From: Synechococcus sp. SP2 MAG
Lineage (GTDB): Bacteria > Cyanobacteriota > Cyanobacteriia > PCC-6307 > Cyanobiaceae
Length of the DNA: 40,693 bases
Direction: 5' to 3'
Assembly (NCBI GenBank): GCA_030756895.1
Contig: JAVBIX010000047.1
Location: 1-40,693 of the forward strand
A model generated the notes under the pieces. The model was given only the letters and a program-made list of their open reading frames with translations, searched no databases and was not told the origin of the DNA. The translations under genes were made by a program, and so were the position numbers. Position 1 is the first letter of the stretch; every line of letters begins with the position of its first letter. Below, in pieces: positions 1 to 40,693 of this stretch.

Positions 1-15
1 CTGGTAGTTTAGAAA

Positions 16-132
16 TCAAACAATTGAATCTGCATACATCCACATGGCTGTCATCACTCCCACAGCAATTGTAATCATCAGTACGCTCATGCTGATGGTA
101 TTAAAACGAATTCGCCTTTGAATTTCCGCCAT
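16..132 (-). CDS. Small single-pass membrane protein, unknown function
   Basis: The minus frame from an ATG at 132 to a TGA at 16-18 encodes 38 residues. A basic N-terminus (MAEIQRRIRF) is followed by one hydrophobic stretch (about residues 11-31) and a short polar tail, so a single inner or thylakoid membrane helix is likely with the N-terminus in the cytoplasm. I do not recognise a family. Proteins this small with this layout are common in marine Synechococcus, but with no recognised motif the call rests on the reading frame and its charge/hydrophobicity pattern. Confidence 0.45.
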   Translation of the reverse strand: MAEIQRRIRFNTISMSVLMITIAVGVMTAMWMYADSIV

Positions 133-499
133 AATTTTTATGCTTAGAGTTCCATGACAATACGACAAATAAAAGATTGCGACGAGTTCTTATTATTCCT
201 TCGTGAAAGAGTTACCTCAATGGATCCTGTTCGAACGAATATCAAGTGAGGTCAAGGGATCTCAAGGATTAGAAGCAAGGCCATATGAGACGAAAACTTG
301 AGAACAAATCAGGATCCATTGAGCAGCGCACTCGAAAGGAAACGGCTCAGTGAAGGTGGCCACCTCCAATACGCCTACATCCACGCAGCAACAGAAATAT
401 TGAATTCATCTACATATGGTCAAAGAAGTTCTGACTCATCGCATAGGCCGATGATATGGAATCAAACATCTGTAGAATTCACCAAACGAAGTCAATAAA
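133..499. other. Intergenic stretch without a convincing gene
   Basis: This AT-rich stretch lies between the small membrane protein and the secreted protein at 500. An open frame at 298-498 (TTG start, 66 codons) ends one base before the next gene. It shows no hydrophobic segment, motif or convincing start site, so I do not call it. Promoters for both flanking genes probably lie here, but no clear -10/-35 pair or operator stands out. Confidence 0.4.
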
Positions 500-919
500 A
501 TGAAGATTCTCATCCATAAAGCGCAGGCTCTCGTTATTGTGCTGACGGCAGGATTAGCGGTAATAAGCCCAGCGACTGCAGGCGATCAAAAAACCAAGGA
601 TTTAATTAATGTAGAGATATCAGAAGGGGCCAGCAAGATTTCAATCAAAAACATACGGAACTTAGGAGGAAAAGAATTTTCCTATCAAAATTCAGACAAG
701 AATATTATCCTTGTAAAATGTAATGCCGACAAGATCTTAGTAAAATATTGGTATGTCCCTAAGATTGATAGTGCTAGCCCGCAAGAGGCTACAAGCAAGA
801 TGCAATGGCATAGGGCATCTCCCAAATCCCAAGCACACCAAGAAAGCAAATTTCTATGTGACTCAAACAAAAACTCAAGGAATCAACACCTCATCAATCA
901 TCAAGCACAAGACAAATAA
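500..919 (+). CDS. Putative secreted protein, unknown function
   Basis: A 139-residue frame starts at an ATG. Residues 1-27 look like a Sec signal peptide: a lysine/histidine N-region, a hydrophobic core (ALVIVLTAGLAVIS) and a probable cleavage site at ATAG. The mature part is lysine-, serine- and asparagine-rich with two cysteines and no recognised domain. The last 45 residues are low-complexity and rich in Gln, His, Lys and Asn. The product probably acts in the periplasm or outside the cell. Neighbours give no functional hint. Confidence 0.5.
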   Translation: MKILIHKAQALVIVLTAGLAVISPATAGDQKTKDLINVEISEGASKISIKNIRNLGGKEFSYQNSDKNIILVKCNADKILVKYWYVPKIDSASPQEATSKMQWHRASPKSQAHQESKFLCDSNKNSRNQHLINHQAQDK

Positions 920-1466
920 GAAAATCAACCAAACCAGATACTAAAAAATAGTCCCAGACCTGGCAGGAAAGCCCAGTTCCATGGAAACACAAATACCTTT
1001 CCTTTATGCGAATACATTCATTAAATTTCAACAATTTGCACCATAATACCCAGGCGAAAAGATCAAATCAACTTCTAACGAGCTTAATTCATTCTAATGA
1101 CATAAGATCTCCTACTGACTATGGCACTTAAAGAATAAAGAGAGGAAGCCAGCTAAAACCTAAAAAATAAACATGCAAACTTTTAAATACCTATACAGAA
1201 CAAAACAAGCTGTTATCAAGGTTTATTTTGCCAATGAGAACCCCCGACTCGTAAAAACAAATCAATAAAGCAATGATAGTTAAACTATTAATAGAAGAAC
1301 CAAAGGCGTGCATACCATTTTTACGGGTGGTCACTCAGTAAACAATGGCCGACACACGACCCTCGTTGAAATCGGCCAGGTAAACCTTCAGATCATCCTG
1401 ATTCAATATGCTTTATCGACCACATTGGCCCACCCATGGGCCAAGCAGCGCGATAGCAAAAAACAC
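920..1466. other. AT-rich intergenic region
   Basis: About 550 bases between two small-gene candidates. Short frames exist, but none has a plausible start, a membrane helix or a recognisable motif. A frame at 1308-1502 on the plus strand runs antisense to the better-looking minus gene at 1467-1592. I see no tRNA, no repeat and no convincing terminator. Confidence 0.4.
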
Positions 1467-1592
1467 CTACTCTCCATGAGCGAAATCTGCAGCAATGGCT
1501 AATAAAGGCAGCATTAGGCCAATGAGGGCAACCAAAGCGACTGAAATGATGTGATGCTTGACGATGTGAATAGACACACCAGTTTTGATCAA
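1467..1592 (-). CDS. Possible small secreted or membrane peptide
   Basis: A minus frame with a TTG start at 1592 and a TAG at 1467-1469 encodes 41 residues. A basic/histidine N-region is followed by a strong hydrophobic core (ISVALVALIGLMLPLLAIAA) and the short tail DFAHGE. This fits a signal peptide with almost no mature protein, or a single membrane helix. Sequence beyond the stop could encode another hydrophobic stretch in a shifted frame, so the gene may be a shortened remnant. No family recognised. Confidence 0.35.
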   Translation of the reverse strand: MIKTGVSIHIVKHHIISVALVALIGLMLPLLAIAADFAHGE

Positions 1593-1695
1593 TGACACCT
1601 TTCCGTGATCTCGTCAAAACCGGGCTTCATTTTTGTTTTGTAAACACAGACCAAAAATCGAACAGAATGGCCACATACCATTGATCCACTACGCC

Positions 1696-2181
1696 ATGTT
1701 TCGAACTGTGCGCTCCGCACTTTTCGCCTTTGCACTGGTGGCCTGCTTCGTCATGAGCCCTTCAACAGCTATCGCTTGTGTTGAAGGATTGGCCTGGGGA
1801 ATGCCCCAATCAGAGATCAACGCCCATCTCAATGGTGCAATCAAACAGGAAGACCTGAACCATCAACGCTTGATTGCTCGTAACATCCATCTCGATCAAT
1901 TACCTGTCTCTCAGCTCACGTTGGACATGAACGAGCAGGGAGGGCTTGAATCACTGGCCTACGAATTCAGCATGGATGACATGACCGAAGTTCTTGCTGG
2001 TTTAAGTGCTCGGCACGGCAAGCCAATCAGCACATCGATCAAGGAAGATCACTACGAGGATCAGCTCTGGGTTTGGAACACAGGTGAGGATCTGATCACA
2101 GCAGTAAAACGAACGAACGGAAGCGTACAGAAATTTCTGATTGCCTACCGACCAAGCCGACTAAACCCCGAAACGCTTTAA
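1696..2181 (+). CDS. Secreted conserved hypothetical protein
   Basis: I place the start at the ATG at 1696 rather than 63 bases upstream. From there the protein begins MFRTVRSALFAFALVACFVM, a classic signal peptide with a likely cut after STAIA. The mature part of about 135 residues starts CVEGLAWGMPQSEI and is mixed alpha/beta in composition. The opening GLAWGMP with a preceding Cys resembles small periplasmic proteins that compare a substrate allele with its prediction, but I cannot name a family. It is probably periplasmic and monocistronic. Confidence 0.6.
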   Translation: MFRTVRSALFAFALVACFVMSPSTAIACVEGLAWGMPQSEINAHLNGAIKQEDLNHQRLIARNIHLDQLPVSQLTLDMNEQGGLESLAYEFSMDDMTEVLAGLSARHGKPISTSIKEDHYEDQLWVWNTGEDLITAVKRTNGSVQKFLIAYRPSRLNPETL

Positions 2182-2312
2182 TCCCAGTTAGTTTTTAAGC
2201 TTTAAAGATCGAAGTCAATATCCTGTTTCATCGTTAGAAGCCTTGATAATAAGTAGCAACGTGCAAAGCCTTAATCAGACTTACCGGTTAAGGCTTTCAT
2301 CTCTCGAAAAGA

Positions 2313-2543
2313 TTGCTATCACTAAAAGAAGATGCAATCACATCAGCTGATGAGCGATTTTTTTACTTTCTAGAAAGCTGGAGATGGCCGATAGCAATCG
2401 CTCTTTCCATATTCTTTTTGAGTCGTGCCCTCATCGTGATTGCAAGAATTGGGATCCGAGTTGAAATCTTCACGCGACTACCCATTTTGATAGGAACTGG
2501 AAGCAAACCGATCCAAGCGGAAGTGGGAAAAGTTCGGATCTAA
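2313..2543 (+). CDS. Small membrane protein, unknown
   Basis: A TTG-started frame of 76 residues. One hydrophobic segment (about residues 26-46, WPIAIALSIFFLSRALIVIA) is followed by a basic, moderately hydrophobic tail. There is no in-frame ATG near the 5' end, so the start is weak. It converges with the minus-strand 2TM gene that ends at 2571, leaving a 27-base gap. No family recognised. Confidence 0.4.
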   Translation: MLSLKEDAITSADERFFYFLESWRWPIAIALSIFFLSRALIVIARIGIRVEIFTRLPILIGTGSKPIQAEVGKVRI

Positions 2544-2570
2544 CAGAGACGCACTTAAGCCCCCTTCATT

Positions 2571-2834
2571 TCAGCTCATCTCGATCTCTCGATTGATTTC
2601 CTCTTCACTAAACGAGTGCCGATGAGGATGAGTGATTTTCCATCCTTGGATCAAGAGAGCAAACCCCCAACCCATGAGTGGGTAGATCGGCCAGAAAAAG
2701 CCAAATCCAGAAAAAGCCCACACCACAATCAAAAGACCATTCACCCAGAGGTAATTGATCACTTGATGGCGATAGGCCCTCTTACGGCTGAGACGGCTGA
2801 TGGCATGACGCCTTGATTCTTCGTCGATCGTCAT
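2571..2834 (-). CDS. 2TM-domain small membrane protein
   Basis: This 87-residue protein has a charged N-terminus (MTIDEESRRHAISRLSRKRA) and two closely spaced hydrophobic segments (about residues 27-47 and 50-68). The segments meet at the aromatic turn FGFFWPIYPLMGWG, and a charged His/Glu tail follows. This matches the layout of the 2TM domain family often seen at the ends of histidine kinases or alone. It is the last minus-strand gene after the zinc block. A long perfect inverted repeat ends on the base just before its ATG and may hide the ribosome site. Confidence 0.7.
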   Translation of the reverse strand: MTIDEESRRHAISRLSRKRAYRHQVINYLWVNGLLIVVWAFSGFGFFWPIYPLMGWGFALLIQGWKITHPHRHSFSEEEINREIEMS

Positions 2835-2871
2835 CTGGCTATAGAGAATCCTTAGTGTTTTCTATAGCCAG
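2835..2871 (-). promoter_or_regulatory. Stem-loop abutting the start codon of the 2TM gene
   Basis: CTGGCTATAGA at 2835-2845 is perfectly complementary to TCTATAGCCAG at 2861-2871. Three further pairs (one G-U) can extend the stem to 14 bp with a loop of about nine bases. On the minus strand the structure sits between the stop of the His-rich gene (2880) and the ATG at 2834, which begins on the next base. There is no U-tract, so it is not an ordinary terminator. It may sequester the translation start or protect an mRNA end. Confidence 0.6.
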
Positions 2872-2879
2872 AAATCCAC

Positions 2880-3938
2880 TTAAAAGCTAAAAGTCACACC
2901 CGTTCCAACATGATGACTCCATCCCTTACCCCAACCTGTTCCACCCGCGGTGCTGTAGATGGGCTTCCAGTGGCCAAACAACGCCACATTTTCTGAAAGT
3001 GGATATTCCATCCCTAACTCACCACCCCAATCTGTCCTTTGAGAGAGTCCAGAATATGAACCAGGCGAATAGAACCGAGGTCCAGCTGTAAGAGTCACGT
3101 TGAGCTGGTCGACAAAAAAGCCGAATCCAAGCCAAGTATCAGTGTAATTACCCAAGTAGGTGCCCTGAGTATCCCAACCCGTTCGATTTTCAACAGAGAC
3201 AAAAATACCGTCAACAACGGACTCAAGTCCATCACCCAAAGCGAAGTTCACATCACCATCACCAAAGGCGTAGACAACGGTAGCTCCAACTTCATTTTTC
3301 ATGCCCACGTTTTCTTCAGCACTACCAATCTCGAAGTAAGGCATCCACTTCGCTGATATGGACAATCGATCATTGGGCTGATAACGAGCTTGTATAAATC
3401 CCTTTATATCTGTTTGCTTCCACTTAGTTCCGCCTGAATGGTCATGGCCTGCATGGTCGTCATGATCATCGTGATCTTCCCCGGCATGGTCGTCATGATC
3501 TTCTCCGGCGTGGTCGTCGTGATCTTCTCCGGCATGCTCATCGTGATCTTCTCCGGCGTGATCATCATGACCCCCCTCTGAGTGGTCATCAACATGAATG
3601 GCTCCATAGAAATGTTCAGACTCTCCCCAAACAAATGCAGGACCAAAGGAAGCCTCGATCGCAAAGCTCCCTTCATTCTTTAGCCCCCACTCCATAACCA
3701 TTCCGAACATGCCGTCAATGGCGTAATGCTGAGGACGATCTTCCAGATTATTCTCAAAACCGCCGTGGCCCTCAAGAGTAATTACTGGGCTGAGTTTAAA
3801 TTCTCCTGGTTGAAGCTGCTCCCCACCTCCTCCTCCGTGTGATCCATGAGCTCGGACATGTTGAAAAGCAAGATCGCCTCCAAGCAAAAGGCCTGCAACA
3901 GCACCACCTTGAAGAACTCGACGGAAAATTAAATTCAT
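2880..3938 (-). CDS. Outer-membrane-like protein with histidine-rich metal-binding repeat
   Basis: The 352-residue product has a signal peptide (about residues 1-31, ending VRAHG) followed by HGSHGGGGGE. The middle (residues 119-168) is a tandem repeat of the octapeptide HDDHAGED and variants. The rest has alternating aromatic/polar strands and ends GTGVTFSF, a terminal Phe typical of outer-membrane beta-barrels. The His/Asp/Glu segment should bind Zn or a similar metal, perhaps as a surface loop. The gene follows znuA by 40 bases on the same strand, so I infer a role in catching or passing zinc at the outer membrane. Direct homology to a named porin is not visible to me. Confidence 0.7.
   Translation of the reverse strand: MNLIFRRVLQGGAVAGLLLGGDLAFQHVRAHGSHGGGGGEQLQPGEFKLSPVITLEGHGGFENNLEDRPQHYAIDGMFGMVMEWGLKNEGSFAIEASFGPAFVWGESEHFYGAIHVDDHSEGGHDDHAGEDHDEHAGEDHDDHAGEDHDDHAGEDHDDHDDHAGHDHSGGTKWKQTDIKGFIQARYQPNDRLSISAKWMPYFEIGSAEENVGMKNEVGATVVYAFGDGDVNFALGDGLESVVDGIFVSVENRTGWDTQGTYLGNYTDTWLGFGFFVDQLNVTLTAGPRFYSPGSYSGLSQRTDWGGELGMEYPLSENVALFGHWKPIYSTAGGTGWGKGWSHHVGTGVTFSF
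3435..3569 (-). repeat. 24-bp tandem repeat encoding the His-rich octapeptide
   Basis: Several imperfect copies of a 24-bp unit lie head to tail. One plus-strand unit begins ggcatggtcgtcatgatc. Each unit encodes His-Asp-Asp-His-Ala-Gly-Glu-Asp with third-position and Asp/Glu changes. Because the unit is a multiple of three, copy-number change by slippage keeps the reading frame and would lengthen or shorten the metal-binding segment. Confidence 0.8.
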
Positions 3939-3978
3939 GACAATAAAAAATAGTTGAAAAAATAGTTAGAAAGGATTA

Positions 3979-4872
3979 CTAAATAGCGGCCCAACGCTGC
4001 TGAAGTTGAGATGCTGTTTCCTGATCGCAACGACCGCCTTGAGCATTCACAAAAATGCAAACATTGATCGTCGCTGTTTGAACCAGACTTTTCCCTGGTG
4101 CTTGACCATCACCAAAAAGCACTTGCTTCGCAATAGGAACCCCGCTACTACGACTAATCCTTCGCATCGTTTTAGAAGGAGGTAGCGACTCGGGGAAGAT
4201 GGCCTTACTTCCAGATGCTTTGATCGACTTGCTAATCGCAGACAAACTTGAGGGACGCAATGTTCCACCCGTGGTGTAGTCATCCAGAACGGGAAGTTCA
4301 CGAAAGCCATAACGCTTAGCCAGGAAATCGTAAGTGCGGTGACCAGTCACAACCACACGCTGCTTTTCCGGAACAGTTGCTATTTGCTGACCAATCCAAC
4401 CTCCAAGGGAGACAAGAACGCGATCAGCTTTTGCCCGGCGTTGATCAATTACAGAATCTCCATTGGCATCAAACAGAGACTTCAAGCTCGATGCAACGGT
4501 GTTAGCCATCGCAATCACATTGGCTGGGTCATGCCAGATGTGGGGATCTTTTACAGGGTTGTTGGGGACAGCAATATTTCCAACCTTTACAACGGTGCCA
4601 GGCGTTCTGATCTTGTTCAACGCCGGAGTGAGGTTGTACCCGTTCAAAAGCACAATTTTTGCTTTCGCAAGATTTTGGCGATCAGCTGGGCGCAATGCCA
4701 TGGAGTGCGGATCTGTGCCCGGCTTGATCAAGCAAATCACTTTTGCTTGATTTCCCACCAAAGTGCGCGTGAGATCGCAGAGAATCCCATCGGCAGCAAC
4801 CACGGTGGGAGTTGCCGTATTAGCTGCCGCAAGCAAGACGCTTGCAAGCGGTAAAGAAGCGGGCAGTGGCAC
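3979..4872 (-). CDS. znuA: Zinc ABC transporter, substrate-binding protein
   Basis: A cluster A-I periplasmic metal-binding protein of 297 residues. Ligand-type histidines are visible in GTDPHSM (first), KDPHIWHDP (second) and VVTGHRTYDFLAKRYG (third). A His rather than Glu in the third motif points to zinc over manganese. No acidic His-rich loop is present in the protein itself, but the next gene carries one. The start is a GTG with a short signal peptide (PLASVLLAAANTA); a stop codon shortly upstream excludes a longer form. It follows znuB by 48 bases, and that gap contains a Zur-like box. Confidence 0.9.
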   Translation of the reverse strand: MPLPASLPLASVLLAAANTATPTVVAADGILCDLTRTLVGNQAKVICLIKPGTDPHSMALRPADRQNLAKAKIVLLNGYNLTPALNKIRTPGTVVKVGNIAVPNNPVKDPHIWHDPANVIAMANTVASSLKSLFDANGDSVIDQRRAKADRVLVSLGGWIGQQIATVPEKQRVVVTGHRTYDFLAKRYGFRELPVLDDYTTGGTLRPSSLSAISKSIKASGSKAIFPESLPPSKTMRRISRSSGVPIAKQVLFGDGQAPGKSLVQTATINVCIFVNAQGGRCDQETASQLQQRWAAI

Positions 4873-4892
4873 TTGAGAAAGGAGAACTTTTC

Positions 4893-4915
4893 AAAACGAT
4901 AATCATTCTCAAAAG
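4893..4915 (-). promoter_or_regulatory. Zur/Fur-type operator upstream of znuA
   Basis: The minus strand reads TGAGAATGATTATCG (4897-4911), close to the palindromic TGATAATNATTATCA pattern of cyanobacterial Zur and Fur boxes, in an AT-rich setting. It lies 25-39 bases before the znuA GTG in the only sizeable gap of the znuCBA set. Zinc repression of znuA and the downstream His-rich gene is the simplest reading. Fur cannot be excluded from sequence alone. Confidence 0.7.
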
Positions 4916-4920
4916 TTTGG

Positions 4921-5703
4921 CTAGGTACTTCTTCCTGCCAATGGGCAAAGCAACACAACGCATGCCACCCCGATCAAAGGACCTGGAGGGAGATTGAGAG
5001 GCAAGGCCAAAAGGAAACCACCACCACTCAGGGCCAAACCCACAAAAGCTGCCTGAACCATTGCGGCACGAAGGCTTCTCACTCGACGTAGCCCTGGAAG
5101 AACCGGCGCGCACAGCAAGCCAATCACCAAAATCACTCCCACTGCTGCCATTGCACTGACAATCACCGCAGCCGTTACCGCAGACATGGCAAGACGTAGA
5201 CCACGCACAGGAAGTCCCGCCGAAGCGGCCCCCTCTGGATCAACGCCCAAGTAAACAAGCTGCCGGTAGCGAGTGCCAAGAAGCAAAGCCACAGCCAAGC
5301 AAGCAACCAAAACCCGACCCACATCGAGCCAACCCACCGTTAGCAAGTCACCAAACAGAAGGGCCTCAAGGTCCAGGCGCAAATTCAGCAAAGGGATCAG
5401 CAAAACTCCGAGCCCAAGAAAGCCAGCAAGCACGGTATTAATGACAGCTTCCTCATTCAGCTTTGAGTTGCGCTGCAATCGTTCCGCCAATAAGGAACCA
5501 AGAATGCCGCTGATGACACCTCCCACGGCTGGGTCAAAACCAAAGGCAACGGATACCGCCAATCCTGGAAGCACGGCGTGAGAGATGAGGTTGGCCTGAA
5601 GCACCCGGCGCTGGGTGACTAACAGAGTTCCCATGACAGGACACAAAATCCCCACCAAAAGAGCCATCAATAGAGGCAATAACCAAAAAACGATCTCATC
5701 CAC
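4921..5703 (-). CDS. znuB: Zinc ABC transporter, membrane permease
   Basis: The 260-residue protein has about eight hydrophobic segments and belongs to the ABC-3 family of metal permeases. It shows the family motif pattern around LISHAVLPGLAVSVAFG and ILVIGLLCAPVLPGL. The start is a GTG that overlaps the end of znuC by 8 bases, which indicates translational coupling. It forms the inner-membrane channel used by ZnuA and ZnuC. Confidence 0.9.
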   Translation of the reverse strand: MDEIVFWLLPLLMALLVGILCPVMGTLLVTQRRVLQANLISHAVLPGLAVSVAFGFDPAVGGVISGILGSLLAERLQRNSKLNEEAVINTVLAGFLGLGVLLIPLLNLRLDLEALLFGDLLTVGWLDVGRVLVACLAVALLLGTRYRQLVYLGVDPEGAASAGLPVRGLRLAMSAVTAAVIVSAMAAVGVILVIGLLCAPVLPGLRRVRSLRAAMVQAAFVGLALSGGGFLLALPLNLPPGPLIGVACVVLLCPLAGRST

Positions 5704-6412
5704 AGTGATGATTCCCCGGATTTACTAAACCTTTAAGAGATCGCCTCACCTCAGCAGGAGGTCCATCAGCAAGAACACTCCGATCAACCACGATCACGCG
5801 GTCATAGGAATCGAGCGCCTCACCCCAGTCATGGCTGCTCACCAGCAAGGTATGACCGGTATCGGCCAACTGACGCATCAGGAGTAACAACTGATCCCGA
5901 GAAGGAGGATCGATCGCTGCACAGGGTTCATCGAGAAGAAGCATTCGAGAGGGTTGCACGAGAGAACGAGCAAGCAAGGCTCTTTGCTGCTGACCTCCTG
6001 AAAGCTCATCAAGCCGTCTGTTTGCAAGGTCTGCCAGCCCAACGCGTTGCATTGCAGCCTCCCGATCGCAGCACCCGAAGGCTTGACCATTCATGGATCC
6101 AAGATCAACGAGATCACGAACGCTGATTGGGAACGACCAATCAATCCGACTGCGCTGAGGCATTAACACCACCCTTTCACGACAAGTTTCGATCGGATCC
6201 CCATCGCAGTAGACCGAGCCACTTGACGGACGTAACTGCCCCTTAAGCACATGCAGCAGAGTGGATTTACCAGCTCCATTTGCACCAACTAGAGCTGTCA
6301 ATGTCCCTGATTGCAGCGACAGCGAGACGTTTTCCAACACAACGCTATCCCCGTATTGAACATTCACATCCCTTGCTCTGAGAACTGGCTCTTCCAAAAA
6401 TTGAAACGTCAA
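5696..6412 (-). CDS. znuC: Zinc ABC transporter, ATP-binding protein
   Basis: The 238-residue ATPase has Walker A GANGAGKST (about residues 43-51), a Q-loop (LMPQR), signature LSGGQQQR, Walker B MLLLDEP and a switch His (SSHDW). Length and motifs fit a full ZnuC-type subunit of a metal ABC importer. It starts 11 bases after the anchored 462-residue protein and overlaps znuB, so the three are probably cotranscribed. Assignment to zinc comes from its neighbour ZnuA. Confidence 0.9.
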   Translation of the reverse strand: MTFQFLEEPVLRARDVNVQYGDSVVLENVSLSLQSGTLTALVGANGAGKSTLLHVLKGQLRPSSGSVYCDGDPIETCRERVVLMPQRSRIDWSFPISVRDLVDLGSMNGQAFGCCDREAAMQRVGLADLANRRLDELSGGQQQRALLARSLVQPSRMLLLDEPCAAIDPPSRDQLLLLMRQLADTGHTLLVSSHDWGEALDSYDRVIVVDRSVLADGPPAEVRRSLKGLVNPGNHHCG

Positions 6413-6423
6413 GTTGGCTCAAC

Positions 6424-7812
6424 CTATCGACGAACCTTAGAGAATTCATCCAATTCGCCACCTGAAGGCAACCATCGCGCCAACACAACTTGAGGCTTAA
6501 GAAGCTCAAACTCAAGGCTGCTGCCATCTATTAGGGCGGCACGACGTTTTGAACCATCCCCATCTGTCATCACCGTAAGAAGACGATTCGTAGCGGGATC
6601 CACATCAAGCACCGCTCCTGAAGCCAAATACCATCCAGGGAAATGCCTGCGTTTGAGCACTGATCCAGAACTATCTACTAGCAGTAATTCATCTCGAAGA
6701 GTCGGCGATGCATCACGCAGAACAATCCAAATATTTTCTCCCCGGTTATCGCAAGCCGTTGCCATTACCCCCTCCTCCCCTAACCAAACCTGTCGTGGGG
6801 GCTGTCCGGGAATGACTAGCTCAATGGACCGTCGATAATCAGGCCAGTTCCTTAACAACACCGCGCGACCAGAGCCAGAACAAAATGACTTGAGCTCACG
6901 GCTTCCAGGCAGGCTTTGTGGAGCATTCCCGTTTCGATCGGGGTTCATTGATAGAAGATCAAGACCGTCGTAGGAAGGAACAACCATGCCGGTTCCATCA
7001 GGTAAAAGACGAATTGCGCCGGCAACCTCGAGATTGAGATCACGTCGCTTGGCGTTAACCGAACGAATCCAGGTTCGATCACTACCAGCTTCAATACCAC
7101 CAACTTGTACGAGTAATTCCCCGCGCTGATTGCTACTTAAATGGGCAAACAAAAGTGACCCAGATGCCAATGATTGGAGGGCACCTGGGAAAGGTTCAGA
7201 TAATTCTTGAGCTTGATCACTAATTGCCCGTGGGGTGAGCTGGCGAAGCAACACCTCCAGTTTGAAAGGATCGTTATCGGTCACGAAGGCGACGCCTTCT
7301 CCATTGCCAAGCGGCTCAAGCTGAAGAATGCGCTGCTCAATAGACGACAACGGCGACCAACTGCCATCCTTACGACGCAATTTCAACTGCTCTCCCTCCT
7401 CCTCAACCACAACTGCAACGAGATAGGAGCGAGGGTCCCACCAAAGCGTGCGATTAGGCAGCACAAGCCCTCGTTGATCATCACCAGCAAGAACAAGCTT
7501 CTGGGGCGAACGAATGAGGACACCAGGATCGAGAAGCAAGCGGAACCGATCCTGTTGACCAAACCACTGATGGGGCTGATGGGGGACTAGACGACTGTTT
7601 TCAGCCACCGACTTGCGGTTCATCGTCCGACTGAAACGAACGTCAAGTGCTGCAGCGCCAGAACGAATGGATTGAATCGCAACCGATCGCAAACGCGGGG
7701 GGCGACGCAACAAAATCTGCTGCTGGACTAATGCAACCAGGCCCAAGCCCATCAAAGCGACGCTTAAAAGTCGAAGCTTTCCCATCGATGAGCCAAAACC
7801 CTTTGGACTCAT
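6424..7812 (-). CDS. Membrane-anchored beta-rich protein linked to zinc uptake
   Basis: The 462-residue product has one N-terminal membrane helix (about residues 10-31, LRLLSVALMGLGLVALVQQQ) and a large probably periplasmic part. Residues about 40-110 (VRFSRTMNRKSV and following) resemble a bacterial Ig-like Big_5 domain. The rest has repeating short-strand segments, like a beta-propeller. Its ATG overlaps the stop of the TIGR03943 gene (ATGA), and znuC follows 11 bases later. I know no characterised function. Its fixed place between a metal permease pair and znuC suggests an accessory in metal acquisition. Confidence 0.65.
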   Translation of the reverse strand: MSPKGFGSSMGKLRLLSVALMGLGLVALVQQQILLRRPPRLRSVAIQSIRSGAAALDVRFSRTMNRKSVAENSRLVPHQPHQWFGQQDRFRLLLDPGVLIRSPQKLVLAGDDQRGLVLPNRTLWWDPRSYLVAVVVEEEGEQLKLRRKDGSWSPLSSIEQRILQLEPLGNGEGVAFVTDNDPFKLEVLLRQLTPRAISDQAQELSEPFPGALQSLASGSLLFAHLSSNQRGELLVQVGGIEAGSDRTWIRSVNAKRRDLNLEVAGAIRLLPDGTGMVVPSYDGLDLLSMNPDRNGNAPQSLPGSRELKSFCSGSGRAVLLRNWPDYRRSIELVIPGQPPRQVWLGEEGVMATACDNRGENIWIVLRDASPTLRDELLLVDSSGSVLKRRHFPGWYLASGAVLDVDPATNRLLTVMTDGDGSKRRAALIDGSSLEFELLKPQVVLARWLPSGGELDEFSKVRR

Positions 7813-8498
7813 GGTTCCAGAGGCCGCTCAGGCCTCGGGATGGATTGAATTGTTCTGGGCTTCACCACATTGATCAGAAGTCCATCCTTGGTCTGTGTTG
7901 TCATCGTTCCCTCGATAGACAACCATTCATCCGGCTTCGGATCCGCATTTGCAGGCCATTCAATGGGGAGGCCAGCAGGGGTTGCATCAGCCAGACAGCA
8001 CCGCACCGTGAGCCGGGCGAGCTGGGGTTGCATCCCAGGGCGTTGAAGTACAAAACCACTAATCCGCACAGGATCACCTGCATGCAAATCGGGATCGGGC
8101 TGACTGCGCAGCAGCCGCACCCATTCCGTCAACGTACGTTGCTCCGGCGGAAGGAAAAAACTCAATCGCGGCGCCTCAGGCAAGATTTCGCTGCGATTCG
8201 CAGCCAAATCACTGAAAGAGGGTGATGGGGGAAACAGCAAAACCAACAAGGCCACCGCAACCGAAACCAGCCAACTCAAAGGAGTTAAGGGTGTTTTCAA
8301 GCGTGGAGCAGAGCGAAGCTGTATTGCACCGAGCACCATCAGAACAACTCCAGCAATCGCAACCACCGGATGGAAAACCGCATTCAGCAGCAGATCCAAC
8401 CGAGCGGACATACTGCTCCAAACCAATAACCATCCCCAAAGCAACAAAACAAGGGGGGGTAGGTATCGCGATTGTCGAATCCGGCTCAGACGTGGCAT
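7809..8498 (-). CDS. TIGR03943 / DUF1980 (YcgQ-like) membrane protein
   Basis: The likely start is the ATG at 8498 (MPRLSRIRQSR); a TTG 18 bases upstream is also possible. Two N-terminal hydrophobic helices are followed by a soluble part. Its segment GDPVRISGFVLQRP, then LTVRCCLADATPAGLPI, matches the CC-containing core of the family. Such proteins are paired with a CxC-type permease of the YcgR/YraQ class. In Bacillus the equivalent pair is under Zur control, so a zinc or related metal role is an informed guess. It overlaps the next gene by 4 bases. Confidence 0.75.
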   Translation of the reverse strand: MPRLSRIRQSRYLPPLVLLLWGWLLVWSSMSARLDLLLNAVFHPVVAIAGVVLMVLGAIQLRSAPRLKTPLTPLSWLVSVAVALLVLLFPPSPSFSDLAANRSEILPEAPRLSFFLPPEQRTLTEWVRLLRSQPDPDLHAGDPVRISGFVLQRPGMQPQLARLTVRCCLADATPAGLPIEWPANADPKPDEWLSIEGTMTTQTKDGLLINVVKPRTIQSIPRPERPLEP

Positions 8499-8502
8499 CG
8501 CG

Positions 8503-9462
8503 TTACAGCAGCACAAGATTGACCCATTGCCCGATCAAGAGAACGAGCAACGATGCTGCGACTGCGGTGATGGCAATGGCTCGCGTTGAAAGAAGCACAG
8601 TGAACAAGCCAGCAAGCTTGAGATCCACCACTGGACCAAGCAGCAGAAAGGCCAGCAAGGCACCAGGCGTGACCTGGGCTGCAAAGCCAAGCGCAAGAAA
8701 CGCATCAACGCTGGAACAAACCGAAACCACGAGTGCCAAGAGCATCAGAGCCAGCACCGAAACGGTGGGGCCTGAGCCCAAAGCCAGCAGCCAACTCCGC
8801 GGCAACCAGGTTTGGACCGCAGCGGCAAGAGCACAGCCAAACACAAGCAAAGTGAGCAGGCTCAAAAATTCACGCGTGCTGTGTTGGAGCAGCTCCGCAG
8901 GTCGAAGCGGAACTTCCTCAAGCCGACGTTCAGAAGCATTGAAGTCCACACCAACCAGCCCACTGCGACGTTCAAGCAGTCCCACCCGAGAGAGGGGTTG
9001 ACTCAGTCTTCGCTCCTCGAGCAAGGCAGACGCCAACAACCTCGACTCAGGGAGCAATCCCAGCAGAGCACTGAGGGCGATCGCAATTAGAAAAGCACCA
9101 ATTGGTCGCCCCCAAAGCAACCAGGTCTTATCAGGGAAGGCGGCCCAAGTACTCGCCAACACGATCGGATTAAGAACCGGCGCTGCGAACAAAAAACCAA
9201 AACCAGTCCCCAATGGCGCTCCGCTTGCAAGCAGACGTCTCGCGACTGGAACATTCCCACATTCACAAGCCGGCAAAGCGAAACCAAGCAAGGCTCCAAC
9301 CACTGGCGCCAGAAGTGGATGGCGAGGCAGACGCTTGATCCATGTGGACTGGGGAACAAGCCATCTGGCCAAGCCAGCAATCGAAACTCCCAAAAGCAAA
9401 AAAGGAAGCGCTTCGATTAAAAGGCCTTGAAAGATGGCCCAGCCAGTAGCAAAGCGTGTCAT
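8503..9462 (-). CDS. Permease of the YraQ/ArsP (DUF318) family
   Basis: About 320 residues with eight or more hydrophobic segments. The family signature is clear: PACECGNVPVARRLLASGAP, followed by a run ending FAAPVLNPIVL, and a second half with SVCSSVDAFLALGF. The two Cys of CEC are typical metal- or thiol-handling residues. I choose the ATG at 9462 over the adjacent TTG. It lies 15 bases after cytochrome c6 and 4 bases before the TIGR03943 gene, the usual partner. The substrate is unknown, but context favours zinc or another thiophilic metal. Confidence 0.8.
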   Translation of the reverse strand: MTRFATGWAIFQGLLIEALPFLLLGVSIAGLARWLVPQSTWIKRLPRHPLLAPVVGALLGFALPACECGNVPVARRLLASGAPLGTGFGFLFAAPVLNPIVLASTWAAFPDKTWLLWGRPIGAFLIAIALSALLGLLPESRLLASALLEERRLSQPLSRVGLLERRSGLVGVDFNASERRLEEVPLRPAELLQHSTREFLSLLTLLVFGCALAAAVQTWLPRSWLLALGSGPTVSVLALMLLALVVSVCSSVDAFLALGFAAQVTPGALLAFLLLGPVVDLKLAGLFTVLLSTRAIAITAVAASLLVLLIGQWVNLVLL

Positions 9463-9477
9463 CAAGCGTTGAAGCTG

Positions 9478-9819
9478 TTAACTCCAGCCATGGCTGGCTT
9501 GATCTTCAACGTAGGCCGCAACATCAGCAATTTCATTTTCACTGAGTACATCGAGGAATGCAGGCATCGCGTTACGCCCGTAGGTCACCTGAGCCACAAT
9601 TCCGGTCTCATGACCGGTCAAGTAGTTAGGGAGAAACGCCTCAAGGTCGGCCTGCCGCAACGTGCGCTCACTTTTCACAATATTTCCTCCGCCGGCATGA
9701 CATGCGGCGCAATTGGTATTAAAAATCTGACCACCTCTGACGGTGTCAGAGGCCATCGCACGCATGGGCATGCTCAAGACAAGCACCAAAGCAAAAACAG
9801 CGGATAGCAAAAAACGCAT
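9478..9819 (-). CDS. petJ: Cytochrome c6
   Basis: The ATG at 9819 gives a 113-residue precursor with signal peptide MRFLLSAVFALVLVLSMPMR and a cut near AMASD. The mature part of about 85 residues carries the covalent haem motif CAACH and a likely axial Met in YGRNAMPAFLD, as expected for a class I soluble cytochrome c6. The protein carries electrons from cytochrome b6f to photosystem I or to oxidase in the thylakoid lumen, replacing the copper protein plastocyanin. It is the first gene of the run leading into the zinc genes, which is unusual company. Confidence 0.88.
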   Translation of the reverse strand: MRFLLSAVFALVLVLSMPMRAMASDTVRGGQIFNTNCAACHAGGGNIVKSERTLRQADLEAFLPNYLTGHETGIVAQVTYGRNAMPAFLDVLSENEIADVAAYVEDQASHGWS

Positions 9820-9830
9820 GGTGCCCCATA

Positions 9831-9849
9831 TCAATTGTCACCATTCTCA
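9831..9849 (-). promoter_or_regulatory. Possible weak Zur/Fur-like half site upstream of petJ
   Basis: The minus strand reads TGAGAATGGTGACAATTGA, sharing its first eight bases with the znuA operator (TGAGAATG). The second half is not a good inverted match. It lies 11 bases before the petJ ATG, where a repressor would block transcription or translation. This is only a candidate and the similarity could be chance. Confidence 0.25.
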
Positions 9850-9911
9850 GGAGATCTGAAGCACTGGTGGTGACGTAGCTGCAGATCGTTATGGAATGAA
9901 TCTGAGAGTAG

Positions 9912-10541
9912 TTAAGCCACCAGGGCAGCCCAAGCGAATGCTCCGCCGATACCAATCCAAATCCCTGCAGCCACACGCTTGCCCTCAGCTCCAAGAGCAT
10001 CCAGCAATCGCTTCGATCCAAGGCTGACAGCAAGAAGCAAGGCACCTTGGGCAATCAACAGACCCAAGAAGTAAGTGAATAGAGGCGTGGATTCAGCTCC
10101 AACAATCGCGCCACCGAGCAGATATCCATGCAATCCAATAACCGGCAGCAAGATTCCTGCAGGAATGATATTGAGAGCGATCAAACCCTCAACCGCCAAA
10201 CCAAGTGAGACAAGTGCCTCGGCAGCAGGCTCAAGACTGGCGGCCAGAGGAAAGATTTGCGTTAAAACTGCCCCTCCAAGGGCGAAAGCCAAAAGGGGAA
10301 GAACCCAAGCCACTGGGCGCCTAAGTCCGATCAATCCAATCGCCAGAAGAAAGAGGAGATGGTCAGGTCCAAGCAGGGGGTGGCCAATCCCACTGAGCAA
10401 TCCTTGCAGCGCATTCATTTCACCCCCTTCAGCCATCGCAAAGGGATGGTGGGCACCAGCGGGCCCAGCAGACGTGAGTAACAATCCAGTTAGAGCAACA
10501 ACTCCGAGACCGCAAAGGGCTCTGGTGTTTCTTTTGGACAT
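9912..10541 (-). CDS. hupE: HupE/UreJ family transporter, cobalamin-riboswitch controlled
   Basis: A 209-residue protein starting at the ATG at 10541. A signal peptide ends PAGAHHPFA, leaving a His-containing mature N-terminus. About six hydrophobic helices follow, and the family signature GHPLLGPDHLLFLLAIGL is present. HupE/UreJ proteins carry Ni or Co. Here a cobalamin riboswitch in the leader argues for cobalt uptake feeding B12 synthesis, as proposed for HupE members in cyanobacteria. It probably acts in the inner membrane as a secondary permease. Confidence 0.85.
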   Translation of the reverse strand: MSKRNTRALCGLGVVALTGLLLTSAGPAGAHHPFAMAEGGEMNALQGLLSGIGHPLLGPDHLLFLLAIGLIGLRRPVAWVLPLLAFALGGAVLTQIFPLAASLEPAAEALVSLGLAVEGLIALNIIPAGILLPVIGLHGYLLGGAIVGAESTPLFTYFLGLLIAQGALLLAVSLGSKRLLDALGAEGKRVAAGIWIGIGGAFAWAALVA

Positions 10542-10557
10542 CAATGGTCGATCCTCG

Positions 10558-10675
10558 TCGGTTAAAAAATCGGCGGGCGTTCTGACTTCTGCTGATGAAT
10601 TTCAGCAGTTCACAGCTGCGGGACAGCGACGGATTTTCACCGCTCTTTCCCGGTTTCCTCTAGTGACTGAACCCC
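10558..10675 (-). ncRNA. Cobalamin riboswitch
   Basis: Read on the minus strand, the leader contains conserved AdoCbl-aptamer blocks in order: AAACCGGGAAAGAGCGGTG, AAAATCCGTCGCTGTCCCGC, AGCTGTGA, a hairpin CTGCTGAAATTCATCAGCAG, then the B12-box-like AAGTCAGAACGCCCGCC. It ends about 20 bases before the hupE start, so ligand binding could block translation or transcription. The order and sequence of the blocks fit the family well. The exact 5' boundary is approximate. Confidence 0.88.
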
Positions 10676-10695
10676 ATTAGAGCCTAAATACTGTT

Positions 10696-10995
10696 CTACT
10701 TCAGTTCAAAGTCAGTGCCTGCGCTAGCGCCATGGTTATGACCATTGCAAGGCATCCATTTCGCCCCCATCTGATGGGCCCCCTTGCAGTTGAACAAAGC
10801 TGCGGCCCCCTCGGCTTCTGCCTTGGTGTCATACATCGCTTTGATGGGCTCCGTTCCAGCTTTTGATGCGGAAGGATCCATCTCCATCGAAAACAATGTG
10901 CCGCTGTGATCAGAACCAATCTCGTGATGAGCGATTGCCGGAGTCGTCAAAGCCAGCAAGCTCAAAAGCAGTCCAACAGATGGGTAGAAACGCAT
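10696..10995 (-). CDS. DUF3721 secreted protein
   Basis: I choose the ATG at 10995, giving 99 residues, because it begins a good signal peptide (MRFYPSVGLLLSLLALTTPA, cut near AIAHH). Longer starts up to 11103 only add unlikely sequence. The C-terminal half shows the picocyanobacterial DUF3721 pattern: KAMYDTKAEAEGAAALFNC, a short link, then HQMGAKWMPC and a His-rich end. Function is unknown. Conserved Cys and His residues and the metal-gene neighbourhood suggest, without proof, periplasmic metal binding. Confidence 0.8.
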   Translation of the reverse strand: MRFYPSVGLLLSLLALTTPAIAHHEIGSDHSGTLFSMEMDPSASKAGTEPIKAMYDTKAEAEGAAALFNCKGAHQMGAKWMPCNGHNHGASAGTDFELK

Positions 10996-11134
10996 CTCAG
11001 ATTTGATTGCAACCATTTGAGTTTGATTCATCAGGCCTCGCCAGACCGCTGCGCTACTTAACAAACCGAACATGGTGCTGAAGTGTGATGCAGAACGATC
11101 CAACCGTTTAAGTTCCCCGCTTCATAAAGGGATC

Positions 11135-12001
11135 TCATCGATTGGGCAAGCTTGAAATGGGCATCGACGATGCGAATCGATGACGCAAGATCCCATGCTT
11201 AGGAGCAAAGAGGAAAGCAATCACAAACAATCCTGTCTGTACAAGAACGATGCAACCAGCTGTTGAACTATCAGTCCAATAACTTGTGTACACCCCAATG
11301 AGGCTGGAAAGAATACTGCTGCCAATCGCCAACCAACTCATTCGATCAAAGCGATCGGTTAAGAGATAAGCGGTAGCCCCAGGAGTGACCAACATGGCCA
11401 CCACCAAAATGATGCCTACTGTTTGTAATCCAGCAACCGCAGCAAGAGAAAGTACGGAGAGAAGGAGGTAGTGAAGAAAACCAGTGTTGATTCCGATCGA
11501 GCGTGCGTGAGTGGGGTCAAAACAAAACAACAACAGATCACGACGAAACAACAAAAGAACAGCCGTTACAAGAGCTGAGATCAACACCGTTTGTTGAATA
11601 TCTGCAATAGAAATACCAAGCACATTGCCAAAAAGAATATGCGTAAGATCAATATTGCTACGCGTCTTCGAGACCAACACCAGTCCTAAAGCGAAGAAAC
11701 CCGTAAAGACAAGGCCAATCACCGTATCTTCTTTGATTCGAGATTTCTGCTTTACGAAGCCAATCGTGGCAACTGATCCCACTCCAAACACAAAGGCTCC
11801 AACCGAAAAAGGCAAGCCAAGGGCATAGGCCAGGATGACCCCTGGCAACACTGAATGAGACACCGCATCACCCATCAGCGCCCAGCCCTTGAGAGTCATG
11901 TAGCAAGAGAGGAGACCGCAGACGCCTCCAACGGTGGCGCTGATTAGCAGAGCCTTCACCATGAAGGCGTGCTGAAGAGGCTCAAGCAAAAATGTGGTCA
12001 A
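11135..12001 (-). CDS. mntB: Manganese-type ABC transporter, membrane permease
   Basis: An ABC-3 family permease of 288 residues with about eight membrane segments. The motif MTLKGWALMGDAVSHSVLPG matches the metal-permease core. It starts with TTG inside a TTGA overlap with the end of the ATPase gene, so translation is probably coupled. Compared with ZnuB in this window it is clearly related but distinct. Mn specificity is inferred from the binding protein of the same operon. Confidence 0.85.
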   Translation of the reverse strand: MTTFLLEPLQHAFMVKALLISATVGGVCGLLSCYMTLKGWALMGDAVSHSVLPGVILAYALGLPFSVGAFVFGVGSVATIGFVKQKSRIKEDTVIGLVFTGFFALGLVLVSKTRSNIDLTHILFGNVLGISIADIQQTVLISALVTAVLLLFRRDLLLFCFDPTHARSIGINTGFLHYLLLSVLSLAAVAGLQTVGIILVVAMLVTPGATAYLLTDRFDRMSWLAIGSSILSSLIGVYTSYWTDSSTAGCIVLVQTGLFVIAFLFAPKHGILRHRFASSMPISSLPNR

Positions 12002-12768
12002 GCGTCCTCCGAGGAACTATTTCCGGTCAATAAATCAGGAGGGAGGCCCCCAAAGGCCAGAGAAAGATTCTCTGGCGTGAACACCTTCGATGTTTCGCCG
12101 TAAGCCAAAACCGTTTTATTGATTAGGACTGTGAGATCGCAGAAGTCTCTGACATGACTGAGATCATGCGTTGAAATTAGAATGGTGCGTCCTTCCTTAC
12201 GCAACTGAAAAAACAGCTCTGCCATCAACTTTTCAGTACGAACGTCCACACCATTGAAAGGCTCGTCCAACAACAAAACCGATGCGCGCTGTGCAATAGC
12301 TCTTGCCAAAAATGTCCGTTTACGTTGACCTCCAGAGAGAGCAGCGATTGGACGATCCCTGAGATCAAGGAGTTCAACGCGCTCAAGGGCATCGCGCACC
12401 GCGACCCTGTCTGACTGCCGTGGAATCCTGAGCACATTCATGGATCCATAGCGACCCATCATCACCACATCCCAGACAGAGACGGGAAAATCGCAATCGA
12501 TCCCTTCACTCTGAGGCACATAAGCAACAGCTTGATCGCGCTGAGCCCGGGCCACACTGCAACCGTTGATTCTGATATGTCCACGCGAGGGGCGAATAAA
12601 ACCAGTCAGGGCCTTGAAAAGAGTCGATTTACCCGACCCATTCATCCCCACCAATCCACAAATGCATCCCGAAGGCAGATGAAGAGAAGCGTCATAGAGG
12701 GCAACTGTGCCGTTGTAGTCAACACAGATCTGATCTGCCTCGATCCGCATCAATTCACTCTGGGTCAT
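11998..12768 (-). CDS. mntA: Manganese-type ABC transporter, ATP-binding protein
   Basis: A 256-residue ATPase with Walker A GMNGSGKST, Q-loop YVPQSE, signature LSGGQRKR, Walker B VLLLDEP and switch His STHD. The ATG overlaps the stop of mntC by 4 bases and its own stop overlaps the mntB start. It powers the metal importer made with the neighbouring permease. It is a paralogue of ZnuC at 5696-6412. Confidence 0.87.
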   Translation of the reverse strand: MTQSELMRIEADQICVDYNGTVALYDASLHLPSGCICGLVGMNGSGKSTLFKALTGFIRPSRGHIRINGCSVARAQRDQAVAYVPQSEGIDCDFPVSVWDVVMMGRYGSMNVLRIPRQSDRVAVRDALERVELLDLRDRPIAALSGGQRKRTFLARAIAQRASVLLLDEPFNGVDVRTEKLMAELFFQLRKEGRTILISTHDLSHVRDFCDLTVLINKTVLAYGETSKVFTPENLSLAFGGLPPDLLTGNSSSEDA

Positions 12769-13745
12769 GAGGACTTTTCGGCGGAAGCAGCCAATCCCTG
12801 CCTAATAAGTTTCACATTGTGGCGTTGAAGGTCGAGCAGAGTTGGTGCAGGACCGTTGCGTTTTGATAAAGAGTCCACATAAAAGCTGCCACCAAAACGT
12901 GCTCCAGAAGCACGAGCCACCTCACGTTGGGCTTTATCACTCACTGTGGTTTCACAAAACACAGCAGGAACCTGGTCTTTCTTCACACGCTCAATCAAAC
13001 GAGCCATGCGCCTTGGACTGATCTGGCTCTCAGCATTGACCGGCCACAAATAGGCCTCATCAAATCCATAGTCTTGAGCTAAATAAGAAAAGGCCCCTTC
13101 ACAGCTGACAAGAACACGCTGCTTTTGGGGAATGACAGCGAGGAGGTTACGTAATTCAGCATCCAATTTTTCCAACTGGAGCTTGTAGCTGTTGCCATTG
13201 TCGCGATACAACTGGGCCCCCTCTGGATCGAGCTGGGAAAAAGCATCCACGAGTCGATCCACATATCCCTGAGCTCTCAAAGGTGACATCCAGGCATGCG
13301 GATTGGGCTTACCGGCGTAAGCATCACCCTCAATGAGCAACGGCTGCATCCCCTCGGTGAGAGTGACAGTGGGCACATCAGCAGCGGATTGAACAAAGCG
13401 GCGAGCCCAAAGCTCCAAACCCAACCCATTTTCAACAATTAAATCCGCATTGGAAGCTTGCTCTAAATCCCGAGGTGATGGCTCATATCCATGAATTTCT
13501 GCACCCGGTTTGGTAATCGATCTAACTTGCAATCGATCACCAGCCACCTGACGAGCCATATCAGCGAGGATCGTGAATGTTGTCAAAACAACTGGGCGGT
13601 TATCGGCACTATTTTCTAAGTTATTAGGCAAGGAACCCTGCCTCGAGCAGGCAACAGCCATTGGCAAAGCGATAACAATCGTCGTCAACTTACGTAAAAG
13701 ATGACTCCTCAATATCTCTGCTGAAAAGATGTTAATGATCATCAA
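12765..13745 (-). CDS. mntC: Manganese-type ABC transporter, substrate-binding lipoprotein
   Basis: This 326-residue cluster A-I protein has an N-terminal signal with lipobox PMAVAC, so it is probably lipid-anchored in the periplasm. The likely metal ligands are His in GAEIHGYEPSP, His in NPHAWMSP, Glu in VSCEGAFSYLAQDYG and Asp in FYVDSLS. Glu in the third position, where ZnuA has His, is the mark of Mn-binding members. Iron is an alternative, since some relatives bind both. It is the first gene of mntCAB and lies 36 bases after DUF2256. Confidence 0.85.
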   Translation of the reverse strand: MMIINIFSAEILRSHLLRKLTTIVIALPMAVACSRQGSLPNNLENSADNRPVVLTTFTILADMARQVAGDRLQVRSITKPGAEIHGYEPSPRDLEQASNADLIVENGLGLELWARRFVQSAADVPTVTLTEGMQPLLIEGDAYAGKPNPHAWMSPLRAQGYVDRLVDAFSQLDPEGAQLYRDNGNSYKLQLEKLDAELRNLLAVIPQKQRVLVSCEGAFSYLAQDYGFDEAYLWPVNAESQISPRRMARLIERVKKDQVPAVFCETTVSDKAQREVARASGARFGGSFYVDSLSKRNGPAPTLLDLQRHNVKLIRQGLAASAEKSS

Positions 13746-13781
13746 AATAGTTAAATCTATGATGGGGAAAACATGGGTTCA

Positions 13782-13931
13782 TTAGGATGGTTTTGATGCT
13801 CCGCGACGGCGTCTGCAGCGCTCAGAGCAATAACGCACTTCGTCCCAAACATCTTTCCATTTACGACGCCATTGAAATGGGCGACCACAAACAGCACAGA
13901 TTTTTGTAGGGCGGTCCTGTGATGGCGCCAT
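13782..13931 (-). CDS. DUF2256 zinc-finger-like protein
   Basis: A 49-residue protein, too short for usual gene finders. It shows the full DUF2256 pattern: [17 protein letters not shown], then [15 protein letters not shown]. Four cysteines (two CxxC-like pairs) should bind one zinc ion, and the basic C-terminus suggests nucleic-acid contact. Function is unknown. It is on the same strand just upstream of mntC and may share its transcript. Confidence 0.85.
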
Positions 13932-14020
13932 CAGACAAAAGACCCACAATGGACAACTGATCAGGCATATAAACCTTCAGCATTACCAGCTTAAGGCTGA
14001 CGACGCTTGATTGAGACTTA

Positions 14021-14269
14021 TCAAGCGATCAATGGGAGCAGCGTGCCAATTTCACTGCATTTCAACAAGGCCAAAACGTTCAATAATTTATTTTTTCCAA
14101 AAAACGTTTTCAAAACACCTCTTAATAACAATTTAGCTGCCTTATCATTATCCCGAATGGCGTACAATCCAAGGCGTAAAAAGTTATTGCCAACTGATTC
14201 CTGGGATTCATCAAAGTCACGCCATGAATCAATGAATAAAACAATGGCCCGTTCTTCATGGGTCAGCAT
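14021..14269 (-). CDS. Conserved hypothetical, 82 residues
   Basis: The start overlaps the stop of the upstream minus gene by one base (TGATG), which implies translational coupling and supports both genes. The product is helical, with an acidic/aromatic first third (LFIDSWRDFDES) and a basic, leucine-rich second half (LLLRGVLKTFFGKNKLL). No signal peptide or clear membrane helix is seen. No family recognised. Confidence 0.5.
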   Translation of the reverse strand: MLTHEERAIVLFIDSWRDFDESQESVGNNFLRLGLYAIRDNDKAAKLLLRGVLKTFFGKNKLLNVLALLKCSEIGTLLPLIA

Positions 14270-14544
14270 CAGTCGCTTTCAGGTTGATCGGTCCAACGTC
14301 GCTCAACTTGAACGAATAGGAACCAGGCCAACGCTGCTCCTGCTCCCGCTGCCCATTCGGAGCGCAGCAACGCAACCAATGCCAAAGTGCTTGCCCCGAT
14401 TCGTAATGCCCTTAAGCCAAAACGGCTGTATTGACGCAAGCGATGGTCCATAAGCGAAAACAACAAGCATCGGAGTTCAAACAAAGACCGCGACAGGGGA
14501 GCCAGCAAAACCTGTACAACTTCTGCTGAACCGAAGAGCGTCAA
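14269..14544 (-). CDS. Small membrane protein, unknown
   Basis: Up to 91 residues from a TTG at 14544; an in-frame ATG at 14451 would give 60. A central hydrophobic stretch (about residues 48-78, ASTLALVALLRSEWAAGAGA) probably forms one or two membrane helices, and the tail is acidic (TDQPESD). It is coupled to the next gene through a one-base stop/start overlap. No function can be inferred. Confidence 0.5.
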   Translation of the reverse strand: MTLFGSAEVVQVLLAPLSRSLFELRCLLFSLMDHRLRQYSRFGLRALRIGASTLALVALLRSEWAAGAGAALAWFLFVQVERRWTDQPESD

Positions 14545-14641
14545 ATGACTGCTGTCGCTGAGCCAAGGAGAACCGAACGAAAAATTGCACGCACTTGCCG
14601 ACTTAGCCGCGTAGCTTTACAGAACTACATGTGAGGGGAAC

Positions 14642-14800
14642 GTGGTTGAACTTTACCTAGATGCCACTCTGCACAACCAAATCAGTGTTGAGCATTATCG
14701 CGAAGTTTTACTGAACCACGGATTGGATGAACAAGATCAAAAGCTGAGGAGCAATCTTTTGAAACGCGTTGAAGCGGGAACGATTCAGCTGTCATCCTGA
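14642..14800 (+). CDS. Small soluble protein, 52 residues
   Basis: A GTG-started plus frame with a well-formed alpha/beta composition: VVELYLDATLHNQISVEHYR, then LNHGLDEQDQKLRSNLLKRVEAG. It carries charged helices, no signal and no cysteine. It resembles the many short conserved proteins of marine Synechococcus, though I cannot name a family. It is followed after 25 bases by a tiny membrane protein on the same strand. Confidence 0.55.
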   Translation: MVELYLDATLHNQISVEHYREVLLNHGLDEQDQKLRSNLLKRVEAGTIQLSS

Positions 14801-14825
14801 CAGATCTGGTCCGCAGTTTCACCGC

Positions 14826-14924
14826 ATGTTTCAAACGAATGATCCCCGCTTCTGGAAAGCTATTGTGGGAATCGTTGCATTGTTATTGAGCTGCTCGCTT
14901 GCTTGGCTAATACTTAAACTTTGA
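14826..14924 (+). CDS. Tiny single-helix membrane protein, 32 residues
   Basis: An ATG-started frame encodes a short polar N-terminus (MFQTNDPRFWK) and one strong membrane helix (AIVGIVALLLSCSLAWLIL). The size and layout are those of small photosynthetic-complex or assembly subunits. It does not match any petM, psb or psa small subunit I know, so the role stays open. Confidence 0.5.
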   Translation: MFQTNDPRFWKAIVGIVALLLSCSLAWLILKL

Positions 14925-15000
14925 ATACTTAGATTAATAAAAACTCAACGCCAACCAAAATTAATTTTGCAATATAATCCTTGAGATCACGAATCCATAT

Positions 15001-15354
15001 TTAAAAAAGATAATTCATAACAGCTAACACCAACAAGCCAATTGCAATTATTGATGCAATTGAAAATATGACAAGACCACTTCCAGTAATTAAGGCCACT
15101 CGTTTAGCTGTCTCTGGAAATAACAAATAAAAACTCAAACCTGCCGCAAGTCCCCAAAGAGGCGGCAGCAACACACAAATACCTGTGAAAACGATCAAAC
15201 GCATACGTCTGTGACGTTGTTGATCGATCAGCTTCAACGCTTGAGTCTCCTCCTCTTCCAAAGCCAAACGTTCGTCATCGCTCAGCCAGCGTCCGTACTG
15301 TTGCGCTTGCTTGAACTCACGTTCATGTTTGTCCGTGCTGGAAGAAGGATCCAT
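15001..15354 (-). CDS. Two-helix membrane protein, unknown
   Basis: 117 residues with a charged, glutamate/glutamine-rich N-terminal half (residues 1-50, likely a cytoplasmic helix). Two membrane segments follow (about residues 53-79 and 86-115). No signal peptide is seen. The ATG at 15354 is unambiguous. It is a conserved-looking hypothetical with no recognised domain. Confidence 0.6.
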   Translation of the reverse strand: MDPSSSTDKHEREFKQAQQYGRWLSDDERLALEEEETQALKLIDQQRHRRMRLIVFTGICVLLPPLWGLAAGLSFYLLFPETAKRVALITGSGLVIFSIASIIAIGLLVLAVMNYLF

Positions 15355-15375
15355 ACCCCTAAGTTATCGCCGTTC

Positions 15376-15546
15376 TCAACGGGGACTGCGCTCCCAAGCC
15401 CGTTCCAGAGACTCTCTCATCGCTTCGCTAGAGGGCTCAGACACTCCATTGTTTCGACGAAAGGCTGCTGTGATCCGCCAGAAACGTGTTGCGCAAGCAA
15501 TCGCGACGACGAACCAAGCCAACAAGATCCAGGCAGAACCGTGCAC
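15376..15546 (-). CDS. Small membrane protein, 56 residues
   Basis: From a GTG at 15546 the minus frame encodes one helix (SAWILLAWFVVAIACATRFW) followed by a basic then acidic tail ending AWERSPR. Protein-like sequence continues upstream of the GTG (HHHGGIHNFV) without any ATG, GTG or TTG before a stop, so the true start may be non-standard. It diverges from a second small membrane gene at 15568 with only about 20 bases between them. Confidence 0.5.
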   Translation of the reverse strand: MHGSAWILLAWFVVAIACATRFWRITAAFRRNNGVSEPSSEAMRESLERAWERSPR

Positions 15547-15567
15547 GACAAAGTTGTGAATACCTCC

Positions 15568-15693
15568 ATGATGGTGGCTGCGGAGATTTCGTCGATGAAC
15601 GGCAAGCTCGTAGTTGGAGCCATTGGACTATTGGTGGGCGCAGTCGCGATCTATGAATTCCTGTTGCTGAGAGGGTTAGCACCCTCCAGCTGA
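15568..15693 (+). CDS. Small membrane protein, 41 residues
   Basis: Plus frame with ATGs at 15568, 15571 and 15595; the last gives MNGKLVVGAIGLLVGAVAIY. One hydrophobic helix fills most of the product, ending LLLRGLAPSS. Its 3' end overlaps the 3' end of the minus gene at 15651-16046 by 43 bases. No family recognised. Confidence 0.5.
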   Translation: MMVAAEISSMNGKLVVGAIGLLVGAVAIYEFLLLRGLAPSS

Positions 15694-16046
15694 GCCTCAC
15701 AGGCATACGTTTCAATCGACGCTTTCCTTTGGCGGAATTCAGGATGATCCACATCCTCCACCCGCCACCACCAACGTCCATCGGTATAGCTGGGTGGACC
15801 AGCATTGTTGGTGCGTGGCAGTTGCAGGCTGAGGTCTCGCCAATGAAGAAGAATTCCATCGCCAGGAACCGTTCCATCAGCACTGTTCGGGATCGGTTCC
15901 AAAACAGCGCCGATCGCCTCCTGACCCAAATTTGTTCGCTCCGCGGTTAGCAGATCGCCGTCACACCAATAACTATTGGCAAACACAGGAGAACTTGGAG
16001 CAAGCCAAAACAAAGCCACCAAGCAAAACGAAAGCAGAGAGTGCAA
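15651..16046 (-). CDS. Secreted hypothetical protein
   Basis: A TTG at 16046 opens a good signal peptide (LLSFCLVALFWLAPSSPVFA, cut near ANS), and 131 residues are encoded. The mature protein begins SYWCDGDLLTAE and contains a Trp-rich stretch (DGRWWWRVEDVDHPEF) and a second Cys (YACEAQ), so one disulfide is possible. It is probably periplasmic. Family not recognised. Confidence 0.6.
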   Translation of the reverse strand: MHSLLSFCLVALFWLAPSSPVFANSYWCDGDLLTAERTNLGQEAIGAVLEPIPNSADGTVPGDGILLHWRDLSLQLPRTNNAGPPSYTDGRWWWRVEDVDHPEFRQRKASIETYACEAQLEGANPLSNRNS

Positions 16047-16115
16047 GACAGGCGAAGGCGTTCACTCCACCCAAGCACTTAACACGACAGAGTGTTGTTG
16101 AGATGGAGCGTTTTG

Positions 16116-16412
16116 ATGACACCGACAAGAGATCAGGTGCTCGCTGCATCAGCTGGCTGGGTAGCTGTTGTGCTGAACGTGGTGCCAGGTCTTGGAGCTG
16201 GTTATCTGTATCAGCGACGTTGGAAGGCCTACTGGATCACATCCCTACTCGCCACGACCTGGTTTGTAGTGGGAGCCGTCTTGGCTCAAAACTCCGCAGC
16301 TGAAGCTGAACCACAAAACCAACTCGTTGGGCTCATTGGCTTGATTGGTCTTGCCGTTGTGACCAGCGCGGAAGCAGGCCTAGCTGTCAAGGCAGTGCGT
16401 CAAGACAGCTGA
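16116..16412 (+). CDS. Small integral membrane protein
   Basis: I choose the ATG at 16116 (MTPTRDQVLAAS), giving 98 residues. There are three hydrophobic segments (around AGWVAVVLNVVPGLGAGYLY, ITSLLATTWFVVGAVLA and LVGLIGLIGLAVV), with QRRWKAYW at a cytoplasmic turn. The pattern GLGAGYLYQRRW resembles TM2-like proteins. Its stop overlaps the next gene start by one base (TGATG), so it is probably expressed together with the DUF924 gene. Confidence 0.6.
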   Translation: MTPTRDQVLAASAGWVAVVLNVVPGLGAGYLYQRRWKAYWITSLLATTWFVVGAVLAQNSAAEAEPQNQLVGLIGLIGLAVVTSAEAGLAVKAVRQDS

Positions 16413-17152
16413 TGGAAACCAGCCCGAATGCGGTGCTCCGCTTCTGGTTTCAAGACTGTCGCCCGCACCAATGGTTTCGCAAAAATGCTGACTTTGACGC
16501 CGAGGTGTTCGACCGCTTCGGGCAGCTCACATGTTCAGCATTGAACGGTGAACTGAGCCACTGGGAGCAGAACGAGACAAGCGGATTAGCCCTGGTTTTG
16601 ATGATGGATCAATTCACACGGCAGATCTGGAGAAATGAATCCAAAGCGTTTGCAGGCGATGCTTACGCGCTGAGGCTCTCCCGCCAAGCGATCGCTGAGG
16701 GATGGCTCGATGAAGAACCAGAACGGGTGCGTCGCCAGTTCTGGTTGATGCCAATGCTTCACAGCGAGGAGCTGGGAGTGATCCTGGATGCGATCTCGTA
16801 CATGGAGCGCTGGAGTGACCCCGCCACGGTTGCAGTCGCTTGTCGCAACAAGACTTTGATCCAGCGGTATGGACGTTATCCCCAACGCAACGCTGCTCTG
16901 GGGAGAGCCTCCACTCACGAAGAGCTGAGGTTTTTAAAGGATTGGCACTCCCGTGGCAATCACAAACGATCCCAATCTCATGCATGTGATCAATGCTCTT
17001 GTCACGGACCAATTCAATACCGGATCAAAACTGCAGGCCAACCAAACTGGCAATTTGCATGCCCCAGCTGCTGGAACAAGCTGCAACACCAGCCTGGTTA
17101 TCAATACGGGGGAACGCGAAAAGCAAATCGTCGTGAACGACAACGTCGATAA
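16412..17152 (+). CDS. DUF924 protein with C-terminal zinc ribbon
   Basis: Residues 1-175 match DUF924: VLRFWFQDCRPHQWFRKNAD, then LALVLMMDQFTRQIWRNE, then LRRQFWLMPMLHSEEL-like sequence and RYGRYPQRNAALGR. That family is normally about 180-200 residues of helical repeats ending near EELRFLK. Here the frame continues about 65 residues into CDQCSCHGPIQYRI and FACPSCWNKLQHQPGYQYGG, a known small zinc-ribbon pattern with two CxxC pairs and a basic end. Either this is a genuine fusion or the stop between two genes was lost. Function of DUF924 is unknown. Confidence 0.8.
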   Translation: METSPNAVLRFWFQDCRPHQWFRKNADFDAEVFDRFGQLTCSALNGELSHWEQNETSGLALVLMMDQFTRQIWRNESKAFAGDAYALRLSRQAIAEGWLDEEPERVRRQFWLMPMLHSEELGVILDAISYMERWSDPATVAVACRNKTLIQRYGRYPQRNAALGRASTHEELRFLKDWHSRGNHKRSQSHACDQCSCHGPIQYRIKTAGQPNWQFACPSCWNKLQHQPGYQYGGTRKANRRERQRR

Positions 17153-17331
17153 GCAACGAATCATTCATGTCTCAAAATAAGCAAATCTCCCCCGAATCAA
17201 TCGCATCAAGACGGAGGGACGAATGAAGGCGCTGAAGACTTAAAGAGCAAAGCATCGTCAATTCGCCTCTGCATGAACAAAACGTGATTTGTGCACGTGG
17301 GATAAGGGAGAAGCGTGATGGAAATGAAAAC

Positions 17332-17490
17332 ATGAGCCCCATGTTTCAGTGTTTGATCTGCAGGCAAACGATCGAACGTTCAATCCGTACTTATTGGAAA
17401 CACAAGGGTCATTTACTTTGCTCGACCTGCAAAGACAACATCGAGGCAGAAGTTGGTCAAAGTGGTGAGCAGACGCCGCCTAGCTCTTGA
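17332..17490 (+). CDS. Small CxxC zinc-ribbon protein, 52 residues
   Basis: From the ATG at 17332 the product reads MSPMFQCLICRQTIERSIRT, then HKGHLLCSTCKDNIEAE. Two CxxC pairs about 25 residues apart form a treble-clef or ribbon-type zinc site. The stop overlaps the TTG start of the glycosyltransferase (TTGA), implying coupled translation. Function unknown. Confidence 0.6.
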   Translation: MSPMFQCLICRQTIERSIRTYWKHKGHLLCSTCKDNIEAEVGQSGEQTPPSS

Positions 17491-18710
17491 ACCTGCTCCC
17501 GATTGTGGCTTTGGTTGTAGGAGTCACAGCTCTAGCGGCCGCGATTGGATTGAGCATCCTGCTTTTAGGCCTGCAACGCGTGTTTGCCTCAGCTCCAACG
17601 CTATGGCACAGCAACGATGAAGGCGTCACGGACACCAGCCTCAGCGTTGTGATCCCAGCCTTCAATGAAGCAAACAACATTGAGGGTTGCTTGTCTCACG
17701 TGCTGATGTCTGAAAGGCCTTGCTCTCGATGGGAGGTAGTGGTTGTTGATGATCAGTCGAGCGACAACACAGTCAAGATTGCGGAGCAGGCAATCGTTAC
17801 CTTCGCTGATGCTGACCATCCCAGCGCAGCAGTTCTCCAAGCTGGCCCACGACCAAAAGGAGAGCGCTGGGTAGGGAAAAACTGGGGCTGCAGCCAAGCT
17901 ATGGAGCAGGTCAACAGCGAGTGGGTGCTGTTCATTGACGCAGATGTGACCCTGGCGCCCGACGCCATAAAAAGAGCACTCCACCAGAGCATCAATGAGA
18001 AAGCCGATTTATTCAGCCTGGCTCCACGCTTGACCTGTGACTGTCTCGCCGAATGGATGGTCCAACCGATCATGGCGAGCTTGTTAGGGCTTGGGTTTCC
18101 GATCCTTGAAGCCAACGACCCTGCCTCAACGGTGGCCTTTGCTGCAGGACCCTTCATGTTGTTCAGAAGGGACAGCTACAACTCGATCGGGGGCCACAGG
18201 GCCCTCGCGGGAGAAGTTGTAGAAGATCTTGCGCTAGCGCGGCGGATTAAAGAGGGGGGATTTCGCTTGCGATACGTGCTTGGAATCGATGCAGTCGACC
18301 TACAGATGTACGACAATTTCCAGGCTCTCTGGGAAGGCTGGAGCAAAAACTGGTTTCTCGGTCTTGATCGCAGCATCAGCAAATCCCTTGGAGCTGGAGG
18401 AGTTGTGCTGTTGATGTTCACGCTGCCATGGCTGCTTTTGCCGGCCAGCCTGACGATGGCATGTGTGAGCAGCCAGGATCAGATCCTGTGGCTCAGTGAT
18501 GCTGGTCTCGGATTGGTCGCAATCCTGATGCAGCTCAGCGTTCGCCTATGGACCCGAGCCCGGTTTTCAGTGCCATTACGCCATTGGTGGCTGATGGGAG
18601 TAGGCGGCATGATCATTGGTCTGATCGCACCTACATCCGTTTGGAAGAGCCTGACGGGAAGGGGCTGGACCTGGAAAGGCCGCTCGCTTGCCGAAGCACA
18701 AGCGCATTAG
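17487..18710 (+). CDS. Family 2 glycosyltransferase, membrane-bound
   Basis: 407 residues starting at a TTG that overlaps the preceding stop. An N-terminal helix is followed by a GT-A catalytic domain: LSVVIPAFNEANNIEGCL, VVVDDQSSDNT, the metal-binding FIDADV and the acceptor motif GEVVEDLALARRIKEGGF. Three C-terminal membrane segments follow. It resembles the HpnB/CrtQ/CruC-type GT2 enzymes of cyanobacteria, which act on lipid or carotenoid acceptors. Acceptor and sugar cannot be read from the sequence, so I give no symbol. Confidence 0.85.
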   Translation: MNLLPIVALVVGVTALAAAIGLSILLLGLQRVFASAPTLWHSNDEGVTDTSLSVVIPAFNEANNIEGCLSHVLMSERPCSRWEVVVVDDQSSDNTVKIAEQAIVTFADADHPSAAVLQAGPRPKGERWVGKNWGCSQAMEQVNSEWVLFIDADVTLAPDAIKRALHQSINEKADLFSLAPRLTCDCLAEWMVQPIMASLLGLGFPILEANDPASTVAFAAGPFMLFRRDSYNSIGGHRALAGEVVEDLALARRIKEGGFRLRYVLGIDAVDLQMYDNFQALWEGWSKNWFLGLDRSISKSLGAGGVVLLMFTLPWLLLPASLTMACVSSQDQILWLSDAGLGLVAILMQLSVRLWTRARFSVPLRHWWLMGVGGMIIGLIAPTSVWKSLTGRGWTWKGRSLAEAQAH

Positions 18711-18758
18711 CAGTTAGTGCCACCATCCAGACAAAATGAGTGCATCTGTAAAAACTCC

Positions 18759-19286
18759 ATGTACCGACTTGGTGCACTCATTGCTTTGTGCTTGGCATTG
18801 CTGTTGCCTTCAACCGTGCAAGCAAGCACGATTGAAGTAACGATCAACAGCATCAACGCCGAGGGAATCGGTGAGTCCATTGGCACGATCAGTGCCCGAG
18901 ACACAGACCAAGGGCTGGTGATTATTCCTGAACTCAGTGGCCTGAGCGAGGGCGAGCATGGGTTCCACTTGCATGCTGGCGATCAGTGTGATCCACAAAC
19001 CAATGCTGAAGGGGCCTCCATTGCAGGTCTGGCAGCACTCGGACATTGGGATCCTGACCAAACAGACACCCATCTCGGACCTTTCGGCAATGGCCATCGC
19101 GGTGACCTCAGCCGATTAGTGGTGGACCGTGATGGCAATACCACCACAAGCGTTGTGGCACCCAGGCTCAAGGCCTCAGACCTTCGCGGCCGTGCCCTTG
19201 TGGTGCATGCAGGGAGTGATACTTACACCGATACGCCTCCCCTAGGCGGAGGTGGTGCTCGCATTGCCTGCGGTGTCGGGTCTTGA
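18759..19286 (+). CDS. sodC: Periplasmic Cu/Zn superoxide dismutase
   Basis: From the ATG at 18759 the 175-residue precursor has a signal peptide (MYRLGALIALCLALLLPSTV, cut near QAS). Family motifs are present: GFHLHAGDQC (Cu ligands), GHWDP (bridging His; usually HYDP), GNGHRGDLSRL, VVHAGSDTYTD and GGGGARIACG, with the disulfide cysteines. The enzyme converts superoxide to peroxide outside the cytoplasm, using Cu and Zn. It starts 48 bases after the glycosyltransferase, and its stop overlaps the TTG start of an alpha/beta hydrolase. Confidence 0.92.
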   Translation: MYRLGALIALCLALLLPSTVQASTIEVTINSINAEGIGESIGTISARDTDQGLVIIPELSGLSEGEHGFHLHAGDQCDPQTNAEGASIAGLAALGHWDPDQTDTHLGPFGNGHRGDLSRLVVDRDGNTTTSVVAPRLKASDLRGRALVVHAGSDTYTDTPPLGGGGARIACGVGS

Positions 19287-20095
19287 ACGCACCACGTTTG
19301 CTCCTCATTCATCCCATTGGCGTTGGCTTATCCAATCGGTTTTGGGATCGTTTTATTACCTGTTGGCGAGCCTCAGACCAAACAACTGCCTTGCTCGCTC
19401 CAGACCTACTCGGATGCGGTGGGGGCGAACATCCAAATCAACAGCTTGCCCCTGAGGATTGGGCGGCACCACTCATCGATCTACTGAGAGAACACAACAA
19501 CGCGCCAGCGGTGCTCGTTTCGCAGGGCGCCTCTCTTCCGATCGCTTTAGCGGTGATCGAAACCGCACCGGAACTCGTTGCTGGCTTGGTCGCAATCAGC
19601 CCACCAAGTTGGCGCGTTCTTGAGGAACCTTTTCCGAAAACACAATCACAACTGCTCTGGAGATTGCTGTTTCAAGGACCAATCGGGTCTTTGTTTTACC
19701 GCTACGCAAGCCGCCGTGCATTTTTAAAATCATTCTCAATCAATAATTTATTTGCAAGCGACAAAGACGTTGACACCGAATGGCTCGGCACGTTGGAACA
19801 AGAAGCAGCCAACATGACAACACGCTGGGCAACGTTTTCTTTTTTAGCTGGTTTTTGGAGACGCAACTGGACCAAGCAATGGCAAGAGATCAAGCAGCCG
19901 ATGTGGCTTTTGTTTGGGCACAAGGCAACCGGAATCGGCCGCTCCAGGCATTGGGATGATGCACAAGAACGCATCCATACCTATGCGCAGCAACTGCCGA
20001 ACGCTATGAGCGCAAGTATTGATGGACGCAACGTTCTTCCCTATGAATCAACTACTGAATGCGTGACCCAACTCCAAAGCTGGTTGCTGCATTAA
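19283..20095 (+). CDS. Alpha/beta hydrolase
   Basis: 270 residues from a TTG in a TTGA overlap with sodC. The N-terminus LLLIHPIGVGLSNRFWD has the oxyanion-loop pattern, PDLLGCGGG follows, and the nucleophile region reads AVLVSQGASLPIA (QGAS in place of the usual GxSxG). A late acid/His pair is not clear. The nucleophile elbow is thus Q-G-A-S-L, with Ser possible but displaced. The enzyme family is certain; substrate and even activity are open. Confidence 0.75.
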   Translation: MNAPRLLLIHPIGVGLSNRFWDRFITCWRASDQTTALLAPDLLGCGGGEHPNQQLAPEDWAAPLIDLLREHNNAPAVLVSQGASLPIALAVIETAPELVAGLVAISPPSWRVLEEPFPKTQSQLLWRLLFQGPIGSLFYRYASRRAFLKSFSINNLFASDKDVDTEWLGTLEQEAANMTTRWATFSFLAGFWRRNWTKQWQEIKQPMWLLFGHKATGIGRSRHWDDAQERIHTYAQQLPNAMSASIDGRNVLPYESTTECVTQLQSWLLH

Positions 20096-20257
20096 TAGAA
20101 ACCATCAACGCCTTTCAAACGGCGGTTCGATCACGCTTCTCAACTTCTATCAATGGTCTAGGGAGCCGTTCTGTCTTTCGTCAGGATCAAATGATCGAAA
20201 AAAGATCGAGCGACTCAACCACTCCATCGGCAAATGCACAAGGCGTAGAGCATTCGC

Positions 20258-20479
20258 TTACGCCAACGGGTGGCGTGCATGGGCTGAAACATCCCGCATG
20301 ACCCCAGATGGATTCAACGAACGGGCCAGCGCCAACAGTCCAGCAGCAAGAACCGTTTCACCCTCTAGCTGCATCATTCGGTGGAGACTGATGACCTCGC
20401 TGTAGTCAGCAGCAGCCGTTCCATTGATCAAACCGCGAGCGGTGCATCGGGCCACAGCCAGTTGAAGAGAGATCGTCAT
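20258..20479 (-). CDS. Hypothetical protein, 73 residues
   Basis: A minus frame from an ATG (MTISLQLAVARCTARGLING) with an alanine/leucine-rich helical composition, one Cys and the motif GETVLAAGLLALAR. No signal peptide or membrane helix is clear. It sits alone between the plus-strand hydrolase and DUF2973 genes. Composition is protein-like, but I do not recognise it. Confidence 0.45.
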   Translation of the reverse strand: MTISLQLAVARCTARGLINGTAAADYSEVISLHRMMQLEGETVLAAGLLALARSLNPSGVMRDVSAHARHPLA

Positions 20480-20596
20480 GACCTAAAGCTGGCTCAAAAC
20501 ATGAGCAAAACCAAGGAAGCTTCCAGTTTCCAGCTGATTCAGAAACGCGATTCAGCAACAAAGCCGTTAATGTTTCTTAACAATAGGATTTGACTC

Positions 20597-20836
20597 ATGC
20601 TTTCTGCACTTTTTCCGTTGGTCTATGGCTCCGTTTTTGTCTTCCTGTTAGTCCAAGCCTTTCGGATGATGCGATTAAGCTCAGCACCTGCAAAGTCAAT
20701 ACGCCGCACAGATCGCACCGGCTTGCTGACCACCCATCCCGAACTGCTAGACGCCAATGGTTCGATCACAGGCGAAGACCTGCTGGTTGTCCGCTTCCCG
20801 AGCCAAGATCAGTCGGAAGCTTCGATCACGGATTGA
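20597..20836 (+). CDS. DUF2973 small membrane protein
   Basis: 79 residues: an N-terminal helix (LFPLVYGSVFVFLLVQAF), then a basic linker (RRTDRTG) and the family signature LTTHPELLDANGSITGEDLL followed by VVRF. This arrangement is typical of the cyanobacterial DUF2973 family, whose function is unknown. Start is an ATG at 20597. A second tiny membrane protein follows 46 bases later. Confidence 0.8.
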   Translation: MLSALFPLVYGSVFVFLLVQAFRMMRLSSAPAKSIRRTDRTGLLTTHPELLDANGSITGEDLLVVRFPSQDQSEASITD

Positions 20837-20882
20837 AGCGGCAGCAGATCGCGTTCAGAATGAAGGATCATCCTTAGAGCCC

Positions 20883-21014
20883 ATGACCCTCAATCAGTTT
20901 TTAATCTTCTTGGTCATAGGGGTTGCGATCGCACTCGTAACAAGTGCGACATGGATTTGGTGGGTACTCGCGATTTGCACAGCTTTAGTTGTGTTAAAAC
21001 TCATAAAGAAATAG
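20883..21014 (+). CDS. Tiny two-helix membrane protein, 43 residues
   Basis: From the ATG at 20883 almost the whole product is hydrophobic (QFLIFLVIGVAIALVTSATW, then WWVLAICTALVVLKLIKK), giving two short helices around a Trp-rich turn and a basic end. Its position between DUF2973 and the methyltransferase, all on the plus strand, suggests one transcript. Family not recognised. Confidence 0.55.
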   Translation: MTLNQFLIFLVIGVAIALVTSATWIWWVLAICTALVVLKLIKK

Positions 21015-21028
21015 ATTTTTAGCTAAAA

Positions 21029-21658
21029 ATGACAACTCAACTTAATGCGATTAATTGGGCAAAAATAATTACAATTTTAGTCATTGTTGGGCTAATTCTA
21101 ATATTTGGCATTAGTGGGCAGAGACAAGCTCTCTATGCTTGCATGCATATTAGTTATTGCGCATGGTGGCTCTTAGAGCAAAAAATCTATCCTGAACGTC
21201 GCAAGCAAATCTTCACAGAAAAAGTAGGGATTCCTGGATTTATAAGTGCTCTTTTGATTGTGGGTATTTTTTATTCACTACCAGCATTCTTAGCCTTCAC
21301 AAACCCAGCAAACTTATCTATCGCGGCGATAGCTACAGCAATCCCGCTTTTTTACTTTGGCAGCTTGATCAATACTGCTGCAGACATACAGAAAACAACG
21401 GAAAAAGCAAGCGGGGTCGGCTTAGTAAGGACAGGCATCTGGAGTGAAGTTCGACATATTAATTATACGGGCGATTTAATGCGCTACTTAAGTTTTAGCG
21501 TGGTAGCTGGTTCTGTATGGGCATTTTTAGTTCCATTGTCTATCTTTGCACTTTACCTTCAACGCATACGAGAAAAAGAAGTGTCGATGAGAATTAAATA
21601 CAAGAACTTCTCAGATTATGAGTCAACCAGTTTTCGTTTAATACCTGGAGTCTGGTAA
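21029..21658 (+). CDS. ICMT-like / DUF1295 membrane methyltransferase-family protein
   Basis: 209 residues with four to five hydrophobic segments. The C-terminal part carries the family core: LVRTGIWSEVRHINYTGDLM, then QRIREKEVSMRIKYKNFSDY and a terminal FRLIPGVW. This resembles isoprenylcysteine carboxyl methyltransferase and steroid 5-alpha-reductase-like proteins, which bind SAM or NADPH near the membrane face. The catalytic substrate in bacteria is generally unknown. It begins 14 bases after the tiny membrane gene. Confidence 0.75.
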   Translation: MTTQLNAINWAKIITILVIVGLILIFGISGQRQALYACMHISYCAWWLLEQKIYPERRKQIFTEKVGIPGFISALLIVGIFYSLPAFLAFTNPANLSIAAIATAIPLFYFGSLINTAADIQKTTEKASGVGLVRTGIWSEVRHINYTGDLMRYLSFSVVAGSVWAFLVPLSIFALYLQRIREKEVSMRIKYKNFSDYESTSFRLIPGVW

Positions 21659-22080
21659 GATTACAAACGCTTAAATGCATTCTCAATAGTCTTTGGGTTG
21701 TCCTTGGCAGCTTTTTGATGGCCTTAAGTTGGTGGCTGGTGGGACTTGTCTGTGCCAACAGCATCATGGGGCTGCCATGGAGCCGCTCATGTTTTGTGAT
21801 TGGGAAATTTGCTCTGAGGCGTTTTGATTTGGAAGCCATCAACAGACGCGACCTCAGCGGACGTCCTGCTCTAGGCACTGGCTCGATGGGACTAATCGGA
21901 AATGTACTTTGGTTTTCAGTGGCTGGGTGGTGGCTTGCGATTGGCCATCTCACATCGGCACTCTCCTGTTTCGTCTCCATTATCGGGATCCCATTCGAAA
22001 TTCAGCACAACAAACTCGCTCTCATTGCCATGGCTCCGATCGGAATGACGATCGTTCCAGCGCATCGAACTGACTCATGA
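21652..22080 (+). CDS. YccF-family inner membrane protein, start uncertain
   Basis: Two related halves match the YccF domain: ILNSLWVVLGSFLMALSWWL with GLVCANSIMGLPWSRSCFVI, then GLIGNVLWFSVAGWWLAIGH with CFVSIIGIPFEIQHNKLALI. Domain homology extends upstream of the first ATG (21718). The open frame runs back to a stop at 21619-21621 but holds no ATG, GTG or TTG before 21715. A CTG at 21652 (inside the preceding gene's last codons) would give the full domain. YccF function is unknown. Confidence 0.75.
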   Translation: MVRLQTLKCILNSLWVVLGSFLMALSWWLVGLVCANSIMGLPWSRSCFVIGKFALRRFDLEAINRRDLSGRPALGTGSMGLIGNVLWFSVAGWWLAIGHLTSALSCFVSIIGIPFEIQHNKLALIAMAPIGMTIVPAHRTDS

Positions 22081-22109
22081 CAAAGGGCTAACCACGAGGA
22101 ACTGAAACT

Positions 22110-22223
22110 ATGGATCCAGAAGTACGCCAATTTGTGATCGCTCAGCTCCTGGTGATCGTGATCCCCGTTGGGACCCTGTTTGCAATCTGGATCAGCATGC
22201 TGCGCTGGAAAGGAAATCGATGA
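22110..22223 (+). CDS. Tiny single-helix membrane protein, 37 residues
   Basis: ATG-started frame: a polar start (MDPEVRQFVIAQ), one helix (LLVIVIPVGTLFAIWIS) and a basic end (MLRWKGNR), so the C-terminus should lie in the cytoplasm or stroma side. Charge and hydrophobicity layout is that of a genuine small membrane subunit, but I do not recognise it. Confidence 0.5.
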   Translation: MDPEVRQFVIAQLLVIVIPVGTLFAIWISMLRWKGNR

Positions 22224-22316
22224 GGAATCAGATAAGACAGCTTGCAACTGATGTGGTCTGTCACAACATCCGCTGCCAAGCTGCAAGCAACGAGCATGCC
22301 AATAATCAGAATCGCA

Positions 22317-22544
22317 ATGAACATTCCTAGCGAATTTCAAGCCTTCTCCAACGTCCACGCCATCAGAGACGGAAGCACTTTCATTAATGTGCTCGGGTGG
22401 ATGTGGAGCGAAGACAAAGGCATTCAATATCTGGCCTGGGACGGGAGCATCTATTCAGCTAGTTCCGTTGACGGGATCAGCCCGCAGGCTTCACACCAGA
22501 TGTATCGAACAGCAAACTCACTGGAAAAGCTGGCTGATCAGTAG
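22317..22544 (+). CDS. Possible small protein, 75 residues
   Basis: From the ATG at 22317 (alternative at 22296) the product reads MNIPSEFQAFSNVHAIRDGS, continues through INVLGWMWSEDKGIQYLAWD and ends NSLEKLADQ. Composition is like a globular protein and it has no signal or helix. A longer antisense frame exists, but its His/Ser/Cys-rich composition looks unnatural. No family recognised. Confidence 0.4.
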   Translation: MNIPSEFQAFSNVHAIRDGSTFINVLGWMWSEDKGIQYLAWDGSIYSASSVDGISPQASHQMYRTANSLEKLADQ

Positions 22545-22733
22545 GCAGAAGCGAATCAACAAGACCTTAGATGCCTTTCCGCTGGATCCCAAAAGGGTTG
22601 CAAGGCAAAGGAAAGCAGCTGTGGGAGCTCGGTTGAGAAACAACGAAAAGAAAGTCGGTGGTTGGGCAGTGAAACAAGGTTTGCAAATTCAAGGCAAGAC
22701 GTGCCAGAACAAAGGAACGAATGCCTTTGGCAG

Positions 22734-22964
22734 ATGACCAGCACAGCTCAACGCACGATTCAAGCCACAACAGGCGAAGACATGCTGATTGATGCCTTAC
22801 GAGGAATCAAAACAAAGCAAGAGCTCATGCTCTTGCAAAGCAGGCTGACCTCGAACCCAGCCAATCCACCCCTGTTCAATTGGGTTTGTAACTTATTGAT
22901 CGAACGAAGAATTTCACGAGGTCTGGCAGCAAGGGTTTTATCTCAACTGCATGAGGATGGGTAG
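22734..22964 (+). CDS. Small helical protein, unknown
   Basis: From the ATG at 22734 the product has 76 residues, all helical in character: TTGEDMLIDALRGIKTKQEL, MLLQSRLTSNPANPPLFNWV and a basic C-terminal helix (LIERRISRGLAARVLSQL). It has no signal peptide. It resembles a small regulatory or adaptor protein, but no family can be named. Confidence 0.5.
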   Translation: MTSTAQRTIQATTGEDMLIDALRGIKTKQELMLLQSRLTSNPANPPLFNWVCNLLIERRISRGLAARVLSQLHEDG

Positions 22965-23051
22965 CATTGCTGAAACCAGAAACAGGATGACCCACGAACC
23001 TCCGTGTGCCTCCTGCTCGTTTTGAATACATCCGGCAAGCCGGCAACGTCA

Positions 23052-23312
23052 ATGGAGAGCATCAAGCAGCCTGGAGATAGAACAGCACAGAGGCAGGCAC
23101 AGCTCACGAACAACATCGAAAGCGATCAAAATCAAATCAACTCAGAACAAGAGCCAAGCGAAAAAAACAGTGGAAAATTAAGGGAAAAAAGACACGACAA
23201 CGGCACTGCAGCTCGAGCTATCAAAACACGAAGAGAAACAAGAAAGAAGCGACTTCATGGACATGTGAAGGGGCGAGCATCACATACAAAAAGGGAGATC
23301 AAATGGATCTAA
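23052..23312 (+). CDS. Possible basic low-complexity protein
   Basis: From the ATG at 23052, 86 residues rich in Lys, Arg, Gln, Asn and Glu (for example TKREIKWI at the end and KTRRETRKKRLHGHVKGR). It could be a nucleic-acid-binding protein or a non-coding AT/purine-rich stretch that happens to be open. It lies 57 bases before cyAbrB. No domain is seen. Confidence 0.3.
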   Translation: MESIKQPGDRTAQRQAQLTNNIESDQNQINSEQEPSEKNSGKLREKRHDNGTAARAIKTRRETRKKRLHGHVKGRASHTKREIKWI

Positions 23313-23369
23313 ATAGTTGACTTTGATGAGGAGGAGCTGTTAGTAATAGTTCGTTGAGGCTTATCCCAA

Positions 23370-23735
23370 ATGCTTACTGGTGTAGACCTGCTCGCTAAGG
23401 TCAAAGATCTTGGTGATGTTTCCAAAACCGATTTAGCTACTCAGTGCGGCTACGTTTCGCAGAAAAAAGATGGGAGCGATCGAGTGAACTTCACAGCTTT
23501 TTATGAAGCCCTACTAAATGCCAAAGGCATTGATCTAGGTGGTGGAGCAGGTGAGGTTGGCAAAGGTGGGCGCAAACTGAGTTACATCGCCAAAGTTCAA
23601 GGCAATGGAAATCTTTTAATCGGGAAAGCGTATACAACAATGCTTGAGCTCAAACCAGGCGATAATTTCACCATCAAGCTTGGTCGCAAACAAATTCGGC
23701 TCATCCCCGAAGGTGTCGAAGACACCGAAGAATGA
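23370..23735 (+). CDS. cyAbrB family transcriptional regulator
   Basis: 121 residues with the cyanobacterial AbrB layout. The N-terminal part reads MLTGVDLLAKVKDLGDVSKT, a middle segment includes RVNFTAFYEALLNAKG, and the C-terminal AbrB-like domain (about residues 66-115) has GKGGRKLSYIAKVQGNGNLL and TMLELKPGDNFTIKLGRKQI. These proteins bind DNA as oligomers and tune nitrogen, carbon and stress genes in cyanobacteria. A strong terminator 18 bases after the stop suggests a single-gene transcript. Confidence 0.9.
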   Translation: MLTGVDLLAKVKDLGDVSKTDLATQCGYVSQKKDGSDRVNFTAFYEALLNAKGIDLGGGAGEVGKGGRKLSYIAKVQGNGNLLIGKAYTTMLELKPGDNFTIKLGRKQIRLIPEGVEDTEE

Positions 23736-23753
23736 TTGCGGTCAACAAACCAT

Positions 23754-23780
23754 AAAAAGAGGCTCAAAAAGCCTCTTTTT
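23754..23780 (+). terminator. Rho-independent terminator after cyAbrB
   Basis: AAAAAGAGGCT (23754-23764) pairs with AGCCTCTTTTT (23770-23780) across a five-base A-rich loop, followed by a T-run. The stem is perfect, and the symmetric A/T flanks could let it work on both strands. It lies 18 bases after the cyAbrB stop. Confidence 0.88.
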
Positions 23781-23945
23781 ATACTCAAAAGATACTAAAG
23801 ATTAAATTATGGATTGCACAAGTATCCATATAATCAAAACTTTCAACCTACAGAGAGCAATCAAATAAAATCAGCTCATTTATAGATGTGATACTTAATT
23901 CATTCTAAGGGCGATGCTTCGGCCAATTCCTGCCATGGCGAAACA

Positions 23946-24140
23946 TTAAACATTATCCCACTTAATTTTGCCATCAAGGAGCTCCATGAGTTCCTCAAGC
24001 TTTTGATTCGTCACGCGAACATCTGCGGCATCTGGCATGGTGCCCTCCTCAATGAGCACGTTGTAGTGCTCACGACACAAATTGCGCAGTTCCTGAAGGC
24101 GCTTCTTCGTAATGGTGCGCTTCTCTTCTGCTGTGGCCAT
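23946..24140 (-). CDS. Small helical conserved hypothetical, 64 residues
   Basis: The ATG at 24140 opens a charged, coiled-coil-like protein: TITKKRLQELRNLCREHYNV, then VTNQKLEELMELLDGKIKWD. No signal or membrane helix; one Cys. The regular heptad-like spacing of Leu and the clean start support a real gene. I cannot name a family. Confidence 0.6.
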   Translation of the reverse strand: MATAEEKRTITKKRLQELRNLCREHYNVLIEEGTMPDAADVRVTNQKLEELMELLDGKIKWDNV

Positions 24141-25330
24141 GGTTGGATCCTTTACCTAAGCCCAGTCTGCCTTACCGACAGCAGCAGGTGATCGTTCAAC
24201 CCAGTTAAGTCATCAACCTAAAACTAAGAAGCAGCTCGGCAATGAACGTTCAAGTTCATCGAGAAAGTCCAAAAAAGTTCAATGGGAAGACTGAGGAAAC
24301 ACAAATGGAAGAAATGGAGCGAGAGTGACTAGACGCTCAACCCAATGCAACATTCGTCAAATAAAAGCAAAAAACCATTACTTCAAGAGCACTGCCGAAA
24401 ATATGTTCTTAAATAGCGAGACAATACAGTGCATTTATTGTTCACAACCAAGAAAAAATGGCAACATTTTCAATAAAGAGAATAAACACAAAGGAAAGAA
24501 GAGATTTGTCAACCCATGAAAAAACAACTAAGTGTCGTCTATCGTTGGCCATGATAAGTCGCCCACTTTGCGTGGCGACTTCGACTCTCAATTTCCCAAC
24601 GACGCCATTCCATAGAAGAGGCAGGTGCAACAGATGACATCAAGGCTGGATCAGTCCAGTAGTCGGGTGAATCGAGGGTGGATTGATGAATGGGGCAACA
24701 AGGTCCGTGGTTCACAGCAGATTCCTACATATTTTCTTTATCATGCTCCTTGGGGGCTGCCGTTAGGCAATCTTCAGCCAAAAGGAGTAAGAAATAACTC
24801 TGAGCAGGGAATTTAAAGGAGCAGAGTCGCACAGCATCAACCACTCCCCTGAAGCCATCGAATGAGGCGGGGAACAAGTGAGCTAACAACGAATTACAGA
24901 ATTTCTGAAGGGCAAAGCGAAGGATGGGCCTGTTCTGATTTCAAGATCCAACGTAAGCTCAATTACTCATTTAATTGGTCGATGCAAGCACCTCTTCAAA
25001 AATACGAATTGTCATCGATGAAGTGGGCTTCGAATGGAGAACTTTCTACCCATGACATCCATAAGCTGCTTAGCAAATTGGGGCAGGCACAAACTTTTGA
25101 ACGCCAAGCTCGGTGCCTAGAGCCGAAAAATTCTTAAATAATCTGATGAGCTGACCTAAGCGGAGCTACCGATCTCTTCGCATAGGTAAGAGGAAATCAA
25201 CTTGAAACTAAATAAAAAATACAGAAATGCGTTGGGACAATTGAAAAGGCTTTGTGATCCCAAGGTAATTCAGTAGATTGCACACTTTTGCCCCAATCGA
25301 GGCCAAGCTATCACTAACTGTTAAATCTTG
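24141..25330. other. Sparse AT-rich region with only doubtful frames
   Basis: Nearly 1.2 kb without a convincing gene. A 24-codon minus frame (24539-24613, MEWRRWEIESRSRHAKWATY) is unusually Trp/Arg-rich and might be a real micropeptide. A plus frame at 24862-25137 contains MKWASNGELSTHDIHKLLSK but lacks a clear start or family. Other frames are low-complexity. No tRNA or terminator seen. Confidence 0.35.
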
Positions 25331-25528
25331 ATGTACACGATTGAACACCTGTCCGAAGAAAGCTGGACACCTGAGGTAACCAGAAAAACCGAGTTCAAAG
25401 CATTTGTAGATGCTCGGACAAAATGCATGGCTACGGGCAAAATTTACAGGGTTGTAGATGATAAGCATAATGTTAGATATACAATCACACTAGACACATG
25501 CAAAAAACAACTTTTTTCAAACCGCTAA
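25331..25528 (+). CDS. Small protein of a local paralogous family (MYxIxxLS type)
   Basis: 65 residues from the ATG at 25331: MYTIEHLSEESWTPEVTRKT, then EFKAFVDARTKCMATGKIYR and VVDD. It aligns from residue 1 with the minus-strand protein at 30251-30457 (MYRIQELSSSGWTDHGARTT), sharing the Trp-Thr, Arg-x-Thr-Glu and Ala-Phe positions. The conserved pattern supports a real gene. Function unknown, no signal peptide. Confidence 0.6.
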   Translation: MYTIEHLSEESWTPEVTRKTEFKAFVDARTKCMATGKIYRVVDDKHNVRYTITLDTCKKQLFSNR

Positions 25529-25546
25529 TAGGTATTTAGCCAAAAC

Positions 25547-25690
25547 TTACTGCTGCAAGGCCGGCATAGCCTCTTGAAGCTCAGTAGAAGGGGCAGAATC
25601 GCTAACTTCACCGGTCAATTGGATCGCCAAAACAACTATTAAAAGAGAAGCAACAATAACGATTACAAGTAAAATCTTGGTGGGAGTCAT
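25547..25690 (-). CDS. Small single-helix membrane protein, 47 residues
   Basis: From an ATG at 25690: a short basic start (MTPTK), one strong helix (ILLVIVIVASLLIVVLAIQL) and an acidic, soluble tail (GEVSDSAPSTELQEAMPALQ). Likely anchored in a membrane with the tail outside. It ends 19 bases from the convergent gene at 25528. No family recognised. Confidence 0.55.
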   Translation of the reverse strand: MTPTKILLVIVIVASLLIVVLAIQLTGEVSDSAPSTELQEAMPALQQ

Positions 25691-26327
25691 AATCAGAAAA
25701 AGGTTGAATCAATGATAGAACAACATCGAAATGATAAGAGAATTTATACTATAAAATGCTAACGCGCCTAACCCAACACTCAAGACAAATAATTTAATTC
25801 ATCCAAGAGAAAAGGCAATGACAAGTTGCCAACCAAGGAAATGTCTAGGCAGGTTTCAAGGAATGGGAGATGAGTCAATTGGAGTAATGAAGAAGACGAA
25901 AAGATTACTCAAATCAAAGAAGCCAAACTGAATGTAAGCACAAAAAAACCGCTCAAAACAAGAGCGGTCATCCACCAAGTAATCCCCATCACCCGGCCAT
26001 TTCACCACATTTAGATGTGATGTGCAGATTGTACTGACGATACGCACGAACAGAGCATCAGTATCGATTCATTCAAGATTATGACAACGTTATGTAAAGC
26101 CATGAAAGAGACAACAATCAAGAAGGGCTGCAGTGGCAACAACTAAAAGATAGTAACAGATAAAGTATGAAAGATATAGTTTAGCGAAATTCAAGAAATA
26201 ACAAAAAATGGATGGGTATGACGTATATTCTCCGCACATCCAAAGGACGATCAGCTTACTCAAAGCCAATAATGGAAACATGGCATATAAATGTACACTC
26301 TATAAACCTCCTAACTCAAAGAAACAA
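25691..26327. other. Intergenic region with one orphan terminator
   Basis: Over 600 bases without a firm gene. Its notable feature is a minus-strand terminator (25942-25967), listed separately. A minus frame reading MRIVSTICTSHLNVVKWPGD overlaps that hairpin and runs through it, which argues against it being a gene. The transcript that uses the terminator may be a small RNA starting around 26,050-26,100. Confidence 0.4.
25942..25967 (-). terminator. Orphan rho-independent terminator (minus strand)
   Basis: On the minus strand CCGCTC (25962-25967) pairs with GAGCGG (25949-25954) around a seven-base loop TTGTTTT. It is followed at once by seven T residues (25942-25948). This is a textbook terminator, yet no convincing minus-strand gene ends just upstream of it. 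Confidence 0.75.
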
Positions 26328-26543
26328 TCAAATCGCCACAATTGAATATTCAATCCTTTCATCAGAACAGCATAAATCCCCGTAAAACCGTTCTAATTCA
26401 TCATAAGCATCATCGTAACAACTAAATCGCAGTCTAGTAATCGAATCTTCCTGAAAATCGTCACGAACAATACGATAAAAAGGAACATTCGAGGTCAACA
26501 TTTCAGTATCCGATCGCAAGGCTTGAGATGAGTCGTTTTCCAT
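26328..26543 (-). CDS. Small acidic protein, 71 residues
   Basis: ATG at 26543, with a second ATG at 26501 giving 57 residues. The core reads VPFYRIVRDDFQEDSITRLR, then FSCYDDAYDELERFYGDLCC and SDERIEYSIVAI. It is acidic, aromatic-rich, with three cysteines and a strand-helix-strand look. Similar short proteins (strand, then a Tyr/Asp-rich helix) occur elsewhere in this window. Family not named. Confidence 0.6.
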   Translation of the reverse strand: MENDSSQALRSDTEMLTSNVPFYRIVRDDFQEDSITRLRFSCYDDAYDELERFYGDLCCSDERIEYSIVAI

Positions 26544-26772
26544 GCAAATATAATATCAAAGATTCACTCTAGGCCAACAACAGAAATGAGCAATAAAATA
26601 GCAAAACCAAGAGCAAATAAGTTAGAACGGAAAACAAAGCGACTAACCAACTTAAATAGAGAAAATAGAGACCCAAGCATGCAGAAAAATTATTCTAAGC
26701 ACATATCAAACCAACTAAGTTGTCAATCTAGAGATATTCCAACTTTCTAAAAAGAAACTTGGTTCAAATCCA

Positions 26773-27057
26773 TCAAGAGAGAATGATCCCCTTTCCGGAA
26801 TAGAAAGCAACTCTATAACGAATCGCTTCAGCATCAGGCTTTGGCGTCTCATAACTCCAAGCTACATTAGTAACAATCTGATCATCAGCAATCAAATCCC
26901 AGTAGCGCGCCTTACCCTTCCAACCGCAGACCGTTGTATGGCGAGAATCACGAAAGTATTGGTCATGCATTGCTTCACGAGGGAAATAGGCATTGCCATC
27001 CACATAAATGATATCGTCGCTTTCAGCAAGAATATTATTGTTGAAAATTGCTTTCAT
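26773..27057 (-). CDS. DUF427 domain protein
   Basis: From the ATG at 27057 the product has 94 residues: MKAIFNNNILAESDDIIYVD, then GNAYFPREAM, TTVCGWKGKARYWDLI and VAWSYETPKPDAEAIRYRVA. These are the conserved positions of the DUF427 family (a small beta-barrel with CxWKG-type and AWxY segments). Length fits the family. Biochemical function is unknown. Confidence 0.85.
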   Translation of the reverse strand: MKAIFNNNILAESDDIIYVDGNAYFPREAMHDQYFRDSRHTTVCGWKGKARYWDLIADDQIVTNVAWSYETPKPDAEAIRYRVAFYSGKGIILS

Positions 27058-27075
27058 TGAGAAAAATATTTCCAT

Positions 27076-27539
27076 TATATTAAGCAGGAATGCACTGAAG
27101 TGTGAGAGTTGACATCACACACTCAATCGAAAGACAAGTTGCAAGGACTAACCAATAGAATAAGTGAAGCATAACAGATAATGGCGGAAAACACTATAAT
27201 ATTTCAGCAATGATAGATAAAATATATAAAAATTCAATCATAAAAGCTTCTTCAAAGCAAAGTAAAAGCTAAAAAGTACTAACCAAAGTGAAATCAATCC
27301 ACGACAGTAGAAGCTATCAGGCCTCTCGCTAAAAAAGACAATAGGAAACAGCCCTCGAGCAATGCCAAACAACACCAGTAAATCGGGTTGGTTTAAGCAA
27401 AATGCCATCATCAAACGACCAAGAATTGCAGAGAGTCTTTATTCTCTGCACAAATCTATTTCGATCTGACAAGGAACAGGCGCAAAAAGGACGCAATACC
27501 CAGATACTGACCTAGAACATGGGTAACTGAGTCAATCCA
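27076..27539. other. AT-rich intergenic region
   Basis: No gene, repeat or terminator is convincing here. The stretch holds scattered A/T runs and short frames under 30 codons. Promoters for the DUF427 gene (leftward) and the small gene at 27540 (rightward) probably lie within it. Confidence 0.35.
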
Positions 27540-27704
27540 GTGGCCTTTCTCAGCAGAATCTGTGCAACATCCAAGGGTTCAACAATCGATGCCGTTGGAA
27601 ATGGAAAGTATCGAGTCTGTGACAAGGAATTCACATGCTCAGAGGTCAGTGGGTTATGGAAAGCTTATGAGATGCTTAGAACTCAAGAGCAACGTGTGAG
27701 CTAA
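27540..27704 (+). CDS. Small soluble protein, 54 residues
   Basis: A GTG at 27540 opens MAFLSRICATSKGSTIDAVG, then NGKYRVCDKEFTCSEVSGLW and KAYEMLRTQEQRVS. The pattern of strands followed by a helix (WKAYEMLR) and three cysteines looks like a real small protein. A stop codon 12 bases upstream fixes the 5' limit, and no ATG competes. Function unknown. Confidence 0.5.
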   Translation: MAFLSRICATSKGSTIDAVGNGKYRVCDKEFTCSEVSGLWKAYEMLRTQEQRVS

Positions 27705-27980
27705 CAAATCCATGACCATCTATACATTTAAATAGACGGTCATATAAACAAAGAAATTAATGCTGCACTGATACGATCGCAAGAGAAGCAAAAAGGAATG
27801 TGCTTCCACCCGAATCAGGGGGGTTCATGGAAACAGCCTAAAAAGCTGAAATATCCTAGATCAAACTCCGAAGAAAATACTTTGAACCTCCATATTGTGC
27901 AGACTCACGAAAGGGCTGGTCACTTTATTGTTGCTTTCAAGCTGCAATGGAATAGCCATAAAAAAGAGTGGTCAGTTGGA

Positions 27981-28361
27981 TCAATTACATGCATCACCCT
28001 GCTTGAGCTTATAAGCAGCTTCAGGATATGCATTCTTCCAAATAACGCAATTCTTCTCTTCCTGAGACAAGCTTGTGAATTCATCAACGGAAGAGGAAGA
28101 AGCAGATTGTTGATCTTTCTTTTGTATTTGTTTAATGCCCTCAACTTTAGGCTTGGATACGTAGTGGCTCTCACTACCAGGAGATAACTCACTCAAATAA
28201 GGTTTAGACTTAGGTTTGCTAATTTCCTTGGGTGAATCCAGCTGGATTTTACTATTCAATGTGTTTCCTATTAAAAGTGAGCCAATAGAAAACCCCACCA
28301 CAGAAAAGCCGATTCCTACAAAAAGCTCCAATCTCTTTATTGGACGAAATCTTTCAAGCAT
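27981..28361 (-). CDS. Membrane-anchored hypothetical protein
   Basis: 126 residues from an ATG: a basic N-terminus (MLERFRPIKRLELF), one membrane helix (VGIGFSVVGFSIGSLLIG) and a long Lys/Ser/Pro-rich linker. The C-terminal part reads SLSQEEKNCVIWKNAYPEAA and ends GDACN, so two cysteines could pair. Likely inside-to-outside topology. No family recognised. Confidence 0.6.
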   Translation of the reverse strand: MLERFRPIKRLELFVGIGFSVVGFSIGSLLIGNTLNSKIQLDSPKEISKPKSKPYLSELSPGSESHYVSKPKVEGIKQIQKKDQQSASSSSVDEFTSLSQEEKNCVIWKNAYPEAAYKLKQGDACN

Positions 28362-28825
28362 ATTCTTAACCGTTGCTTTGTCAATATACTTAAGATGAGA
28401 TCAATTTTCAACGAGTAGGGATCATAAAATTATTATCGTATTTCATGAACGAACAATAAAATTTAATCATAGCTCGCATTGCTTAGTAGCAAGTTTGCAA
28501 ATGGTTAATAGAATCAAACACATAAAAACGATTCATCTCAGAACGTAATTGAAACTAATTATCAAGCTTAATAAAACGATGAGGAAGCTAATTCAGTAAA
28601 TCGCTACTAAAAAAGATAGTTTTTGAGCAAAGCAGGAATTGCAAATTAAGCTGCAAAAGTGTGTTCATAGGACAACTGAACCTTACAAAACTCCAGGCTT
28701 AACAACAAAACATGGATGGGAATTATTAGGAATTAGCGACTCATTATTGCTCTCCTCAAATTTTGGCTCTCACTGATTTCGCCAAAAGAGGGGAGCATTC
28801 GAGTCGCCAAATCAACCTTGATCCG
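28362..28825. other. AT-rich intergenic region
   Basis: About 460 bases with no supported gene. A plus frame at 28763-28996 is antisense to the better minus gene at 28826-29065. No hairpin terminator or repeat is clear. Confidence 0.35.
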
Positions 28826-29065
28826 TTAGCTGTGACGACCGAGTGGCTCAATCCAGTCCACGAGGACCTCCCGATGATGCAGCCAACGCTTCGAGACACG
28901 GCAGCCGAGATTGACTTGACCTTCATCCATGAGACGACCCAAGCGAATAGCAGCTGCTTCTTCAGGCCGCGTAAATGTCTGCAAATGATCAGTTAGCCAA
29001 GTGACCTCATCTTCCGTAATCACACCAGTGGAGAGGGTTTCGAGAACAAGTTCGCCGACAGTCAT
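28826..29065 (-). CDS. Small conserved hypothetical, 79 residues
   Basis: The ATG at 29065 gives MTVGELVLETLSTGVITEDE, then VTWLTDHLQTFTRPEEAAAI, RLGRLMDEGQVNLGCRV and WIEPLGRHS. It is a helical, acidic protein with a balanced globular composition, familiar as a short conserved cyanobacterial protein. Function unknown. It diverges from the gene at 29169 with about 100 bases between them. Confidence 0.7.
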   Translation of the reverse strand: MTVGELVLETLSTGVITEDEVTWLTDHLQTFTRPEEAAAIRLGRLMDEGQVNLGCRVSKRWLHHREVLVDWIEPLGRHS

Positions 29066-29168
29066 CAGTTTGTAACGATTTCGTTACATCCTGGCGCCTC
29101 TCTCGGCCAACCGTGACCCGCAGTCTCCATAAAGAGTTTTTAAGCTAGGAGCATCGCCAGGCATTTCC

Positions 29169-29327
29169 ATGCAAGCCACTCTTGCCCAGCAATTCGAAAC
29201 GGAATCCATTAAGAGACAAATCGACTCCACAACTGACGTAGCGGAGTTGCAAGCGCTTGCCAGAAATCTTGCAGATCTCTACCTCAAGCAACGCGTCGCC
29301 ACTGCTTGGGTGATTGCAAACAAATAA
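29169..29327 (+). CDS. Small helical protein, 52 residues
   Basis: From the ATG at 29169: MQATLAQQFETESIKRQIDS, then TTDVAELQALARNLADLYLK and QRVATAWVIANK. All-helical, with regular hydrophobic spacing, no signal. It resembles short conserved helical proteins found in picocyanobacteria. Divergent from 28826-29065; the shared intergenic region may hold both promoters. Confidence 0.65.
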   Translation: MQATLAQQFETESIKRQIDSTTDVAELQALARNLADLYLKQRVATAWVIANK

Positions 29328-30058
29328 GTTATCAATTTATTGTGTGCTCACTACTAATATGTCAAGCTTAAACTCCATATCTGTATATACCCCAAGACTG
29401 CTGCTAATTTCAGAATAAAGTTTCAAATGAATTAGTCAAAAATCCTTAATGGTTGCGAATCCGATGGGTTCTAGCCGAGACAAATAAACTTCAAAATTTC
29501 TAGCATTAATTAAAAGACATTTCAACGTTTTTAATAACAATTAAATTCAATATATCTACATGTTATCGGCAAATTTTCAAAAATTCATTATTAAGATCAA
29601 TTAGCTCTCTTCAGATTAAAAAATTTAAACACTACATCGCCTCTTAGGTTATAAAATGCCCTCAAGACAATTAATCGATAGAAATACACATTTGTGTAGT
29701 CAGCTTTTAGTGACTTCACTTACCTGTATGCCTGGGCTTAGCTGTAAGCAGCTCTCTTTGAATAATGGTGTGTCCACTGTGTTATTGATCACAGCGAAGA
29801 GGTCATCCCCGCACGAAATTCAAAGTTGAAATACGGTTCCAAGCACGCTGGCTGGATGTTCAAACTTCTCTGCAGTTTGACGCTCGAGCTGAAAAATCAT
29901 CACGAGATGAGCAGTGGTGCGTATCGCTGAAAGCAGCGCTAAGCCAATACAGAGAGGACAGTGCGTCAAAGTCATAAAGACAATTTTGGAGCCAGTTCAC
30001 GCCTCTGACCCCATTCCTTGCCATTTCTTGACTTAATGGAAGATTCGGCAGCTGATGA
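29328..30058. other. Long AT-rich intergenic region with a possible gene remnant
   Basis: About 730 bases without a supported gene. The plus frame 29789-29977 reads protein-like (KFKVEIRFQARWLDVQTSLQ, then KSSRDEQWCVSLKAALSQYR) but has no start codon after the preceding stop, so it may be a gene that lost its 5' end. The rest is A/T-rich with no other signal. Confidence 0.4.
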
Positions 30059-30247
30059 TCAGAAGCGACAACCCACTTCATGGATCAGGTCGATGCTGTT
30101 GGGCCATTGCCGGATGTGCTCGTAAAACTCCATGGCAAGGATGCGGGCCTCCCAAGCATCTGACGCATAGAAACAAGCCTCCTGCTTGCTGCCATCAGAC
30201 ATCTTGTATCGAATCGTGAAATGCTTGTAGTGACTGAAATAAGCCAT
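30059..30247 (-). CDS. Small protein, 62 residues, unknown
   Basis: From an ATG: MAYFSHYKHFTIRYKMSDGS, then KQEACFYASDAWEARILAME and FYEHIRQWPNSIDLIHEV. A strand followed by an ASD-containing helix resembles the plus-strand protein at 35372-35536 (FTVFFKLTGESVGSITVFAS). It starts 3 bases after the stop of the upstream minus gene, so the two form a tight operon. Function unknown. Confidence 0.65.
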   Translation of the reverse strand: MAYFSHYKHFTIRYKMSDGSKQEACFYASDAWEARILAMEFYEHIRQWPNSIDLIHEVGCRF

Positions 30248-30250
30248 CGG

Positions 30251-30457
30251 TTAGGCCACCAATTCGTGATCGCTTTGGATCGCAGTCGATCCAAAGCGGT
30301 TCATGATGCAAACCATCTCATCCAAAGGGTTGAGGACTCTCGCAGATTGACCTTCCTGCTGGCTCAGAGCATGAGCAGCACCAAAAGCCTCGATTTCGGT
30401 TGTTCTGGCTCCATGATCCGTCCAGCCGGAAGAGCTCAATTCTTGAATTCTGTACAT
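30251..30457 (-). CDS. Small protein of the MYxIxxLS type, 68 residues
   Basis: I place the start at the ATG at 30457 because the first residues (MYRIQELSSSGWTDHGARTT) align with the protein at 25331. A longer frame to 30592 only adds Cys-rich unnatural sequence. The middle reads EIEAFGAAHALSQQEGQSAR. It overlaps nothing and is followed 3 bases later by the 62-residue gene. Function unknown. Confidence 0.6.
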   Translation of the reverse strand: MYRIQELSSSGWTDHGARTTEIEAFGAAHALSQQEGQSARVLNPLDEMVCIMNRFGSTAIQSDHELVA

Positions 30458-30798
30458 CGATGACGTTTCGTATGTACTCAACTTATGCACCCAACCTGCA
30501 AAACACGGTGCAAAACACGCACAATTATCAGAAGTCTTCGGGATCACGCATGATTCGTGTGGTGATAAAGACAAATAACCGCGATTTTTCAAGCTTTCAG
30601 CACATTCAAAGGGACAACAGACGTGGAGCAGAGCTCCTCAACCATGGACAGAACAGACCAATAAAAAGACCGTGACCCCCCGGCCACGGCCCACGAGACG
30701 CATTCATTGAACTTGATCCGAGCCCTTCCCATCGGGCTCTTTTGTTATGGCGCATGCCATCCATCAGACACATCAGTGCTTGTGCTCAGCAGCTTCAC
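30458..30798. other. Intergenic region with an orphan plus-strand terminator
   Basis: The region holds a GC-rich short hairpin (CCGTG and CACGG arms near 30671-30690) and then a terminator at 30717-30745. A 41-codon plus frame from an ATG at 30550 (MIRVVIKTNNRDFSSFQHIQ) is possible but shows no family. A small RNA ending at the terminator is another option. Confidence 0.4.
30717..30745 (+). terminator. Orphan rho-independent terminator (plus strand)
   Basis: GAGCCC pairs with GGGCTC around a short loop (TTCCCATC), followed by TTTTGTT. The T-tract orients it on the plus strand, but the nearest annotated genes on both sides are on the minus strand. It therefore ends an unannotated plus transcript. 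Confidence 0.7.
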
Positions 30799-31017
30799 TC
30801 AGTAACGGTGTGGGTATTCACCAGGATGATCAACACGATGAACACGCATCCCTGTCAATGACTTGCCAGACAGCAATAGCAGCTCGCTTCCAGACACGGG
30901 ATAGCCAAGCTCCTGAGCGATCATCGCAACTTCAGCCGCTGTCATTACTGACTGGACGCGGCTTTGCAAACGACCATCGCGTTGCAAATGCTCCAAAAAG
31001 GACTGGAGAGCGCTCAA
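30799..31017 (-). CDS. Nif11-like leader-peptide domain protein
   Basis: 72 residues from a TTG: MSALQSFLEHLQRDGRLQSR, then VQSVMTAAEVAMIAQELGYP and VSGSELLLLSGKSLTG. This is the Nif11 domain, known as the leader of lanthipeptide precursors (prochlorosins) in marine picocyanobacteria. Here the sequence ends in a short His/Arg/Tyr tail without the double-Gly site and Cys/Ser/Thr core of a precursor. It is probably a stand-alone Nif11 protein rather than a lanthipeptide, and no modification enzyme is near. Confidence 0.8.
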   Translation of the reverse strand: MSALQSFLEHLQRDGRLQSRVQSVMTAAEVAMIAQELGYPVSGSELLLLSGKSLTGMRVHRVDHPGEYPHRY

Positions 31018-31164
31018 AACAGATGTCCCATGCCCTTTTTCTCCGTTAGTGAATCACGAATGAATCCACAATGCGACGCCATGCAAGCGAAACCAAGAAC
31101 CGGAACGAGCTGCTGAATCGATCGTGACAAGACGTCCAAGCCACGATGGAGTACGAATCAAGTC

Positions 31165-32625
31165 ATGACCCAACACCAATCTCCAGCAATCGCTGGCCGT
31201 GAAGCCGATCTCCATTCTCTTTTACAGAATCGCGAGCCTGTCTGGATACAACACACGAATCTGCAGATGGGGGGGATCAGCTCAGCCTTCGCCTGTGCAC
31301 TGCACATGCATCAGCCAACGATCCCGGCCGGCAGAAACGGAGAACTGGTGTCCCATCTGCAATACATGGTTGAAAACCAGGGAGAGGGCGATAACCACAA
31401 CGCGGAACCCTTCGCTCAGTGCTACCGACGCATGGCTGATCTCATACCGCAGCTAATTAGCGAAGGATGCAATCCACGGATCATGCTCGATTATTCCGGC
31501 AACCTCCTCTGGGGAGTTCACCAGATGGGTCGGGAAGACATCACAGACGCATTGCGCTACCTCGCCTGTGATCCGCACATGCAACGCCATGTGGAATGGC
31601 TAGGTACGTTCTGGAGCCATGCGGTGGCTCCATCCACACCGATTCCCGATCTGAAGCTTCAGATCAGTGCTTGGCAACACCAGTTTGTTGATCTGTTCGG
31701 CGAGGAAGCGCTCAAACGGGTGAAAGGGTTTTCACCCCCCGAAATGCATCTTCCGAACCACCCAGATACTCTTCATGCCTTCATTCAGGCTCTCATTGAT
31801 TGCGGTTACAGCTGGTTGATGGTTCAAGAACACAGCGTAGAAAACCCGGATGGCTCACCTCTTACCCACGCACAGAGGTACCTTCCCAATCAGCTGGTCG
31901 CTCGGAGCTCAACAGGAGATACAGCAAGGATCACTGTTTTAATCAAGACACAAGGCTCTGACACCAAGCTGGTGGGCCAAATGCAGCCTTATTACGAGGC
32001 GCTCACCCTTGAACAACAACAGCTTGGAAACAGGCACATTCCATCAGTGGTCACGCAAATCGCTGATGGCGAAAACGGGGGGGTGATGATGAATGAATTC
32101 CCGGAAGCGTTTCTTCAAGCGCACCGCAAAGCGAGCAATCAGAGCCCGATGGGAGAGGGGCACACCCAAACGGTGGCAATCAACGGAAGTGAATGGCTTG
32201 AGCTTCTGGAACAGGCAGGAGTAACGGCGACCGATTTCCCCGAAGTGCAGGCAGTGCAGCAGCACCGGCTGTGGAAACAGGTAGGAAGCGATTCGAATCG
32301 TGAGACCGTCAACGCAGCGATCGATGAACTCAAAGCCAATAACAATGACTTCTCAATGGAGGGAGCCTCTTGGACCAACAACCTCAGTTGGGTTGAGGGG
32401 TACGACAACGTTTTGGAACCGATGAACCAACTCAGCGCAGCTTTTCATCAACGTTTCGATGAGAAGACAGCAGAAAATCCATCGTTCACGACAGATGAGA
32501 CGTACCAAAAAGCACTGCTGCATCTGCTTTTACTGGAAACAAGCTGCTTTCGTTATTGGGGCCAAGGCACGTGGACGGAGTACGCCCGGAACATTCACAG
32601 CCGGGGTAAGGCCTTACTGAACTAA
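31165..32625 (+). CDS. Family 57 glycoside hydrolase
   Basis: 486 residues with the first GH57 motif HMHQP (residues 47-51), then the substrate-site segments MLDYSGNLLWGVHQM and HAVAPSTPIPDL. Further conserved-looking segments are GFSPPEMHLP (likely the catalytic Glu region), YSWLMVQEHS and LLLETSCFRYWGQGTW. GH57 enzymes act on alpha-glucans such as glycogen, or are related to branching enzymes. A perfect terminator ends the gene 18 bases after the stop. The substrate is inferred from the family only. Confidence 0.85.
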   Translation: MTQHQSPAIAGREADLHSLLQNREPVWIQHTNLQMGGISSAFACALHMHQPTIPAGRNGELVSHLQYMVENQGEGDNHNAEPFAQCYRRMADLIPQLISEGCNPRIMLDYSGNLLWGVHQMGREDITDALRYLACDPHMQRHVEWLGTFWSHAVAPSTPIPDLKLQISAWQHQFVDLFGEEALKRVKGFSPPEMHLPNHPDTLHAFIQALIDCGYSWLMVQEHSVENPDGSPLTHAQRYLPNQLVARSSTGDTARITVLIKTQGSDTKLVGQMQPYYEALTLEQQQLGNRHIPSVVTQIADGENGGVMMNEFPEAFLQAHRKASNQSPMGEGHTQTVAINGSEWLELLEQAGVTATDFPEVQAVQQHRLWKQVGSDSNRETVNAAIDELKANNNDFSMEGASWTNNLSWVEGYDNVLEPMNQLSAAFHQRFDEKTAENPSFTTDETYQKALLHLLLLETSCFRYWGQGTWTEYARNIHSRGKALLN

Positions 32626-32643
32626 CACACCTAACCAGTCAAT

Positions 32644-32679
32644 AAAAAGCACTGCAACACTGATGTTGCAGTGCTTTTT
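32644..32679 (+). terminator. Bidirectional terminator between GH57 and the thylakoid-associated gene
   Basis: AAAAAGCACTGCAACA (32644-32659) is perfectly complementary to TGTTGCAGTGCTTTTT (32664-32679) across a four-base loop (CTGA). With A-tract and T-tract on opposite sides it can work in both directions, which suits the convergent genes on either side. Confidence 0.92.
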
Positions 32680-32772
32680 AGCCCCTTGGGAAAGCCCATA
32701 AAAAGGCAACAAAGGATCTAAGACCGAAAAAATGGTCGATCTGCTGATGCTGATCAAGCATTGCTTTTCTGC

Positions 32773-33075
32773 TTAATCAGCAGCACGCGAGCGACGACGC
32801 ACCACGCGACGACCATCCGGTGTTTGATCCACCTCAGGCTCGCTGTCAGCACTCGTTGTGACATCTTTGCCCTCAGGTTCGTTTTCAGGCGGTTCTTGCT
32901 CAGCAATGAGCCCTACAACAACTGCAGCCTGAATCTGATCGGACAGATCGCCAATCACCATCAGTGCTTTGAGGGTGAGCTCCAAACGAGATTCACGAGG
33001 CAAGCCGGGGCGGAGCTTCTTGACAGACCCCCACAATTCCTGACCAACTTCTTTGAGTAGCTCCTTGTCCGCCAT
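32773..33075 (-). CDS. Thylakoid-associated protein (TIGR03894-like)
   Basis: 100 residues from an ATG: MADKELLKEVGQELWGSVKK, LRPGLPRESRLELTLKALMV, IGDLSDQIQAAVVVGLIAEQ, then an acidic and finally basic tail (GRRVVRRRSRAAD). The helical first 65 residues fit the small cyanobacterial thylakoid-associated family TIGR03894. The tail is less conserved. Function is unknown, although the family is seen with thylakoid membranes. Confidence 0.75.
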   Translation of the reverse strand: MADKELLKEVGQELWGSVKKLRPGLPRESRLELTLKALMVIGDLSDQIQAAVVVGLIAEQEPPENEPEGKDVTTSADSEPEVDQTPDGRRVVRRRSRAAD

Positions 33076-33115
33076 CTAAATTATTGTCAATCACATCAAC
33101 TTACCGAACGAACGG

Positions 33116-33502
33116 TTGGAGGGGTTGCTGAAAACGCTGGTTTACGACGGTGGCTGTCCTTTCTGCCAAGCATTTGCCTTGCGCAGCGAACTAAAAGGTG
33201 GGATCCCAGATCTACTGATCCGAGATGGAAGGCTTGATAATGATCTTCGCAAAGACTTGCGTCGACGGGGATTCAACTTGAGTGAGGGGGCCGTGTTGAT
33301 CGACGGAGATCAGATCTGGCATGGAAGCAAAGCGATCTCTGTTCTCTGTAGCCAACTCAAACCAAGCGATCCTTTGATGGCATTACTGAACGGACTCTTT
33401 GGCAATAGCAAACGAGCCAGTTTTCTTTATCCGGGGTTGCTCGCAGCCCGTCAATTAGCACTAACACTAAAAGGACTTCCCGTAGACCCAGATCGTGCTT
33501 GA
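33116..33502 (+). CDS. DCC-family (DUF393) thiol-disulfide-like protein
   Basis: 128 residues; TTG starts at 33116 and 33125 are possible. The family mark YDGGCPFC (residues 10-17) holds a thioredoxin-like CxxC. The rest (LRRRGFNLSEGAVLIDGDQI, then WHGSKAISVLCSQLK) follows the DCC pattern. These proteins are predicted thiol-disulfide oxidoreductases of unknown substrate. The 3' end overlaps a small minus frame. Confidence 0.85.
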   Translation: MEGLLKTLVYDGGCPFCQAFALRSELKGGIPDLLIRDGRLDNDLRKDLRRRGFNLSEGAVLIDGDQIWHGSKAISVLCSQLKPSDPLMALLNGLFGNSKRASFLYPGLLAARQLALTLKGLPVDPDRA

Positions 33503-33624
33503 GCAGCTTGATAGCGCTGCTCTTCAAGATCCATTTGATATGAGAACTCGCATAACTCTGCCTGCATTTCTAAAAGCATGACCACGAGTGATTGAGCCAA
33601 TTCCCTGCTGAAACTATTCTGCAT
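33451..33624 (-). CDS. Small helical protein, 57 residues
   Basis: From an ATG at 33624: MQNSFSRELAQSLVVMLLEM, then QAELCEFSYQMDLEEQRYQA and a Ser/Gly-rich tail. The first 45 residues form a convincing amphipathic helical hairpin. The last part overlaps the DCC gene by 52 bases on the opposite strand, where its composition turns less natural. Possibly a real cyanobacterial small protein. Confidence 0.5.
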   Translation of the reverse strand: MQNSFSRELAQSLVVMLLEMQAELCEFSYQMDLEEQRYQAAQARSGSTGSPFSVSAN

Positions 33625-33759
33625 GGGTCAAAGCTCGATACAAGGCATCACTCTTCTAAGTGACTTGAACGATCGTTCGTGGACAAGGTGAGCGTGCTGT
33701 TACACAGCTCAATGCTTTTTAATTCATGGTGATCTAGATCCAGTAAAAACAGCGTGGAC

Positions 33760-34040
33760 ATGGCTCGAAAAGTTGAAATAAAACCTCTCGCCAGCCTGAA
33801 CAATCGCCCAATCCGACTGCCTCTTCTTACCGAAATCGATTAACACAATTCAAAAGATTGCAAGATCCACCAATTCCTCTTGAAGACAATCTCAAGCCAG
33901 GCTCCAGCATTGTCTTGATTCCTACAACAACAGCCCATGTTGCGAAGGACTTTGCTTGGGAAGCTGAAACCGTTCTGGCGAGGGTTGTGGCTCAACCCTG
34001 TAGCGAACACGCACTTGGGTTTTGGATGCACAATGGTTGA
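33760..34040 (+). pseudogene. Possible frameshifted small gene
   Basis: An ATG at 33760 opens MARKVEIKPLASLNNRPIRL and stops at 33843. A second plus frame, open from 33777 to 34040, reads SYRNRLTQFKRLQDPPIPLE, then GSSIVLIPTTTAHVAKDFAW and ends FWMHNG. It has no ATG at its start (only a TTG at 33858). One frame change near the A-rich run at 33770-33783 would join a start to this protein-like sequence. Alternatively the TTG starts a 60-residue protein. Confidence 0.35.
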
Positions 34041-34374
34041 TCACACCCAAGAGCAACACAACGAAAAGGCCCCTCACCACACGACGATTCACCACTCACC
34101 TCATAGTTCTGGATTGAGAATCAAACGAAATCAACATCAATGAAGTGAACTAGGTTATACAGGCAAACTAGAAAAGCAACATTTTAAAGTTTTTCTTCAG
34201 CAAAAGAGGTTTCGAAAGTATTTTTCGAACCCGTGCACAATCGCCAAAAAAATATTGACGAACAATCATCAGATGCCAAACAATTAGCAATATAGGTAAA
34301 AACTAGATTTGGATAATTTACGTCTTCAGGGGATGCTTCAATCTAATGCTAAAAATCGAAAGAATCAATACCTC
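34041..34374. other. AT-rich intergenic region
   Basis: No gene is supported between the possible remnant and the terminator of the SPFH gene. Short frames here are Asn/His/Ser-rich without family features. No repeat of note apart from the terminator at 34375-34415. Confidence 0.35.
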
Positions 34375-34415
34375 AAAAAATGAACATTACAAATTTTTTG
34401 CAATGTTCATTTTTT
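34375..34415 (-). terminator. Bidirectional-type terminator downstream of the SPFH gene
   Basis: AAAAAATGAACATT (34375-34388) is a perfect inverted match to AATGTTCATTTTTT (34402-34415) with a 13-base loop. On the minus strand it follows the SPFH stop by 33 bases and ends in six T residues. GC content of the stem is low, so efficiency is uncertain. Confidence 0.75.
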
Positions 34416-34448
34416 CATTAGCTTCAAAATATGGATGCCACTGAGCAG

Positions 34449-35258
34449 CTACTTACGTGATCCAACGATCACAGAAGGCATACCACCGTTGGTCCCGGGC
34501 AAACCAGGAACAACTTGAGTCATACCGTCCCACTTATCAAGGAACAATTTATACAACACACGATCATCAAGACTTTTGTTCAAAGTGTCGTAACGCAAAG
34601 CCTCTTGTTCAGCGATTAATACCTCGGTTTGGGCCCTAAGAAGTTGTTGCTCAGCAATCTGTTTCTGCTCAATCGCTGCACGATATTCTTCGGCAATTTC
34701 CAATCCAGTGAGATCAAGACCAAGAACCTCTACATAGTCAAATTGATCAAGCTCATCTGCAACCGTTTCTGCCACAAGAGTTGAGATGTCATTCCACTCA
34801 GATGCAATTGTGACCAATTCATACTGAGAAAAAACAGACTTAAGTGCTTTCAACAAGGAAGGCTGAATGATTCGTGGATAAATATCACGATCACTGCTTG
34901 CGATCGTGCTGTAAGCACGACCAGCTTGATCGGCACGCAACGCGTATTTGATCGTGGCCGTAGCCTCAATCACCTGCAAATCCTTTGTGAGGGTGGCAAA
35001 ATTTTCAGGACGAACTTGGGTGCGAACACTGAAGGGCCAAACCTGCTGCACCAGGGGGATTTTGGTATTCAGACCAGGCTGGCGTGACGCACCACTGACC
35101 TTGCCGAGTGTTGTCACAACAGCAACTTCACCTGCTGGCACTACAAATAAAGCTTGAGAAAGCAACAACAAAGCCGCTAAGACGACACCAAGAATCGCGA
35201 CCAGTCCTCCTTCAGGCCCACCTGGGGTCACCGAACGCATCTGAGATGGGGTCTGCAT
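34449..35258 (-). CDS. SPFH / prohibitin-like membrane protein
   Basis: 269 residues: one N-terminal membrane helix (VAILGVVLAALLLLSQALFV), then the SPFH/Band 7 domain with FVVPAGEVAVVTTLGKVSG, RDIYPRIIQPSLLKALKSVF and GLEIAEEYRAAIEQKQIAEQ, and a coiled coil. Such proteins form large ring-shaped membrane assemblies that gather or protect membrane proteases and photosystem parts in cyanobacteria. The length matches prohibitin homologues. It appears to be a single-gene transcript with its own terminator. Confidence 0.88.
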   Translation of the reverse strand: MQTPSQMRSVTPGGPEGGLVAILGVVLAALLLLSQALFVVPAGEVAVVTTLGKVSGASRQPGLNTKIPLVQQVWPFSVRTQVRPENFATLTKDLQVIEATATIKYALRADQAGRAYSTIASSDRDIYPRIIQPSLLKALKSVFSQYELVTIASEWNDISTLVAETVADELDQFDYVEVLGLDLTGLEIAEEYRAAIEQKQIAEQQLLRAQTEVLIAEQEALRYDTLNKSLDDRVLYKLFLDKWDGMTQVVPGLPGTNGGMPSVIVGSRK

Positions 35259-35371
35259 AGGAAATGTTGTCCGATAGAGCTTTGATCACCCTTCTCTAGC
35301 GAAAATGTACGGCCATGAGTCGATGATCGTGCTCAAAGTGCCACAGTGATCTTGGTATCGACTGGAGAACG

Positions 35372-35536
35372 ATGTCCCAGCGATTCACCGTTTTTTTCAA
35401 ACTCACGGGTGAGAGTGTCGGCTCCATCACAGTGTTTGCCTCAGACCATGCAGCAGCATGGGCTGCAGCTCTTGATGAATTCGGATCTAGAACCATTTCC
35501 GTCGTTCGAACCGCTGACGACGACAGCGCCCTATGA
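35372..35536 (+). CDS. Small alpha/beta protein, 54 residues
   Basis: From the ATG at 35372: MSQRFTVFFKLTGESVGSIT, then VFASDHAAAWAAALDEFGSR and TISVVRTADDDSAL. A strand-strand-helix-strand pattern with an ASD helix start resembles the minus-strand protein at 30059-30247 (FTIRYKMSDG and FYASDAWEAR). Its 3' end overlaps that of the minus gene at 35531 by 6 bases. Function unknown. Confidence 0.65.
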   Translation: MSQRFTVFFKLTGESVGSITVFASDHAAAWAAALDEFGSRTISVVRTADDDSAL

Positions 35537-35863
35537 GCGTCGTTTGAGAGTCGCTTTCCATTGGTCCCACAACTTTTGCTGCCAGGGAGTTACATCCATG
35601 GGAATCCGTTCGGCAGATGTTCTCTGAACTTGATCCAGTTGCTCGAGTTCACTGCGCAATTGGCGCAGGATCGGGATCAGGGCTAATGCGGCCAGCAACC
35701 CAGCAATCAGCATGATCGGTAAAACGATAGGTAGCAATGCCGCTACCACCACAAATCCCAAGCCAACAACACACCCAGAAATAAGTTGTTGCTGCCAACG
35801 AGGACGCGTGCGACCTGGAAGCTGTTTCATGACATCGCTGTCAGCATCAACACACTGTTCCAT
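35531..35863 (-). CDS. Two-helix membrane protein, unknown
   Basis: From the ATG at 35863 (MEQCVDADSDVMKQLP; a later ATG at 35830 is possible) the product has 110 residues. A long hydrophobic region (VVGLGFVVVAALLPIVLPIM, then LIAGLLAALALIPIL) forms two helices, and a charged helical tail (QLRSELEQLDQVQR, then DQWKATLKRRS) follows. It diverges from the SDR gene with 11 bases between starts, so they share a promoter region. No family recognised. Confidence 0.6.
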   Translation of the reverse strand: MEQCVDADSDVMKQLPGRTRPRWQQQLISGCVVGLGFVVVAALLPIVLPIMLIAGLLAALALIPILRQLRSELEQLDQVQRTSAERIPMDVTPWQQKLWDQWKATLKRRS

Positions 35864-35874
35864 ATCAAGGCTGG

Positions 35875-36693
35875 ATGACCAAACCACAACGCACCGTCTT
35901 GATTACAGGGGCGTCCAGCGGGATTGGCAAAGCAACCGCTCAACTCCTCCTCCTTAATGGGTGGAAGGTTATCGCTGCAGCACGGAGAACTGATGCAATG
36001 AACGATCTTCATGCGTCAGGAGCCGAAATCTTTCCACTCGACATCACTGACATCCACTCAAGGCAATCCCTTGTGACACATGTCCACGCTCAATTTGGAG
36101 TTCTGGATGCCCTTGTTAACAATGCAGGATTTGGAGAGGTAGGGCCGATTGAAACCATGCCACTACAAATGGCTCAGAGACTTTTTGATGTGAACGTATT
36201 CGGTCTAATCGGTCTCACCCAAATGATTTTGCCGGAGATGAGGAAACACGGAGAAGGGCGAATCATCAATGTGTCGTCGATTGCCGGACGATTTGTGACA
36301 CCTGGGTCTGGCTGGTACGCAGCAAGCAAATTTGCCGTTGAAGCCCTTAGCGACGCCTTGCGTCTTGAGCTTCAACAATTTGGAATCAAAGTCGTCATTA
36401 TCGAACCAGGCTTAATTGCCACCGGTTTCGAAAACATTGCCAAGCCATCAATGGCGCATGCCCAAAGCGATCCAGCCTGGTCAAAGATGATGAAAAAGGT
36501 GGAGCAGAACTGGTTGGAGGGCTTTAGGAGTGCATCTCCAGCGAATGTTGTTGCTAAGACCATTAAAAAGGCTTTGGACGCTCGTGATCCAAAAGCGCGT
36601 TATCGATGTGGCCACCGTGCGGAATCTGTCGTGATCCAACGGCTGCTGCCCACCAATGTGTGGGATGGAATCATTCGCAGCCAAATGATTTAG
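35875..36693 (+). CDS. Short-chain dehydrogenase/reductase
   Basis: 272 residues with classical SDR motifs: cofactor loop TGASSGIG (11-18), NNAG (82-85), catalytic Ser in NVSS (about 134-135), Tyr148 and Lys152 in YAASK, and the PGLIATGF segment after the active site. It is an NAD(P)H-dependent oxidoreductase of unknown substrate. Arg37-Arg38 after the second strand (AAARRTD) favour NADP. It lies upstream of ocp by 81 bases on the same strand. Confidence 0.9.
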   Translation: MTKPQRTVLITGASSGIGKATAQLLLLNGWKVIAAARRTDAMNDLHASGAEIFPLDITDIHSRQSLVTHVHAQFGVLDALVNNAGFGEVGPIETMPLQMAQRLFDVNVFGLIGLTQMILPEMRKHGEGRIINVSSIAGRFVTPGSGWYAASKFAVEALSDALRLELQQFGIKVVIIEPGLIATGFENIAKPSMAHAQSDPAWSKMMKKVEQNWLEGFRSASPANVVAKTIKKALDARDPKARYRCGHRAESVVIQRLLPTNVWDGIIRSQMI

Positions 36694-36774
36694 CTGCTAC
36701 CAAATCAACGACTCAAGCGCGACCCCTTCGATACAGAGTGTTACACTGTCTTTATCTTCAGGCGCGGTACTTCC

Positions 36775-37731
36775 ATGTTCACGATCGATAAGGCCGCGCA
36801 AATATTCCCAGATACACGTACAGCAGATGCCGTTCCGGCTATCACTGCCCGCTATAAGTTGCTCAGCGCAGAGGATCAACTCGCCCTCATCTGGTTCGCA
36901 TATCTAGAGATGGGGCGCACAATCACTGTTGCAGCTCCGGGTGCTGCACGCATGGCAATCGCACAGCCAACACTCGACGAGATTGCCGGGATGGGTTTCA
37001 GCGAGCAGAGCCGCGTGATGTGCGACTTAGCTGGAAAGGTTGATGCTCCTATTTCAAAGCGTTATGCCTTCTGGTCAATCAATGTAAAGCTTGGCTTCTG
37101 GTATGAACTTGGCGAGCTGATGAATCAAGGGAAAGTTGCACCTATTCCCGAAGGATATAAGTTGTCATCCAACGCCAACGCCGTTCTTGAGTCGGTCAAA
37201 AAAGTTGAGCAAGGACAACAAATCAGCATCTTGCGAAATTTTGTTGTTGATATGGGCTTTGACCCCGATAACGACGATTCAGCAATTGTTTCCGAACCGA
37301 TCGTTGAGCCAACACCTTCAGAAGCTCGCGTAAAGGTTTTCATTCCTGGAGTCTTAAATCAAACGATTCTGGATTACATGGAACTTCTGAATTCCAATGA
37401 TTTTGAGGGTCTGATTAAGTTGTTTTTGTCGGACGGTGCTCTCCAACCGCCATTCCAAAGACCCATTGTCGGAACAGATGCCATTCTGAAATTCTTCAAA
37501 CGTGACTGTCAAAACCTAAAGCTGTTGCCTCAAGGTGGTTATGGCGAACCTACAGACGGCGGTTTTAACCAAATCAAAGTAACTGGACAAGTTCAAACGC
37601 CTTGGTTTGGAGGCGAAGTTGGCATGAATGTTGCCTGGCGTTTCCTGCTAGATGAGAACGACAAGATCTATTTTGTTGCTATCGATCTATTGGCATCACC
37701 AGCTGAACTTCTGAAACTTGGTGGTAGCTGA
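36775..37731 (+). CDS. ocp: Orange carotenoid protein
   Basis: 318 residues, the full OCP length. The helical N-terminal carotenoid domain reads MFTIDKAAQIFPDTRTADAV, LALIWFAYLEMGRTITVAAP and GFWYELGELM. A linker follows, then an NTF2-like C-terminal domain (VLNQTILDYMELLNSNDFEG, AWRFLLDENDKIYFVAIDLL) holding the Tyr and Trp that bond the ketocarotenoid keto group. Blue light switches it to a red form that quenches phycobilisome energy. It is the first gene of a three-gene set with crtW and frp. Confidence 0.96.
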   Translation: MFTIDKAAQIFPDTRTADAVPAITARYKLLSAEDQLALIWFAYLEMGRTITVAAPGAARMAIAQPTLDEIAGMGFSEQSRVMCDLAGKVDAPISKRYAFWSINVKLGFWYELGELMNQGKVAPIPEGYKLSSNANAVLESVKKVEQGQQISILRNFVVDMGFDPDNDDSAIVSEPIVEPTPSEARVKVFIPGVLNQTILDYMELLNSNDFEGLIKLFLSDGALQPPFQRPIVGTDAILKFFKRDCQNLKLLPQGGYGEPTDGGFNQIKVTGQVQTPWFGGEVGMNVAWRFLLDENDKIYFVAIDLLASPAELLKLGGS

Positions 37732-38467
37732 ATCTGTTCAGCAACGTGATCTGGGATTAGTGTTCGCCGCAATGATCACAGCGATTTGGCTCATTTCACT
37801 TGTGGGTTGCCTATCGTTGAATCTTGAATCATTGCAGATTTCCTCACTAGTACCTCTCGTTTTATTGAGAACGTTTGTACAAACTGGACTTTTCATTATT
37901 GGCCATGACGCCATGCATGGGACCCTCTCACCCAAACGTTCAAAATTGAACCACTCGATTGGAACTGCTGCTCTCATTCTTTATGCAGGTCTCAGTTATC
38001 ACCGGTGCAAGAGCAATCACGATCTTCACCATCTACAGGCTGAAACCGATCGAGATCCTGATTACCTAAGTCACCCGGATCATTCAGCCTTGCGCTGGTT
38101 CTGGGATTTTCTTAGACGGTATATGAGCGTAGGGCCCCTCACGATTTTAGTTTCGTGCTGGGTGTCACTCATCACTCTCATCCCATCAACGGGTCAACAA
38201 GCCGTTTTATCCGTTGCTGTTTTCTGTGCTCTCCCTCTGATCCTGAGTGCTCTTCAGCTCTTTTTTGTAGGTACCTGGTTTCCACACCACCTCAACAAGA
38301 ACAATCCAAATCGTCAAACACCTAGAAGTCTGACGATTCATCCATTGCTCTCGTTCGCAGCTTGCTATCACTTTGGATATCATCGCGAACATCACCTATC
38401 ACCGTCCACCCCCTGGTTTGATCTTCCGCGTCTGCGTCAACGATCCCCATTGAGTCAGACGGCCTGA
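37718..38467 (+). CDS. crtW: Beta-carotene ketolase, CrtW type
   Basis: 249 residues, multi-pass membrane di-iron enzyme. Histidine motifs are complete: GHDAMHG (HDAMH at 63-67), HDLHH at 101-105 and HREHH at 222-226 followed by LSPSTPWFDLP. It adds a keto group at C4 of beta-ionone rings, making echinenone or canthaxanthin. The TTG/GTG start lies inside the last codons of ocp (overlap 11-14 bases), so translation is probably coupled. The obvious purpose is to supply the ketocarotenoid that OCP needs. Confidence 0.9.
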   Translation: MVVAESVQQRDLGLVFAAMITAIWLISLVGCLSLNLESLQISSLVPLVLLRTFVQTGLFIIGHDAMHGTLSPKRSKLNHSIGTAALILYAGLSYHRCKSNHDLHHLQAETDRDPDYLSHPDHSALRWFWDFLRRYMSVGPLTILVSCWVSLITLIPSTGQQAVLSVAVFCALPLILSALQLFFVGTWFPHHLNKNNPNRQTPRSLTIHPLLSFAACYHFGYHREHHLSPSTPWFDLPRLRQRSPLSQTA

Positions 38468-38501
38468 ACCTCCGGCTAACACCACCCCTTTTGATCACGT
38501 C

Positions 38502-38822
38502 ATGACGCAAGTTGACTGGCCTTCCACAGAAACAGAGATCGCTCGTAAAGCCTTCCTCAAAGGCAATGAGCGCGCCGTAACAGTTTTGATTGGTGCTATT
38601 CAAAACAAGAGTGAGTCTCTGAGCTCACTCGAATCTGTTTGCTCACTTCATGACTACCTCAGTACGGAGAGATTCGCGTTAGAAGGACGAATGGATTTCA
38701 ACTACGACACAATTCTCTTCTCTCTCGCAGAGATGATGAAACGAGATCTCATCGAAGCCAATGATCTTCAGGGATTAGATCCCAAGAAGGTTTCAAAGAT
38801 CAAAGCAATGTCTCTCTTTTAG
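38502..38822 (+). CDS. frp: Fluorescence recovery protein
   Basis: 106 residues from an ATG 34 bases after crtW. The all-helical sequence matches FRP: WPSTETEIARKAFLKGNERA, then ESVCSLHDYLSTERFALEGR and LDPKKVSKIKAMSLF. FRP binds the C-terminal domain of active OCP, detaches it from phycobilisomes and speeds return to the orange form. Its presence implies the attached OCP is of the FRP-regulated (OCP1-like) kind. Confidence 0.9.
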   Translation: MTQVDWPSTETEIARKAFLKGNERAVTVLIGAIQNKSESLSSLESVCSLHDYLSTERFALEGRMDFNYDTILFSLAEMMKRDLIEANDLQGLDPKKVSKIKAMSLF

Positions 38823-38928
38823 GAATGCAGTTAATCATAACAAAAGACGAAATTAGAATGAATTATATTTAATGACTTTTGACAGCTGTATTCAAATATT
38901 TTATTTAGCGAAGTAGACACTTAGCCAA

Positions 38929-39111
38929 TTATTGAATGGCATCAAATTGCGAATTGGGTTCTTCACTGTTTTCAGGTGAGGGGCCCTTTTCAAGTTTGCG
39001 TTGAGTTTTGGCAGCTTTCTTTAAAATTTTCTGCGCCTCGTCACGCGTGAGACACACCTCAGCCTTTGAGAGAAGTTTATGAAGCTTGCGATGTTGTTTA
39101 GCCGGATTCAT
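38929..39111 (-). CDS. Small basic helical protein, 60 residues
   Basis: ATG at 39111: MNPAKQHRKLHKLLSKAEVC, then LTRDEAQKILKKAAKTQRKL and an acidic Ser/Pro/Glu-rich tail. The Lys-rich helix followed by an acidic end suggests a small nucleic-acid or ribosome-associated protein, or a regulator. It is convergent with frp. Family not recognised. Confidence 0.55.
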   Translation of the reverse strand: MNPAKQHRKLHKLLSKAEVCLTRDEAQKILKKAAKTQRKLEKGPSPENSEEPNSQFDAIQ

Positions 39112-39273
39112 CCTTCACCTACCGATCTTCCTTTTTAACATTCTTAATGGTCTTGCTGCAACTGCGTGGTAATTTTTTCCACTTTCCAACAAAATCAGTA
39201 ACCATATGAGCTCATAAGCCCCAGTACAACAACAGTCACAGCATGCTGAGACTGCACTCAAACAGATGCCGTA

Positions 39274-40110
39274 GTGCCTTGGTGGGACATACCAATCTTG
39301 ATAAGCCTCGGACTCCTAGCGGGAAGTTTGGCTGGATTGTTGGGAATCGGCGGCGGTCTGATTTTCGCACCGGTTCTGCTCTGGCTCAACCTGCCACCTC
39401 ATCAGGCGCTCGCCACTAGCAGCTTTGCGATTGTCCCGACCGCCTTAGCTGGGACAATCGTGCACCTACAAAGTGGGAGCCTGCCAACACGATCCGCTTT
39501 AGCCATTGGCTTAGCAGGCTTCGGATCAGCATTGATATTTGGAGGACTCGGCGGCCTTGTCGCTGGATGGATGCTGTTAGCCATGCAGACAGCGGTGTAT
39601 GTGTTGTTGGCTTTTTCCATCAAAGAGCCACCAAAAGCTGAGAGAAGTGAAGATGAAGTCGAAGATGCAGAAACAGTCGAAGAAGCAGAAATAGAGCAAG
39701 AGAGAGAGGAGCCACTCTGCCCAGAACCAGAAGAAACATCCGCACCCCTGCTGGCTGGAGTGGGCTGCATCGCGGGCTGGACTGCGGGCATGCTTGGCCT
39801 TGGTGGCGGACTCGTGCTCGTACCACTGATGAGCGGGCCTTTTGCGGTCCCTATCCATCAGGCCATTCGCCTAAGCACAGTGGCAGTGCTTTGCTCAGCC
39901 AGTGCAGCGTCACTCCAATTTCTGCACGAAGGACGAGGGATTCCCTGGATGGGGCTCACGCTGGGCTGCGTTGCAGCCTTAGCCGCCCAATGGACAGCGA
40001 GACGCCTCGATCTTTTTGATTCATCTGTGTTGGTGCGATGCCTGCGAGGACTAGCCATTGTCTTAGCCATCGACAGCAGCCGCCGCGCCATTCAACTCAT
40101 ACTGAATTGA
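39274..40110 (+). CDS. TauE/SafE-family sulfite exporter-like permease
   Basis: 278 residues from a GTG. Two homologous halves each carry the family core: GSLAGLLGIGGGLIFAPVLL with HQALATSSFAIVPTALAG, and TAGMLGLGGGLVLVPLMSGP with HQAIRLSTVAVLCSASAAS. Between them is an unusually long acidic loop (about residues 115-155, Glu-rich) facing the cytoplasm. TauE/SafE proteins export sulfite or organosulfonates, or import other anions. The substrate here is unknown. Confidence 0.85.
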   Translation: MPWWDIPILISLGLLAGSLAGLLGIGGGLIFAPVLLWLNLPPHQALATSSFAIVPTALAGTIVHLQSGSLPTRSALAIGLAGFGSALIFGGLGGLVAGWMLLAMQTAVYVLLAFSIKEPPKAERSEDEVEDAETVEEAEIEQEREEPLCPEPEETSAPLLAGVGCIAGWTAGMLGLGGGLVLVPLMSGPFAVPIHQAIRLSTVAVLCSASAASLQFLHEGRGIPWMGLTLGCVAALAAQWTARRLDLFDSSVLVRCLRGLAIVLAIDSSRRAIQLILN

Positions 40111-40299
40111 TCTAATTGATCATCATTGCAACCATAAGAATAGACTAAAAACTCTTTTCAACGAATAGGAGGCAATCTCAAAAGACGACTCATTCATCCA
40201 ACAAACATATTCCTTCATTGATAATTAATAAATCTTTCAGGCAACTCTAAGGCCAGAAAAACTTAATTCAGTACGATTATTAGCAATACACTTAAGCAA

Positions 40300-40473
40300 A
40301 TGACAAGTGCCATCAAGGGCTTCCACTATGGTCAGTCCAAAAACAATAAACTGCAGCAGCTCGTAACCAAGACAATTGTCATAGGAGTAGTTACACCAGT
40401 GCTAGCAGCAGTTTCTCTTAGCCAAAAGCTATCCTCATCTCCTACAGATACAACAAAATTTAAACTCTGGTGA
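40300..40473 (+). CDS. Small membrane protein, 57 residues
   Basis: From an ATG at 40300: a basic/polar N-terminus (MTSAIKGFHYGQSKNNKLQQ), then one hydrophobic stretch (TIVIGVVTPVLAAVSLS) and a Ser/Thr/Lys tail. It could be a single membrane helix or a late signal anchor. Family not recognised. Confidence 0.45.
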   Translation: MTSAIKGFHYGQSKNNKLQQLVTKTIVIGVVTPVLAAVSLSQKLSSSPTDTTKFKLW

Positions 40474-40554
40474 GCCAACATACTGGAGACCGAGGGGTCA
40501 TATTGCAAATTGCTTGCAAAGAAGAGAGAATGAGTCTGCTGCGAACAACTTCAG

Positions 40555-40693
40555 ATGAGCAACGATTCAGAAAAAGGCAAAGACTATTGGATCGACGAAA
40601 TTGCCTTCCTGGAAGCGCGACTGAATGGAAGCCAGGGCGATATCGATGCGGACGATCGATCAGCCTGCGAGGATGCTCTAAAGATGGCAAAAG
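40555..40693 (+). CDS. Partial small acidic protein, cut by the window edge
   Basis: An ATG at 40555 opens MSNDSEKGKDYWIDEIAFLE, then ARLNGSQGDIDADDRSACED and continues to the last base without a stop. Only the first 46 codons are visible. They are acidic, without a signal peptide. The frame has protein-like codon use, but no family can be named from this part. Confidence 0.5.
   Translation, partial: MSNDSEKGKDYWIDEIAFLEARLNGSQGDIDADDRSACEDALKMAK

Follow-up and report, generated by a model that had tools for sequence, protein, structure and literature searches.

A predicted outer-membrane barrel with a variable histidine-rich loop, encoded behind znuA in picocyanobacteria, as a candidate zinc entry channel

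The znu operon and the predicted barrel protein

The window, i.e. the whole analyzed DNA stretch of 40,693 nucleotides, carries a znu operon on its minus strand. The genes znuC (ATPase, ABC_tran; 5696..6412; PF00005, E 4.6e-30) and znuB (permease, ABC-3; 4921..5703; PF00950, E 1.4e-44) precede znuA (3979..4872; PF01297, E 5.5e-44), whose product is a periplasmic protein that binds zinc and lacks a His-rich loop. znuB and znuA are 48 bp apart, and the Zur-like box CGATAATCATTCTCA (4897..4911), with two mismatches to TGATAATNATTATCA, lies between them. Behind the end of znuA, at a distance of 40 bp and on the same strand, an open reading frame (2880..3938) was found, which starts with ATG and encodes a protein of 352 amino acids ending in GVTFSF.

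Residues 1-30 (3849..3938, minus strand) were predicted to form a signal peptide, based on the sequence and on a cleavage-like site in the orthologues. With the predicted cleavage between VRA and HGSHGGGG, the first mature residue of the window protein would be a His. The tandem array at 3461..3570 (minus strand) received the top score among the 20 rows of Tandem Repeats Finder for the window, with a period of 24 bp, 4.6 copies, 86% matches and no indels. The in-frame translation reads HDDHAGED, HDEHAGED, HDDHAGED, HDDHAGED and then HDDHDDHA. The copies differ at synonymous codons, so that a very recent perfect duplication is not indicated. The signal peptide, the in-frame 24-bp repeat, the FSF end and the position directly after znuA, all named in the first-pass annotation, were thus borne out in the window.

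After the barrel gene, an 87-aa protein with a 2TM domain (PF13239) is encoded at 2571-2834; it is also present in the seven loci L035, L036, L044 and L057-L060, which are all of the nearest operon relatives of the window. The proteins encoded at 6424-7812 (462 aa) and 1633-2181 (182 aa) matched no Pfam family; close relatives keep both in the vicinity of the operon, and in many other loci the operon is flanked by homologues of the 462-aa protein. Positions 11381-13595 hold another metal ABC cluster, with a permease 28% identical to znuB, an ATPase 38% identical to znuC and a binding protein 23% identical to znuA. An imperfect 18-bp tandem repeat with the unit AGTCGAAGAAGCAGAAAC lies at 39644-39701.

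Two AF2 predictions were analyzed, one of the window protein with three relatives (run 1) and one of the relative L032, which is 66% identical, with the same four sequences (run 2). Their confidence was modest, with a mean pLDDT of 58.9 and 55.6, respectively, and lower-ranked models falling to 27.7 and 29.5. Run 1 revealed strands at residues 47-62, 71-85, 91-105, 175-187, 192-205, 212-225, 244-256, 261-276, 279-290, 301-313, 318-329 and 339-351, and the pLDDT was below 50 at residues 107-173. Run 2 likewise showed 12 strands, with a low-confidence loop at the same place between strands 3 and 4. On the minus strand, strands 1-3 correspond to positions 3624..3800, the His/Asp-rich loop L2 (residues 106-174, flanked by strands 91-105 and 175-187) to 3417..3623, and strands 4-12 including the terminal Phe to 2883..3416.

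The nearest solved folds were outer-membrane barrels, namely an autotransporter domain (8bo2; Z 19.3, 231 aligned residues, rmsd 3.6), KdgM (4pr7; Z 16.7, 170 aligned, rmsd 2.4) and PcoB (7pge; Z 13.4, 190 aligned, rmsd 4.4). The alternation of lipid- and lumen-facing residues, summed over the 12 predicted strands in 92 sequences, was reached by none of 2,000 shuffles; the weakest alternation was found for strand 11. Based on the predicted barrels, the fold matches and the strand alternation, a soluble protein was rejected. The window protein is therefore best described as a predicted 12-stranded outer-membrane barrel, in agreement with the first-pass annotation. Since the number of strands is even and both termini are expected to be periplasmic according to barrel rules, loop L2 would be extracellular. 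This prediction answers the question of barrel topology and loop position raised in the first-pass annotation: the repeat falls in the predicted extracellular loop between strands 3 and 4.

For the analysis of conservation, 92 of 98 loci were used; L105, L157, L064 and L155 are partial, and L135 and L153 were missed by the search pattern. H58, H71, H109, E56, D75, D177, D236, D267, R301 and D303 were unchanged in all 92 sequences, followed by H323 and H343 (each kept in 91) and H31 (87). The invariant residues E56, H58, H71 and D75 belong to strands 1-3. According to the alternation, H58, H71, H323 and H343 face the lumen from strands 1, 2, 11 and 12, which are neighbours in a closed barrel. 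The conserved lumen-facing His, Asp and Glu residues suggest that the interior of the barrel is put to use. A cleavage-like site directly before a His was identified in 83 of the 92 orthologues, at least 63 of which have His-Gly, using a loose, home-made rule (small residues at −3 and −1) instead of SignalP. The remaining nine comprise four misparsed sequences (AEA before HGSH) and five with AGGNH. In most members, His-Gly would thus be the mature periplasmic N-terminus.

Range of the family, loop variation and gene replacement

A scan of the genome contigs with the single protein yielded three true relatives. Among 60 near genomes, relatives were detected in 31, i.e. in 29 of 31 genomes of the same genus (the window's own included), in two of six from other genera of the family and in none of 23 outside it. 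A profile built from 30 members matched 98 of 300 genomes of the family; at least three of these matches are false (G145, G224 and G297, caused by the repeats of ZnuA itself), the hit in G187 is partial at a contig end and that in G126 is ambiguous. The same profile gave 12 matches in 242 genomes of the class, all in this family. Within the genomes searched, the barrel is, as judged from sequence profiles, a picocyanobacterial family. It was also found in genomes of 1.8-1.9 Mb that are rated 99% complete (G079, G105 and G110). In total, 99 loci were fetched, including the window; one of them (L151, genome G302) contains a barrel gene decayed by several stops behind a znuA that is intact, has a Zur-like box and encodes a ZnuA without His loop, leaving 98 loci.

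In Pfam, PF24653 (Phage_OMP) matched at residues 242-341, which with 27.5 bits is barely above the cut-off of 27, and this was the single place in the genome where PF24653 was found. The domain matched 27 of 30 members at E ≤1, and PHROG 417 matched nine of 30 at E ≤0.1. The similarity to this cyanophage barrel domain is limited to the C-terminal third of the window protein: the phage domain has about 120 residues and no assigned function, whereas the window protein is predicted to form a whole barrel with a His loop. No phage protein combining the whole barrel and the His loop was found in two scans of viral contigs or in phage records, and a phage origin of the whole protein was rejected since these searches gave no relative. 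The C-terminal third had one weak match in phage records, to cyanophage P-TIM40 (E 0.05, under two accessions), and fold matches to cyanophage proteins were weak (E 1.5e-3 and worse). For the C-terminal third, the evidence of kinship with phage comes from the Pfam and PHROG profiles and from these weak fold matches. In genus g48 (L100:6067-6861, L123 and L130), the zinc barrel gene is immediately followed by another barrel-like gene; the copy in L100, the only one scanned, contains a Phage_OMP domain (2.7e-13).

The loop, including its short conserved edges, could be measured in 86 of 94 orthologues. The other eight were lost to the right-hand anchor, and the printed sequences show some His in these loops too. 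The loop length ranged between 29 and 180 residues. Over the 86 orthologues, the composition was 22.5% His, 26.8% Asp and 11.3% Glu, with no Cys and a total of 10 Met. Six loops contain no His, four contain 1-4, 28 contain 5-9, 20 contain 10-19 and 28 at least 20, with a maximum of 52; the window loop has 15. The repeat is thus no oddity of one genome, as the loop is rich in His, Asp and Glu across these orthologues. Between close relatives the loop differs as well: it comprises 53 residues in L035 and 35 in L044 compared to 72 in the window, while the barrel cores are 94% and 97% identical, respectively.

The six His-free loops are of a poly-Glu type and form one clade (support 97/93) in a barrel tree of the 84 of 92 rows with a measured loop. 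Four of these genes are located inside the znu operon and two behind their own Zur-like box. The repeat is therefore an add-on to a conserved barrel, and the poly-Glu allele shows that the surface antenna is optional to it.

Part of the loop variation is due to exchange of the whole gene. For L036 and L057, the DNA identity in 150-bp steps is mostly 96-99% in znuC and znuB (with dips to 93 and 86%), 79-95% in most of znuA and 32-72% in the barrel gene, with the minimum at the loop (gaps counted). From about 160 bp behind the barrel gene, the identity is again 92%. The dS values for this pair are 0.07 (znuB), 0.06 (znuC) and 0.46 (znuA), and the value for the barrel gene was not computable (−1, as at saturation). 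Between the window and L057, dS was 0.33, 0.33 and 0.43 for znuB, znuC and znuA, respectively, and again not computable for the barrel. In a ZnuA tree of 28 rows, the window's group of four and L057-L060 were grouped with a support of 98/99. The barrel cores (30 rows) reject this group, taken from the ZnuA tree, with p-AU 0.004. The identity drop, the dS values and the rejected clade indicate at the sequence level that the barrel gene, of the His-loop or the poly-Glu type, was most likely replaced inside a conserved operon. The first-pass annotation had suggested that the repeat copy number could vary between strains. The 86 orthologues confirmed that the loop varies strongly from species to species; gain and loss of repeats does not account for all of it, given the swapping of whole genes.

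Link to zinc and comparison with known systems

In 91 of 98 loci, the barrel gene immediately follows znuA in the same orientation (82 identified by script, eight with overlapping long frames and L154, whose znuA is partial because of a contig end). It has no adjoining znuA in L061, L063, L093, L100 and L101, and the locus is cut by contig ends in L105 and L157. Upstream of znuA, a Zur-like box was found in 49 of 81 regions with up to two mismatches and in 74 of 81 with up to three (81 of the 82 regions entered this analysis), compared to 0% and 0.8%, respectively, in 1,620 mononucleotide shuffles of these regions. Four of the five stand-alone barrel genes have a box of their own with up to three mismatches, starting 28-42 bp before the assumed start, which is uncertain for L100; for L101, only a box with four mismatches was found. 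The genome of the window contains three FUR-family genes.

In WH8102, synw0968-0973 were described to be upregulated in a zur mutant (PMC9337993). The strongest induction without added zinc was reported for synw0971 (znuA), and the uncharacterised, likely co-transcribed synw0972 was also upregulated (PMC9337993). A layout like that of WH8102, with znuB and znuC divergent from znuA and the barrel gene, was identified in genus g5 (L117, L125, L136 and L148), and by gene order synw0972 matches a member of the family. The link to zinc import proposed in the first-pass annotation is thus supported by the operon, the Zur-like boxes and the response to Zur and zinc reported for the syntenic synw0971-0972.

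The family was compared with known systems for metal passage across the outer membrane. ZnuD, the zinc receptor of Neisseria, binds zinc and has His/Asp stretches in the modelled extracellular loop L3 (PMC2895646). A His/Asp-rich extracellular loop is common to both proteins, although in the window protein it is predicted only. The model of ZnuD has 22 strands together with a plug and a TonB box (PMC2895646), whereas 12 strands and no plug were predicted for the window protein. According to the authors, uptake by ZnuD is possible without TonB (PMC2895646). The window protein has no match to PF07715 or PF00593 at E ≤1; with 12 instead of 22 strands and without plug and receptor domains, a TonB-dependent receptor of the ZnuD type was rejected. 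The barrel and plug families of TonB receptors were found in none of 23 genomes of the genus, including the window's own, and in seven of 13 other cyanobacteria.

The copper channel PcoB has 12 strands (PMC9210255, PMC12509749), as predicted at modest confidence for the window protein. It is further described as having an acidic lumen, a metal-binding disordered region and an operon with periplasmic metal proteins, which is similar to the situation found here. The disordered region of PcoB is rich in His and Met, N-terminal and periplasmic, whereas that of the window protein is rich in His and Asp and lies in a predicted surface loop; PcoB handles copper (PMC9210255), whereas the window barrel is linked to zinc. 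No match to the PcoB/CopB family was found in Pfam or NCBIfam at E ≤1, and the profile search revealed no related solved chain.

Other candidates were rejected. The ZIP transporter family (PF02535) reached 17.2 bits compared to a cut-off of 35.1, with a match at residues 117-251 that begins in the His repeat. The zinc uptake protein ZrgA reached 22 bits compared to the NCBIfam cut-off of 185, and the match (residues 116-168) corresponds to the His repeat. The Som porins of cyanobacteria consist of SLH and OprB domains, neither of which had a Pfam match in the window protein at E ≤1. The Zur-regulated porins OprD (PMC6103462) and MspD of mycobacteria are similar in that they represent porin-type help for zinc across the outer membrane; no relation to the window barrel surfaced, and the accessible parts of the sources describe no His-rich loop for them. 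The His-rich loop of ZnuA, which according to a review raises the zinc level near the binding cleft (PMC8786288), is a module like that of the barrel loop but periplasmic, and it is missing in 80 of 82 ZnuA proteins that adjoin a barrel gene.

In the best reading of these comparisons, the window barrel would work like ZnuD and be built more like PcoB. Zinc receptors with His/Asp surface loops, such as ZnuD, and 12-stranded metal channels of the PcoB type were already known. No paper describing the barrel was found in the literature covered; the gene could already be mentioned by Barnett et al. (2012), who treated the zinc genes of marine cyanobacteria. A review on picocyanobacterial binding proteins discusses ZnuA, and the terms 'outer membrane' and 'porin' are absent from its accessible text (PMC8786288).

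Proposed zinc capture and entry route

ZnuA proteins beside a barrel gene have at most four His in any 20 residues in 80 of 82 cases; the other two (L103 and L115) are His-rich. For comparison, 80 barrel-less genomes (19 of 30 in one set and 63 in another, two of them shared) were searched for ZnuA, and 44 with a clear match (E ≤1e-30) were judged. At least five His within 20 residues were found in 39 of these 44 (17 of 17 and 22 of 27), often in DHDDHDDHSSAKHDDH-like repeats. The enlarged ZnuA proteins of barrel-less genomes (17 loci L177-L193, and L197-L220) have frames of 346-615 residues, and one frame of 873 residues spans a run of N. Most contain His/Asp repeats, and 26 genomes (15 read and 11 flagged) encode an extra domain of the type FEWAG...EHMPFEFEADEHFFKD, located before the DPHxWHD motif. 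Low His content (at most four in 20 residues) without an intact barrel gene was found in G101, G078, G302, G120 and G075. Since ZnuA is His-poor in the barrel-less genomes G101, G078 and G302, the last with the decayed copy, the barrel is not essential. Genus g75 mixes both designs (G193 versus G104 and G136), and in genus g68 the barrel is missing in G097 and present in G191, G217 and G248.

Although the raw counts are strong, a repeated replacement of one design by the other was not supported. In a ZnuA tree of 124 of 126 sequences (excluding G129, which has a run of N, and one sequence with no core motif), the presence of the barrel required four changes and gave four independent pairs. On average, His-richness did not differ in 2.9 pairs, changed the same way in 0.2 and the other way in 0.9, corresponding to a sign test p of 1 with too few pairs (four). 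The pattern of barrel and His-rich ZnuA, to which G101, G078, G302, G120 and G075 as well as L103 and L115 are exceptions, is thus largely one deep split into two ZnuA lineages.

An 843-residue ZnuA frame with DHDDHNET repeats and a FEWAG-type extra domain was also identified in a marine euryarchaeal MAG (L034:5425-7953). It is 32% identical to that of L191 (E 4e-18), and this sequence similarity hints at an exchange of ZnuA between archaea and picocyanobacteria. The ZnuA cluster CK_2462 has been described as almost absent from Prochlorococcus (PMC8786288); the long ZnuA proteins may be filed outside this cluster. A similar idea is known for UreG, which mostly has a His stretch where UreE is missing (PMC2770081). 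Tentatively, picocyanobacteria might capture zinc by either of two interchangeable designs, with a hypervariable His/Asp repeat either on a TonB-independent barrel combined with a plain ZnuA or within an enlarged ZnuA of cells that lack the barrel. A lineage might then set its zinc economy by placing the module at the surface or in the periplasm, by the length of the module and by losing it in the poly-Glu type, and the designs would spread by gene or operon swapping.

For the barrel itself, the link to Zur, the conserved path of ligands and the failure to find a TonB receptor make a channel that works without TonB and is switched on when zinc is low the best-supported picture. With a probability of roughly 0.6, the barrel is an outer-membrane zinc entry channel of the Zur response with a variable zinc-capturing loop. 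Upon zinc starvation, the barrel would be induced as part of the Zur response, and the flexible His/Asp surface loop would capture Zn2+ at very low concentration, which would increase its local level at the mouth of the pore. The conserved lumen-facing His, Asp and Glu residues could hand the ion through to the periplasmic side. There, it would be received by the mature N-terminus (His-Gly...) and by ZnuA, on behalf of ZnuBC. Capture, passage, hand-over and tuning by repeat number are what we infer here. Counting against this reading are the modest AF2 confidence, the His-free loops that nevertheless occur behind Zur-like boxes, the His-poor ZnuA of G101, G078 and G302 and the four-mismatch box of L101; synw0972 is assigned to the family by its gene order.

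Low-complexity His/Asp stretches are generally able to bind several metals and are not specific. The protein could thus sit at the surface under Zur control, with a loop that binds or buffers metals as a store or shield and no transport through the barrel. Entry of zinc by other porins is conceivable, and Som porins were detected in the proteome of WH8102 (PMC3865332). We consider this reading unlikely, since a gene that is induced when zinc is low and repressed by Zur (PMC9337993) is explained more readily by uptake than by protection, and the conserved lumen-facing residues point to a use for the barrel interior.

Equally improbable appears a second explanation, in which the barrel is the zinc-related part and the loop serves chiefly as a variable patch on the surface that is selected by phages or grazers, or results from neutral repeat drift. 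The swapping of the gene as a cassette, with the identity profile and dS of L036 and L057 and the p-AU value given above, as well as the single clade of His-free loops, are in line with it. The richness in His, Asp and Glu was however kept over large changes in length, and Cys is missing in all 86 loops, which would be unexpected under unconstrained drift; swapping of a surface patch and use of metal are moreover compatible. Very unlikely is a primary role for another or a broader range of metals (Cu, Ni, Co or Cd) with a secondary membership in the Zur regulon: the nonspecific His/Asp repeats would allow it, and PcoB, a functional look-alike with the same number of strands, handles copper (PMC9210255), but the position behind znuA, the boxes at the stand-alone genes and the scarcity of Met and lack of Cys in the loops argue against it. 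Met is typical of copper sites.

In the literature covered, no description was found of how zinc passes the outer membrane of the most abundant phototrophs of the ocean. The TonB-independent zinc channel proposed here makes this question testable, as its loop differs by many histidines between relatives. The barrel also provides a marker by which zinc niches might be recognised in genomes, and its reading as a zinc channel gives a likely function for synw0972, which was published as uncharacterised.
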